Virus record (IMG/VR): IMGVR_UViG_3300033571_025026
Location: 1 to 40,934 of that record
Length of the DNA: 40,934 nt
Origin: a virus
Reading direction: 5' to 3' (one strand)
Shown here: positions 1 to 40,934 of the stretch, piece by piece
How the letters are laid out: each line of letters begins with the position of its first letter
How positions within the stretch are numbered: position 1 is the first letter of the stretch
Program-made: the position numbers and the translations under genes
The notes under the pieces: model-generated
Seen by the model: only the letters and a program-made list of their open reading frames with translations
What the model was told of the DNA's origin: nothing
Database searches by the model: none

Positions 1-87
1 AGGACGAGAATCTAAATGGCGGAGACGGTGGTAAGGGAGGTGGTGGCACTTCAACGATGCCAGGAGATGACGAGAAAAAGAAAAAGG
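1..87. repeat. Terminal direct repeat, left copy
   Basis: The first 87 bases are identical to bases 40848-40934. The tape-measure reading frame crosses the join without interruption, so the repeat is most simply the overlap left when a circular or permuted molecule was assembled linearly. A true short terminal repeat inside a coding gene would be unusual. Confidence 0.95.
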
Positions 88-1715
88 AATTTAAATTGGG
101 AATTGACCTTCGAATTTCTGAGTTGGAGCGTTACAATAAAGCAATGCAGGAGGTTCGTAAAGAAATTGAGAACCTCCACCGAACTGAAACTGAAATTGCA
201 ATAGATCAAGCCACTGAAAAAACAGACGCTTTGCTGGAAGAAAATTCTCGCTTGCAGTCTGAATTGATGTTTTCAATTCAATTCGGAAATAAGCAAGAGC
301 GCGAATTTGCTCAAAAACGCTTGCGTGAATTAATGCAAGAGGAAGTTGAGCTTAACGCAATTCGGATTAGGCAAACAATTGAAGCCGAAAAGAAAGCTGA
401 AGCCGAGCGTGTAAAAACTAGAAAAGAAGCAATTGCAAAAATTCAGACTGAGTTAAAATCTCCTATGCAAAAGGAGATTGATGAAGTTCAAACGCATTAC
501 GCTGAATTAATTGCACTTGCTCAAAAATATGGTATTGACTCATCTGAGTTGGTTAAAAAGCGAGAAGCCTTAATCCTTGGTATAACTAGAGAATATCATA
601 ATCTATCTGAAGATGAGAAAAGAAAACATCTTGAGAAGATCGGCAATTTGATGTCACAGTACACTCAATCTGCGCAAAACATTATTAATCCAATTGTTCA
701 ATTGGTTGGCAATTCAGCAGAAAAGCAAATTGCAGCAATTGAAGATCAAACTCAGAAAAGAGTTGAATCCTTAGATAAACAACGAGATAAAGGAATTGTA
801 AATGAGGAGCAGTACCAAAAGAAAAAATTGGCAATTGAAAAGAAAGCTCAGAAGGAGATTGGAAGACAACGAAGAAAACAGGTAATTGCTGATAGAATTG
901 CCGCCCAAGCACAAGTTGCTTTTTCAACCGCTGAAGCTATTGCCAAAGCATGGGCACAGTCTCCAACTTCTTTCGGTTTGCCTTGGTCTGCAGCAGCTCT
1001 TGTAATGGGTGGACTTCAATCCGCTGCCATCTGGTCAGCTCCAATTCCTGAATTTAGATACGGTGGTGTTTTTGGTGGCGTGCCTGATGGCCCTTCACAT
1101 CAAAACAATGGAATTTCATTAATCAATTCTCAAACCGGTCAAAAGGTTGGAGAAATGGAAGGAGGGGAGCCGTACATGATTCTTTCAAAAGAAATGTACG
1201 GAAACAATCGCGAGCTGATTGATAAATTGCTTCAAATCTCCATGAATGAAGGAGGTAGAAGGTTGACCGTCGATGATTTCTCACCCGTTAATCCTCAAAT
1301 GGATTATCGCGTTGCTTTAAATGCTGGTAGTGGTCGTAGGATTGTAAATCGAACCGCTGAAGGTGCTGGAAGCTCAGGTAGTGGAAGAAATCCTGTTACC
1401 TCAGGTAAAGATCAATCTGCTGAGCTATTTACCATGCTCTTTGAAGAATTGCGCGCATTAAGGGAAGAAAGACAAATTCCGATTCGTGCATATCAGGTAA
1501 TTCGAGACAGCGATGAAACAGCCAAGGAATACGCCAGAATTACACAATTGGCAGCCATCGGGGAAAGCAAAAGTTCTAAGACTACCAAAACAGTTACCAA
1601 AACAAGCTCTTCTGGTTCAGGATCAACTACCATTATAGAAGGCACACCAGGACCGCAAGGACCTGCAGGTGCAAATGGAGCTGGTTTAGGGCTGTTTCAG
1701 TTTCTAAGGTGGTAA
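1..1715 (+). CDS. Phage tail tape-measure protein, C-terminal part (continues from base 40934)
   Basis: This is the continuation of the gene that starts at 38822; codons here begin at base 3. A long charged coiled coil covers roughly bases 60-900. It is followed by an alanine-rich hydrophobic segment (FSTAEAIAKAWAQS ... AAALVMGGLQSAAIW) and a glycine-rich FRYGGVFGG segment, which is how Bacteroidota tape-measure proteins usually end. The last about 60 residues are a Ser/Thr linker and a collagen-like GTPGPQGPAGANGAG run, which is unusual for a tape measure and more like a fibre. The ATG at base 57 looks like a start only because the molecule was cut here. Confidence 0.92.
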   Translation, partial: DENLNGGDGGKGGGGTSTMPGDDEKKKKEFKLGIDLRISELERYNKAMQEVRKEIENLHRTETEIAIDQATEKTDALLEENSRLQSELMFSIQFGNKQEREFAQKRLRELMQEEVELNAIRIRQTIEAEKKAEAERVKTRKEAIAKIQTELKSPMQKEIDEVQTHYAELIALAQKYGIDSSELVKKREALILGITREYHNLSEDEKRKHLEKIGNLMSQYTQSAQNIINPIVQLVGNSAEKQIAAIEDQTQKRVESLDKQRDKGIVNEEQYQKKKLAIEKKAQKEIGRQRRKQVIADRIAAQAQVAFSTAEAIAKAWAQSPTSFGLPWSAAALVMGGLQSAAIWSAPIPEFRYGGVFGGVPDGPSHQNNGISLINSQTGQKVGEMEGGEPYMILSKEMYGNNRELIDKLLQISMNEGGRRLTVDDFSPVNPQMDYRVALNAGSGRRIVNRTAEGAGSSGSGRNPVTSGKDQSAELFTMLFEELRALREERQIPIRAYQVIRDSDETAKEYARITQLAAIGESKSSKTTKTVTKTSSSGSGSTTIIEGTPGPQGPAGANGAGLGLFQFLRW

Positions 1716-1729
1716 ATGAAACGATTTTT

Positions 1730-1767
1730 GTGTCCTTTCTTAGGCGATCGCCTAAGATTAATCTTGC
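1730..1767 (+). promoter_or_regulatory. Putative phage promoter A (TGTCCTTTC class) upstream of tail-fibre genes
   Basis: GTGTCCTTTC at 1730-1739 is followed after 19 bases by TAATCTTGC at 1759-1767, and the next gene starts at 1782. The same pair of boxes occurs at 16404, 27389 and 29221. The downstream box resembles the Bacteroidota TAnnTTTG -7 element; the upstream box is not the usual host -33 element. The whole spacer is filled by an 18-base palindrome. Confidence 0.6.
1739..1756. repeat. Perfect 18-bp palindrome within promoter A
   Basis: CTTAGGCGATCGCCTAAG is a perfect palindrome with the core GGCGATCGCC. It lies between the -33-like and -7-like boxes of promoter A, so it could be an operator. 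The same ten-base core occurs at 24529 (inside another palindrome) and at 29313. Confidence 0.75.
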
Positions 1768-1781
1768 AAAAAGGTTAATCG

Positions 1782-2174
1782 ATGGAAACACCACAATTTG
1801 CATTTACACCAGAAACAGCCATTGTACAATGTACCGGTGCTTACACCGACAGAACAGGAGTTGCGACATCCAACCGTTTTGAACTTCTAACTGCAGCCCC
1901 TGCTGGTACCAAGGTTACTCAAATTGGTGTTAAATCAGTTGGTCAGTCAGGAGCTGGTTCTCTCTTGGTTTTTATCACCGACACAGCAGGAGCTAATCCA
2001 AGATTATTTGATGAAATTTCATATTCAGCAGCAACGCCATCGAATACTCTTCAGTCTGCTAGAAATGTGGCTATTTACGATGATCTTCAGCTAAAATCAG
2101 GACAGAAGATTTTAGTTGGTTGTACTGTTGCCACTTCGGCATTAAATGTTTTTGCGTCAAAAGGAGATTTCTAA
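1782..2174 (+). CDS. Tail-associated structural protein (hypothetical)
   Basis: This 130-residue protein has no signal peptide or membrane segment and is rich in Thr, Ser, Ala and Gly with a beta-strand pattern (GSLLVFITDTAG; GQKILVGCTVATSALNVF), as in small tail-fibre or baseplate accessory proteins. It is the first gene after promoter A, follows the tape-measure gene, and its stop overlaps the next start by one base (TAATG). Position and composition support a virion tail role, perhaps a fibre base or trimerisation domain. I do not recognise a named family. Confidence 0.6.
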   Translation: METPQFAFTPETAIVQCTGAYTDRTGVATSNRFELLTAAPAGTKVTQIGVKSVGQSGAGSLLVFITDTAGANPRLFDEISYSAATPSNTLQSARNVAIYDDLQLKSGQKILVGCTVATSALNVFASKGDF

Positions 2175-2974
2175 TGTTTAAAGGATTTCCAAAACGCGCA
2201 TTTCCTGATAAATCATTTCCGACGGTAAGAATCGGAAACGTTGGAGCAATTAGTGATAATGATGCTCATTTATTCGCTATTAACTTTGGTATTGTAGACG
2301 ATCTTGAAAGACAAGCGATATATTTTTTAGTCCAGGAATTAAAGCGCGCTGGTCTTTGGACTAAAATGAGAGCCATCTATCCATTTCGTGGATCTACGGC
2401 TTTATCGACCTCTGGAAATCTTTGCAATCCAGCAAGATTTAGAATTACTTGGTTGAACTCTCCATTGTTCGCTTACACAGGTGTTCTGTGCAATGGAATA
2501 AACCAATATGGCAACACAGGCTTTGTTCAATCTTCAAATCTTACTGCATCAAATACTTCATTCTCGTTTTACGCTAGAAACAGTGGAGCAGGTGTAGGTA
2601 TTGGTTCTCTATCAGGTGCTGGTCAAACATATATGTTTACTCAGAGTAATGGTGTGGTGATTAACTCTGGTGCGAGTTCTACTTTTGCAAGTGCGCCATC
2701 AAATACGGGATTGTTTCTGTCTTCAAAAGGAGCAAACAATCAGAATCGTGTGTATCACAATGGAGTACTTCGAGCTACGAGTGCTGCAATTGTGGGTTCT
2801 GCAAGCCCCGCAAACATGGCTGTTTTTGCGGTATTAAATAACACCACGCCTGCTCAATTTTGTACTCAAGAAGGATCCTTCGCGCATATCGGTGAAGATT
2901 TAACCGACGATGAGGCGGTTGTGTTTTATTCGATCGTTCAGCAGTATCACCAAATTTTAGGAATAGCCGTATGA
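2174..2974 (+). CDS. Probable tail fibre / receptor-binding protein with lectin-like fold
   Basis: The protein has 266 residues and starts at ATG 2174, which overlaps the previous stop; longer in-frame starts lie inside that gene and are unlikely. The N-terminal 80 residues (VDDLERQAIYFLVQELKRAG, IYPFRGST) look like a particle-attachment region. The rest (FSFYARNSGAGVGIG; NGVVINSGASSTF; NQNRVYHNGVLRATS) has the spacing of concanavalin/LamG-like beta-sandwich modules seen in Bacteroidota phage fibres. The C-terminal DDEAVVFYSIVQQYHQILG helix is also common in such proteins. It is likely to bind the host surface. The fold is inferred from pattern, not alignment. Confidence 0.6.
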   Translation: MFKGFPKRAFPDKSFPTVRIGNVGAISDNDAHLFAINFGIVDDLERQAIYFLVQELKRAGLWTKMRAIYPFRGSTALSTSGNLCNPARFRITWLNSPLFAYTGVLCNGINQYGNTGFVQSSNLTASNTSFSFYARNSGAGVGIGSLSGAGQTYMFTQSNGVVINSGASSTFASAPSNTGLFLSSKGANNQNRVYHNGVLRATSAAIVGSASPANMAVFAVLNNTTPAQFCTQEGSFAHIGEDLTDDEAVVFYSIVQQYHQILGIAV

Positions 2975-3177
2975 TTTGCGCAATTGTTTCCCCTGAGGTG
3001 GCCAATGAGTTCCAGCACTATAAAAAAGGTGTTCACCAAGTAATGTTTCTGGAATTACTTGATGGTTCCTTTGCAGCTCCAATCGCTATGGTAACCATCA
3101 TGCCTGAAGCTTTCCCTAGATTTACCGAAAGGTTTGTTGCTGAAGATGAATTCAAACGAAATGAATTAAAACTCTAA
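2971..3177 (+). CDS. Small tail-operon protein (hypothetical)
   Basis: This 68-residue protein starts four bases before the end of the fibre gene (ATGA overlap), so it is translationally coupled to it. It is predicted to be soluble, with an acidic C-terminus (FVAEDEFKRNELKL). Its position directly behind a putative receptor-binding protein would suit a fibre chaperone or accessory subunit, but nothing in the sequence proves this. It converges with the integrase gene and overlaps its 3' end by 12 bases. Confidence 0.55.
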   Translation: MICAIVSPEVANEFQHYKKGVHQVMFLELLDGSFAAPIAMVTIMPEAFPRFTERFVAEDEFKRNELKL

Positions 3178-4365
3178 TCCAGGCAACTTGGTTTTGATGT
3201 TGTCGTTGTTGAAACAGCCTAAAGATTTAAGATAAGCGTTCGTCGATGCAGGATCTTGATGACCAAGCTGCAATCCAAGTTCTGCTATAGTTAATCCATT
3301 CAAATAACCCATCACCGCGAAGGTGTGGCGCCAAGAATAAAAAGTGTATTGCTTATCGTAGTTTAGTGGGTTGAGTACCTTTTCTCTAAATCTAGAGGCG
3401 ATCTCCTCATCACGAAGTTTTTTCGGACCAGGACGCAGGTTATTTGAAAAAAGGTAGTATTCGCCAGGATATTGTTTGATGTTCATCGCCTTCAGCTCCG
3501 CATCTAGGTTAGGATGAATTACAACTTGACGCATGTGCGAATTCTTTGACCATTTACGGTCAATATGAATCTTATCGTCTGAAGCTTGGTAAATATCCGA
3601 GATCTTGATATTGGCAATCTCAACCGACCTGCAAGATGTATAGTACATGAATCTGCAAGCGAAGCCAATCTGAGGGTGACGCTCTTTCATGTATGACATT
3701 AACTGTGTTTGTTGCTCTGGTGTAAATGCAATATTCCTTCCTCTACCTGGTGATGGTCGATTTACTTTTACCCATGGATTTGTGGCAATGATTTCCATAT
3801 CGGCCATATCAAACCACAAAGTTTTCAATCCATTGATGTGGTTGTTGTGTGATCGAGCGGAAAGACCAACTCCTTGCATAAGAAAGGTCGAATAGTTTAC
3901 CGCATCTATGTACTTGAAATCTTTGATTAACTCATCGTCTCGCTTTTGCGAGTGCATGTATTGCTTGAACTTGTATATGACTTTCAAATATGAAGACTTG
4001 GTGTTTTCCTTCATATTCAGCTTTGTAGTTATTGCAAGATCAAGACACGCGAAGACTGTTGGCTCTGATTCTATTCTTTGCTTTGCAATTTCAGGCTGAA
4101 GAATCTTTTGAAATCCGACATGGTCGGGATCGTACACCGCTCCATGAGTTACCTTAAAGTTGATCTGCCGAATGAGTTCTTCACAGATCAATCTAAACTG
4201 AGGATGATCCTTATACTTGTCAAGATAGACCCTGAAACGTACGATCTTCTTTTGGGGAACAGAATAGGCATGATACTTAATATAGTACCTAGGATTCTTT
4301 GATTTAGGGTCTGAAACGACCAACTGAGCAAGCCTAAATTTGGCAGGTTTTACGTTATCTACCAT
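3166..4365 (-). CDS. int: Tyrosine recombinase (phage integrase)
   Basis: It catalyses site-specific integration and excision. I place the start at 4365 (MVDNVKPAKF, 399 residues). The frame is open further upstream to 4494, but that extension reads through the tRNA-derived attP sequence (NLVRIPLEP) and is unlikely to be coding. An arm-binding N-terminus precedes a SAM-like core-binding domain (NTKSSYLKVIYKFKQYM) and the catalytic domain. The first catalytic Arg is in YTSCRSVEIANI; the box II motif is YSWRHTF, with Tyr where His is common; then LGHQDPASTNAYLKSLG supplies His and the nucleophilic Tyr. It is the leftmost minus-strand gene, next to the attP and the repressor. Confidence 0.93.
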   Translation of the reverse strand: MVDNVKPAKFRLAQLVVSDPKSKNPRYYIKYHAYSVPQKKIVRFRVYLDKYKDHPQFRLICEELIRQINFKVTHGAVYDPDHVGFQKILQPEIAKQRIESEPTVFACLDLAITTKLNMKENTKSSYLKVIYKFKQYMHSQKRDDELIKDFKYIDAVNYSTFLMQGVGLSARSHNNHINGLKTLWFDMADMEIIATNPWVKVNRPSPGRGRNIAFTPEQQTQLMSYMKERHPQIGFACRFMYYTSCRSVEIANIKISDIYQASDDKIHIDRKWSKNSHMRQVVIHPNLDAELKAMNIKQYPGEYYLFSNNLRPGPKKLRDEEIASRFREKVLNPLNYDKQYTFYSWRHTFAVMGYLNGLTIAELGLQLGHQDPASTNAYLKSLGCFNNDNIKTKLPGLEF

Positions 4366-4381
4366 CTGAACATGAATCTTG

Positions 4382-4425
4382 AAAGTGACGCTAACCCACA
4401 CACCTACCGAGCGCAAAGTGACGCT
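4382..4425. repeat. Paired 11-bp direct repeats by attP, possible integrase arm sites
   Basis: AAAGTGACGCT occurs at 4382-4392 and again at 4415-4425, 33 bases apart, between the integrase start and the tRNA-like core. Short direct repeats beside an attachment core are typical arm-type binding sites for tyrosine integrases. Confidence 0.5.
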
Positions 4426-4464
4426 CGATAGATGTTTCGTGTTGAGTTTCAACACTATGGGAAG

Positions 4465-4485
4465 TGGCTCCAGAGGGATTCGAAC
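4465..4485 (-). other. attP: attP core: 3' end of a tRNA gene
   Basis: On the minus strand this reads GTTCGAATCCCTCTGGAGCCA: a T-loop (TTCGAAT), the 3' half of a T-stem, the 3' acceptor strand and a discriminator base. The preceding bases (CCTCG) do not complete the T-stem, so only the tRNA 3' end is present. This is what a phage carries to restore a tRNA gene after integration. The 5' acceptor strand of the target should read GGCTCCA; I cannot assign the amino acid. Confidence 0.75.
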
Positions 4486-4544
4486 GAGGTTCAAAAGGTC
4501 TATAAATTATTGTTAGATAGTGCTTTATAAATTTCTATCCATTT

Positions 4545-4994
4545 TTACTTGTGGCTCACTAGACGCAGGTTTTCTTCCTTCAGTTTATCGTTTAAATCAC
4601 GATACTTTAATAGCTCCTGAGTGAGTGAATTGATGCGTTCAACGAATGCCAGCTTCTCTTCAATCCATGTTTGTGTTTTGCCGTACTTCTCTTGTTCGTC
4701 ATTTACAATTCTCACAAAATCATTGTCTTGTGAGTAGTTTCCGCGGATAGGAAAAAGCTCTGCAATGTTGAATCCGGGTAAGTTCACATATAACTTGTAG
4801 AAGGAATAATAAGATGGTGAGGAACGATTACCATTTTTGACATGAGAAAGGGTCGATCGAAACGATTCCATCGCTTTTGGATCTTCTGGGTGAACATTTC
4901 TAGCGATATCTGTAATGGTTGTATTGTTAACAAGTAGTAGCTGATTTAGCTTCTTTGATAGTATTTGCAATAGTTCTTCTTCAGGTAGTAGCAT
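4545..4994 (-). CDS. Phage repressor-like DNA-binding protein
   Basis: The protein has 149 residues. The N-terminal half (LSKKLNQLLLVNNTTITDIARNVHP, then SFRSTLSHVKNG) has the spacing of a Cro/CI-type helix-turn-helix. The C-terminal about 50 residues (EEKLAFVERINSLTQELLKYRDLNDKLKEENLRL) form a leucine-rich coiled coil, which would serve dimerisation. There is no LexA/S24 autoprotease domain, so induction by RecA-triggered cleavage is not expected from this sequence. It lies upstream of the integrase in the same direction and is divergent from a Cro-like gene, the standard layout of a lysogeny switch. Confidence 0.75.
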   Translation of the reverse strand: MLLPEEELLQILSKKLNQLLLVNNTTITDIARNVHPEDPKAMESFRSTLSHVKNGNRSSPSYYSFYKLYVNLPGFNIAELFPIRGNYSQDNDFVRIVNDEQEKYGKTQTWIEEKLAFVERINSLTQELLKYRDLNDKLKEENLRLVSHK

Positions 4995-5123
4995 GTTTAT
5001 AAGATGTTAAAATTTATGCATGAAATATGTTTTGTTACATGAAAACATTCACGACACTTGCATAACACTTTCACGTATTCCGTAACTAATATGTTATAAA
5101 GCTAACACATAAACAAATCAAAA
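4995..5123. promoter_or_regulatory. Lysogeny-switch intergenic region with divergent promoters
   Basis: These 129 bases separate the divergent repressor and Cro-like genes. They hold an inverted repeat at 5027-5048 and an opposed pair ATAACA (5062-5067) / TGTTAT (5092-5097). The minus strand at 5058-5067 reads TGTTATGCAA, which recurs exactly at 15441-15450. Promoters must lie here, but I cannot pick a convincing -7 box. Confidence 0.6.
5027..5048. repeat. Operator-like inverted repeat
   Basis: ATGTTTT and AAAACAT are perfect 7-base inverted copies separated by 8 bases (GTTACATG). The site lies in the lysogeny-switch spacer close to the repressor start, where repressor or Cro operators are expected. 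Confidence 0.55.
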
Positions 5124-5480
5124 ATGAATAAACATCGGATTAAAGAGCTTTTTATTTCTCTACCTGTCGATACTGGCGAGGCAAAGCGCGAATTCCTTAG
5201 AGTTTCAGGAATGAATAAAATGAAGTTCAGCAGAATTTGGAGTAATCCACACTACAGAATTTCAGCAAGCGATGCCTTGATCTTCGCTGATTTTTTTTGT
5301 ATCAACGCAAAACAACTATACTGCAACGGTACAGATGTTATGAAAATAGTAGATGAAATCATGAATACTTGTAACGTACTTAAATCACTTGTGAATTATG
5401 ACTTGGAAACCGGACAACAGCCATCGAGACGCGAAGTGGCTACAAGAACTTCAGGAGGAACTGCAAAATCCCGTGCTTAA
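5124..5480 (+). CDS. Cro-like helix-turn-helix protein
   Basis: The protein has 118 residues and is the first gene of the rightward early operon. Residues about 18-75 (KREFLRVSGMNKMKFSRIW, ISASDALIFADFFCINAKQLY) show the helix pattern of Bacteroidota phage Cro-type regulators. It probably competes with the divergent repressor for the switch operators. The last about 28 residues are low-complexity (RREVATRTSGGTAKS) and are overlapped out of frame by the next gene, so they may matter little to the fold. Confidence 0.6.
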   Translation: MNKHRIKELFISLPVDTGEAKREFLRVSGMNKMKFSRIWSNPHYRISASDALIFADFFCINAKQLYCNGTDVMKIVDEIMNTCNVLKSLVNYDLETGQQPSRREVATRTSGGTAKSRA

Positions 5481-5613
5481 ACAACTTGAAAAAGATGAGT
5501 TCAAGAAAGCTATCATCGCCGAAAATACTAGGTATATGCAAGCAGCGGCGATACCTGATCAAAACGAACCGCAGCTTACAAACTTCGATTCAGTTGGAAC
5601 AATCACTGAATAA
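5398..5613 (+). CDS. Small early protein (hypothetical)
   Basis: This 71-residue frame overlaps the end of the Cro-like gene by 83 bases. Its core (WLQELQEELQNPVLKQLEKDEFKKAIIAENTRYMQAAAIP) is a convincing amphipathic helix with normal amino-acid use, which is why I keep it. The overlap is long for a phage, so an internal start is possible. There are no recognised domains. It sits in a run of tightly packed early genes. Confidence 0.5.
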   Translation: MTWKPDNSHRDAKWLQELQEELQNPVLKQLEKDEFKKAIIAENTRYMQAAAIPDQNEPQLTNFDSVGTITE

Positions 5614-5752
5614 AGTTGAAGCCTTCTTTAATGCATATCCTGCAATTACATCCGATAACCTTATTGCCTACATAAAAAGAAATAAGGAAGACTTTTTATT
5701 GATCATTCCAACCAATCAGACCAAGCTAAGGGACTGGATTAAAACACTCTGA
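5486..5752 (+). CDS. Small early protein, start uncertain (hypothetical)
   Basis: The frame is 88 residues from ATG 5486, but its first 35 residues (basic, low-quality) overlap the previous gene in another frame. The last 50 residues (NKVEAFFNAYPAITSDNLIAY, then KEDFLLIIPTNQTKLRDW) look like a genuine folded protein. The real start may be a TTG near 5594, just before the previous stop. No family is recognised. Confidence 0.4.
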   Translation: MKKMSSRKLSSPKILGICKQRRYLIKTNRSLQTSIQLEQSLNKVEAFFNAYPAITSDNLIAYIKRNKEDFLLIIPTNQTKLRDWIKTL

Positions 5753-5755
5753 TTT

Positions 5756-5926
5756 ATGATTACCACACTGTTTTTAATCGATGGGATTATCCTATCGAGC
5801 GGGATAATTATCCTTCGATGTTTTCGAGAAGTCAAAGTCACTCGATGGCTTTCTATCACAGGGATTTTCATTGCAATTCTTTCCATCATTCTAAAACTGA
5901 TTTACCATGCCTTATTCCTTTACTAA
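5756..5926 (+). CDS. Small two-helix membrane protein
   Basis: This 56-residue protein starts with MITTLFLIDGIILSSGIIIL, has a short basic loop (RCFREVKVTR), then a second hydrophobic segment (WLSITGIFIAILSIILKLIY). The pattern predicts two transmembrane helices joined by a positively charged cytoplasmic turn. It starts just after the previous stop and overlaps the next gene by 20 bases, consistent with an early operon. Small phage membrane proteins at this position can act in superinfection exclusion or membrane signalling, but the sequence alone does not decide. Confidence 0.5.
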   Translation: MITTLFLIDGIILSSGIIILRCFREVKVTRWLSITGIFIAILSIILKLIYHALFLY

Positions 5927-6221
5927 ATATCCGCCATCTGAAATTCCCAATAATTTGAAAGAAATGATTGAGGAATCCACCCGAGCTGATTTAATTGAAA
6001 ATGATCGCCATTATATCGATTATCCTTTTGAATGGGTGACTTCATTTCAATTTAAAAATCCTAAAGTTGGTTATGTTGAATTTATAATAGCTACATCATT
6101 GATCACTCCAATTGGAATGGGAGCATTTCAAGTTGTGGTTTATCAAGCCACTGTAACCAATGATTATGATTTATTCCTAGCATTCCAGGCGAACATTGAA
6201 TTATTTAGAAAGGAGGCATAA
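5907..6221 (+). CDS. Early protein (hypothetical)
   Basis: The protein has 104 residues, is soluble and aromatic-rich (DLIENDRHYIDYPFEWVTSFQFKNPKVGYVEF), and has a hydrophobic strand pattern in the middle (VGYVEFIIATSLITPIGMGAFQVVVYQATV). It is probably an alpha/beta fold. It overlaps the small membrane-protein gene by 20 bases and ends just before a gene with a clear ribosome-binding site. I do not recognise the family. Confidence 0.55.
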   Translation: MPYSFTKYPPSEIPNNLKEMIEESTRADLIENDRHYIDYPFEWVTSFQFKNPKVGYVEFIIATSLITPIGMGAFQVVVYQATVTNDYDLFLAFQANIELFRKEA

Positions 6222-6222
6222 A

Positions 6223-6639
6223 ATGGTAGATTCTAAATTCAAAATAATTCAGGATGGAAATGATACCATGTCGCTAGTCCTAGAACAATTTCAAAGGCTT
6301 GAGATAATTATTGCCGAGGAATTAAAACGCAATCCAAAAGCAATTGAACAGAGCGATCCTCGGTATTTGTTTTATCAAGGTTTACAGAATTCATTGGCTC
6401 TGGTGGCACAGTACCATGATCAAGTTGAGTTGCAAAATCAAACCATCAACCGCCAGCGGATGGTGATGAAAATTCAAGAGGAAGAAGTTAAAGAGTTGCG
6501 CGAAGTATTGAACAGGCATTTAACCGCTGTTGAGATTGATATTTCAAGAACAACAATTGTCTGGAAGCAAGCTATGAGGGAGAGAATTAAAAAGTTAAAC
6601 GAGTTAAATCAGGTGGCAAATGAAAGAAAAGGAAATTGA
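6223..6639 (+). CDS. Coiled-coil early protein (hypothetical)
   Basis: I choose ATG 6223 (MVDSKFKIIQDGN, 138 residues) over the longer in-frame ATG at 6196 because AGGAGG lies about 7 bases upstream of 6223 and the longer start would overlap the previous gene. Residues 55-130 are heptad-rich (QVELQNQTINRQRMVMKIQ, EEVKELREVLNRHL) and end in a basic tail. It overlaps the primase/helicase gene by 20 bases, so a role in replication or as a helicase partner is plausible but unproven. Confidence 0.6.
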   Translation: MVDSKFKIIQDGNDTMSLVLEQFQRLEIIIAEELKRNPKAIEQSDPRYLFYQGLQNSLALVAQYHDQVELQNQTINRQRMVMKIQEEEVKELREVLNRHLTAVEIDISRTTIVWKQAMRERIKKLNELNQVANERKGN

Positions 6640-8893
6640 TTTTGCGGTTGATATGGCTGATTTAGGCTTATCGGTAAGAGCCTCAGCGCAACTTAAGAGA
6701 GTAAACGAGATACTTTCTAAGATTGAGAAACAAAATGCTTTGCTCAAAGAAGTTGGAGAGCCTCAAATTGATATAACAGACAATTTTGGAATACCATATG
6801 AAAAAATTGGCTGGTCATTAACCTACTTTGGAGAACATGGAAGAGAGCCGTTTATGCGAGCTTGCAAGTTCGCTGAAGGGTTTGATGCTCAAACGGTTTC
6901 TGAAAAGTTCACAGAGCATTTGGCAAAGAAGAGAAAACCGGATTCTCCTGCAGGTTTTTATAAATGGTGTAAAGAAGCTGGAATAGATATTAATACCGAG
7001 AAGAAGAAAAAGGAAGGCGTAAAAGGAGGAACCCAGCGCGATGAAATGATCAACCTTTTACCATACGGAGCAGACCAGGAAGATTGGAGAAAGTTTGGTT
7101 TGTGGGAGCAAGACGGCAAATACATTTCATTGACTGAAAAAGGATATGAACGTGAGATATCAAATTTCACTATGAAAATCCTTTTCCATATTCATAATTC
7201 AACCAATGAAGCTTTCAAGGTAATCTATATCAAAAACGATTTTAACCAGGAACAAATCCTTCAGGTAAATACCGATGATATTATTACCGTTGGTGGATTT
7301 AAAAAAGTATTGCTGCGTTGTGGTCGATTCCTTTTTAAAGGCAATGACACAGATTTAGTGAAGCTTCACGATAAGTTAATGCGTGAAGAAAAAAAAGCCA
7401 GACAAATTAAAATGTTGGGCTTTGATAGAACATCCAAATTGTGGTTTTTCTCAAATGGAATGTGCAGTGATGATGGGCAATTCACTACTGCAGATGACAA
7501 CGGAATCATTGAGCATGATGGGAAATATTACTTCATTCCTTCCAGGAATAAATCGAACGACGATTTTGAGGATGATTTTGAAGCTGACAAGCGATTTATC
7601 TACATGAAATCAAATGTCACATTCTCTGAATGGGCCAATGCATATTCAAAGGTTTACGGTAAAAAGGGATGGGTTTCAATTGTGTATTGGTTCGCTTCTA
7701 TTCATAGTGACTTAATCTTTGATCAAATGCAACGGTTTCCAATCCTGAACTTATTCGGTCAGAAAGGATCCGGTAAAGGAGCACTAGCTGAATCATTACT
7801 CAAATTGTTTGGATTAGGTCAACACCAGCTTATGTTGGGAGGAGCCAGTACCGTAGTCGGTTTCATGCGTAAGCTTTCACAGTTTTCAAATTCAATCATT
7901 TGGTTTGATGAATACAAGAATAATCTTCACCCGAAGATCATTGAATCACTGAAAAACATTTACGACCGCAAAGGTTACGAGCGAGGAAAGAAGGACAATT
8001 CTAATCAAACCCAAGTATCAAAAATTTACTCAACACTTATTGTTAGCGGTCAGGAAATGCCAACTATCGAACCAGCATTTTTTTCCAGGTTAATCATGCT
8101 GACTTTCGAACCGCTAAAGCTCAAAGATGAAGACCGTGTTCATTTTAAGAAGCTTCAGAACATGGAAAAAAACGGGCTTTCTTTTTTAACAGTTCAAGCG
8201 CTTAAACACCGCAATAAAATTGAAGAATTGTTCAAGCCACTGCATGCTGAAGAAGCAAAGTGGATAATTGAAAATACAAAAGGATTGGACATTGACGAAC
8301 GATTTATTGCCAATTACTCAATGATGATGGCAGTTGCCAAAATTATGGATTCAGTGATGTCGCTTCCTTTTAAAGTGAGTGAGCTAAGGGATTATTTACT
8401 TGAATTATTAAAACATCAACACTTCATCATTAACAGCTCTGACGATAAGAATAAGTTTTGGGAGATTGTAGAACAGCTCTTCAACAACTTCCTGATTGAA
8501 GAAGGTAAAGACTTTGAAATTTATGATGGTAAACTAGTCATTAGAATTCAAAATGTTTTTGGGAATTACGCCAAGGAAATGCGGCAACGAAACGATCCCA
8601 ATATTCTTCATAAATCGACTTTGGAGAGTTATTTATCCTCAGATCAAAAGTCTTTCATTGAAAAGACTAAAAAACAGTTCGCAGATGGTAGCTACACCTA
8701 TGCAATGATATTTAAATACAAAGAGCTTGGAATTAATCTAATTCGTAGAGCTGATAGAAATGAAGCCATTGCCAAAATGAAGGAAATGGGCGTTGATGTT
8801 CCGGATGAAAAACAGCAAGAGAAACAAGCAGTCAAGCAAGGTTCTTTAATGATGGACCAAGCGATGGATGAAGCTGATAAACTAGATTATTGA
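6620..8893 (+). CDS. Phage replication primase/helicase-like AAA+ ATPase
   Basis: This 757-residue protein probably drives phage DNA replication. An N-terminal segment near residues 50-115 (PYEKIGWSLTYFGEHGREPF, GFYKWCKEAGI) resembles a primase C-terminal (PriCT-like) module. A middle region around 140-330 is DUF927-like in pattern. The ATPase core carries Walker A GQKGSGKGA at residues 380-388 and Walker B IIWFDEYKN near 426-434; a sensor-like stretch STLIVSGQEMPTIEPAFFSRLI follows, with an arginine after the turn. The C-terminal 130 residues may contain a winged-helix DNA-binding domain. No catalytic primase (TOPRIM or AEP) motif is seen, so helicase activity is the safer call. It is the largest early gene. 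Confidence 0.8.
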   Translation: MKEKEIDFAVDMADLGLSVRASAQLKRVNEILSKIEKQNALLKEVGEPQIDITDNFGIPYEKIGWSLTYFGEHGREPFMRACKFAEGFDAQTVSEKFTEHLAKKRKPDSPAGFYKWCKEAGIDINTEKKKKEGVKGGTQRDEMINLLPYGADQEDWRKFGLWEQDGKYISLTEKGYEREISNFTMKILFHIHNSTNEAFKVIYIKNDFNQEQILQVNTDDIITVGGFKKVLLRCGRFLFKGNDTDLVKLHDKLMREEKKARQIKMLGFDRTSKLWFFSNGMCSDDGQFTTADDNGIIEHDGKYYFIPSRNKSNDDFEDDFEADKRFIYMKSNVTFSEWANAYSKVYGKKGWVSIVYWFASIHSDLIFDQMQRFPILNLFGQKGSGKGALAESLLKLFGLGQHQLMLGGASTVVGFMRKLSQFSNSIIWFDEYKNNLHPKIIESLKNIYDRKGYERGKKDNSNQTQVSKIYSTLIVSGQEMPTIEPAFFSRLIMLTFEPLKLKDEDRVHFKKLQNMEKNGLSFLTVQALKHRNKIEELFKPLHAEEAKWIIENTKGLDIDERFIANYSMMMAVAKIMDSVMSLPFKVSELRDYLLELLKHQHFIINSSDDKNKFWEIVEQLFNNFLIEEGKDFEIYDGKLVIRIQNVFGNYAKEMRQRNDPNILHKSTLESYLSSDQKSFIEKTKKQFADGSYTYAMIFKYKELGINLIRRADRNEAIAKMKEMGVDVPDEKQQEKQAVKQGSLMMDQAMDEADKLDY

Positions 8894-8897
8894 AAAC

Positions 8898-9137
8898 ATG
8901 GGAAAAATCCAAACACAGCTATTTGCTGAAAAGAAATTAGCGCAGCTCAATGAATCTATTCGAAAAGGAATTAAATCGATCTCAGACGAGGGATTTGATA
9001 AAAATCGAATAGATAAGATCCTCGCAAATGAATTGGCTTATCAAGCATCAATTTTAAAAAGAAATCCATTGTCTGAATTGCCAATTGGTAGCAGAGCTAT
9101 GGTAGAAGTTTGTAAAATTTTAATTCAAAAACTATGA
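8898..9137 (+). CDS. Small early protein (hypothetical)
   Basis: This is a 79-residue, mostly helical, basic protein (KKLAQLNESIRKGIKSISDEG, NRIDKILANELAYQASILKR). It begins four bases after the helicase stop and overlaps the next start by four bases (ATGA), so it is translated as part of the replication operon. No domain is recognised. Confidence 0.6.
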   Translation: MGKIQTQLFAEKKLAQLNESIRKGIKSISDEGFDKNRIDKILANELAYQASILKRNPLSELPIGSRAMVEVCKILIQKL

Positions 9138-9454
9138 AATATAAATTGAGAGCAGAAAGCGCCTATGATGTGCGCTACTTCATTGCTGATATAGCAATGA
9201 CATTTAAGAGTTTTAAGATGGAAAAAATTCAGGAAGAATTACCTGATGTAGAATTTGAATTTGAAACAGATATTCCACTTGAAAAAATCAAATTGATTCT
9301 TGCTGTTTCTACTGATTCTCATGTAATGGTAGAAACTGTTGCGCCTATTGATCAATACACTGGTGAAAGGCATGTAATTAAAAATTCTAATTCGGTAGTT
9401 GAAACGCTTAAAGAGGCTTACGATCGAATCGGTCTTGATCGTAGTAAAAATTAA
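9134..9454 (+). CDS. Early protein (hypothetical)
   Basis: The protein has 106 residues. Alternating hydrophobic strands and acidic helices (EEFEFETDIPLEKIKLILAV in part, then HVMVETVAPIDQYTGERH) suggest a small alpha/beta domain. The predicted pI is acidic. It is coupled to the preceding gene by a four-base overlap. No family is recognised. Confidence 0.6.
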   Translation: MKYKLRAESAYDVRYFIADIAMTFKSFKMEKIQEELPDVEFEFETDIPLEKIKLILAVSTDSHVMVETVAPIDQYTGERHVIKNSNSVVETLKEAYDRIGLDRSKN

Positions 9455-9478
9455 AATTTTCATTCAATAAAATAAATC

Positions 9479-10309
9479 ATGAATTCAAAACCGATTTTGT
9501 TTAAGCCTGAATTGGCAAAGTCAATAAACCTAGGAATTAAGACACAGACTAGGAGAATAGTAAAGCCACAACCGATGGTGCAAGGAAGAAGTGATAATCG
9601 TGTTGAAGTTTATAAGCGAGGTGATAAATGGGAAGTAAAAGATTTACTCAGTTCTGATGGATTTTCAATACTAGATTCCTTTGAATGTCCTTACGGTAAA
9701 GTAGGAGATACTCTCTGGGTAAGAGAAACATGGTGTTACGTTTTAAAAGATCATGCTCACGATTTGCTTGAAGGTTGGAGAGATCATAATCAGTATGTAT
9801 TGAAATCAATGGTTCACGATGATTGGATGGAATATGCAAAAGAAAAATACGGCTATAAATGGAAACCTTCTATTCATATGCCCAAAATTGCATCAAGAAT
9901 ACTTTTGAGAATTAAAGACATTAGGGTTGAAAGAGTGAATTCAATTTCAAAGGTGGATTCAATGTCAGAAGGTATTGAGGTTGCAAAAAATATTGATACT
10001 GGTGATTTAGGGTTTAAAAATTATTGGAGAAACAAGAATTTTCCTGATGCTGAATTCCTTTATAATCCTATACATTCATTTCAAAGTATTTGGAATTCAA
10101 TTCATGTTGAACCTAAACCAATTCAGAAAAAAATAAATGGAAAATTAACTACAGTTGGTTATGAAGCTTATCATTTTGATGATAGAGATTTATTAATGTT
10201 TTCCGATGAAGGATTTGAATCCTGGAAAGGATTGCCACTAAAATTATTTGTAAATCCGTGGGTTTGGGTAATTGAATTTGAAAAAGTGGAAGGAGGAATC
10301 AATGAATAG
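9479..10309 (+). CDS. ASCH/PUA-like phage protein
   Basis: The 276-residue protein shows the set of motifs found in a widespread phage family with a PUA/ASCH-like fold: ILFKPELAKSINLGIKTQTRRIVKPQ at the N-terminus (given here only in outline), then GDTLWVRETW near residue 77, KWKPSIHMPKIASRILLRI near 130, a DSMSEGIEVA segment, and a C-terminal FVNPWVWVIEFE strand. PUA-like folds bind RNA or modified bases, so a role in nucleic-acid recognition is likely, but the precise function of this family is unknown. Two histidine-containing insertions are present. It lies in the early operon directly before a DUF1643 gene, a frequent phage pairing. Confidence 0.75.
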   Translation: MNSKPILFKPELAKSINLGIKTQTRRIVKPQPMVQGRSDNRVEVYKRGDKWEVKDLLSSDGFSILDSFECPYGKVGDTLWVRETWCYVLKDHAHDLLEGWRDHNQYVLKSMVHDDWMEYAKEKYGYKWKPSIHMPKIASRILLRIKDIRVERVNSISKVDSMSEGIEVAKNIDTGDLGFKNYWRNKNFPDAEFLYNPIHSFQSIWNSIHVEPKPIQKKINGKLTTVGYEAYHFDDRDLLMFSDEGFESWKGLPLKLFVNPWVWVIEFEKVEGGINE

Positions 10310-10829
10310 ATCTGCTGTTTTTTCTGTTTGCGAAAAGTATCGGTATGTTTTAACCAGAACTTGGGACGACTACAAACCAAGAGTGTTATTTATAATGCTG
10401 AATCCATCAACTGCAGATGCAGAAAATGATGATCCTACAACAAGACGATGCATTCGCTTTGCAAAAGATTGGGGATATGGAGGAATTTATATCGTAAACT
10501 TATTTGCATATCGCGCCACGAATCCATATGACCTACTTCATACACCATTTGTTGTTGGTGTAGAAAATGAAAAATGGTTTAGAAGAATGTCCGCACTTGC
10601 ACACTTAGTTGTTTGTGCTTGGGGAAATTCATGCATCGTAGAAAAGATCCAAAAGCGATTGGACCATACTTGGAAACCTCTTTCCTGGATAAGTAAACCA
10701 CTTTATTATTTAGAGTTATCAAACGATGGAACGCCTAAACATCCTTTGTATTTAAAAAAGGATTTGATTCCAAAGAAATTTGAAACGCCTATGCCATCAT
10801 TGGTTATATATACAAGATTTGAAGAATGA
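10302..10829 (+). CDS. DUF1643 domain protein
   Basis: I choose ATG 10302 (MNRSAVFSVCEKYRY, 175 residues), which has AAGGAGGAA a few bases upstream and overlaps the previous stop. Diagnostic motifs are YRYVLTRTW, VLFIMLNPSTADAENDDPTTRRC at residues about 27-50, YGGIYIVNLFAYRATNP near 65, and VVCAWGN near 105. DUF1643 proteins are common in phages and mobile elements; their biochemical role is not established, and nucleoside or DNA modification has been suggested from fold and context only. The family assignment is firm, the function is not. Confidence 0.85.
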   Translation: MNRSAVFSVCEKYRYVLTRTWDDYKPRVLFIMLNPSTADAENDDPTTRRCIRFAKDWGYGGIYIVNLFAYRATNPYDLLHTPFVVGVENEKWFRRMSALAHLVVCAWGNSCIVEKIQKRLDHTWKPLSWISKPLYYLELSNDGTPKHPLYLKKDLIPKKFETPMPSLVIYTRFEE

Positions 10830-11029
10830 AAAACGGCGAGACAAAGCAAATCGATTTTCGATTTACTCAAACACCTATAAAATCAATAAGGATTGAGATT
10901 TTTAATACAGGTCTTGATCTAGAGAAAAAAGAGCATGAAGAATTTATCAGATCATGCCTAGCAGCCTTAGTGCCTTTGATAGTTGCCAAGGCAGAAGGAA
11001 TTGATTTTAACAACGTAAAATTAACATGA
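10826..11029 (+). CDS. Small early protein (hypothetical)
   Basis: This 67-residue soluble protein overlaps the DUF1643 gene by four bases and the next gene by four bases. It has an N-terminal beta pattern (KQIDFRFTQTPIKSIRIEIF) and a helical C-terminus (KEHEEFIRSCLAALVPLIVAK). No domain is recognised; the tight coupling is the main evidence that it is translated. Confidence 0.55.
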   Translation: MKNGETKQIDFRFTQTPIKSIRIEIFNTGLDLEKKEHEEFIRSCLAALVPLIVAKAEGIDFNNVKLT

Positions 11030-11235
11030 GAAATTTCAGTAAAAACACAATTAAAAGATATAAGAAACTTGAAAAAAGTGGACAAATTCTGACTTTTAAA
11101 ATTGAGTCAACAAATGGTGGTCTTGTATCTGATGCAATCAAATTATCAAAGAGATTGCAAAAAATATCCTCTTTATGGGTTGAATTTAGTATTCATATAA
11201 ATTGTTCTGGAGGTTATGTAGGTAATTGCAGCTAA
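11026..11235 (+). CDS. Small early protein (hypothetical), last gene before attC-like site
   Basis: This 69-residue basic protein (RNFSKNTIKRYKKLEKSG) has a C-terminal stretch ending CSGGYVGNCS. Its stop codon lies within the first arm (GCTAAC, 11231-11236) of an attC-like inverted repeat, so this gene's end and the structured element are joined. It is coupled to the preceding gene by a four-base overlap. No family is recognised. Confidence 0.5.
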   Translation: MRNFSKNTIKRYKKLEKSGQILTFKIESTNGGLVSDAIKLSKRLQKISSLWVEFSIHINCSGGYVGNCS

Positions 11236-11361
11236 CGTTTTGCAGCTACCAAAAGGGCGGGATTTTAACCACTAAATAAACTTAGAAAGATGAATGATAA
11301 TTTAACCACAAATGCTTCTAAGGAAGCCGAAAGCCCCGCATTTTTGGTAGGTGCTGTTAGC
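11231..11361 (+). repeat. attC-like imperfect hairpin 1
   Basis: Three helices pair in nested order: GCTAAC (11231-11236) with GTTAGC (11356-11361), CTACCAAAA (11246-11254) with TTTTGGTAG (11342-11350), and GCGGG (11257-11261) with CCCGC (11335-11339). Unpaired bulges separate the helices, as in integron attC sites. The roughly 73-base loop holds the start codon of the following gene. Confidence 0.65.
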
Positions 11362-11754
11362 AGTAGTGTTGCTGATGTAGTTCACTGGTTTAATATCAAA
11401 GTCATTAACAACAATCGTGAAATTGTAGAATTTCTTTCTTGGTCTGGTTTAAAATGGGAATTGCGATTAAAATATGATTGGTACTTTAAATACAGATCAG
11501 CATTGCTTCAAGTGAAATATCCAAAGTTTCATGTTCAAACATATTGGGGCAATGAACCAGCGACAGGAAAAACACTTGAAGAAATTCGACAAGGTAAAAT
11601 CAGAGCAAAAAAATCTAAAATCACTGAGTACAAAAACAAATTGAAAAAAGCAGAATTAAACTGGTCAAGTATTTTTCCTATCGAGGATGATATTGAATAT
11701 CAAAGAGCAGTTCAAAAAATTAAACAGCTAGAGTTTGAGTTGCTTTCTCTATAA
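11290..11754 (+). CDS. Cassette-like hypothetical protein starting inside an attC-like loop
   Basis: The protein has 154 residues. Its start lies in the loop of the first attC-like hairpin, and its first 25 residues (MNDNLTTNASKEAESPAFLV, then GAVSSS) are the translated right arm of that hairpin, so they may be a cassette-entry tag, not part of the folded protein. The body is aromatic and basic (LRLKYDWYFKYRSALLQVKY; FHVQTYWGNEPATGKTLEEI) and ends in a coiled coil with KIRAKKSKITEYKNKLKKAE. It is likely a nucleic-acid-associated or small adaptor protein. No known family is seen. The gene is followed at once by the second attC-like element. Confidence 0.55.
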   Translation: MNDNLTTNASKEAESPAFLVGAVSSSVADVVHWFNIKVINNNREIVEFLSWSGLKWELRLKYDWYFKYRSALLQVKYPKFHVQTYWGNEPATGKTLEEIRQGKIRAKKSKITEYKNKLKKAELNWSSIFPIEDDIEYQRAVQKIKQLEFELLSL

Positions 11755-11761
11755 AATTTCT

Positions 11762-11892
11762 GCTACGTTCTCGCAGATTGCCGATGGCGGGGACTTATAA
11801 CCACAAATGTTCGGCTTAACCACAAAATTTTAAAAGATGCAAGAAGCAACAATTAACCACGAAACCCCCGCTATTGGCAATGTGCTGTTAGC
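11762..11892 (+). repeat. attC-like imperfect hairpin 2
   Basis: The same architecture as hairpin 1 with different stem sequences: GCTAC (11762-11766) with GTTAGC (11887-11892, one base bulged), ATTGCC (11777-11782) with GGCAAT (11876-11881), and GCGGGG (11787-11792) with CCCCGC (11866-11871). The middle stem differs from hairpin 1 but is self-complementary, which is compensatory change. Both loops contain AACCACAAATG. Confidence 0.65.
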
Positions 11893-12220
11893 GGTTCGTT
11901 CTATTCAATTTGAACGAAAGTATGCTATGAAAAATGGCAATAAACTAACAAAGAAAAACTGGCACAAAGTAGTTGCCCTTTCAACTCGACCTTGCACCAA
12001 TGTAAGAGGTGTTGCTGTTATTGATAATGAAATAGCTGTCAATGGTCAATATTTTGAAAAGTGGGTATTGAAGTATGAGCCCAAAGATGAGTTTGGTACA
12101 GCGGGCTACATTTTCAGAGAAGTAAATCATAACGGTGGAATTTCTGGAAGGCATTCAACACCAAAAGAAGCTGTTTGGTCAGCTATTAAACATCATATAC
12201 AGGTATGGCTTGAAGAATGA
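11837..12220 (+). CDS. Cassette-like hypothetical protein starting inside the second attC-like loop
   Basis: The protein has 127 residues. As with the preceding gene, the start codon is in the loop of an attC-like hairpin and the first about 18 residues (MQEATINHETPAIGNVLLAV) are encoded by its right arm. The remainder (LTKKNWHKVVALSTRPCTNV; WVLKYEPKDEFGTAGYIFRE; HSTPKEAVWSAIKHHIQVWL) looks like a compact alpha/beta domain. No family is recognised. The stop is followed within six bases by a third GCTAAC half-site. Confidence 0.55.
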   Translation: MQEATINHETPAIGNVLLAVRSIQFERKYAMKNGNKLTKKNWHKVVALSTRPCTNVRGVAVIDNEIAVNGQYFEKWVLKYEPKDEFGTAGYIFREVNHNGGISGRHSTPKEAVWSAIKHHIQVWLEE

Positions 12221-12222
12221 CC

Positions 12223-12240
12223 GCTAACTATTTTATTGCC
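12223..12240 (+). repeat. attC-like half-site
   Basis: GCTAAC (12223-12228) and ATTGCC (12235-12240) repeat the left-arm order of hairpin 2 and would pair with that hairpin's right arm. No matching right arm follows, so this appears to be a decayed or boundary copy at the end of the two-cassette block. Confidence 0.4.
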
Positions 12241-12260
12241 GAATATTTAAAACTTCTATC

Positions 12261-12530
12261 ATGCCAATTGATTATTCTAAATACCATCCAAAATGGAAGC
12301 TCATTAGTAAGCTGATAAGATTTAAACGTGCTCAGAATAAATGTGAATGGTGTGGGGCTGAGAATTATCAGCCCCATCCCATCACTGGATCACGAGTTAT
12401 TTTAACTTGTGCGCATATTGATAGAGATGTAACAAACAACAGATTTAACAATCTTGCAGCTTTATGCCAAAGATGCCATTTAAACCATGACAGAGAGGAA
12501 TCAGTAAGGAAAAGAAAAAAATCTAACTAG
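12261..12530 (+). CDS. HNH endonuclease
   Basis: This 89-residue protein is a minimal HNH nuclease. Two CxxC pairs, CEWCGAEN near residue 30 and CQRC near 69, bind structural zinc. The catalytic signature runs from CAHIDRDVTNNRFNNL to CHLNHD, giving His, Asn and His in order. HNH proteins in phages nick or cut DNA, often near packaging or replication genes. Here it ends the rightward early region and is far from the terminase, so a role in recombination or replication is as likely as packaging. It converges with the minus-strand operon with an 8-base overlap. Confidence 0.85.
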   Translation: MPIDYSKYHPKWKLISKLIRFKRAQNKCEWCGAENYQPHPITGSRVILTCAHIDRDVTNNRFNNLAALCQRCHLNHDREESVRKRKKSN

Positions 12531-13212
12531 TTTTATTATTTGGATTTGGCATTTCTTTAAGTATTTGCTTTGCATGAATTTCATAAGAAATAAAGTGCAT
12601 AACTATTTCAATCAGCTTCAATAAATGATTGATATCTTTCTCATTCCAAACCTTTTTATAGTGCACATGATCATTGCCTAACCATGCTGTTCTCTTTGAA
12701 ATATCTTTTATTTTTTCATTTTGAATATGATTATCAATACATTGTGATAAAGGACTGCTATCAATCAATTTTGGATCTATACCTTCATGATGTATTAAAA
12801 AATCTTTGATCAAATACTCAAACGATTTACGAAAACCAGCTCCTGAGATTTTAAGTAAATTAAATTGAAATGCTGCATACGATTCTGTGTAGATGTCTAT
12901 AAACTCTGGAGAAATATTTCTTATCTCTTTAGGTATTTCTACTTGATCTTTAAAAGGTACATCATAATCCTCAAAAGCTAAAATGGTATTGCTGAAATCA
13001 TCTAAGTCTTCTTTGTAATAAGTTTTTATCAAACTTAAACAATCATTAAAATTGCATCTGAAAAATATTGTAGTTTCATCATTCAGATTATTGCAGTACC
13101 CAAATAAAAAATGAGTTTCAGTGCCTCTATTACAAGAAGGACATCTATCAGCAACCTTATCTAATTTAACTTTAAAGCTATTTCTGCTAGTTTGAATTAT
13201 AACTTCTTCCAT
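12523..13212 (-). CDS. Zinc-ribbon and DUF4145 domain protein
   Basis: The protein has 229 residues. An N-terminal zinc ribbon uses CPSC near residue 24 and later cysteines (GYCNN, FRCNFNDC). The C-terminal half (YAAFQFNLLKISGAGFRKSF near 113, then LIKDFLI, and SKRTAWLGNDHVHYKKVW near 183) matches the DUF4145 pattern. DUF4145 is a helical domain often found in restriction and other defence proteins, but its activity is unknown. It is the fourth gene of the minus-strand operon, 60 bases after the third, so it may have its own regulation. Confidence 0.75.
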   Translation of the reverse strand: MEEVIIQTSRNSFKVKLDKVADRCPSCNRGTETHFLFGYCNNLNDETTIFFRCNFNDCLSLIKTYYKEDLDDFSNTILAFEDYDVPFKDQVEIPKEIRNISPEFIDIYTESYAAFQFNLLKISGAGFRKSFEYLIKDFLIHHEGIDPKLIDSSPLSQCIDNHIQNEKIKDISKRTAWLGNDHVHYKKVWNEKDINHLLKLIEIVMHFISYEIHAKQILKEMPNPNNKTS

Positions 13213-13272
13213 TGGTAAAGATTTTTCTTGTTTTTAAGATTTTAGCTTGAATAACTCAAAATAAATTATCAA

Positions 13273-13584
13273 TTATGAAACATTATCATTTTTGTTTATT
13301 CTATGAATATTGCTGTACAAAAGATTTTCAGTCGATCGTACTTGTATTAAAACATCAAACGAACTAGGCAATTCATTAATGTCTATCAATTCTTCTGCAA
13401 ATTCCATATAAACTAGATCAGAAATTACATCTGTTAATTGCACTTGAACTGAATATAGATTGGTGTCTATTTCAAAATTGTTTTCAAATTTAAAAATCGC
13501 TGGCTTAAAGTATTCAATTTTTAAATTTAGAAACTTATCATCTCCATTTATTCTTACATCAACATTTACAGAAATTTCATTCAT
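13273..13584 (-). CDS. Minus-strand operon gene 3 (hypothetical)
   Basis: This 103-residue acidic protein has alternating beta strands (ISVNVDVRINGDDKFLNLKI; SVQVQLTDVISDLVYMEF) and resembles a small beta-sandwich or beta-barrel. It begins 7 bases after the two-TM gene and so is probably co-transcribed. No signal peptide or membrane helix is seen. No family is recognised. A ligand- or partner-binding subunit of the cargo operon is a reasonable guess only. Confidence 0.6.
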   Translation of the reverse strand: MNEISVNVDVRINGDDKFLNLKIEYFKPAIFKFENNFEIDTNLYSVQVQLTDVISDLVYMEFAEELIDINELPSSFDVLIQVRSTENLLYSNIHRINKNDNVS

Positions 13585-13591
13585 TTTTTCA

Positions 13592-14092
13592 TTAGTTATT
13601 TGTGAATCTGGATGCTTTTTTTGTTTGTATTAACCAACTGATAAATCCAAATACGGATAAGATTGAACCAGCGATTAAAAAAAACAATTTATATATATTG
13701 AATTCATCCAATGCAATTTGAAGTGTATCTATAGATTTTTTTTTGTATTTGATTTTCAAACTTTCAATCTCATTTTCTCTGCTTTCCACTATTTGTTTGC
13801 CATTTTTTAACAACTGTTTTTCTATTTCTTTTTCTCTCTCTTTCGAATTTTGTTTGTCATTCAATTTCTTTTCATCTGTTTCTTTAATCGAAACATTTAT
13901 GTCTTGAATCAGGTTTTTAATTTTCATTTCAGAAACTTCAACTTCAAGATTGTACTCATTAATTTTATTCTTTATTTCATTTTCCTTTTCTAGAGGATAG
14001 ATAATTGCAAAGAATATCATTAACAAACCTACAGATAAACTAAACTTGTAAATATTATCTGATGAAGGAATCAATGATGTAAGAGGTTCCAT
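13592..14092 (-). CDS. Two-TM membrane protein with long coiled coil
   Basis: The protein has 166 residues. The first membrane helix is near residues 17-33 (FSLSVGLLMIFFAIIYPL). A charged coiled coil of about 95 residues follows (EKENEIKNKINEYNLEVEV; EREKEIEKQLLKNGKQIVE). A second membrane helix is near 134-154 (LFFLIAGSILSVFGFISWL). The coil is flanked by helices on both sides, so it lies on one face of the membrane. Such two-TM coiled-coil proteins are common membrane effectors in abortive-infection systems. It starts one base after the sensor-like gene ends. Effector function is inferred from context. Confidence 0.65.
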   Translation of the reverse strand: MEPLTSLIPSSDNIYKFSLSVGLLMIFFAIIYPLEKENEIKNKINEYNLEVEVSEMKIKNLIQDINVSIKETDEKKLNDKQNSKEREKEIEKQLLKNGKQIVESRENEIESLKIKYKKKSIDTLQIALDEFNIYKLFFLIAGSILSVFGFISWLIQTKKASRFTNN

Positions 14093-14093
14093 G

Positions 14094-15005
14094 TTAATTG
14101 AGTTTATCAGTTTGTATTTTTAAGATTTCAGTTGTTTTTTTCAAGGAGTCGATCAACGCAGGGTTTTGTTGGATAAATTCTAATTCTTCCTTATTCTTTG
14201 GCACTACTGAACCATCTGAACAAGATGCAAATTGCAAAATCCCGGCCATTAAAACAAGTGATTTTCCTTTGTTCAATATAAACTCTAGAGTTCCTTCTGA
14301 TTGGATATTCAATTTTATAGCACTTTCACGAGTGTTTTCATTAAATTCATATGTTTTATTTATCATTTCTAATGATTGTTGAAATGAATTAATAAACTCC
14401 AATAATGCCACAGTGTTTATATCACCAGCTATTTTAACATCCATTACAAAATGAACTCTATCATTTTTTATATAAACATTGCTTAGCTCCCGATCAACAA
14501 ACTTTGAATATGAATCAATAGAGCTTAAGGCATGCCTTGATTGCTTTATTTGGAAGAAGTATGGATCTAATTCCTTTGAGTTTCTAATACTAAACCATTT
14601 AACCGATCTTCTTTTTTTGTGCGGACATGTACCCAAATTAGTTAACTCCTCATATGCTTTGAAGTCCTGAATTATTCCAAATGCGAACCTTGAAGAGTTC
14701 CTTGATGGTATTACTATATAATCACCCTCATTGAGTTTATCAAAGTCATTTATCTTATTAAATATTCCAGTTGCCTTTCCTTTACTTCTACTTTGAGTTA
14801 AATCAATGCCTTCTAATTCGGCGATTTGCTTTTTAACCTCCAAATGTGTTTTGCTTCTTATTGAGTCTAATGAAATTTCATTCCACCCTATAGAAATAAA
14901 ACCTCCATCATAATATGCATCAAAGTACTCACCATCTGTAGTTCTTACAAAGTAGTATTTAGCAGTCTGTGAAATCTTATTGATTTTTTCAAGCAAGTCT
15001 TCCAT
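14094..15005 (-). CDS. EVE/PUA-like sensor protein, first gene of minus-strand operon
   Basis: The protein has 303 residues. Residues about 15-150 (YYFVRTTDGEYFDAYYDGGF, ISIGWNEI, FDKLNEGDYIVIPS, FAFGIIQDF, RRSVKWFS) follow the order of the EVE-like N-terminal domain found in Mrr-type and other modification-dependent restriction proteins, where it recognises modified bases. No PD-(D/E)xK nuclease motif follows. A second domain of about 60 residues (HALSSIDSYSKFVD ... HFVMDVKIAGDINTVALLEF) and a C-terminal IQSEGTLEFILNKGKSLVLM segment are unfamiliar. It heads a four-gene unit and is the likely sensor. The domain call is by pattern and needs structural comparison. Confidence 0.6.
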   Translation of the reverse strand: MEDLLEKINKISQTAKYYFVRTTDGEYFDAYYDGGFISIGWNEISLDSIRSKTHLEVKKQIAELEGIDLTQSRSKGKATGIFNKINDFDKLNEGDYIVIPSRNSSRFAFGIIQDFKAYEELTNLGTCPHKKRRSVKWFSIRNSKELDPYFFQIKQSRHALSSIDSYSKFVDRELSNVYIKNDRVHFVMDVKIAGDINTVALLEFINSFQQSLEMINKTYEFNENTRESAIKLNIQSEGTLEFILNKGKSLVLMAGILQFASCSDGSVVPKNKEELEFIQQNPALIDSLKKTTEILKIQTDKLN

Positions 15006-15098
15006 TTAGTTCTATTGTATATCTTATTTTAAGTTGTTAGGTCTGGCAAAAATGATTTGCCTTACTTTAAATTTAAGCAACTTTCGAAACAACCAAAA

Positions 15099-15332
15099 AT
15101 TGGATGGACACAATGGACATAGTGGATATAAAGATATAAGTAATAGATAATCAATAATATAACATTCTTCTCTATGCCAAAATCCTCTGTTTTAGCGTCC
15201 AACAGCGTCCAAGAGTGTACAAAATTTAAATATCCGATTTTGGACACAGATTTCACTTTAAGAGTTTGCTATCTTACATTAAATCAGACAGATGTATGAT
15301 TCTATGTCCATATGTCCACTATGTCCATCCAA
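15099..15332. repeat. TGGACA/TGTCCA iteron cluster forming inverted arms
   Basis: TGGACA occurs at 15105, 15114 and 15241; TGTCCA occurs at 15305, 15313 and 15322. The left arm (from 15100) and the right arm (to 15332) both read TTGGATGGACA on opposite strands, so the cluster forms a large inverted repeat with 8-9 base internal spacing. It suits a multimeric regulator or a replication initiator. Confidence 0.6.
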
Positions 15333-15419
15333 TAAAGTAAGTCTGAAATATTTTTTTTGATTTTTTTCTAATGATTCGCTTCATCTTATTTGATCTGCTT
15401 AAAACCATGTTAGTATAAA

Positions 15420-15450
15420 ATGTTATGTAAGAATATTAGATGTTATGCAA
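15420..15450 (+). promoter_or_regulatory. Tandem TGTTATGyAA sites (possible repressor/Cro operators)
   Basis: ATGTTATGTAA (15420-15430) and ATGTTATGCAA (15440-15450) are repeated 20 bases apart, just upstream of the start at 15467. The ten-base TGTTATGCAA is also present in the lysogeny-switch spacer (5058-5067, opposite strand), so the same regulator could act at both places. Confidence 0.5.
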
Positions 15451-15466
15451 TTGGCTATTTTTAAGC

Positions 15467-15940
15467 ATGGAAATCAAGGTGAAATTTGACCCAATAGTCG
15501 ATAACTATTTAAAGACTAAGTATCCCAATGGCATACGTTATGATCTCACTGATAACTTAACAATTTTCATGTTCTCGCTTTTGATGGTACCAAAGCAAGG
15601 TGAGATATCGAAAGATGAAACTGATGGAGTTTCCATCTTATTGACTAAGCAGTTTTATCACTGTGGAAGAGTATTTATTCCAGATCGAGTTAAGGAAGAT
15701 GTATCGAAATACATCGTCAATCACATAACGAATGAACTCTTCAATGAGCTGCTAATGCTCATTCAAAACAATCGGTACAAGCGATACAAAGGAATCCGGC
15801 ACCTGATTAAGAATTACCTTATCCGGTATAACCTTGATCAATGCGCTGAAATCGAACGTTTTAAGAAGGCTTTTTACCGATTTCAAAAAAAACAAGAAAA
15901 TATTTTGCCCGACTTTGTCCCAATGTGTCCCCTCGATTAA
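15467..15940 (+). CDS. First gene of the head region (hypothetical)
   Basis: I choose ATG 15467 (MEIKVKFDPIVDNYLKTKYP, 157 residues); the upstream ATG at 15440 lies inside the operator-like repeat. The protein is helical and basic (ELLMLIQNNRYKRYKGIRHL; IERFKKAFYRFQKKQENI), which would suit a DNA-binding or late regulatory role, but no helix-turn-helix is obvious. It is followed at once by a tail-tube-like gene. Function unknown. Confidence 0.6.
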   Translation: MEIKVKFDPIVDNYLKTKYPNGIRYDLTDNLTIFMFSLLMVPKQGEISKDETDGVSILLTKQFYHCGRVFIPDRVKEDVSKYIVNHITNELFNELLMLIQNNRYKRYKGIRHLIKNYLIRYNLDQCAEIERFKKAFYRFQKKQENILPDFVPMCPLD

Positions 15941-15942
15941 TC

Positions 15943-16404
15943 ATGGAAAACATCACTCACCAGCCCCTAACCAATATTGGAGGTAATCTTCGAACGCTAT
16001 ATATAATGGATAGCTTTCGGGCTCCATTTTATCAAGTCAAAGATCTTAAGGTTAGATTCTCATTAAATCTATCCACCTGGTCAAAATTTGATTTCACCTT
16101 CAATACACTTTCCTTTTCACAGGAGCCGGTCGAAGTTAATGGCTTGGATGCTTTCAAGAAATTGATCGTAGGGTTTATTCCAAAAGACAGGCAAGCGATT
16201 TATTCAATATTAAAAAAGCATTCAAGAGTGGTTGTAGTTATAACCGATCGAAATGGTGTGAAAAGAGTTGTAGGTAGTAAATCTAATCCAGCAGTTTTGA
16301 AAGTGTTTTTTAATAATGGTCCAGGAGCTGATGATGCTAACCGTTATCGAGTTGAAATTTCTCAAACCGATAAAGATGAAGCTGCATATTATGACCTAGA
16401 ATAG
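15943..16404 (+). CDS. Tail-tube-like structural protein (minor)
   Basis: I choose ATG 15943 (MENITHQPLTNIGG, 153 residues), two bases after the previous stop. The C-terminal half (VVVVITDRNGVKRVVGSKSNP, with a preceding VV, then DDANRYRVEISQTDKDEAAYY) aligns in order with the middle of the major tail-tube protein at 19195 (IWIIRHNGRYIQLGSKDLPA ... GYEIKIASFDIANWFY): both carry an NG turn, a GSK.xP motif and a Y.[VI].I strand. It is therefore probably a paralogous tail protein, perhaps a tube-tip or head-tail connector ring. The alignment is by eye. Confidence 0.6.
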   Translation: MENITHQPLTNIGGNLRTLYIMDSFRAPFYQVKDLKVRFSLNLSTWSKFDFTFNTLSFSQEPVEVNGLDAFKKLIVGFIPKDRQAIYSILKKHSRVVVVITDRNGVKRVVGSKSNPAVLKVFFNNGPGADDANRYRVEISQTDKDEAAYYDLE

Positions 16405-16440
16405 TGTCCTTTCTAGTGCGCAAATGCTTGTAAATCTTTG
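16404..16440 (+). promoter_or_regulatory. Putative phage promoter B (TGTCCTTTC class) upstream of head genes
   Basis: GTGTCCTTTC at 16404-16413 is followed after 17 bases by TAAATCTTTG at 16431-16440; the protease gene starts at 16458. It matches promoters A, C and D and is the best match to the Bacteroidota -7 box. Confidence 0.6.
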
Positions 16441-16457
16441 CTTCCTCGAAAATTGTA

Positions 16458-17795
16458 ATGTCGAAGCTACTACTACACGCACTTGCCAGAGGTGTTTGGG
16501 CCATTGATCCCAATTACGCACAATCACAGCTCAATTACCTTGGGTCTCTGTTTAGTGGTGAAAGTCTTGACTTTAATCCTAAGGCTCATGTAAAGTTTGC
16601 TAAAGTTCCACAGGTTTTTGTTGCAGGTACGCTTGTCGAAATCGAAGCGGATACCTGGTACGGGAAACAACAACTATCAATGATTCCAAAAGGATCATCG
16701 GTAGTTGTTCCTGTTTCTGGACCTATCATGAAGGAAGACTTCTGCTATTCTCCAGGCTCAATGACTCTTGCCAAATGGATTTCATCTTTAGATCAAAATC
16801 CAAATTGCAACGCAATCATTTTGAGTATTGATTCACCTGGTGGAATGGTTGACGGCACTCAAACATTAGCAGACGCTATTAAAGCCTGCTCGACCAAAAC
16901 AATTGCTTTTATCAATGATGGAACGGCTGCATCTGCTGCTTATTGGATAGCATCGGCCGCAGATGAAATTGTTTCATCCCATGCAACCAATCAAATTGGT
17001 TCCATTGGGGTGTTTGTTCAATTAGCCAATTGGGAGAAGCATTACAAGGAGCAACACAAGCTTGAAATCGTTTCTGTTTACTCTGATTTAAGTGAAGAGA
17101 AAAATGAGCCATTTATCAAAGCTTTAGACGGTGATGAAAAGCTCATTAAGGTCGAAATGCTAAATCCAATTGCACGAGCTTTCATTTCTGCTGTTAAAAC
17201 AAACAGAGCTGGAAAGCTGAATTTATCAGCAGGAAATCCTTTCAAGGGCAAGCTTTTCATGTCTCAAAATGATGAACACCATGAAGACGCTATTCGTGTT
17301 GGTCTAATTGACCGAATTGCCTCATTAGAATCAGTGATTCATTCATCTGGTAGCTCATCTTCAAAATCGGCATCTATTGCAAATACAGATATAACCATGA
17401 AAAAAATCTCAATCCCGGCTGCATTGGCCAATTTACTTGCATTTTTCAGCGCTGCGCCTGAAGCCGGCAAGGATAAAGTAGAAGTTGAAGCTTCTGAAGA
17501 GAAGTTCAACGAAATCCTTAAAAAAGCTGATTCTAACTTGGGCCTTGATGCCAAAGTTACTCAGCTTACTTCTGAGCTTGAAGCATCTAAGAAGGTAGTT
17601 GTTGAACGTGATGCTACAATCGCTTCACTCAATGATCAAATTACCAAGCTAAAAGGTTCTGCTGGTTCAGGTCCGCATGCAGTTGTAAAAACTGAAGCAG
17701 ATACTGATCCAAACGCTGATACTGAAGGCTTGATGGACTTCGAAAAAGAAGCCATTGCAGCCAATAAAGCTGCAAAAGCTGCAAGAAAAGCCTAA
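16458..17795 (+). CDS. S49-family head maturation protease with C-terminal scaffold domain
   Basis: The protein has 445 residues. Residues 75-290 form a ClpP/SppA-like S49 peptidase: VVVPVSGPI, AIILSIDSPGGMVDG, and the nucleophile Ser159 in DGTAASAAYW, followed by NQIGSIGVF. It processes head proteins during capsid maturation, as lambda gpC does. After a Ser-rich linker, residues 314-445 (from MKKISIPAALANLLAF) form an acidic, coiled-coil scaffold-like tail (LTSELEASKKVVVERDATIA ... AAIAANKAAKAARKA in outline). An in-frame ATG at 17397 could yield the scaffold alone, as Nu3 does within lambda C. It lies upstream of the capsid gene, as expected. Confidence 0.85.
   Translation: MSKLLLHALARGVWAIDPNYAQSQLNYLGSLFSGESLDFNPKAHVKFAKVPQVFVAGTLVEIEADTWYGKQQLSMIPKGSSVVVPVSGPIMKEDFCYSPGSMTLAKWISSLDQNPNCNAIILSIDSPGGMVDGTQTLADAIKACSTKTIAFINDGTAASAAYWIASAADEIVSSHATNQIGSIGVFVQLANWEKHYKEQHKLEIVSVYSDLSEEKNEPFIKALDGDEKLIKVEMLNPIARAFISAVKTNRAGKLNLSAGNPFKGKLFMSQNDEHHEDAIRVGLIDRIASLESVIHSSGSSSSKSASIANTDITMKKISIPAALANLLAFFSAAPEAGKDKVEVEASEEKFNEILKKADSNLGLDAKVTQLTSELEASKKVVVERDATIASLNDQITKLKGSAGSGPHAVVKTEADTDPNADTEGLMDFEKEAIAANKAAKAARKA
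17397..17795 (+). CDS. Possible nested scaffold protein (internal start in protease gene)
   Basis: ATG 17397 is in frame with the protease and begins MKKISIPAALANLLAF, right where the Ser-rich linker ends and the scaffold-like region starts. The product would be 132 residues, acidic and coiled coil, ending AAKAARKA. Nested scaffold genes inside S49 head proteases are known in lambda. No Shine-Dalgarno site precedes it, but most genes here lack one, so the internal start is inferred. Confidence 0.4.
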   Translation: MKKISIPAALANLLAFFSAAPEAGKDKVEVEASEEKFNEILKKADSNLGLDAKVTQLTSELEASKKVVVERDATIASLNDQITKLKGSAGSGPHAVVKTEADTDPNADTEGLMDFEKEAIAANKAAKAARKA

Positions 17796-17824
17796 CCATT
17801 TTTATCCACCAATAACGCCTAATC

Positions 17825-18745
17825 ATGTCAGGTATCAATACAACGCAGCTATCTCAGCAGCTTTCACAATTCGGAGGTAAAATCCTCGCAAAACATGTTA
17901 ACGAAGCGGAATTCAAATCGGATTTTTCCATTCTTAGAAATGTGAAAATTCCTGTTGTTATGCCTCGTTTGCATATCAACGGTGAACCACGTCCTTACCG
18001 AATTCAGCAAGATGATTCAGTGAACTCAGCAGAGTTTACTGATAAAACATTGACTGTTTTTCAAAGTAAAATGGACTTTGGGGCACTCGATCCAGAAGTA
18101 TACAGAAACACCTACCTAGCTGCTGGCGAGGATGGTCAATTGAATTCTGGTAACATCCTTTTTTATCAATTCATCGCCCAAGAAATTGCTAAACAGTACT
18201 TGGCTATTATCAATGACACCACAGTTTACAAAGGTGTTAGAAATGCTGCCGGTACAGGAGCATTGGATTTGATCGATGGCTTAGAGAAGCTTCTTGATGT
18301 TCAAATTTTAGCGGGTAAAATCACTCCAATTGCAACTGGTGCAATCACAAACACCAACGCAGTGGAGAAAATTGAAACCTTCACAAAAGGTTTGCCTGCT
18401 TGGTTGAAATCAAAAGGTGCTCGTATTTGGGTGTCATACGACATCTTTGAAAAATACCGCCAAGATTATCGCTCTCGCTACGGATTCACATTCAATCCTA
18501 ACCAAGAAGGTTTGTACATGATCAACGGTACCAAGCATGAAATCGTTCCACGCTCATGGATGGGAACATCTCAGCGTTTGATCGCTTCTCCAAAATCAGA
18601 GAAGAATGTATTCTTTGGAATGGATTCTGAATCTTGTCAATTCCACGCTACACCAGAGCTTAATTACATCAAGCTTCGTGTAACCTTCCCGCTCGGTTTG
18701 CAAATCGCCGACGATGACGCAATCTTCTGTAACGACCTAGACTAA
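17825..18745 (+). CDS. Major capsid protein
   Basis: The protein has 306 residues and lies directly after the protease-scaffold gene, where the capsid gene is expected. It starts with a Gln-rich helix (TTQLSQQLSQFGGKILAKHV), followed by a FSILRNVKIPVVMPRLHING segment and an E-loop-like region (NSAEFTDKTLTVFQSKMDFG). A central helix-rich P-domain pattern (FYQFIAQEIAKQYLAIIND) and a C-terminal LRVTFPLGLQIADDDAIF strand end it. This fits an HK97-fold capsid in the small Bacteroidota phage group. No particular catalytic cross-link residues are claimed. Confidence 0.8.
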   Translation: MSGINTTQLSQQLSQFGGKILAKHVNEAEFKSDFSILRNVKIPVVMPRLHINGEPRPYRIQQDDSVNSAEFTDKTLTVFQSKMDFGALDPEVYRNTYLAAGEDGQLNSGNILFYQFIAQEIAKQYLAIINDTTVYKGVRNAAGTGALDLIDGLEKLLDVQILAGKITPIATGAITNTNAVEKIETFTKGLPAWLKSKGARIWVSYDIFEKYRQDYRSRYGFTFNPNQEGLYMINGTKHEIVPRSWMGTSQRLIASPKSEKNVFFGMDSESCQFHATPELNYIKLRVTFPLGLQIADDDAIFCNDLD

Positions 18746-18766
18746 GGCTAATCAATTCACCATACT

Positions 18767-19171
18767 ATGAAAAAGCACACCCAGGAGGAGCTGATGAAGC
18801 TCAATAAAGCTGATCTTACAGCTTTAATCCTTGAGCAACAGGAAGCTCTTAATTCAAATCCTGATGAGCGCGTAGCTAAATTGGAGGCTCTTCTTTCAGC
18901 AAAAAATGCTGAATTCGAAAAACAGTCCAAAGAGTTGGAAGACCTTGGTGATGTTGTTTTGCAATTGAATCAAAAATTGACAGTGGCTGAAAAATCTGTG
19001 AAAGCAGACGAAAAAGTGCTGAAAATTGGAGATCGAAATTTCAAAATGAAATTCCCTAAGGTGAACTTCGAAAACACAACAATCACATTTGATGTGTTGA
19101 AGAATGATCCAAAGCTCGCTGAAAAATGCGTGGAACAGGAAGTCGCTTTCCTTATTGAAGTTCAATCCTAA
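18767..19171 (+). CDS. Head-operon coiled-coil protein (hypothetical)
   Basis: The protein has 134 residues. The N-terminal 85 residues are a heptad coiled coil (EELMKLNKADLTALILEQQE; KQSKELEDLGDVVLQLNQKL). The C-terminal 50 residues are a compact domain (VLKIGDRNFKMKFPKVNFEN). It lies between the capsid and tail-tube genes, so a head-decoration, connector or tube chaperone role is possible. No family is recognised. Confidence 0.6.
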   Translation: MKKHTQEELMKLNKADLTALILEQQEALNSNPDERVAKLEALLSAKNAEFEKQSKELEDLGDVVLQLNQKLTVAEKSVKADEKVLKIGDRNFKMKFPKVNFENTTITFDVLKNDPKLAEKCVEQEVAFLIEVQS

Positions 19172-19194
19172 TCTTATAAAATCCTAGACCTATC

Positions 19195-20295
19195 ATGGAA
19201 TTACAAGATATCAAGGGCTTGAATGGTGCGCCAAATATGCCAGGTGTTGGAACCACAATCTGGTTCTGCCCAAAGGATGATTTAGCCGTTGTTCAAGTGC
19301 CTGCAGAAGGTGAGGTTGAGATTACAACAGCACACGTTCCTAAGCCCGGAAAAGGGTTTATCCAAGTTTACAACTCACTACAGTCTGGTGGCGTTGAAGG
19401 TGGTCAAAAAGGTGGCATTGATGGCTACTACATTGATCAAACCTACACAGGATTCATTCCTGGGATCAGACCAGAAGTTGCAAAGTTGATGATGACAATC
19501 CAAAACATGGAAGGCATCTGGATCATTCGCCACAATGGTCGATACATTCAATTGGGTTCAAAAGATCTTCCTGCTTATTGCAGCTACATGCCAAAAACTG
19601 GAAAAGTTGGAGGCGATGATGTTGCTGGTTATGAGATCAAGATTGCATCGTTTGACATCGCGAATTGGTTTTACAATGCAACCATTCCACTTAAACCAAA
19701 TGGAGGAATTACTTCAGGTGCAGCTTCGGTGAATGCTCCAGCTCCAACTGCTACTGCAGTTTATGTGGCTCGTGTTGTTCAAGGTTCTGTTACAGTTGAA
19801 CTTGGTCGCTATGCCGCACAAGACGGTGATGATCAAGCTGCTTTGGCTGCTGGAATCGCTGCTGCGGCAAGTGCAAACGGATTCACAGTTACGGCAGATG
19901 GCGCTATTGTAGAGTTGGCAAATGCCAACGCTTACAACGGCTGGACGTTCCAAGTTGCTGCAACTTCGAACACGTTCTCCGGAACAGCGTTTGGAATCAT
20001 TGGAGCTGCAGGAGCTGATGGAAACACAGCAACTGCAACAGCAAGCTTCAACGGTGTAGTGGTTCCTCTTGGTAGCTACGAAAAGCAATCAGGTGATACA
20101 AGCACTGATGTTGCAGCCGGATTGGCCGCAGCTTGTGCAAGTAACCCACTTGGTTTGCTCGTTTCAAATGACGCAAACGTGGTGAACTTCACTGTTCCAG
20201 ATTTGGAATCACTTGTGTTTGATGGTACTGTAATCAATATCCAGGTTACAGGCTCTATGACACAGACTGCAACGCTCGCTGAGCGCACATTCTAA
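19195..20295 (+). CDS. Major tail-tube protein with repeated C-terminal domains
   Basis: The protein has 366 residues. Residues 1-165 have the tail-tube pattern of Bacteroidota siphophages: an NMPGVGTTIWFCPKDD start, a KPGKGFIQVYNSLQSG strand, GTRPE-like GIRPEVAKLM, then IIRHNGRYIQLGSKDLPAYC and a GYEIKIASFD strand. Residues 175-366 hold two related modules, each with a VxLGxYxxxxGD motif and an alanine-rich AALAAGIAAAA or VAAGLAAACAS helix, followed by a strand pair. These are add-on surface domains of the sort seen on tail-tube subunits. It ends the promoter B unit before a strong terminator. Confidence 0.75.
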   Translation: MELQDIKGLNGAPNMPGVGTTIWFCPKDDLAVVQVPAEGEVEITTAHVPKPGKGFIQVYNSLQSGGVEGGQKGGIDGYYIDQTYTGFIPGIRPEVAKLMMTIQNMEGIWIIRHNGRYIQLGSKDLPAYCSYMPKTGKVGGDDVAGYEIKIASFDIANWFYNATIPLKPNGGITSGAASVNAPAPTATAVYVARVVQGSVTVELGRYAAQDGDDQAALAAGIAAAASANGFTVTADGAIVELANANAYNGWTFQVAATSNTFSGTAFGIIGAAGADGNTATATASFNGVVVPLGSYEKQSGDTSTDVAAGLAAACASNPLGLLVSNDANVVNFTVPDLESLVFDGTVINIQVTGSMTQTATLAERTF

Positions 20296-20346
20296 CGATA
20301 ACCACCCGAGAAAAGGGGCTGAAATAGGGCCCCATGTATGCAGAAA

Positions 20347-20377
20347 AAACCCAGTTGCCATTTGGTAGCTGGGTTTT
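20347..20377 (+). terminator. Intrinsic terminator after tail-tube gene
   Basis: AAACCCAGTTGCC (20347-20359) pairs with GGTAGCTGGGTTT (20364-20376) across a four-base loop with two G-U pairs, and runs into TTTTT. It closes the head and tube transcription unit that starts at promoter B. Confidence 0.9.
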
Positions 20378-20390
20378 TGTATTTTTGCCC

Positions 20391-20489
20391 TGCGACATCA
20401 TCTACAATTAACTTCAAAACACTGCCCTTGGGCTCAGTGATTGTAGGTGATGTCGCAATTGCTTCAATTACGGCCCAAGGGCATTTTTT
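20391..20489 (+). promoter_or_regulatory. Structured leader 1: A-B-A'-B' stems ending in T6 before a start codon
   Basis: Stem A, TGCGACATCATCTACAAT (20391-20408), pairs with A' (20440-20457), 18 bp with one G-U. Stem B, TGCCCTTGGGC (20423-20433), pairs perfectly with B' GCCCAAGGGCA (20473-20483), which is followed by TTTTTT and the ATG at 20490. B lies in the loop of A, so the stems form a pseudoknot or exclude each other. B-B' with its T-run looks like a terminator and A-A' like a competing stem. Confidence 0.7.
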
Positions 20490-20726
20490 ATGGAGGAAAA
20501 CCCAGAATTAAAACAAAAAGTGGTTCAGTTTATTCGCAGATACCACGGCGCACCGGCTAATAATTGCCAGGAGTTTTTCTCTATTTCCAAATGGCAAGAG
20601 CTGATTCAATCAGGGACTGGTATTTTTTGTCTAGAAATAGACATCATTGAATACTTGGAAGAATTATCATTCAATTCCACAATGATCGACGGCGAATTAA
20701 TGTTCCCCGTTAAAGTCCTTTCTTAA
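20490..20726 (+). CDS. Small protein under structured leader (hypothetical)
   Basis: The protein has 78 residues and starts directly after the T6 tract of the leader, so its translation should respond to the folding of that leader. The sequence (LKQKVVQFIRRYHGAPANNC; EFFSISKWQELIQSGTGIFC; LEIDIIEYLEELSFNSTMID) has two cysteines and an alpha/beta pattern. No family is recognised. It is the first gene of the terminase region. Confidence 0.6.
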   Translation: MEENPELKQKVVQFIRRYHGAPANNCQEFFSISKWQELIQSGTGIFCLEIDIIEYLEELSFNSTMIDGELMFPVKVLS

Positions 20727-20753
20727 ATCCTGCATTGGGGCTACAATTGCAGC

Positions 20754-21398
20754 ATGATTGCTGACATTGAGACCTTTTTTAAAAAGCCATTTGTTTATTC
20801 AACCGCAGTTGAATTATATCTGCAATACAGCTCAGATAAATCGCTTATTGCACTTTTAAAATCTGGTGAAAATTCATTTACAACTCAAAAGGTAATTCAG
20901 GCACTGAGAAAGATTTCTGATGATGCTACTACACCCGATTATCAGGCAAAGGAGAAACGAGCCACGATTGAAGATTTTCAGGTAAAAACCCATCAAAAGC
21001 ATATCAAAATTGAATATGCTTCTTTGCCTAGTTCGCTAAAGCAAAAAATGGATGAAAAATCCGCGCTTTATCGACACTCGAATACGCTTTTCTCTCAATT
21101 GGAATTTTTAAATGATGATCAATCAAGGCTTGATTCAGCCTTGGAAATCCTCAATAACTTCGATTTAATTGATAAGATTTTTTCTGAAGTAGAAGATTAC
21201 CAGGAACGAGGAATTTATATTCAGCCAAACTCTGGTGAAAGATCCTTGGATTCTCTCAATGGTTTGGAATTGGCAAAGCTGCTTGATAATTTGAAAAAGA
21301 ATCTTTCTAAGGTTAGAGGGGTAGAAGGGAAGCAGCAGAAATTCATAGAGATAAACGAGCGAATTAAGGAGGTGGAAGATGCTCTTTCGAAGCGATGA
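20754..21398 (+). CDS. Terminase-region helical protein (hypothetical)
   Basis: The protein has 214 residues and is mostly helical, with a C-terminal coiled coil (ELAKLLDNLKKNLSKVRGVE; KFIEINERIKEVEDALSKR). The N-terminal 50 residues (IADIETFFKKPFVYSTAVEL) contain FFKKPF, seen in some small-terminase-adjacent proteins of Bacteroidota phages, though I cannot name the family. It overlaps the PLD-like gene by 20 bases. A role in packaging or DNA-end handling is suggested only by position. Confidence 0.55.
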   Translation: MIADIETFFKKPFVYSTAVELYLQYSSDKSLIALLKSGENSFTTQKVIQALRKISDDATTPDYQAKEKRATIEDFQVKTHQKHIKIEYASLPSSLKQKMDEKSALYRHSNTLFSQLEFLNDDQSRLDSALEILNNFDLIDKIFSEVEDYQERGIYIQPNSGERSLDSLNGLELAKLLDNLKKNLSKVRGVEGKQQKFIEINERIKEVEDALSKR

Positions 21399-21972
21399 AA
21401 TAAAGCCGGACACTGATCAAATTACCAGGACAATTTCAACCAACGGAAATGCAAGTATTTCGGTGGCTTCTGATAATTTGAAAAAACACTTACCGCTAAT
21501 TGAACCCGGTAAGATCTACCACTATGTCACCAGTGCACGTTGGAGCATGCACGACCTACTCGAACATCTTCTAATTTTTACCGGTCCTAGCGATGTTTAT
21601 TTCACCACTTGGGCAATCACAAATATTCCAGCTCAACGCCTGGTTAAATTAAAGCAACTAGGAGCAATTAAAACACTTCATGCAATTGTGGATTCACGCG
21701 TTAAAGTAAACGCTCCACAAGCATTTCAGCTATTAATGATGAACGCTGATTCTTTGAAGTTGGTGAAGCTTCATGCTAAGGTGATGGTCATTCAAAATGA
21801 CACCTTTTGCGCTACCGTTATTTCATCGCAAAATTTCACCAATTGCAAACGTATTGAGGCAGGAATCATTGACACCAACGCTCATATTGCAGAAGGTCAC
21901 ATTCAATGGATTAAATTAAAAATCGATGAGCCAGACAAAAGAATTCACAGAGGAAGAATTGAAGGAAATTGA
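21379..21972 (+). CDS. Phospholipase D-like (HKD) protein
   Basis: The protein has 197 residues and a strong ribosome-binding site (AAGGAGGTG, 21366-21374) for its start. A single HKD-type motif, KLHAKVMVIQND near residue 134, is followed by a SSQNFT element, the usual order in PLD-superfamily nucleases and phosphodiesterases. One motif per chain implies a dimer. In phages such proteins may cut DNA or lipid; the Asp of HxKxxxxD is replaced by Gln or Asn depending on how the motif is aligned, so activity is uncertain. It lies between a helical gene and the terminase genes. Confidence 0.7.
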   Translation: MLFRSDEIKPDTDQITRTISTNGNASISVASDNLKKHLPLIEPGKIYHYVTSARWSMHDLLEHLLIFTGPSDVYFTTWAITNIPAQRLVKLKQLGAIKTLHAIVDSRVKVNAPQAFQLLMMNADSLKLVKLHAKVMVIQNDTFCATVISSQNFTNCKRIEAGIIDTNAHIAEGHIQWIKLKIDEPDKRIHRGRIEGN

Positions 21973-22234
21973 ATCGCTTGCATATTCAGCGATGAAGTTA
22001 TCTGAAATCGCTGCTGTTGTTGAAGTTGATGCAACCCAATTCGCTAAAATGGCGTTAACGGAGGGAAACCCGGTTTATAGTGCTTATTTAAGAGGTAAGC
22101 TAAAAGCAATTGCAGCAGTTCGAAAATCTGTAATCGATGCTGCTGCTGCAGGATCTACACCCGCTCAAAATATAGCTTTTTCACTCTTTGAGCAGCATCA
22201 GGCCGACATCGAAAAAAACTATGCGCCTTCATAA
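21926..22234 (+). CDS. Small DNA-binding protein, possible terminase small-subunit component
   Basis: The protein has 102 residues. The segment IESLAYSAMKLSEIAAVVEV near residue 14, followed by DATQFAKMAL, has the form of a homeodomain-like helix-turn-helix found in small terminase subunits. An alanine-rich helix (VRKSVIDAAAAGSTPAQNIA) follows, common in these proteins. It overlaps the PLD-like gene by 47 bases and the next gene by 14. Either this or the next gene could be the terminase small subunit; both may be used. Confidence 0.6.
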   Translation: MSQTKEFTEEELKEIESLAYSAMKLSEIAAVVEVDATQFAKMALTEGNPVYSAYLRGKLKAIAAVRKSVIDAAAAGSTPAQNIAFSLFEQHQADIEKNYAPS

Positions 22235-22826
22235 ATTATTACCTGACAGCCTCAAACAAATGGAACGTATTTACGATTTCATTTCTCAAAAGGCTGGGGT
22301 AACGCTTTCTCAGGACGAACAAAACGTTTTAGAGCGCTGCAATTTTGCGGACAATGCTTTGCGTAATCGTCACAGCGATGCTGCTGTTATGGATATGCTT
22401 ATGCAACGCTTTGGTGTATCTAAATCAACCGCCTACAGCGACATTGCGACCGCCAAGTATGTATTTAATTCTCTTTCAATAAATGATAAGCCATATGGCT
22501 TGAAATTGCTTTTGGATATCAACATGAAATGCATCGATAAATGCATTTTAAAAGGTGACTATAAAACTGCAGGAGCTTTGCAGGAAACACGTTTGAAGCT
22601 TCTGGACCGAATCAATGAAACTGTTGATCCTAATTTGGATGATAACAACACACCTTCGGTATTCATCATGAACGTACGTGTTGCCGCAACAGGCAGACCT
22701 AGAGCAATTGATTTACAAAAAGGAATTACAGATCTATCTGATGAAGAAATTGAATTGATTCAGCAAAACGCGAATCAATTCTTCCTTCCGGAAAACCTTC
22801 CCGATTTTTTAAGAACCGATGAGTAA
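22221..22826 (+). CDS. Probable terminase small subunit
   Basis: I choose ATG 22221 (MRLHKLLPDSLKQMERIY, 201 residues); the longer frame from 22188 lies in the previous gene. Residues about 47-85 (NRHSDAAVMDMLMQRFGVSK, STAYSDIATAKYVF) form a clear helix-turn-helix. The middle (INMKCIDKCILKGDYKTAGAL) resembles the oligomerisation region of small terminases. It ends 8 bases inside the large-subunit gene, the usual neighbour. The small subunit recognises the packaging start site on phage DNA. Confidence 0.7.
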   Translation: MRLHKLLPDSLKQMERIYDFISQKAGVTLSQDEQNVLERCNFADNALRNRHSDAAVMDMLMQRFGVSKSTAYSDIATAKYVFNSLSINDKPYGLKLLLDINMKCIDKCILKGDYKTAGALQETRLKLLDRINETVDPNLDDNNTPSVFIMNVRVAATGRPRAIDLQKGITDLSDEEIELIQQNANQFFLPENLPDFLRTDE

Positions 22827-24468
22827 TTACATTCCATTACGTTTTAATCGCTTTCAGCTATTTGCACACCTGAATTTTGCCAACCGAAATAGGCTCATTG
22901 GTAGCCGTGGTATTGGTAAAACAACATTGCTTGGTTGGATTATCAAAAACGTAGTGGAAGACATGCCACGTTCTGCAAATGCCTTGGTTGCTCGAACTTA
23001 CATTCAAGCATTAACCAGGACAATCCCTGCAGTAATTGGCGGCCTTGAAACTTTCAATTACAAAATGGGGCGTGACTATGTTATCGGCAAGGAGCCGCCT
23101 AAGGCATGGCCAAGACCATACTTTCCACCGGTGAGCTTTGAGCACTTCATTTCATTTCGCAATGGTTCTGGTTACCACATCGTAAGTCAGGATAGAGCTG
23201 GATCTTCACGTGGTTTTAATCTTGACAGCTACATTGGAGATGAAGGGTTGAATCTTATCAAGCAGAGACTCGATGATGAAGTTTCTGTTGCTAACCGCGC
23301 CAATGTTGGGCGCTTTAGTTATTCCAGGTATCACCTCTCTGAAACAATTGTTTCATCTCAACCCATTCTACCCGAAAGTAAATGGTTGCTTGAAGATTCA
23401 GAGTATTACAAAGTCAATGGAACTCCTTATGAAGAATATCGTGATTCTTTGACCGATATTCTAATTGATTTGGTGGATGCAGAAACTGAGGAAGAAATGC
23501 AGTTTCATTGGAAGAAAGCCTATGAAATTAAAATGCGCTGGAAATTCTATAAGAATTACCAAACCATCCCTGTAACCAATCAAAAGATTTCTACGCACTT
23601 TCTCGATGGTGACATCTTCGACAATATCCAGAATTTGGGCTGGAAGTACATCAAACAACAGCGCGCTTCAATGAATGATCTCAACTTCAGAGTTGAGATC
23701 TTAAATGGTATTTACACCATGAGCGAGCAAGGATTTTACCCAGATCTTTGTGAACGTCATCTTTACGATACAAGCGACTACTCAATCCTAGATAAATTCG
23801 GCTATTCGATAACCTCCGAAGGGGAGCTTAATTCTACACATGATCCATCAATTGAGCCTTCAATGCCACTGCATATTGCTTGTGATTATGGTGGATCTTT
23901 CAACTGTATGGTGGTAAGCCAGGAGTATGAAGATGAAGAAAGGTTTGTGGCATCATTCCATGAATACCATCCCAATAAGATCAGCCATGTGGTAGCGCAA
24001 TTCACCAAGTTCTTTGCGCACCACCGTAACCGTGATGTGTACTTCTGGCATGATCAAACGGCCATTGGAACAAGCGGATTGGTTGATTTTAATTACGCTG
24101 ATGAAGTTATTTCGATACTCAGAAAAGCGGGTTGGAATGTTATTGTCATGTACATGGGAGCAGCACCAACACATTACCTGAAGTATCTGTTCATGGGTAA
24201 TATCCTTTCTGAACGTGATACGCGCAAACTTCCACGGGTTCGCATGCACCGTGAACGCTGCAAGCCTTTGTACAACTCAATGAAGCTGGTAGCAATCAAG
24301 CAGACATCAAAGGGCATGGAGAAGGACAAGACACCAGAGAAGAAGCAAGCAGTAGATCAGGTGAAAGCGCCACACCTAAGTGATGCTGCTGATCAGCTAT
24401 TGTATTTCAAGTATTCAGACAAGCAGATAGATCGACCACGTAAGGTCTCCAAGATGATCATATCGTAG
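22819..24468 (+). CDS. terL: Terminase large subunit
   Basis: The protein has 549 residues and is the packaging motor and nuclease. The N-terminal ATPase has Walker A GSRGIGKTT near residues 28-36 and a Walker B-like YIGDEGL near 137. The C-terminal RNase H-like nuclease shows its acidic sites at IACDYGGSFN near 352, FWHDQTAIG near 408, and HLSDAADQLLYF near 524. The order is standard for large terminases. It is preceded by two helix-turn-helix genes and followed by a terminator. Confidence 0.93.
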   Translation: MSNYIPLRFNRFQLFAHLNFANRNRLIGSRGIGKTTLLGWIIKNVVEDMPRSANALVARTYIQALTRTIPAVIGGLETFNYKMGRDYVIGKEPPKAWPRPYFPPVSFEHFISFRNGSGYHIVSQDRAGSSRGFNLDSYIGDEGLNLIKQRLDDEVSVANRANVGRFSYSRYHLSETIVSSQPILPESKWLLEDSEYYKVNGTPYEEYRDSLTDILIDLVDAETEEEMQFHWKKAYEIKMRWKFYKNYQTIPVTNQKISTHFLDGDIFDNIQNLGWKYIKQQRASMNDLNFRVEILNGIYTMSEQGFYPDLCERHLYDTSDYSILDKFGYSITSEGELNSTHDPSIEPSMPLHIACDYGGSFNCMVVSQEYEDEERFVASFHEYHPNKISHVVAQFTKFFAHHRNRDVYFWHDQTAIGTSGLVDFNYADEVISILRKAGWNVIVMYMGAAPTHYLKYLFMGNILSERDTRKLPRVRMHRERCKPLYNSMKLVAIKQTSKGMEKDKTPEKKQAVDQVKAPHLSDAADQLLYFKYSDKQIDRPRKVSKMIIS

Positions 24469-24492
24469 CGCCTGTCACTATGTACCACTTTG

Positions 24493-24517
24493 AACCCCGG
24501 CTATGCTGGGGTTTTTT
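24493..24517 (+). terminator. Intrinsic terminator after terminase
   Basis: AACCCCGGC (24493-24501) pairs with GCTGGGGTT (24505-24513) around a TAT loop and runs into T6. It closes the terminase unit. Confidence 0.9.
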
Positions 24518-24520
24518 GTT

Positions 24521-24547
24521 TTAGTGATGGCGATCGCCATCCACTAA
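24521..24547. repeat. Near-perfect palindrome with GGCGATCGCC core
   Basis: TTAGTGATGGCGA (24521-24533) pairs with TCGCCATCCACTAA (24534-24547) apart from one extra C. Its core matches the palindrome in promoter A and a third copy at 29313. It lies just past the terminase terminator, where a regulatory or DNA-processing site is possible. Confidence 0.6.
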
Positions 24548-24602
24548 GGGGCTCATAGGATTGAAACCCCTGTAAACATTGGGTTTCAGTGTATAGGGGC
24601 TC
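24547..24602. repeat. Direct repeats flanking an inverted repeat at island edge
   Basis: AGGGGCTC occurs at 24547-24554 and 24595-24602. Between them TGAAACCC (24562-24569) and GGGTTTCA (24581-24588) form an 8-bp inverted repeat. The group sits at the left border of the acquired RadC/ArdC island. Confidence 0.55.
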
Positions 24603-25145
24603 GCATATATCGGAAAAATGGGCTTCAAGGCGACCGCCACCGATCCGCAGGGCATGGCGGGCAGCAGAGCTTCATTACGCTTCAAATGCCAGCGTTTCGG
24701 CTTGTAAGTGACTGAAAAACAGTAAAATGTGAAAAATAGGTGTACAAAAACGACCTATAAACCCCAAAAATATTTTGTAAGTGCTTGAATATCAGGCAGT
24801 AGAATTTGTTTTTGAGCCTTGAAAAGTTTGGTCAATTCGGGGCTTTGCCGTATCTTAGAGTAAGAAATCAAAACGGATAGGGAAAAACAGAAACCGCCAT
24901 TTAGGGGATAGGAAGAAATATGCCAGGTGCAAAGGTTCTCCGCAGCGATTACAAGACAAAAAAAAGAACCGCCAAGAGTTAGGACCTCCTGACGGTTCAA
25001 GTGAAAATCAAACCACTAAAATTCAATTTCCGATGACAAAAATAGGTCATATTTTTTATTCGTTTGGGGTATTTACCCAAAATCTCATATCTGCATTATT
25101 TGTAGACACTTTTGCCGCCATTATTAACAATAAATCTACAAAGTA
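24603..25145. other. Acquired non-coding segment upstream of radC
   Basis: About 540 bases with no convincing gene. Bases 24620-24700 are clearly richer in G and C than the phage around them. The 81-residue minus frame at 24755-25000 has no recognisable domain and is not kept. Near the right end, TTTGTAGA and TCTACAAA face each other across about 30 bases directly before the radC start, a possible operator. Confidence 0.5.
24958..24999 (-). terminator. Minus-strand intrinsic terminator
   Basis: Read on the minus strand, GAACCG (from 24999) pairs with CGGTTC (to 24967), with an inner partly paired stem (GAG/CTC), and is followed by nine T residues. It would stop leftward transcription entering from the radC side. 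No leftward gene is kept here, so it is probably a remnant of the donor element. Confidence 0.6.
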
Positions 25146-25589
25146 ATGGTAGCGAGAGAAATGAAGCTGTCCTATATGGACACAGGATTGACATTGCCAT
25201 TTACGGGCAACATTATGAACTCTTCAGAATTGGCAAAGATTCTGAGACAGATTTTTGACCCCAATGAGGTCATTTATAGGGAACACTTTTACGCCCTATA
25301 CTTTTCAAACAACAACACACTTTTAGGATACAAGCACATAAGTTCTGGAGGAATAACCGGAACAATGGCAGACATTAGAATTATCCTTCAAGGTGCTTTG
25401 TTAGCCAATGCAGTTGGTTTGGCAATTTCCCACAACCACCCAAGCGGAAATTTGAAGCCCTCGGTTTCAGACATTGAATTGACTCGAAAGATCAACCAAG
25501 CCGCGAAATGTATGGACATACGACTTTTTGACCATATCATTTTGACCGAACATTCTTATTACTCATTCAATGACGAAGGACAAATCTAA
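25146..25589 (+). CDS. RadC-family JAB domain protein
   Basis: The 147-residue protein is a RadC/JAB1-MPN domain. The metal-binding JAMM signature is in SHNHPSGNLKPSVSDIELT near residues 98-116, preceded by an acidic residue in the EHFYALYF strand. RadC-type proteins are very common on Bacteroidota conjugative elements; their activity is not settled, and a DNA-repair role is disputed. It lacks the usual N-terminal UPF0758 helix-hairpin-helix part. It is followed by a partial ArdC, the typical pairing on mobile elements, so this pair was probably acquired from one. Confidence 0.85.
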   Translation: MVAREMKLSYMDTGLTLPFTGNIMNSSELAKILRQIFDPNEVIYREHFYALYFSNNNTLLGYKHISSGGITGTMADIRIILQGALLANAVGLAISHNHPSGNLKPSVSDIELTRKINQAAKCMDIRLFDHIILTEHSYYSFNDEGQI

Positions 25590-25938
25590 TCTTAAAGCTA
25601 TGACACCGATTCAAGAAGTATTAAGCACCTTGGAAACTATCCAAGACAAACGCCAATTCTTAAAGACCATTTCCGCGGACCTTAAAGGAATGGTAAAAGA
25701 AGAAATCTATCCAACTTTAAACGCTGCAATAATTGCAACCATTTACCAGCCCGAAGGTCACCAAGTTCTCAAAACATACGAGCAGTGGAAGAAGGAAGGC
25801 AAGCAGGTGAAAAAAGGAGAAAAAGCCTTCATTGTTTGGGGTTCACCCAAGTTCAAAGAAACCGAGGACAAAGACGGAGAAGGAGCAGAGCCATTTTACC
25901 CAATCTGCTTTCTTTTTTCTAACTTGCAAGTAGAGTAG
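25570..25938 (+). CDS. Truncated ArdC-like antirestriction protein (N-terminal domain only)
   Basis: The protein has 122 residues from ATG 25570 (112 from the alternative ATG 25600). The segment YEQWKKEGKQVKKGEKAFIV near residues 70-90 is the hallmark of the ArdC N-terminal ssDNA-binding domain. Full ArdC proteins are about 300 residues with a C-terminal zinc metalloprotease (HExxH), which is absent here. The gene overlaps radC by 20 bases. A terminator hairpin begins 18 bases after its stop, so this short form appears to be stable, as seen on other Bacteroidota mobile elements. Confidence 0.75.
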   Translation: MTKDKSNLKAMTPIQEVLSTLETIQDKRQFLKTISADLKGMVKEEIYPTLNAAIIATIYQPEGHQVLKTYEQWKKEGKQVKKGEKAFIVWGSPKFKETEDKDGEGAEPFYPICFLFSNLQVE

Positions 25939-25955
25939 AAGGGGAATATACTCAA

Positions 25956-25999
25956 AGCGATCAGGAGCCCTGAGAACGGGGCTTCTGGTCGCTTCTTTC
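25956..25999 (+). terminator. Strong intrinsic terminator after ardC-like gene
   Basis: AGCGATCAGGAGCCC (25956-25970) pairs with GGGCTTCTGGTCGCT (25979-25993), 15 bp with two G-U pairs, followed by T-rich TCTTTCTTT. It closes the acquired radC-ardC unit. Confidence 0.8.
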
Positions 26000-26021
26000 T
26001 TTGTACCGCAAAGAAAGAAGC
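25991..26021. repeat. Perfect 13-bp inverted repeat at island edge
   Basis: GCTTCTTTCTTTG (25991-26003) and CAAAGAAAGAAGC (26009-26021) are exact inverted copies around TACCG. It overlaps the terminator's 3' arm. It may be a second hairpin or the end of the acquired island. Confidence 0.7.
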
Positions 26022-26083
26022 AAAGAAACGGCTACTCTTAAATAAAATAGAATAGTAGTTTAGCCGAATAATTGAAGCTATTA

Positions 26084-26269
26084 ATGGGAAGTACTAAAAC
26101 ACAATTCGAATCTAAAGAAGCTCTAGTTTTGGCTATGGGTAGCGCTCTGATTCAACTTGCTCTTGAAACTGATACACCTGATGAAATTTTGGTGGAATAT
26201 CAAGCAGAATTGGAAGAAATAAAAAATTGTTCTGAAGAAGAGTTAAGAGAAAGAGGATTAATTAAGTAG
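26084..26269 (+). CDS. Small acidic protein (hypothetical)
   Basis: This is a 61-residue, strongly acidic helical protein (MGSTKTQFESKEALVLAMGS ... EYQAELEEIKNCSEEELRERG in outline). The frame can be extended upstream only with a TTG start at 26072; I prefer ATG 26084. It converges with and overlaps the SHOCT gene by 12 bases. No family is recognised. Confidence 0.5.
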   Translation: MGSTKTQFESKEALVLAMGSALIQLALETDTPDEILVEYQAELEEIKNCSEEELRERGLIK

Positions 26270-26602
26270 CTTGTTTTTAAGCTTCTGGAATTCCTCTTCG
26301 GTGATCACATTGTTGCTTCTTAAATCGTTGAGCTTAATCAACTCATCTGAAACTGAAGTCTTGCTTTGCTTTGATTCATTGAGCATAACCCTCAATGCTT
26401 CGCTTTGAATTTCTTGTGTGTTCAATATTCTTTTCTTTGTTGCTATATCCTCTTTTTTATCTGATGCAGCGATAAATATTGCCCCAATAACAGGACTTAA
26501 AAGTAGACAAGCGAAAAAACCACCCCAGAAGCCAATTTTTCTACTATCCCCAAAACTCGCTATCATTAATGATAGGCCTATCCACAATAAAAAAACAATC
26601 AT
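26258..26602 (-). CDS. SHOCT-domain membrane protein
   Basis: The protein has 114 residues. Two hydrophobic helices open it (MIVFLLWIGLSLMIASFGDS; FWGGFFACLLLSPVIGAIFI). A charged linker leads to a C-terminal SHOCT domain near residues 85-113 (ELIKLNDLRSNNVITEEEF, then QKLKNKLL). SHOCT domains are short oligomerisation modules at protein termini. The role of such membrane-SHOCT proteins in phages is unknown. It is transcribed leftward, opposite to its neighbours, which suggests a cargo gene. Upstream of it lies the structured spacer. Confidence 0.7.
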   Translation of the reverse strand: MIVFLLWIGLSLMIASFGDSRKIGFWGGFFACLLLSPVIGAIFIAASDKKEDIATKKRILNTQEIQSEALRVMLNESKQSKTSVSDELIKLNDLRSNNVITEEEFQKLKNKLLN

Positions 26603-26984
26603 AGTTTAATTTTTAAGTTAATTTGATTGCATAGATAGGTAGGGAATGCTGATTTTGCAACTTGGAAATGCTTTTTTCGACAATAATAATCCTTCAAATA
26701 GCAAAAGTTTGGGGGTATTTTCACATGAAAGTTGTTATGCGATTGTCTACTTTTACACCGCGACATCACCGAAATCAACCATTGAGCGCATAACATATGT
26801 TATGTGCTCATTTTTTCGTCGTTCGGTTTGGAAAGTTGGAAATTTTTGTACGTTTGAAGTGCTGAAGTAACCATAATGTATCCAATCTTTTACAAACCGA
26901 ATTGCCAGGTGAGCGTTTTAGAAACGCAACTCCAAGCATTATGCTCTGACTTCAGCAGCACCTGGCAATACTTTTTTTCTACAC
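26603..26984. promoter_or_regulatory. Non-coding spacer with two structured leaders
   Basis: These 382 bases lie between the leftward SHOCT gene and the rightward gene at 26985. They contain an attenuator-like set at 26734-26816 and an A-B-A'-B' set at 26901-26997, listed separately. A 74-residue plus-strand frame here (26646-26870) has no protein-like pattern and is not kept. No other RNA gene is recognised. Confidence 0.6.
26734..26816 (+). promoter_or_regulatory. Attenuator-like leader 2 (terminator with competing stem)
   Basis: A terminator hairpin joins GAGCGCATAAC (26784-26794) to GTTATGTGCTC (26799-26809), one G-U, followed by T6. Upstream, GTTATGCG (26734-26741) can pair with CGCATAAC (26787-26794), the hairpin's left arm, and would prevent it. 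GCGACATCACC lies between them at 26760-26770. Confidence 0.6.
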
Positions 26985-26997
26985 ATGCTGAAGTCAG
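26901..26997 (+). promoter_or_regulatory. Structured leader 3: A-B-A'-B' stems covering a start codon
   Basis: A, ATTGCCAGGTG (26901-26911), pairs perfectly with A' CACCTGGCAAT (26959-26969), which is followed by T7: a terminator. B, CTGACTTCAGCA (26946-26957), pairs perfectly over 12 bp with B' TGCTGAAGTCAG (26986-26997), which covers the ATG at 26985. A small hairpin (GCGTTT/AAACGC, 26913-26927) sits in the A loop. The two long stems interlock as in leader 1. Confidence 0.7.
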
Positions 26998-27323
26998 AAA
27001 AAACACAAACCAAGGAGGAGCGCCATGCTCTTGAGTTAATCATTAAAGATAAACTCTACGAAACATTTTTTTTACAACGTGACATGGATATGGTTTACCC
27101 ATACCTGAATCAACTTTGTCAAAACTCGATCTTTCAACTTGCACAGGAAGATTCAACATTATCACCTTACGCTGTTGAATTTTTGCTAGATCTCAAGGAA
27201 ACAATCATGAGTATTGCAATCATGACCGGTGAAACAAAAGGTATCACTGCCTTTGACCACCAGAACATTCTTAAGCGCTTTCTTGATAACGTCAAGCAAA
27301 TCGAAAAAACTAAAAGAGAGTAA
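26985..27323 (+). CDS. Small protein under structured leader 3 (hypothetical)
   Basis: The protein has 112 residues and is mostly helical (LELIIKDKLYETFFLQRDMD; PYAVEFLLDLKETIMSIAIM; HQNILKRFLDNVKQIEKTKR). It has no membrane helix. Its first four codons form one arm of a 12-bp stem, so its translation is likely controlled by the leader. The gene is followed by a GCGACATCACC copy and a terminator. No family is recognised. Confidence 0.6.
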   Translation: MLKSEKTQTKEERHALELIIKDKLYETFFLQRDMDMVYPYLNQLCQNSIFQLAQEDSTLSPYAVEFLLDLKETIMSIAIMTGETKGITAFDHQNILKRFLDNVKQIEKTKRE

Positions 27324-27341
27324 TTGCGACATCACCTACAA
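27322..27341 (+). repeat. 20-base repeat unit, copy also at 20441-20460 (opposite strand)
   Basis: AATTGCGACATCACCTACAA at 27322-27341 is identical to the minus strand of 20441-20460, which is the A' arm of leader 1. Related forms occur at 20391 (GCGACATCATCTACAA) and 26760 (GCGACATCACCGA). Confidence 0.75.
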
Positions 27342-27362
27342 ATATCACTACGCCCAACAAAG

Positions 27363-27388
27363 AGCCTCGATTTATCGGGGCTTTTTTT
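27363..27388 (+). terminator. Intrinsic terminator before promoter C
   Basis: AGCCTCGAT (27363-27371) pairs with ATCGGGGCT (27374-27382), one G-U, two-base loop, and runs into T7. Promoter C begins at the next base. Confidence 0.85.
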
Positions 27389-27426
27389 ATGTCCTTTCCT
27401 GTTCATTTTGCCAGCTCTAATATTGC
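27389..27426 (+). promoter_or_regulatory. Putative phage promoter C (TGTCCTTTC class) upstream of PAS cargo unit
   Basis: ATGTCCTTTC at 27389-27398 is followed after 19 bases by TAATATTGC at 27418-27426; the gene starts at 27437. It follows a terminator with no gap, as promoter D does. It overlaps an upstream ATG, which is therefore not used as the gene start. Confidence 0.55.
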
Positions 27427-27436
27427 TTCGACTATT

Positions 27437-28003
27437 ATGCACGAAGTAGAATCTTTACGGAATCTTGATGTTTACCACGGCATCATCTGCTTTATCCTAG
27501 ATGATGATGGTACCGTCATTTTCGGAAACCGTCGCTTCGAATCGCTTTTCAAAAATGCTTTAGGCAGCCACTTTCAAAAAAATCTGCATACCACTTCCAG
27601 AGCTTCATGGTTTAAACTGACTGAAAAGTGCATGCAATTCCCAAATACACTATTCGAGGATAATGTACTTGCACTTTGTACCGGCCATGTTTATGAAAAA
27701 ATCGATTTTGAGATTTACTTCAGAGAAGGAAAGTTCGGGATAGTTGGTTATAAAAGAGTGGATCCAAACAAACCAACTGAAGGCATATCATTTTTGGAAG
27801 AAAGAATGCGAGAAATCGCCTTTTTCCAAAATCATGAATTTCGACCGCCAGTTGCAAGAATCTTAGGAGTCTCAAGTCTTTCTATTGCCTCTAATGACCT
27901 GGGAGAATTGAAAAACTATGCCCTTCTGATGCGAAAAGATGCTGAACAACTCGATGAATTCATCAAGAAAATCACCGCTTTAACCAATGTTTCCAATGGA
28001 TAA
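27437..28003 (+). CDS. PAS-HisKA protein lacking a kinase ATPase domain
   Basis: I choose ATG 27437 (MHEVESLRNLDVYHGIIC, 188 residues) because the ATG 27389 coincides with the promoter. Residues 1-110 look like a PAS sensor (GIICFILDDDGTVIFGNRRF, then LFEDN, FEIYFREGKFGIVGYKRV). Residues about 122-185 form a HisKA dimerisation domain with H-box FFQNHEFRPPVARILG (His133), followed by a second helix with RKDAEQLDEFIKKITALT. No HATPase domain (N, G1, G2 boxes) follows. It could accept or remove phosphate from host kinases or regulators. It heads a four-gene cargo unit. Confidence 0.75.
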   Translation: MHEVESLRNLDVYHGIICFILDDDGTVIFGNRRFESLFKNALGSHFQKNLHTTSRASWFKLTEKCMQFPNTLFEDNVLALCTGHVYEKIDFEIYFREGKFGIVGYKRVDPNKPTEGISFLEERMREIAFFQNHEFRPPVARILGVSSLSIASNDLGELKNYALLMRKDAEQLDEFIKKITALTNVSNG

Positions 28004-28220
28004 GATCAAACAGTTTTTTATTCGTCTTTACCTCGGATGGAAACAACATTGGAGAATTCAGCTTCCCGGAGGCTTTCTTCTGGTTTTAGCCTTTTTAATG
28101 GCTCAAGGAAAAGTCACCGGTACCGAGTTCGCCTTGATGCTTTCAGCATTTATCCCTTATTACACCAAGCTCATCCATAAATCCACAAATAAATCAACAA
28201 CCAAAACCCAATCAAAATGA
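27996..28220 (+). CDS. Small membrane protein of cargo unit
   Basis: I choose ATG 27996 (MDKIKQFFIRLYLGWKQHW, 74 residues), which overlaps the previous stop. One or two hydrophobic helices are seen (GGFLLVLAFLMAQG; FALMLSAFIPYY), then a lysine- and threonine-rich tail. It may be a membrane anchor or a small holin-like protein. It overlaps the next gene by four bases. The true holin is more likely the gene at 31855. Confidence 0.55.
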   Translation: MDKIKQFFIRLYLGWKQHWRIQLPGGFLLVLAFLMAQGKVTGTEFALMLSAFIPYYTKLIHKSTNKSTTKTQSK

Positions 28221-28789
28221 GACCAATTCTCTTATTTCTGGGGCTAACCTTCGCCTTGTCGAGCTTTGCCCAAACTGTTATCCATCGGGATACTAAAGTA
28301 TCCGCGCCTGTCGTCGCTCCACCTGTTGCCGAGCTTCATGATGTGTACCAACCAATTGTTGCTTTCGATGAAACTGAATTCGGGCTTGAAAAGCTTCGGA
28401 CTGATTCAAGAATCGTAGAATTAAACGGCTTGCAATACAGCCTTCCTGGTGTCTGGAAGCCCATTGATCGGTTTAAGCCTGGAACCTATGCGCAAGTTTA
28501 CCTTGATCTAGTGCATCAACGCGATTCATTTAGGCATTTATCGGAGCATCTGCAAGCGCAATCAATACCACTATCTAAGGTCTTGCATGATTACGATTCG
28601 GTCAAACTCGCCAATGATTCATTAACAGCAGCCATTGGAAAGCCTCAAGAAGTCCCCGCTATTCCCAATATAAGCCCAGGAAGCTTCGAAACGCCACCAT
28701 TTTCTATCGATCCATTACTGTTTATAGGTGCAATGGCCGTCATATGGCTTGTAACACCAGCGTTTATACCAATACCTAGTGTGGTGTGA
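28217..28789 (+). CDS. Exported protein with C-terminal membrane anchor (hypothetical)
   Basis: The protein has 190 residues. A signal peptide (MRPILLFLGLTFALSSFAQ) ends in an SFAQ cleavage-type site. The mature part has a proline-rich stretch (SAPVVAPPVAEL), a helical segment (AQVYLDLVHQRDSFRHLSEH), and a C-terminal hydrophobic helix near residues 167-188 (LLFIGAMAVIWLVTPAFIPI). The likely location is the periplasm with a membrane anchor. No family is recognised. It overlaps the next gene, whose GTG start shares four bases. Confidence 0.6.
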   Translation: MRPILLFLGLTFALSSFAQTVIHRDTKVSAPVVAPPVAELHDVYQPIVAFDETEFGLEKLRTDSRIVELNGLQYSLPGVWKPIDRFKPGTYAQVYLDLVHQRDSFRHLSEHLQAQSIPLSKVLHDYDSVKLANDSLTAAIGKPQEVPAIPNISPGSFETPPFSIDPLLFIGAMAVIWLVTPAFIPIPSVV

Positions 28790-29193
28790 GACATTTACTG
28801 CTAATTGCAATGATGGCGGCCTCGGTCGCCATCTTTGCGCAGCAGTATCGGGTCACTGCTGTTAAAGTGTCCACTGTGGACAGCTCCCGTTCCAACACCG
28901 CGAAAGTTGCACCAAGGGTTAAACTCGTTGAAGATTCAACCGTTGTTTGGATTCCAACTGTATTCACGCCCAATTGGGATGGTCTCAATGATCTCTTTAA
29001 ACCGGTGGTTATGAATGCTGATTCATTCCATTTTGAAATTTATTCCCGCGAAGGTCAACTGCTTCAAACCCTTAAAGCTGGTCAATCGTGGAAAGGCTCT
29101 GGTGTTTCTTCCACCTACATTTGGCTTGCCAAATGGATTGATCGAAAAGGTGTCCGACATCGAGAAGGTGGAATACTGATTGAATTAAACTAA
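28786..29193 (+). CDS. Secreted protein with T9SS type B (CHU_C) sorting domain
   Basis: The protein has 135 residues and begins at GTG 28786 (GTGA overlap with the preceding stop). A signal peptide (MRHLLLIAMMAASVAIFAQ) is followed by a short spacer and a CHU_C-type domain from about residue 56: VWIPTVFTPNWDGLNDLFKP, then FHFEIYSREGQLLQTL, WKGSG, STYIWLAKWIDRKG, and a C-terminal GILIEL strand. This matches the gliding-motility/T9SS type B sorting signal found at the C-terminus of large secreted Bacteroidota proteins. Here it is almost the whole mature protein. It could occupy or use the host secretion machinery. Confidence 0.85.
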   Translation: MRHLLLIAMMAASVAIFAQQYRVTAVKVSTVDSSRSNTAKVAPRVKLVEDSTVVWIPTVFTPNWDGLNDLFKPVVMNADSFHFEIYSREGQLLQTLKAGQSWKGSGVSSTYIWLAKWIDRKGVRHREGGILIELN

Positions 29194-29220
29194 AAGCCCT
29201 GATTGTCTAGGGCTTTTTTT
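29193..29220 (+). terminator. Intrinsic terminator at end of cargo unit
   Basis: AAAGCCCT (29193-29200) pairs perfectly with AGGGCTTT (29209-29216) and runs into T7. It is directly followed by promoter D. Confidence 0.85.
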
Positions 29221-29257
29221 GTGTCCTTTCCTAGCTGTTTTGCTCCAATGATCTTTG
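29221..29257 (+). promoter_or_regulatory. Putative phage promoter D (TGTCCTTTC class) upstream of portal/tail genes
   Basis: GTGTCCTTTC at 29221-29230 is followed after 18 bases by TGATCTTTG at 29249-29257; the next gene starts at 29262. It probably drives the long portal, lysis and tail operon up to the tape measure. Confidence 0.6.
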
Positions 29258-29261
29258 TGTC

Positions 29262-29534
29262 ATGGTACTCAAAGACGCGCTGCAAATGATGGAAGAATCG
29301 GACGGAATCACCGGCGATCGCCAGACGTTTGATGTCGAATTCATTACCTGCAACCGCGAAAAAAAGACCGGTGGTGAAATTATCCGACTTAAAGGTGTTC
29401 GAAAGGTTGGATCTCGATTCCACCAGAAAAAACTTCAGATGATCAACGTGCAAGCCCCAGGCAGCTCTTATCATCCATTCCCTATTCACATTCGACTCAT
29501 TTTAAGAGTTAACAACGAAAAAATTTATTGGTAA
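29262..29534 (+). CDS. Pre-portal small protein (hypothetical)
   Basis: The protein has 90 residues with mixed strands and basic residues (FDVEFITCNREKKTGGEIIR; PFPIHIRLILRVNNEKIYW). It immediately precedes the portal gene, sharing one base (TAATG). Small genes at this place occur in Bacteroidota siphophages, but I cannot name the family. The GGCGATCGCC core at 29313-29322 lies within it. Confidence 0.6.
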   Translation: MVLKDALQMMEESDGITGDRQTFDVEFITCNREKKTGGEIIRLKGVRKVGSRFHQKKLQMINVQAPGSSYHPFPIHIRLILRVNNEKIYW

Positions 29535-30850
29535 TGATCAAATCGCTTGGTAATGGTGTAATTCTCGCTGCTTCTACAGGTGTTATTATGACTCCCGCTG
29601 GACCTGCTCCAAAGGTTTCAGTTCCAGAAGTTATTGGCGGCAGTGATAAATTTGTGCCTTGGGGTGACGATAATTTACAGCCCCAAAACAGGGTTAAGAA
29701 AGCCGAAAAGAGTACAATTATCGGCCCTGCTATTGATAAGCTTGTTCGCTTTGCTTATGCCGCGGGAATTCAAGCAGGGAAAATTGATATTGTCAATAAC
29801 GAAGAGGTTTTTGTGCCCGTGCGTGATCAGAATTTCCTTGATTTTAAACGCAAGTCAAACCTTAATCGCTATTGTTTAGAATCCTTTTCAGATCTCTTCT
29901 GGTTTGGAAATTCATTTCCCAATTTGATCATTACAAAAGATCGATCAAAAACAATCCAGCTCTTTGTCGAGCAAGCCTGTTATTGCCGCTGGGGAAAGCC
30001 AAATGAAAAAACAGGATTGGTGGAAACTTGCTACATCTCTGCAAATTGGGATAAAGGCAATGTGGATCTTGAAACAACTGTGAAGGCAACTGTTGTTGAT
30101 CCTTATTTTGATCCTGTAACGCAGATCAAAGAAGGAACTGATTACAGATATATTATTCCGGTTGATTTTCCTGCTCCCAATTACCACCATTACCAAATGC
30201 CTTCTTGGAATGGCGCCATAACTTCTGGTTGGTTGGATTTCACCTACCAAATCCCTGAGTTTAAAAAGGCAATGATGGCTAATCAGATTTCTCTGAAATA
30301 CCATGTAGAGGTCGAGGACAAATATTGGCCTATTGCTTTTGACAATTGGTCTAAAATGTCAGAATTGGAAAAGGAAGCCGCTAAAAGTGAATGGTTGGTA
30401 GCATTTACCGATAATCTTTCTGATACAAAAAACGCGAATAAATCTCTTTTGACTGAGTTTACTATCACCAGAGACGGCAAAGAGCAAAGTGTCATCAAGA
30501 TTACTCCCATCGACGACAAGATTAAATCAGGTGTTTATGTCGAAGATTCACAAGAAGCCTCTGCACACGTAATCAATTCACTTGGTTTGGATCCAACACT
30601 TTTCCCTTTTAGCAGTGGAAAAGGAATGTCAGCCGGATCTGGTAGTGATAAAAACTCAGCCTATAATCTTCTCATGGTATCGCTTAAACCATACCATGAC
30701 CTAGTTCTTGAGCCTCTGTATGTTATTCGGGACTACAACGGCTGGGACCCAGAGCTTGAATTCCGATTCGCTCACACCTTCATGGCTGAATCCAAATCAG
30801 GAAAGCCGCGCATGCAAGAGGAAGATTCTAAAGCTAAACCCGCCAACTAA
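29534..30850 (+). CDS. Portal protein
   Basis: I choose ATG 29534 (MIKSLGNGVILAASTG, 438 residues), which shares the A of the previous stop codon. The N-terminal VPWGDDNLQPQNRVKKAEKS motif is typical of Bacteroidota phage portals, as is the CLESFSDLFWFGNSFPNLII segment near residue 115. The rest is mixed alpha/beta with a C-terminal LEPLYVIRDYNGW segment. The portal forms the dodecameric ring at the capsid vertex. It lies before the adaptor gene, the standard order. The family call is by motif pattern. Confidence 0.8.
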   Translation: MIKSLGNGVILAASTGVIMTPAGPAPKVSVPEVIGGSDKFVPWGDDNLQPQNRVKKAEKSTIIGPAIDKLVRFAYAAGIQAGKIDIVNNEEVFVPVRDQNFLDFKRKSNLNRYCLESFSDLFWFGNSFPNLIITKDRSKTIQLFVEQACYCRWGKPNEKTGLVETCYISANWDKGNVDLETTVKATVVDPYFDPVTQIKEGTDYRYIIPVDFPAPNYHHYQMPSWNGAITSGWLDFTYQIPEFKKAMMANQISLKYHVEVEDKYWPIAFDNWSKMSELEKEAAKSEWLVAFTDNLSDTKNANKSLLTEFTITRDGKEQSVIKITPIDDKIKSGVYVEDSQEASAHVINSLGLDPTLFPFSSGKGMSAGSGSDKNSAYNLLMVSLKPYHDLVLEPLYVIRDYNGWDPELEFRFAHTFMAESKSGKPRMQEEDSKAKPAN

Positions 30851-31842
30851 TGAGCTTTTTCAAAACCTTCGATGAATTCAAGGAATTCGTTCCTGTTTCC
30901 CTTCAGCTAGATCCTGAATTGAAAAAACTATTGCCTCAATCTCATATCGCTGAAAGCCAATATTTAATTCCGGAAATTGGTTCAGCCTTTATTGAGGAGC
31001 TTCGCGCAGCTTACGACAATAGCACTGAAACCATTTTTCAATCGACTGCCAGAGCTTCAATTCAGGCACTTTTGGCAAACTTTACGATTGCTTTGTTTAT
31101 TCCAAAGCATAAAATTCAAGTTGACAGCCAAGGCGTTCGTGTAACCGAAAACGAAAGCAACAAGGACGCAAAACCCCACGACACCGCTGAAGGCATTAAA
31201 GCCTACGAGCGGGACGGTTGGATATTGCTGGAAAATCTCATGGTTTACTTGGAAGCCAATGCCGCACAGTTCCCTACGTGGGCAGCTTCTGCTGAATCTA
31301 CAATCTTCTCAAAAACCTTGATCAAAACCACCAAGGATTTAGAGGATTATTCTGGAATTCGGGTTTCGCGCAGACTTTTTAAGAAAATCAAACCACACAT
31401 CTTACGCCATGAGACAACTACACTTGTGGCGATCACTGGGCTTCCGCTTTACACCGAATGGTTAGATGAGCTAAAAAGTAATTCAGTTTCCCCTGCAAAT
31501 GCAGTCGTTCTTCCTGAGGCAATGTACATGGTCTGTCATGGAGCGCTCAATGATTCACTTACAACCCTCGATGTTGAGATTGGTGATGATGGAATTACCG
31601 TTGCCAGCAATACTTCCAACTCCAATCAGGTTCGCACCAAAGTAGCTGCATCTGATCAGCGAATCGTCAACATTACCAACCATTGTGAAAAGATTTTCGA
31701 GCAGTACAGAGGCAGTTTGTTGAGTACTCTTCAATCCAATTTCGCATCCTATCCGCTTTTTGTTTCTGGTGGAGCTTACAAAGAGGTGTACACGGGAAAA
31801 CGCAATGAAAACAAGCCCGGAGCAAAGATTTTTAGAATGTAA
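30850..31842 (+). CDS. Head-tail adaptor-like protein (DUF6712-type)
   Basis: The protein has 330 residues and shares one base with the portal stop. The N-terminal half (DPELKKLLPQSHIAESQYLI; TARASIQALLANFTIALFIP) resembles head-tail connector proteins of Bacteroidota phages. The middle (YERDGWILLENLMVYLEAN) and the C-terminal half are helical. It probably bridges the portal to the tail. Confidence is moderate because the pattern is short. Confidence 0.6.
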   Translation: MSFFKTFDEFKEFVPVSLQLDPELKKLLPQSHIAESQYLIPEIGSAFIEELRAAYDNSTETIFQSTARASIQALLANFTIALFIPKHKIQVDSQGVRVTENESNKDAKPHDTAEGIKAYERDGWILLENLMVYLEANAAQFPTWAASAESTIFSKTLIKTTKDLEDYSGIRVSRRLFKKIKPHILRHETTTLVAITGLPLYTEWLDELKSNSVSPANAVVLPEAMYMVCHGALNDSLTTLDVEIGDDGITVASNTSNSNQVRTKVAASDQRIVNITNHCEKIFEQYRGSLLSTLQSNFASYPLFVSGGAYKEVYTGKRNENKPGAKIFRM

Positions 31843-31854
31843 ATCCTTAAAACC

Positions 31855-32223
31855 ATGAATAATTTCTTCAAACGTTGGCCATTTATGTGGCTCATTTTTC
31901 CGCTTTCAATCCTGATGATTTTCTCAGGTCCATTCTTCGCGTGGCTTGATGCAAAATTGGTCGATTTAACAGGGGAGCAATCCATGATCCCGCTTTCAAC
32001 CCTTGCATTGCTTGCAATGGGCTTGTTCGCTTGGATGGCTTCGGCCGATCTCTCCTTTGGAGCAATTCGCTTCAATTTCAAATGGCTTTTTGACTACTAC
32101 CTAAACGATTCCAAATGCAAAGAAGATTTCTATTCTATGCCACCATCGCAGCGATTGTGGTATTTATTGGCAGTACTAGCACTGTTCATGCTAACCTTCG
32201 CGATTGTAATTGCGCAAATCTAG
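31855..32223 (+). CDS. Probable holin (three-TM membrane protein)
   Basis: The protein has 122 residues and three predicted membrane helices: FMWLIFPLSILMIFSGPFFA near residue 10, IPLSTLALLAMGLFAWMASA near 44, and LWYLLAVLALFMLTFAIVIA near 100. This fits a class I-like holin, which makes membrane holes at the end of infection. It lies directly upstream of the endolysin, which starts inside its 3' end in another frame. The small size and location support the call; no family signature is seen. Confidence 0.65.
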   Translation: MNNFFKRWPFMWLIFPLSILMIFSGPFFAWLDAKLVDLTGEQSMIPLSTLALLAMGLFAWMASADLSFGAIRFNFKWLFDYYLNDSKCKEDFYSMPPSQRLWYLLAVLALFMLTFAIVIAQI

Positions 32224-32717
32224 TCAATGCTATTCGGGAAGCGGCCGCCAAGGATATTGGCATCCGCGAAAAGACCGGGAAAAATGATCACCCCGAAATT
32301 GCCCGATGGAATAGGAGGGTAGGCACTAAGGTAAATGCTCCCTACTGTGCTTCATGGGTAGTTAATGTGCTTCTTGAAGCAGGTGTTATGGATGTTCCGG
32401 TCACCGCTTGGAGTCCTTCACTTTTGCCTAAGAGTGCACGGGTAATGTGGATGAATAAGTTGCTTCCAGGAATGAAGCTAGAACCCTTCGATATCCTTGG
32501 AATGTACTTCAAATCCCGCAAGCGAATCGCTCACGTTGGATTTTTCTACTACCAAGTTGGAGATCACATTCGGTCGATGGAAGCCAACACTTCTTTAACT
32601 GCTGTTTCTGGAAGTAACGAGGACAGAGACGCGACCACGGGCGGCGGTGTGGTCTATAAAACCAGACACCAACGCGCCTGGTATGGTGCATCACGATTTA
32701 AAAATTGCTTCAAATGA
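32115..32717 (+). CDS. Endolysin with N-terminal signal sequence (cysteine peptidase/amidase-like)
   Basis: The protein has 200 residues. A signal peptide or anchor (FLFYATIAAIVVFIGSTSTV, HA) opens it. The catalytic domain has the pattern of a CHAP/C40-like peptidoglycan hydrolase common in Bacteroidota phages: IGIREKTGKNDHPEIARWNR near 50, catalytic Cys in APYCASWVVNVLLEAGV near 77, and His in RIAHVGFFYY near 139. The first 109 bases overlap the holin gene in a different frame, so both a holin helix and a signal peptide are encoded by the same DNA. It is followed by a spanin-like gene. Confidence 0.8.
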   Translation: MQRRFLFYATIAAIVVFIGSTSTVHANLRDCNCANLVNAIREAAAKDIGIREKTGKNDHPEIARWNRRVGTKVNAPYCASWVVNVLLEAGVMDVPVTAWSPSLLPKSARVMWMNKLLPGMKLEPFDILGMYFKSRKRIAHVGFFYYQVGDHIRSMEANTSLTAVSGSNEDRDATTGGGVVYKTRHQRAWYGASRFKNCFK

Positions 32718-33346
32718 AAAGTACATCTCAATTATCAATCAAAACATTAAGCATTATCGCCATTGTCCTATTTCTTGCATTTTTAGGAAGTCAATGGCTT
32801 TTAGAGCGAGCTGCTTCAGAAAGGGATAGATGGCACAAGAATTACAATTCTGTTGAATTGGAGCGTGATTCAATTAATGGTTTAGCCATTACCCGTGAGC
32901 TTTCAATTAATGAATTGAAGGAATCTCATGAAAAGGATCTCAAAGCACTGATGGAGGAAAATATCAACATCAATCGATTGCTTCGATTGTCGAAAGTTGG
33001 TGTTAAATCTGGATTCAAAGACGTTCCTAAAAAGTGGACACCAGACACATTGTATCTGCCATCCAATGCCCCATTTGATAGCGCCATGCTTGGGCGATTT
33101 CTAAAAATTGATTCATCCTGCGTAAGTATCGGGATTTTTGAACCTGAAGGATCTGATACCGCCTATGTTTCTGGTCATTGTCAGATGAATCTTACCATGG
33201 CCGTTTATCGAGGGAAAAGAGTTCGGCAACATCACCTTTTTGGAATACCAATTTTCCGTTCAGGACCGCGCCAACCAACCGCCAAAGTGATTGCTGATTG
33301 TCCGGATGCTAAAATTCATGTAACTGACATTGAAATAAAGCGATGA
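32714..33346 (+). CDS. Spanin-like protein (inner-membrane type)
   Basis: I choose ATG 32714 (MKSTSQLSIKTLSIIAIV, 210 residues), giving an ATGA overlap with the endolysin stop. An N-terminal membrane helix (TLSIIAIVLFLAFLGSQWLL) is followed by a coiled coil (ERDRWHKNYNSVELERDSIN; SINELKESHEKDLKALMEEN), the Rz-like layout. The C-terminal half (KKWTPDTLYLPSNAPFDSAM; KRVRQHHLFGIPIFRSGPR) is a beta-rich domain. Spanins disrupt the outer membrane at the end of lysis. The call is from architecture and position; no Rz1 partner is seen. Confidence 0.6.
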   Translation: MKSTSQLSIKTLSIIAIVLFLAFLGSQWLLERAASERDRWHKNYNSVELERDSINGLAITRELSINELKESHEKDLKALMEENININRLLRLSKVGVKSGFKDVPKKWTPDTLYLPSNAPFDSAMLGRFLKIDSSCVSIGIFEPEGSDTAYVSGHCQMNLTMAVYRGKRVRQHHLFGIPIFRSGPRQPTAKVIADCPDAKIHVTDIEIKR

Positions 33347-34155
33347 TCAACGTTGAACTTAAACATGAAAAGCCCAATGAACTTGGTTTTCGGACAATCC
33401 AATCAACCAAGTTTGAGTTTCCTGAATCCCTTGATGAGCTTACAGGTGAGCAAAAGGTCAAGATGGTGGAAATACTCCTAAAGGATTATCCCCAAGATAT
33501 CGCCCACATCAAATTATTTTTTGTTTTCTGCAAGTGCTCCAAGGGGTTTGTTCGTCGTCGAATGACTCCTGATGAATTTAAAATTCAATTGATTGATGGG
33601 CTTTTGAAGCCTGCACTTTTGAAAACAGATATCACCCAAGGATCTCTTAAAGATTACTTGCGTGGCTTTGTCGGGATGGACAATAAACTGAAGAATTTCA
33701 CCTGGAAACAGTTCTGTCTTGTTGACTCATTTACAAATGCTTACCGAGCAGGTAACAAGGATTTAATTGACAATGTTTGTGCTCTGATCTATGTTCCTAA
33801 AGGAAAGCAATTTGATAGCAAGCATGCTGATGATTACATTCCATTGTGGGCTGAAAAGCCCTATCATTTAAAGCTTGCAATTGTAAATGAATTTATCGGG
33901 CTCAAATATGCCATTTCAAAGGACTACAAGAAATTGTTTCCTCAGGTAAATCAAGGGCAATTAACCCCACAGGAAGCATTGAATGCATCTGTTTCTTCTG
34001 AGCCAATAGATTACCACGCCATCACAATCAATCTTTCCGGAGGACCATTTGGCACACGCGATCAGCTCGAAAAAGAGCCGCTTCACAACGTGCTCAAATA
34101 CCTTGACATCAACGCTAAAAAGCCTAAGAAAAATGCTCAACCCCATCAACACTGA
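33343..34155 (+). CDS. Tail-operon protein, possible tail-assembly chaperone (hypothetical)
   Basis: The protein has 270 residues and overlaps the spanin-like gene by four bases. It is helical (LTGEQKVKMVEILLKDYPQD; DNKLKNFTWKQFCLVDSFTN), with a lysine-rich C-terminus (AKKPKKNAQPHQH). Its place between lysis genes and tail genes, some way upstream of the tape measure, resembles Bacteroidota tail-assembly chaperone genes. No programmed-frameshift site was identified, though the next gene overlaps its end by 23 bases in another frame. Confidence 0.5.
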   Translation: MINVELKHEKPNELGFRTIQSTKFEFPESLDELTGEQKVKMVEILLKDYPQDIAHIKLFFVFCKCSKGFVRRRMTPDEFKIQLIDGLLKPALLKTDITQGSLKDYLRGFVGMDNKLKNFTWKQFCLVDSFTNAYRAGNKDLIDNVCALIYVPKGKQFDSKHADDYIPLWAEKPYHLKLAIVNEFIGLKYAISKDYKKLFPQVNQGQLTPQEALNASVSSEPIDYHAITINLSGGPFGTRDQLEKEPLHNVLKYLDINAKKPKKNAQPHQH

Positions 34156-34621
34156 ACAACAGCTCATTGATTTTTTGGAAAAAATCTGCCTTGAAGTTCC
34201 TGTGACACAGCACACCTTGGAAGAACGCCACTTTCATGGATCTTTTGAGGAAGTTTCTGCTGCGCATGGTAATGGAACACTCAATTATCCGGTGGCATAC
34301 CTTGGAGCGTTAAGCGGTCGATTGGCATCGCATGCAGATTCCAATTTCGACATCAAGGTGCCAGCTTTGGTAGTGCTTGATATTGCTGAAAAAGAAAATT
34401 TTTCCCAGCAAAGACAAGCCCGCGATCGTTGCCTTGAAATTGGTATGGCCATCATTGAAAAAGCCTATCAATACTACCATGAAGCCGAATATTTTCAGCG
34501 CATGGATCTTTCAACAGTTCGGTATGATAGAACTTGGGGAAAGCTAGATAATTCAGTTGGTTACGTTTTGACTTTTGAAGCTGGAGCCCATCGGACTATT
34601 AAAAACGAACTCAATGGCTAG
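34133..34621 (+). CDS. Tail-operon protein (possible tail completion/terminator)
   Basis: I choose ATG 34133 (MLNPINTEQQLIDFLEKI, 162 residues); the longer frame from 34049 lies in the previous gene. The layout (LGALSGRLASHADSNFDIKV, VPALVVLDIAEKENFSQQRQ, DRCLEIGMAIIEKAYQYYHE) resembles small head-tail or tail completion proteins. It overlaps genes on both sides (23 and 8 bases). The role is inferred from order within the tail operon. Confidence 0.5.
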   Translation: MLNPINTEQQLIDFLEKICLEVPVTQHTLEERHFHGSFEEVSAAHGNGTLNYPVAYLGALSGRLASHADSNFDIKVPALVVLDIAEKENFSQQRQARDRCLEIGMAIIEKAYQYYHEAEYFQRMDLSTVRYDRTWGKLDNSVGYVLTFEAGAHRTIKNELNG

Positions 34622-36179
34622 TTTTATTGAAGAATCCCTAGATCCAATCCATTATTCAAAAGATGAATTTTGGATTCGATGCACCTCAGATTTATTTACT
34701 GAGCCAGTTATTCAATCAGGTTGGGTTAAGCTGGTGAATCTACCTTCCGACGGATTGGTTTGGAGGTTTCTTTGCCCTAAAACGGACTTTTCATTCAGTT
34801 GGAAAACTACCGTTACAAATCCAGCTTCTCAAGTTCAAATTGGAGCTTCATTTACTGATTGCTATTTAAATGCCCGAAACTGGTTAAATGCCAATTATTT
34901 CTTTTCGAAAAATTGGGTTGCCTCATTCGATGCTACCAATATGCGAGTGACTTTTTTTGCGCGATTTTTTGGAGATCAATTTAATTTTGATGATACCAAG
35001 TTTGATCCCGCGAATACGCTTTTTGATCAGACCCTTGGAACCCTTTCTGCAAATAACCTTCAAGTTGGTTTGGTGGTTTTTTCCCGCCAAGATTCAGCAA
35101 GACATCAAGTAATTGCTGAACACGTTGCGCCATTGTTTACCTCAGAAAACATGGTTCTTTTTCGCATTGATGAAGACCTTCACCCTTTTACAAAATTCGA
35201 CGCTCCAGGAATTAATCAAAATACCGCTTCTGCTGCACTGAATCATGTTTTTGAATATGATCTTGGCATTTATGATTTAAGTGGATCTCCGCCAACGCCA
35301 GGTCCGATCTCATTTGAAAATTCACTCCGAATAGTTCGAGGAGGATCACGCTTTGAAAATTGGAATCTCTGGGGCAATTTCCTAACCGGTTACATGATTC
35401 CAGAAAACAATGGAATCCTTCACCGCCAGCTAGCGAGAGAAGCTACAAAGCTGCAGGAGCTTTATACCTATTGGTTCGATTCTTCAGTTGGAAACAATTA
35501 CACTCTGAAGGCTACCATCAAGCTGCAATCTGGTACCACATTCACAACTTCAGTACTTAACTTCTCTGGTCCAGGTTCAAGGGTGTGGATTCTTCCAACA
35601 GGAATTTCAAACACCAACGTTGCCGCCGCTTGCACTTCAAATGGATATTCTGTTGATGATGTTGATGAAGTTTATTTCAATATCGAAACTCAGTTTGGAG
35701 GAGCATTAATTGCAAATGCAACCATGCTCAAATTAGTGCCTTCCAATTTTGGAGAAAAGTATTTTCTATTTGAAAATTCTGCTGGTGGCGCTGAAGTCAT
35801 TCGCCTTTATGGTGCAAGCTCGGAAGGCATTGAAGTGTCAAAGGAAAAATACCGCCAACTCGATATTCCAGAAAGATATTGGGAGCGCAGAAAAGACGGC
35901 AGCAGAACCATTGAATTCAGGGAAGTATATTCAATTTCTTCTGGTCCAATTTCTTTGGAAAACTTAAGAAATTACCTCGACATCATTATTTCCAATAATG
36001 TATGGGAAATTGTCAATGAAGATTCAATTTTCGGCTACAGATACCCAATCCAAATTTCTGAAGGATCATTCGTGATTCGTCAAATTTCAGGCAATGGAGA
36101 ATATCTCTATTCGATGAGCTTCCAATACACGCGCGCCTACGAAGAACGCTCAAACGGTCAACTCAATAATTTCTTCTAA
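34614..36179 (+). CDS. Large tail protein (probable baseplate/tail-tip component)
   Basis: I choose ATG 34614 (MASFIEESLDPIHYSKDE, 521 residues). It is rich in beta strands and aromatic residues (WIRCTSDLFTEPVIQSGWVK; LVWRFLCPKTDFSFSWKTTV; NFGEKYFLFENSAGGAEVIR), in the manner of baseplate or distal tail proteins. A late segment (RYWERRKDGSRTIEFREVYS) and a C-terminal FQYTRAYEERSNGQ end it. It is followed with a one-base overlap by another large tail protein. No catalytic motif is seen. It probably forms the tail tip together with its neighbour. Confidence 0.6.
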   Translation: MASFIEESLDPIHYSKDEFWIRCTSDLFTEPVIQSGWVKLVNLPSDGLVWRFLCPKTDFSFSWKTTVTNPASQVQIGASFTDCYLNARNWLNANYFFSKNWVASFDATNMRVTFFARFFGDQFNFDDTKFDPANTLFDQTLGTLSANNLQVGLVVFSRQDSARHQVIAEHVAPLFTSENMVLFRIDEDLHPFTKFDAPGINQNTASAALNHVFEYDLGIYDLSGSPPTPGPISFENSLRIVRGGSRFENWNLWGNFLTGYMIPENNGILHRQLAREATKLQELYTYWFDSSVGNNYTLKATIKLQSGTTFTTSVLNFSGPGSRVWILPTGISNTNVAAACTSNGYSVDDVDEVYFNIETQFGGALIANATMLKLVPSNFGEKYFLFENSAGGAEVIRLYGASSEGIEVSKEKYRQLDIPERYWERRKDGSRTIEFREVYSISSGPISLENLRNYLDIIISNNVWEIVNEDSIFGYRYPIQISEGSFVIRQISGNGEYLYSMSFQYTRAYEERSNGQLNNFF

Positions 36180-38392
36180 TGTTCGGGATAAAAATAGACG
36201 GTGAGTTTCTAGATAACCCTATTGACGGGGAAGTGACCTTTGAATTAAATTTTGGAGGTTTCACAGATACCGTCATTCCCGGATCTGTAACCTATCCAAA
36301 CAACTTCCCAGCAAGCGACAAAAATAATCGCCTGCTTAAAAATGCGAAGGTTATTGATGCAGCTTCTAAATTGGTGTACTATGACGCTGAGCTTTACTTG
36401 TTTGATAATTTCTACGATAAATGCAAAGTAGTTCGACTCAACACCAGAAAAGACCTCTACAGACTTTCGGTGGTGATCAACAACCTAACCATTGACATTC
36501 AAGGAAAGACGCTTCGAGATATTGATTGCAGTTCGCAAAATCGAACCTTTTCAAAGATCTCACAGCTAATTGATTTTATGAATTGGTGCAATGCTTCAGG
36601 AAATGAACACCTATTTGTTTTTCCACGCATTCAAAACACTTCAGCCTTCGAAGACATCGCTGATTCTGCACCGTACTTGAAAAACTTTTACGACGGTATA
36701 ATTAACCGTTATGTGGACGGTCCTATTATTGTTCCTTATGTTTATTTTGCTGATAAAGAAGCTGAATTTAAACGTTATTTCTTTGCTCCTAAAATTCGGG
36801 AAATAAAGCTTCTCGAATTGCTTTTTGCACAGTACGGATATCGCCTTTCAGGTTCATTTATAAATGACCAGGAAGCAAGATCCTTGTCAATGTATTCCAA
36901 CCGATTAATTAAAGCTGATCAAAAAGAATTAATTCAGGTTGGTTGTAAGGCCTACAGTGGTGACATGCCAGCGTTGCCGCCATATCACTTTCCTGTGCTT
37001 ACGCTTGATTCAGACCCGACTAATCAAGATTATAATGGAGCGCTTGGAACTTTTATTGTTCCCAATGATGGCTTTATTCTGGGGAATATCCCAAACATCA
37101 AAGTTAAAAGCGACCTAAATTATCACCTTGGAATAAAAGGGAAATTTACTTCGGATAGCGAAACTGTTACAATCTGGTTAACCGTTAGAGATCCTTTAAC
37201 CGTTGGAACTATTGATCCCGTATTCAATGAATTCTTTTTTACCATTGATGTTGCGTCCAACGAAGAACTTGATTACATTTTTTATCAAGCCATTAATTTT
37301 GGTGCAGCTCTCGGACCAACACCACCCGATGACCTTGTTCTCACATTTGGATTTAGCAATGTTACCGCTGGTAATGATATATCGATCGAAGATCTAATTA
37401 TCACATTAAATCCAATTTTGGAGGATGAACCAGAGGCTGAAATTGAAACACTCGATTGTGCTCAATTCCTGCCCAATAAAAGCATCGATGAGTGGCTTCT
37501 AGGGTTAAAGACGAACTTTAACTTAAATGTTCAATGGAATCCGTTCTCGAGAACAGTAACCATTGACTATCTCGAAGATGCATTAAAGAAGCCAGTTGAA
37601 AACATAGATCACAGGATTGGCGATGATTTCCCGTTGAAAACACCTGAAGAAATCAACGGATATAAAATCCGTTATGACTTCGATTCGCTCACTGATCAAC
37701 TTCTCGATGAGAATTTTAAAGATCTAGATCCTGTTCAATTTAAAGGTTTCGAGCAACCAACCGAGAGGTCAACCGGAGCTTATTACTTCGATCCTGCCAA
37801 TGGTCAAGTGAGAAAATTTGGATTTAATTCTATCCGCTGGAGCTTCTACAGCGATGCGTATTATCCACTAACAATTGGAGGAGGAGAAAAGGAAATTGTC
37901 ATCTCTGGAAGAGCCCCAATTTTAATGCGTGCTGATTCAGATAATGTCACATTCCAGGCATCGGTAAAAACGCCTATGCATTTCCCGCGATTTGGAATGT
38001 CTGCAGATGCATTTAGCGATGTTCGAATTGGCTACTATCGAGGATATACGCCAAGTTCGGACGGCAGTTTGTTATTGCCTACTTCAACACCGCTTTCAAT
38101 TGCCGCTGATGGTGAAACTGTGATTGGTTTTTCTGAATTGTGGTTAATTAAAGAGCGTGAAAATTCAATTTACAATCTCTTTTTCCGCAGATGGTTTTCG
38201 ATGATTAAAAATGCTGAGCAATTGCGCGATGTGATCATGATCGACATGCCTTTTATTCAGAACATTTTTAGCACTCAAAAGCAAATTCAGAACACAATTT
38301 TTATTGTCGGGAAATTGATTTTCACCGTGAAAAACGGTGCAATCAAAGAAGCTGAAATCGAACTCTACAGAAACAATTTCGAGCATGAGTAA
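36179..38392 (+). CDS. Large tail-tip/baseplate protein
   Basis: The protein has 737 residues. Its start, MFGIKIDGEFLDNPIDGEVT followed by FTDTVIPGSVTYPNNFPASDKNN, is typical of the large tail-tip proteins of Bacteroidota siphophages (strand, then FP/N-rich turn). Middle segments (LLELLFAQYGYRLSGSFIND; EWLLGLKTNFNLNVQWNPFS) also fit. It shares one base with the previous stop, and the next gene overlaps it by eight. It probably contributes to the hub that contacts the host. Confidence 0.65.
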   Translation: MFGIKIDGEFLDNPIDGEVTFELNFGGFTDTVIPGSVTYPNNFPASDKNNRLLKNAKVIDAASKLVYYDAELYLFDNFYDKCKVVRLNTRKDLYRLSVVINNLTIDIQGKTLRDIDCSSQNRTFSKISQLIDFMNWCNASGNEHLFVFPRIQNTSAFEDIADSAPYLKNFYDGIINRYVDGPIIVPYVYFADKEAEFKRYFFAPKIREIKLLELLFAQYGYRLSGSFINDQEARSLSMYSNRLIKADQKELIQVGCKAYSGDMPALPPYHFPVLTLDSDPTNQDYNGALGTFIVPNDGFILGNIPNIKVKSDLNYHLGIKGKFTSDSETVTIWLTVRDPLTVGTIDPVFNEFFFTIDVASNEELDYIFYQAINFGAALGPTPPDDLVLTFGFSNVTAGNDISIEDLIITLNPILEDEPEAEIETLDCAQFLPNKSIDEWLLGLKTNFNLNVQWNPFSRTVTIDYLEDALKKPVENIDHRIGDDFPLKTPEEINGYKIRYDFDSLTDQLLDENFKDLDPVQFKGFEQPTERSTGAYYFDPANGQVRKFGFNSIRWSFYSDAYYPLTIGGGEKEIVISGRAPILMRADSDNVTFQASVKTPMHFPRFGMSADAFSDVRIGYYRGYTPSSDGSLLLPTSTPLSIAADGETVIGFSELWLIKERENSIYNLFFRRWFSMIKNAEQLRDVIMIDMPFIQNIFSTQKQIQNTIFIVGKLIFTVKNGAIKEAEIELYRNNFEHE

Positions 38393-38822
38393 ATCGACTA
38401 ATATCTGGTTGAGCTATAATCGGAAGGTTATTGAATGGACAAGGGAAACTTGGCAACTGCAAAGCCAAGCCCTGCAAAATGCCATCAAAAAAGGCACTGA
38501 TAAAACAGTTGCCTCACTTCAATTTGTGAACGGCCGCGATCAAGGAATGATTGATTACGCAGCCTTCAAATTTGATCGAATTGGGATTTTTATTGAAAAA
38601 GGTGTTGGTGGAGTTTACACCATTGATCCTGAAGGTAGCGGCATAGTATCGAGAAAAACGCCAGGAGAAATTAACCGACAACCTCACCCATGGCTAAAAC
38701 CTTCATTGGAAAAGCAGATTGGAAATCTTACCAATATAGTTTCGGAAGAAATGGCAAAGGTCGCCAGCGGATCAATCGCAGAAGGGCTTCTTCAAACAGT
38801 AAAAATTAAAGGCTTGAAATAA
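38385..38822 (+). CDS. HK97 gp10-like tail completion protein
   Basis: I choose ATG 38385 (MSKSTNIWLSYNRKVIEW, 145 residues). Its middle, FDRIGIFIEKGVGGVYTIDP, then SRKTPGEINRQPHPWLKPSL, matches the usual gp10-like order of a KGVG strand, an R-containing loop and a PHPW segment followed by a long helix. Such proteins join head and tail or cap the tail tube. It lies directly upstream of the tape-measure gene, sharing one base with its start. Confidence 0.65.
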   Translation: MSKSTNIWLSYNRKVIEWTRETWQLQSQALQNAIKKGTDKTVASLQFVNGRDQGMIDYAAFKFDRIGIFIEKGVGGVYTIDPEGSGIVSRKTPGEINRQPHPWLKPSLEKQIGNLTNIVSEEMAKVASGSIAEGLLQTVKIKGLK

Positions 38823-40934
38823 TGTCAGACGCAACCAACGACGCACGGGTAAACGTGTACATTAACGGACAATCAGGAATCGCTGAGATCGATAAGCTTG
38901 AGCGAAAAATGATGAAACTCGGTAGAGAAATCAATCGGGTTGGGAAAGATTCTGAAATGGGCAAAAAGCTTGCTTCTGAACTGAAATTAGCTGAAGGAGA
39001 ACTTGATCAACTGACTAAGAAGCTGGATATCACAAAAATGTCCATTAGACAGCTTGAGGCAGAGGGAAGAAGACTTCGCAGGCTCAGAGATATGGCGCAG
39101 CCTGGAACGGAGGAATTTAAACGTCTGAATCGTGAGCTTGAAAAAGTCAATACAAGAATGACGGCCGTGAAAACAGGAATGGGATCATTTGGACAGTCGA
39201 TGCAGCTTGTTTGGGATCAATTAAAAGGGTTCAATTTGGCAGTAATTGCATTTTTAGCAGCCGTTAAAGCGATGCAATTAATTAAGGACATGATTTCAGG
39301 AGCTTCTGAATTGAGCGACCAATTGGCTGATGTTCAGAAAACGACCGGCATGACCACACGTGAAGTCGAGGCACTTAACAAGCAATTAAGTAAAATTGAT
39401 ACAAGGACAGCCACAAAAGAATTAAGAAACATGGCCATCGTTGCTGGTCAATTAGGTATCGCAAAGGAAGATGTGGCAGGTTTCGTCAAAGCTGTTGATG
39501 TTGCAAACGTCGCGTTGGGTGATGAATTTACAGGTGGTGCGCAGCAAGTGGCAGAGGAGATGGGTAAACTTAGGAATGTGTTTACTGATTTCCGCACAAC
39601 AAACGTTTCAAATGATATCCTTCAGATTGCAAACGCTTTAAATGTACTTGCTTCTGAAGGAGCAGCAACAGGTCCGGTTGTAGCTGAAAATGCAAATCGA
39701 ATTGGTGGTTTTGGTATTCAGGCTGGGTTGACAACAGGGCAAGTATTAGGTCTAGCAGCTTCAATGCAAGAGTTGAATATCAACTCAGAACGCGGAGGAA
39801 CAGCAATAACCCGAATCATTCAAAAAATGCTCACCGATGTTGAAACATTTGCGGCAGTTGCTGGAGAGAAAGTTGAGCCCTTTAAAAAATTGCTTGAAAC
39901 TGATTTGTTTGGCGCATTCATGAAAGTGGTTGAAGGATCCAAACAAGTTGGATCATCAAATACAGCTCTAGCAAAGGTAATTCAGGAACTTGATGTTGAT
40001 GGAGCAGGAGCATCTGAAGTAATGGCAAAGTTTGGAGGAAACCTTGAACTTGTTAAACAAAAGGCAGACACAGCTACCAATGCGCTAAAAAGTCAGAATT
40101 CAATTATGAATGAATTCAACTTGAAAAATGAAAATGCTGCTGCGGTAGCTGCTAAAGTTGGTAAAGCAATTTCAGGTTGGTTTTCTTCTGTTTTTGTTTC
40201 AAAGGCAAATGATTTTTTGGTTTGGCTCGGACAGGCTACCGGACTAACTTCAACATTAAGCCAAAAGCTTGAACAAGAAAGGATTGATCTGCTTGTGCTT
40301 GAGTCACGATTAAACAACGTGAACATGAAACAAGAAACAAGAGTTTCATTAATCAAGCAATTGCAAGAAAAATATCCTGACTACCTTAAAAATCTCGATG
40401 CTGAAAAAGCAACCAGTGAAGAATTGAGAGAAGCGATTAAGGGCATTAATGAGAATTTAATCAATAAAATCATTCTTCAAAAGAAATACGAACAAGCGAA
40501 AAAAGAAGGAGATAAGGCCGGTGATCTATTCTTGCAAAATCTTGAACGTGAAAAGAACATTCAAAGCACTCTTGTTCAGTTAAGAAATAAGGATGCTAGC
40601 CTTTATATCCCACAAGGTGATGTGATCAAAAAAGCGGAATTTGTTTTAAAGCAAATGGGCGATAAGCTTAGTGCTGGTGAAAAGTTTAATCCTTTCGGAG
40701 ATTTCAGAAAACTTGAAAATGATTTAATGGCCTATAAGGTCACTATTTCCGCAATTAATGGTTACACAGCAACTTCGAACAGGCTATTGAATGAGCGTGA
40801 GGAACTTGCTAAAAAACTAGGTATTACACTTGAAGAAGTAGCTAAAAAGGACGAGAATCTAAATGGCGGAGACGGTGGTAAGGGAGGTGGTGGCACTTCA
40901 ACGATGCCAGGAGATGACGAGAAAAAGAAAAAGG
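38822..40934 (+). CDS. Phage tail tape-measure protein, N-terminal part (continues at base 1)
   Basis: This protein sets tail length and occupies the tail lumen. The frame opens at ATG 38822, sharing one base with the stop of the preceding gene (TAATG), and is still open at the right edge. ATG 40904 is in frame with it and equals base 57, so the full protein is about 1246 residues. The first 130 residues are charged coiled coil. A hydrophobic stretch (FNLAVIAFLAAVKAM) follows, then a TP901/PhageMin-type region around residues 170-420 (SELSDQLADVQKTTGMTT; NSERGGTAITRI). It is the last and largest gene of the tail block, after a gp10-like gene. The family call is confident; exact domain borders are not. 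Confidence 0.93.
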   Translation, partial: MSDATNDARVNVYINGQSGIAEIDKLERKMMKLGREINRVGKDSEMGKKLASELKLAEGELDQLTKKLDITKMSIRQLEAEGRRLRRLRDMAQPGTEEFKRLNRELEKVNTRMTAVKTGMGSFGQSMQLVWDQLKGFNLAVIAFLAAVKAMQLIKDMISGASELSDQLADVQKTTGMTTREVEALNKQLSKIDTRTATKELRNMAIVAGQLGIAKEDVAGFVKAVDVANVALGDEFTGGAQQVAEEMGKLRNVFTDFRTTNVSNDILQIANALNVLASEGAATGPVVAENANRIGGFGIQAGLTTGQVLGLAASMQELNINSERGGTAITRIIQKMLTDVETFAAVAGEKVEPFKKLLETDLFGAFMKVVEGSKQVGSSNTALAKVIQELDVDGAGASEVMAKFGGNLELVKQKADTATNALKSQNSIMNEFNLKNENAAAVAAKVGKAISGWFSSVFVSKANDFLVWLGQATGLTSTLSQKLEQERIDLLVLESRLNNVNMKQETRVSLIKQLQEKYPDYLKNLDAEKATSEELREAIKGINENLINKIILQKKYEQAKKEGDKAGDLFLQNLEREKNIQSTLVQLRNKDASLYIPQGDVIKKAEFVLKQMGDKLSAGEKFNPFGDFRKLENDLMAYKVTISAINGYTATSNRLLNEREELAKKLGITLEEVAKKDENLNGGDGGKGGGGTSTMPGDDEKKKK
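40848..40934. repeat. Terminal direct repeat, right copy
   Basis: This is an exact copy of bases 1-87. Removing one copy gives a circle of about 40847 bases. The join lies inside the glycine-rich linker of the tape-measure gene (GGDGGKGGGG). Confidence 0.95.

Follow-up and report, generated by a model that had tools for sequence, protein, structure and literature searches.

A proposed 5′-terminal pseudoknot and start-codon switch in mRNA leaders of Bacteroidota-type phages

In c4, a processed, trans-acting RNA, a phage leader carries the complement of a downstream translation start. The c4 antisense RNA of phages P1 and P7 is Rfam family RF01695, listed in PMC2864571. The timP mRNA leader of the timPR type I toxin–antitoxin system adopts mutually exclusive conformations, of which the translated one needs a pseudoknot with far-upstream sequence (PMC11228461). 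Toxin mRNAs of the hok and aapA type carry metastable 5′ structures, and the order of co-transcriptional folding decides access to the initiation region (PMC6733600). The leader pseudoknot of T4 gene 32 controls translation and nucleates binding of the gene's own product (PMC535899, PMC3014915). In Bacteroidota, translation initiates without Shine–Dalgarno pairing, and structure at the start codon tunes initiation (PMC6847099).

Here we describe a leader, W2, that precedes a 112-aa ORF in a 40,934-base virus contig (the window, meaning the whole stretch of DNA analysed), together with its sister leader, W1, at 20391 (Table 1). W2 resembles timP in its mutually exclusive mRNA shapes and in a proposed translated form with a pseudoknot, and timP, with the type I toxin mRNAs, is closest to it in function. 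However, timP encodes a small toxin and has an antisense RNA as its partner, whereas the W2 gene encodes a 112-aa protein in a phage operon; moreover, the upstream arm of W2 is the predicted RNA 5′ end and is copied on the start codon, unlike that of timP. As in the hok/aapA type, folding order would decide whether the initiation region is free, but metastable hairpins block early translation in those mRNAs, whereas early A1:A′ pairing in W2 would leave the start free. The 112-aa protein is charged (MLKSEKTQTKEERH...) with no obvious membrane segment, as judged by eye from its sequence, and so does not look like a small hydrophobic toxin of the hok/aapA/timP kind.

W2 shares with c4 the complementarity of a phage leader RNA to a downstream translation start; unlike c4, it lies in a window without an Rfam match, and the host phylum differs. 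As proposed here, it would share with T4 gene 32 a pseudoknot in a phage mRNA leader and translation control, but the gene 32 leader has no start-codon copy of its 5′ end. We file the W2 leader under none of timP, the type I toxin mRNAs and c4. Neither the window nor 15 related loci matched any Rfam 15 family at the gathering score, the c4 model RF01695 included, and an E-value search returned only sub-threshold, chance-level matches. No such design was found in Rfam or in the part of the literature that was searched; it may have been mentioned before, for example among the human-microbiome candidate RNAs of PMC8040213.

An 87-nt direct repeat occurs at both ends of the window, which thus reads as a complete circular phage genome. 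Its TerL (22819–24468) is 33% identical to TerL of Microcystis phage Mea-Yong924-1, and other TerL relatives belong to phages of Polaribacter, Flavobacterium and Cellulophaga. Promoters in the window match TTTG/TAnnTTTG, the Bacteroidota consensus at about −33 and −7 (PMC6847099, PMC7366714). The window is a Bacteroidota-type siphophage genome. The Microcystis phage (L002, MZ447863) likewise carries Bacteroidota-type promoters and has TerL relatives among Bacteroidota phages, and a Bacteroidota bacterium that accompanies Microcystis may be its true host. To our knowledge, the timing of gene expression by Bacteroidota phages has been little studied. A TGTCCTTTCC-like motif, present also in Polaribacter phage Leef_1, lies directly 3′ of terminators in the window (1725–1743, 27384–27402 and 29216–29234) and at L004:6628, and is perhaps a phage-type promoter.

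The W2 promoter is a match to the Bacteroidota primary-sigma form, TTTG-N18-TACGTTTG (26827–26856). Behind it the words run in the order A1-B-A′-B′-A2, with A1 within 2–5 nt of TAnnTTTG and followed by interlocked B, A′ and B′, the arrangement that defines the leader family. The A1 word, TGCTGAAGT, recurs within A2, right after the first base of the start codon (ATG, 26985), and A′ lies between the two copies; the 13-bp A′:A2 pairing ranked 0 among 17 start-region swaps.

An interlock scan returned both W2 interlocks, at 26860–26969 and 26901–26998. The second had been described in the initial annotation as an 11-bp perfect stem followed by T7 and interlocked with a perfect stem over the start codon. 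The first stem is present as claimed (ATTGCCAGGTG/CACCTGGCAAT, with AC before T7), and the arms follow the claimed A-B-A′-B′ order (our B, A′, B′ and A2) without overlap. The second stem does cover the start codon, beginning one base into the ATG, although it has 13 bp and not 12. The claimed likeness to the leader at 20391, the same order with zero sequence identity, was confirmed. The annotation lacked the promoter match and the third interlocking arm, A1; because both fall outside its coordinates, it missed the competition of A1 and A2 for A′, which is the competition that recurs across phages.

Table 1. Features of the W1 and W2 leaders and of the genes behind them
Feature	Positions	Strand	Sequence and remarks
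W1 −7 element	20380–20387	+	TATTTTTG; with TTTG at 20361
W1 A1	20391–20410	+	
W1 B	20423–20433	+	TGCCCTTGGGC
W1 A′	20437–20456	+	
W1 B′	20473–20483	+	T6 and then ATG (20490) on its 3′ side; lacks an A2 copy
78-aa ORF under W1	20490–20726	+	first gene ahead of the packaging genes; syntenic with L002:9613–9885
Intrinsic-terminator-like hairpin and T-run, upstream of W2 promoter	26783–26816	+	12-pair hairpin 26783–26810, T-run to 26816
W2 promoter −33 element	26827–26830	+	TTTG; 18-nt spacer to −7 element
W2 promoter −7 element	26849–26856	+	TACGTTTG; exact TAnnTTTG match
W2 A1	26860–26868	+	TGCTGAAGT; predicted RNA 5′ end; complements A′; 3 nt after −7 element, likewise in relatives
W2 A1-hairpin inner extension, 5′ arm	26872–26879	+	CATAATGT; pairs with 26936–26943 (constrained fold)
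W2 B	26901–26911	+	ATTGCCAGGTG; 5′ arm of the first annotated stem
W2 small hairpin	26913–26927	+	GCGTTT-tag-AAACGC; between B and A′
W2 A1-hairpin inner extension, 3′ arm	26936–26943	+	GCATTATG (constrained fold)
W2 A′	26945–26957	+	TCTGACTTCAGCA; pairs either A1 (9 bp) or A2 (13 bp)
W2 B′	26959–26969	+	CACCTGGCAAT; 3′ arm of the first annotated stem; 1 nt past A′
W2 T7 run	26972–26978	+	3′ of B′
112-aa ORF under W2	26985–27323	+	putatively leader-controlled
W2 A2	26986–26998	+	TGCTGAAGTCAGA; A1 copy on start codon; complements A′

We propose, as the probable reading, that W2 combines a 5′-terminal pseudoknot with a start-codon switch, in which A1:A′ is the open state and A′:A2 the closed one. 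Transcription would begin at or beside A1, 3 nt past TAnnTTTG, giving a leader of ~125 nt (26860–26985). Stacked as a pseudoknot, A1:A′ and B:B′ would leave the start codon free; A2, the A1 copy on the start codon, would rival A1 for A′, and A′:A2 would cover the start codon and block translation. Such a block is consistent with the effect of start-region structure on initiation in Flavobacterium johnsoniae (PMC6847099). The A′:A2 helix (13 bp) would exceed A1:A′ (9 bp) in length yet form later in transcription, so that newly transcribed RNA would start out open and shut afterwards, provided that neither the B:B′ pseudoknot nor a factor keeps A1:A′ paired. The trigger could be the passage of time, loss of the 5′ end, a protein or a second RNA.

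To place W2 among related leaders, relative loci were gathered by TerL-based scans of viral contigs. Under a relaxed criterion (A1 2–5 nt after TAnnTTTG plus an interlocked B), the promoter-A1-B-A′-B′ design gave 34 unique matches at 1861 TAnnTTTG sites versus 2–7 at nine control motifs (740–3584 sites). In Mea-Yong924-1, the leader of the syntenic small gene has A-B-A′-B′ directly after a terminator and TATCTTTG, and shows no sequence identity to the window leader at 20391. No homologue of W2 was found by DNA similarity, and its family membership therefore rests on architecture.

Because the detection thresholds had been chosen and fixed on the first data set, later data were taken as a fresh test. 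The fresh set of 26 genome-contig loci, searched for A1/A′/A2 with 7-letter words, yielded seven matches; six have the predicted form, with A2 from the start codon (L268, L269, L275 twice, L282 and L285), and the seventh is chance-like. L268 (Galbibacter marinus ck-I2-15, leader at L268:10393) carries the same leader as L146 and hence is not independent, leaving five new leaders, including one in a prophage-like locus of Polaribacter sp. MSW5 (L285:6458) and two from a Crocinitomix bin. In another of the scans, some control motifs (AT.TTTG, TT.TTTG) overlap true promoter sites, so its background is overstated.

Iteron-like interlocked matches (GTTGGAAC, GTGCTAAC, AGTCCAAA) were set aside because they resemble replication-origin repeats. 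Dense repeats of this kind, AGTCCCA included, occur in related phages (L017:3657, L019:3066, L040:3409, L050:2004, L053:3186, L062:3920 and L075:1231) and are probably replication origins. Ribozyme and HDV-like readings were dropped because the 5′ end coincides with the promoter start, the stems are too long and there is no matching core.

The start-codon copy was assessed in 18 leaders that precede a gene. A′:start-region pairing summed to 193, versus 129 expected when start regions were swapped (0 of 20,000 permutations). Ten leaders stand out individually (W2, L003, L028, L047, L057, L064, L067, L068, L082 and L102), and A2 is absent in 8 of the 18, W1 among them. Further A2 leaders are L075, L146, L154, L156, L170 and L193, and cultured Flavobacterium phages (2A, FPSV-D15, D35 and F7) have them as well.

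The strongest evidence for A2, at the level of sequence comparison, comes from seven orthologous leaders (L008, L009, L010, L011, L201, L207 and L208). They carry seven different A words of 17–23 nt, and in all of them A′ is a perfect complement of A2, with a near-copy of A2 behind the promoter. A single compensatory change, made in all three words, separates L067 from L068 (A1 GCTTAT/GCTAAC, A′ GTAAGC/GTTAGC, A2 GCTTAC/GCTAAC). Since the words recur near promoters in both orientations, they could instead be DNA-level inverted repeats, for example operators for a phage regulator, with RNA pairing incidental. However, orthologous leaders swap the word completely while complementarity is kept, and B:B′ covaries as well; such change of words under constant pairing argues against a protein site, which would preserve sequence, and makes this account highly improbable.

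Covariation of B:B′ across seven related leaders reached 0.397, whereas slid controls did not exceed 0.137 (0 of 500 shuffles), and it includes the GGTG:CACC-like end that adjoins A′. Whole-leader MAFFT alignments misplace A1 because the A words change; accordingly, only the B:B′ columns of alignment A12 were counted and the A1-column tally was discarded. The gap between A′ and B′ is 0–3 nt in many members, and the arms never have bases in common. As A′ and B′ abut, the A1:A′ and B:B′ helices can stack as one pseudoknot, and from this geometry we infer that they coexist as coaxial helices whose junction holds the RNA 5′ end.

A pseudoknot of this shape might serve simply as 5′-end protection, hiding that end and making the mRNA more stable, with the start-codon copies of secondary importance. 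This would fit the placement of A1 in every member detected, 2–5 nt behind the promoter element, the abutting A′ and B′ in many, and the existence of members without A2 or without a downstream gene; yet it leaves unexplained why A2 is an A1 copy in many unrelated leaders, and we regard it as quite improbable.

Turning to the folding of W2, interlocked pairs with both stems of at least 11 bp occurred once in 200 dinucleotide-preserving shuffles of the genome and once in the real genome, so the W2 interlock is unlikely to have arisen by chance. The RNA of 26895–26980 folded with z = −3.8. Forced-helix folds of 26860–27030 gave −38.0 kcal/mol for A1:A′, −35.1 for B:B′ and −38.5 for A′:A2 (a span of 3.4 kcal/mol), energies that come from nested folds, which treat A1:A′ and B:B′ as exclusive and contain no pseudoknot term. 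In prefix folding A1:A′ formed earliest, B:B′ next and A′:A2 last. On these models W2 may be poised, opening first and closing later. Over a shorter stretch in 15 leaders, the closed state was favoured in W2, L057, L156 and L193 (by −3 to −7 kcal/mol) and the open state in the remaining eleven. As the open state is more stable in most A2 members, a timer is not a general rule of the family.

The same region could be read as a transcription attenuator, with B:B′ and T7 forming a terminator, the start-codon stem an antiterminator, and termination and translation controlled jointly. The 11-bp B:B′ stem followed by T7 has the form of a terminator stem, B:B′ prevails in prefix folding just after the T-run is synthesised, and W1 likewise has B′ and T6. 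We nevertheless consider an attenuator unlikely. Among 22 family members, 10 carry a T-run of at least five after B′, short of a conserved terminator, and the B:B′ loop is long (47 nt). Furthermore, B:B′ and A′:A2 have no common bases, so that they interlock as a pseudoknot and do not compete for the same bases, unlike the mutually exclusive helices of classical attenuators. Of the dual control predicted in the initial annotation, the translational part is well supported, the start region complementing A′ in many relatives, and the termination part weakly; given how few members have the T-run, start-codon control is the better supported.

Related RNAs also occur on their own. In flavobacterial phages, a free-standing RNA of ~130 nt has no same-strand gene after it (L015:13858, L022:13676, L023:13246, L024:5431, L026:13595, L039:12272, L097:11444, L099:3875, L103:8508, L106:11249 and, on the minus strand, L115:3463, L120:5581, L121:5581 and L123:5763). 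Its A1 often starts with TCTCAC, its loop GAAGgCTTATgTCCTCC pairs with a downstream GGGGGAC, and an N6/N4 DNA methylase gene adjoins it at both loci tested for that gene (L022 and L024). The free-standing RNAs suggest either a further role for the pseudoknot, besides the start-codon switch, or trans action by some copies.

Within the window, the W1 A1 word GCGACATCACC recurs at 26760–26816, after a promoter-like TACTTTTA and before the terminator, and a ~57-nt RNA from this segment is possible. The word also lies in the 3′ UTR behind the 112-aa ORF (27319–27341), with 22 of 23 nt there complementing 20441–20463, making trans pairing between the W1 and 112-aa-gene operons possible.

A short terminated RNA carrying A′ could be an antisense repressor of A2 on the full-length mRNA, in the manner of P1 c4. 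In support of this, A′ complements the start region without a mismatch both in W2 and in the L008–L011 group, the related RNA stands alone with no gene after it in flavobacterial relatives, and the W1 A1 word is found at 26760 and 27326, the latter with the near-perfect complementarity to W1 noted above. However, many members have no terminator after B′, and A1 would be without a role in such a model and yet is kept at the start site. We therefore judge trans repression to be an unlikely account of the leader, and continue to favour the start-codon switch.

The predicted start of the 112-aa ORF at 26985 is backed mainly by the position of A2, which is common to relatives. Pfam assigned no family to either window gene (112-aa or 78-aa), and PHROGs gave only weak matches for the 112-aa protein and nothing convincing for ten small genes downstream of leaders. 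Homologues of the 112-aa protein were found neither by pattern plus tblastn nor by tblastn in phages. A neighbouring 204-aa ORF (27389–28003) contains HEFRPPVARILG, which resembles a histidine-kinase phospho-acceptor box, lacks the ATPase part and has no Pfam match.

Beyond W2 itself, we tentatively suggest that these leaders are a widespread, undescribed phage class in which the 5′-terminal word acts as a decoy for the start codon, and the integrity of the 5′ end, or the age of the RNA, gates translation. While the 5′ end is locked in the pseudoknot, the start would be open; once the 5′ end is lost or displaced, A′ would take the start codon and translation would be switched off. Cultured Flavobacterium phages and a Polaribacter genome carry leaders of this kind. 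A leader class with three-way covariation among the RNA 5′ end, its complement and the start codon would be a general control device, and would offer a ready-made expression switch for engineering Bacteroidota.

Follow-up and report, generated by a model that had tools for sequence, protein, structure and literature searches.

The closest described systems are the type B C-terminal domain (CTD) proteins of Flavobacterium johnsoniae (SprB, Fjoh_3952 and others, with their PorP/SprF shuttles), in which the domain is borne by larger, often adhesive proteins, frequently encoded beside a shuttle gene (PMC12618676, PMC9143113). In this species, the SprB CTD was no longer secreted when any one of five CTD motifs was mutated; the shuttle proteins are scarce and restrict the secretion of overproduced type B substrates (PMC12618676). 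Phages too have been reported to encode sorting domains of the type IX secretion system (T9SS), namely the type A proteins of Cryophage (PMC7468147) and proteins of crAss-like contigs (PMC6949934), but these domains carry cargo (endoglucanase, GH39, PA14, BACON). The gene analysed here (28786–29193, plus strand) lies in a stretch of viral DNA of 40,934 nucleotides, hereafter the window, and encodes a 135-aa protein predicted to be exported. It shares with the F. johnsoniae proteins the four-strand CHU_C/TIGR04131 fold and, by inspection, a signal peptide, but it has neither cargo nor an accompanying shuttle gene and its motifs are degraded; unlike the Cryophage and crAss-like domains, it is a stand-alone type B domain that appears to copy a host stand-alone protein. 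The initial annotation, made from the sequence, knew of no phage example of such a tag without cargo. A phage gene that copies a stand-alone host tag, with its secretion motifs lost, appears to be new.

The gene has a GTG start codon that overlaps the stop codon of the upstream gene by four bases (GTGA). The first 18 residues (MRHLLLIAMMAASVAIFA; 28786–28839), in which the AlphaFold2 (AF2) model of the protein alone places a helix (residues 2–15), were read by inspection as a signal peptide, cleavage being presumed before QQY (MRHLLLIAMMAASVAIFA/QQ). There follow an N-terminal segment (residues 19–53, QQYRVTAVKVSTVDSSRSNTAK...; 28840–28944), with pLDDT values below 50 at residues 21–29 and 32–44, and the CHU_C domain (residues 54–135; 28945–29190), delimited from profiles, alignment and the model. 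The TIGR04131 profile matched residues 56–105 (E = 7e-7, 29.3 bits) and PF13585 residues 56–117 (E = 7e-6, 26.5 bits), significant values that nonetheless lie below the curated cut-offs of 35 and 27 bits, respectively; a profile check of this kind had been proposed together with the original assignment. The model, computed from an alignment of 24 relatives (two rows from GenBank phage records were left out), reached a pLDDT of about 95 across residues 50–135 and contains the four strands expected of a type B fold (78–86, 92–97, 109–119 and 124–133). Its best viral structural neighbours are annotated as 'Gliding motility-associated, C-terminal domain' (TM 0.59, E = 9e-8). A fold search of the PDB returned no solved structure at E < 0.001, only generic Ig/PKD-like folds, in line with the statement that the structure of any type B CTD is not known (PMC12618676). 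PDB sequence matches to designed WD40 propellers were discarded as repeat artefacts (5–6 bits per repeat). To judge by its sequence, then, the protein contains a real but diverged CHU_C domain, not a chance resemblance, and the description of an exported protein made almost wholly of this domain has held. That it is a virion protein with a signal peptide was considered unlikely.

The genome carrying this gene ends in a direct repeat of 87 bp, found by repeat comparison (1–87 and 40848–40934), which indicates a circular, complete genome of about 40.8 kb. A tyrosine integrase (3166–4494, minus strand), a large terminase and a head maturation protease identify it as that of a temperate tailed phage. 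The CHU_C gene closes a separate transcription unit (26985–29193), being the last of five genes, all on the plus strand. The others specify a 112-aa protein to which no function was assigned (26985–27323), a 204-aa protein with PAS and histidine-kinase dimerisation (H-box) domains (27389–28003), a 77-aa small membrane protein that is holin-like at best (27987–28220; phrog_3428, E = 0.22) and, directly upstream of the CHU_C gene, a 190-aa protein with a signal peptide, a proline-rich region and a C-terminal transmembrane segment (28217–28789). Terminator-like sites of the intrinsic type precede the unit (26783–26810, plus strand) and directly follow the CHU_C gene (29192–29217, plus strand). 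A Bacteroidota-type promoter match (TTTG-N-TANNTTTG; 26827–26856, plus strand) is well placed, although the genome holds two such matches where about three would be expected by chance. Beyond the unit lie the putative portal gene (29528–30850; the name was guessed from its position, with no family match) and an endolysin gene (32115–32717).

A second copy of the gene was found in a metagenome-assembled genome, 'Bacteroidetes bacterium isolate D1_MAG_00037', by a genome scan with an alignment of the putative portal. The contig (L103) contains a prophage running from position 1 to about 36 kb, with its integrase at 34964–36295, joined to a tRNA-Arg gene, uvrB and other chromosomal genes (gene names were given by inspection). 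Between terminase and putative portal it encodes a PAS/H-box protein, another product whose start resembles a signal peptide and whose C-terminus is hydrophobic, and a CHU_C homologue of 132 aa that is 60% identical to the window protein across 99% of its length. The signal peptide (by inspection), the GTG start and the overlap with the preceding gene are likewise present, and the homologue independently matched the profile (26.6 bits, E = 5e-6). This prophage was reached through the putative portal only: a single-protein scan of the viral and genome contigs with P0001 gave no match, and a scan of the viral contigs with the two-row alignment A4 gave no further relative. None of the 75 genome loci whose DNA was examined contained a gene like that of the window besides L103, and the CHU_C domain was absent from ten related viral contigs found via the putative portal. 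Identities between the two phages were 49% for the capsid, 57% for the putative portal, 39% for the PAS/H-box protein, 65% for the terminase and 68% for the endolysin. For the CHU_C pair, dN was 0.38 and dS 1.9 (NG86; dS is near saturation), giving a dN/dS of about 0.2. It is the related L103 prophage whose host genome is known, and this genome encodes SprA, 10 PorP/SprF-family proteins and 44 TIGR04131 frames.

Two explanations that leave secretion aside can be weighed against this conservation. The gene might be an incidental passenger with no function for the phage, the accessory region between terminase and putative portal being variable in other relatives; this is very improbable, since a distant relative has the gene in the same place, at 60% identity and with a low dN/dS. 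It might otherwise be a captured host gene that now works in the envelope with the product of 28217–28789, for example in lysis or in the periplasm. The overlap of these two genes, the order and similar architecture kept in both phages and the small membrane protein gene just upstream (27987–28220) would fit such a role, which we nevertheless consider improbable: the endolysin and a possible spanin-like gene are located elsewhere, and the middle of the 190-aa protein cannot be aligned with its L103 counterpart, unlike the CHU_C product. The 190-aa protein was also considered as a conserved sequence partner and set aside, only its architecture and C-terminal hydrophobic segment agreeing between the phages (7 of 500 shuffles).

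Other features common to the two phages were noted. The PAS/H-box protein (27389–28003; L103:5345–5965; H-box HEFRPPVARILG) lacks an ATPase domain and adjoins the CHU_C gene in both; it could titrate or tap a host phosphorelay. At 25146–25938 a RadC-like protein is followed by a short protein with only the N-terminal anti-restriction domain of ArdC, a pair that is also present in the L103 prophage (46% and 55% identity). An 11-base match (GGGATTCGAAC, 4475–4485) to the 3′ part of the tRNA-Arg gene occupied by the L103 prophage lies at the 5′-end of the integrase gene; such a match is at chance level for the search performed, its place being suggestive of an att core.

When a profile built from the two phage proteins was run against ten genomes of the order of the L103 host, it detected large proteins and also short frames of 157–201 aa. 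The latter represent a conserved chromosomal protein consisting of a signal peptide, a (K)YRVTA(F/Y)K...SLSN.AEA.PK segment and a canonical CHU_C domain (61 bits with TIGR04131), and nothing else (e.g. L200:6571–7038, 155 aa, in the G011 order). The phage proteins have the same layout, but score 29 bits in the window version, lack WDG and NRWG, have a hairpin deleted and are encoded in a prophage operon. They align with the host small protein from the YRVTA segment onward, so that homology to this family of apparently detached tags spans the whole mature protein, the YRVTA...S.SN segment included. The N-terminal segment of the window protein reached a score of 63, and that of the L103 protein 53, with the host small proteins; with 20 ordinary CHU_C proteins from the same genome the maxima were 32 and 27. 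The observed score was reached by none of 1000 shuffles for the window and by one of 1000 for L103. The roughly 35 residues that the initial annotation placed before the domain are, by these comparisons, no neutral spacer: they have a homologous counterpart in the host small protein. In a tree of 28 rows the phage and host small proteins were joined (support 96/91), with a long phage branch; in a tree of 41 rows, which added other phage proteins and more distant hosts, this grouping was neither supported nor rejected (p-AU 0.3). On the sequence evidence, the window protein is very probably a phage-borne, diverged homologue of a host protein that resembles a detached T9SS type B tag.

Immediately 3′ of the host small gene lies a gene whose product of ∼1,900 aa has a signal peptide and consists of PKD repeats; neither NCBIfam nor Pfam models revealed a T9SS sorting domain in it. 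The gene pair spans L200:742–7038, with equivalents in L203, L235, L263, L266, L267, L268 and L270. Across the genomes of the order the PKD protein stops at one common point in the middle of an FN3-like domain (...GSWEVLKTVPGSVLTSVDEN*), the copy in G021 being broken by stops near its end. When the last half-domain was compared with a model of the protein's own preceding FN3 domain, it aligned only up to position 67–68 of 105 in all 11 proteins, and adding the start of the host small protein raised the FN3 score and extended the match in five of six cases. The phage segment joined to the host half-domain did not raise the score above that of shuffles. Similar proteins with a like ending occurred in 14 of 149 genomes of the class. 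Among eight upstream stretches read, a small CHU_C gene was near the start of the big gene in five (L263, L266, L267, L268 and L270; in L267 with one gene in between) and was missing from those of L264, L265 and L269. The natural reading is of the host small protein as a separately made sorting tag, which would complete the FN3 domain of its cargo; the pair would then be a possible case of a T9SS tag supplied in trans. No description of a separately made host sorting tag was found in the literature searched, and the finding points to an unexpected arrangement in which a sorting domain is a protein of its own beside a giant surface protein that has none. The general view that this domain is the tag of large host proteins, on which the initial annotation relied, is to that extent incomplete. 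The phage gene is not upstream of a large PKD protein, its neighbours being the protein with signal peptide and transmembrane segment and the putative portal region.

The host small gene is divergent to a histidine kinase/response regulator pair in several contigs (L200:7267–8834, L203:6278–7824, L204:6292–7823 and L205:5954–7476). An origin of the phage PAS/H-box protein from this kinase gene was considered and rejected, the matches being to the generic dimerisation domain only.

The two phage versions were then compared with the residues invariant in the host family, here meaning those shared by at least 11 of the 12 host small proteins; the assignment to motifs A–E of PMC12618676 is our own assumption. 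The window protein keeps 9 of 9 invariant residues of the N-terminal segment and 9 of 10 of motif A (IPTVFTPNWDGLNDLF), but 3 of 5 of motif B, 2 of 4 of C, none of 3 of D and 1 of 3 of E. The conserved motif set of a type B domain is therefore incomplete. For the L103 protein the corresponding counts are 7, 9, 3, 2, 0 and 1. Retention in the N-terminal half (18 of 19 in the window, 16 of 19 in L103) thus differs from that in motifs B–E (6 of 15 in both), with Fisher P values of 0.0015 and 0.012, respectively. At the NRWG position the phages have SREG (window) or TREG, WDG has become WKG with deletion of a short hairpin, and motif D VY and the C-terminal strand, with its VTL(I/V), are altered; the W and G of motif C and the G of motif E are retained. 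These losses are common to both phages and rare elsewhere: a W[D/N-like]G motif was present in 78 of 80 viral and 20 of 20 host CHU_C domains, and an RWG-like motif in 77 of 80 and 20 of 20. While the domain is of the CHU_C type, as first proposed, 'address tag' may be the wrong word for a version in which several conserved secretion-motif residues are lost.

One reading of these changes is that the phage protein is a functional replacement tag, or a small surface protein, secreted by the T9SS with a particular shuttle, which would mask a receptor or relocate the giant host protein. The fold appears intact in the model, motif A and the three residues of motifs C and E named above are kept, the stand-alone CHU_C proteins of other phages are mostly canonical in their motifs, and type B CTDs determine the final location of proteins in F. 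johnsoniae (PMC12618676). We regard this reading as unlikely: NRWG, WDG, motif D and the C-terminal strand are changed in both phages, all five motifs were required for secretion of the SprB CTD, and the mature protein of about 117 aa is shorter than the 150–235 aa reported for efficient type B secretion (PMC12618676). Nor was a shuttle found among the phage genes.

We tentatively favour, at somewhat less than even confidence, the idea that the window protein acts as a decoy for, or competes with, the detached tag of the host or its shuttle. Interference with the T9SS or a change of the cell surface, as envisaged in the initial annotation, may thus be what the protein brings about. The host tag would consist of a signal peptide, half an FN3-like domain and a CHU_C domain, and be encoded upstream of a PKD protein devoid of a sorting domain. 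The phage protein would be exported by Sec to the periplasm, where the retained N-terminal half and motif A would let it compete with the host tag for a scarce shuttle of the PorP/SprF type or for the FN3 half left open in the giant protein. Its own passage would be incomplete or poor owing to the lost residues of motifs B–E, and either the giant surface protein or further clients of the type B route would remain inside. The surface of the infected cell or lysogen would thereby be altered, for instance with fewer phage receptors (superinfection exclusion) or less adhesion, presumably to the benefit of the phage. Such a benefit is plausible because, in Flavobacterium columnare exposed to phage, resistance arises from mutations in sprA, gld and spr genes (PMC9233685); with T9SS and gliding mutations so often found in phage-resistant cells of this species, superinfection exclusion would be a sensible purpose for control of the T9SS by a prophage.

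Several results argue for this competition: the homology between the N-terminal segment and the host small protein and the supported clade in the smaller tree; the retention of the N-terminal half against the shared loss in motifs B–E; the identity of 60% kept between the phages, above those of capsid (49%) and putative portal (57%), with the dN and dS given above; the SprA, shuttles and TIGR04131 frames of the L103 host; the host gene pair and the common mid-FN3 ending of its giant protein; the scarcity of shuttles and the five-motif mutation results in F. johnsoniae (PMC12618676); and the absence of a shuttle gene from the phage. Against it count the failure of the phage segment to raise the FN3 score above shuffles, as five of six host segments do, and the lack of resolution in the larger tree. 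Moreover, the motif losses could be an adaptation to another shuttle and not a loss of secretion, and the role of the host small protein as the giant protein's tag is itself deduced. A broader variant is a general jammer that attaches to the SprA translocon, or to several of the PorP/SprF shuttles, and retards type B secretion as a whole, with no special link to the PKD protein. The limiting amounts of shuttles (PMC12618676) and the 10 PorP/SprF proteins in the host of the L103 prophage would suit it, but it does not explain why the N-terminal segment specifically resembles the host small protein, and with about 44 type B proteins made by the host a weakly expressed competitor would have little effect; we consider it quite unlikely. 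The complete scheme of competition with the tag, in which some Bacteroidota make a separate tag that joins a giant adhesin by way of a split FN3 domain, a secretion-defective copy of this tag being carried by a temperate phage as a dominant-negative decoy that strips or changes the cell surface, is put forward as doubtful. To our knowledge no phage protein has been known to act on the T9SS; if competition of this kind did occur, the window protein would be the first, and a natural tool for blocking it.

A search for stand-alone CHU_C genes in other phages, suggested with the original assignment, showed that the window gene is not unique: small CHU_C genes are found on many phage contigs as well as in two huge phages. 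A scan of viral sequences gave 159 CHU_C matches, of which 80 were kept. Frames of at most 260 codons were present in 26 of the 80 loci (some of them near-copies and one cut by a contig end), two of these frames having little beyond a signal peptide and the domain. Like the window protein, the small phage forms (L102, L097, L019 and L020; BFVD A0A6J5L8Z9 and A0A6J5NJX2) consist of a signal peptide and CHU_C without a large cargo, as do forms of ∼180–200 aa (L044 and L059), the longer ones carrying an Ig/PKD-like domain; unlike it, they mostly have canonical motifs and lack the YRVTA segment.

Seven CHU_C genes were found in LR756502.1 and LR745206.1 (L014–L020), unannotated huge phages of ∼640 kb, two of them stand-alone (L019:1486–1836, minus strand, and L020:1363–1743). 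An exported CHU_C family of 740–840 aa, starting with QYCPxLGPDQxLPCGV, is widespread on viral contigs (L035–L049, L052, L064, L078 and others, the match being at about 4001). Some phages contain cassettes of at least three consecutive signal-peptide genes, in the order Ig-like, PKD_6-like and then PKD/Ig plus CHU_C (L059:2492–4276, L071:2514–4267, L068:2567–4276, L060:2468–4267 and L044:1724–4267), in which the upstream proteins share an end such as ...LSPIQHN or ...LGAISHN. The cassettes of L044 and L030 adjoin a likely lysis module.
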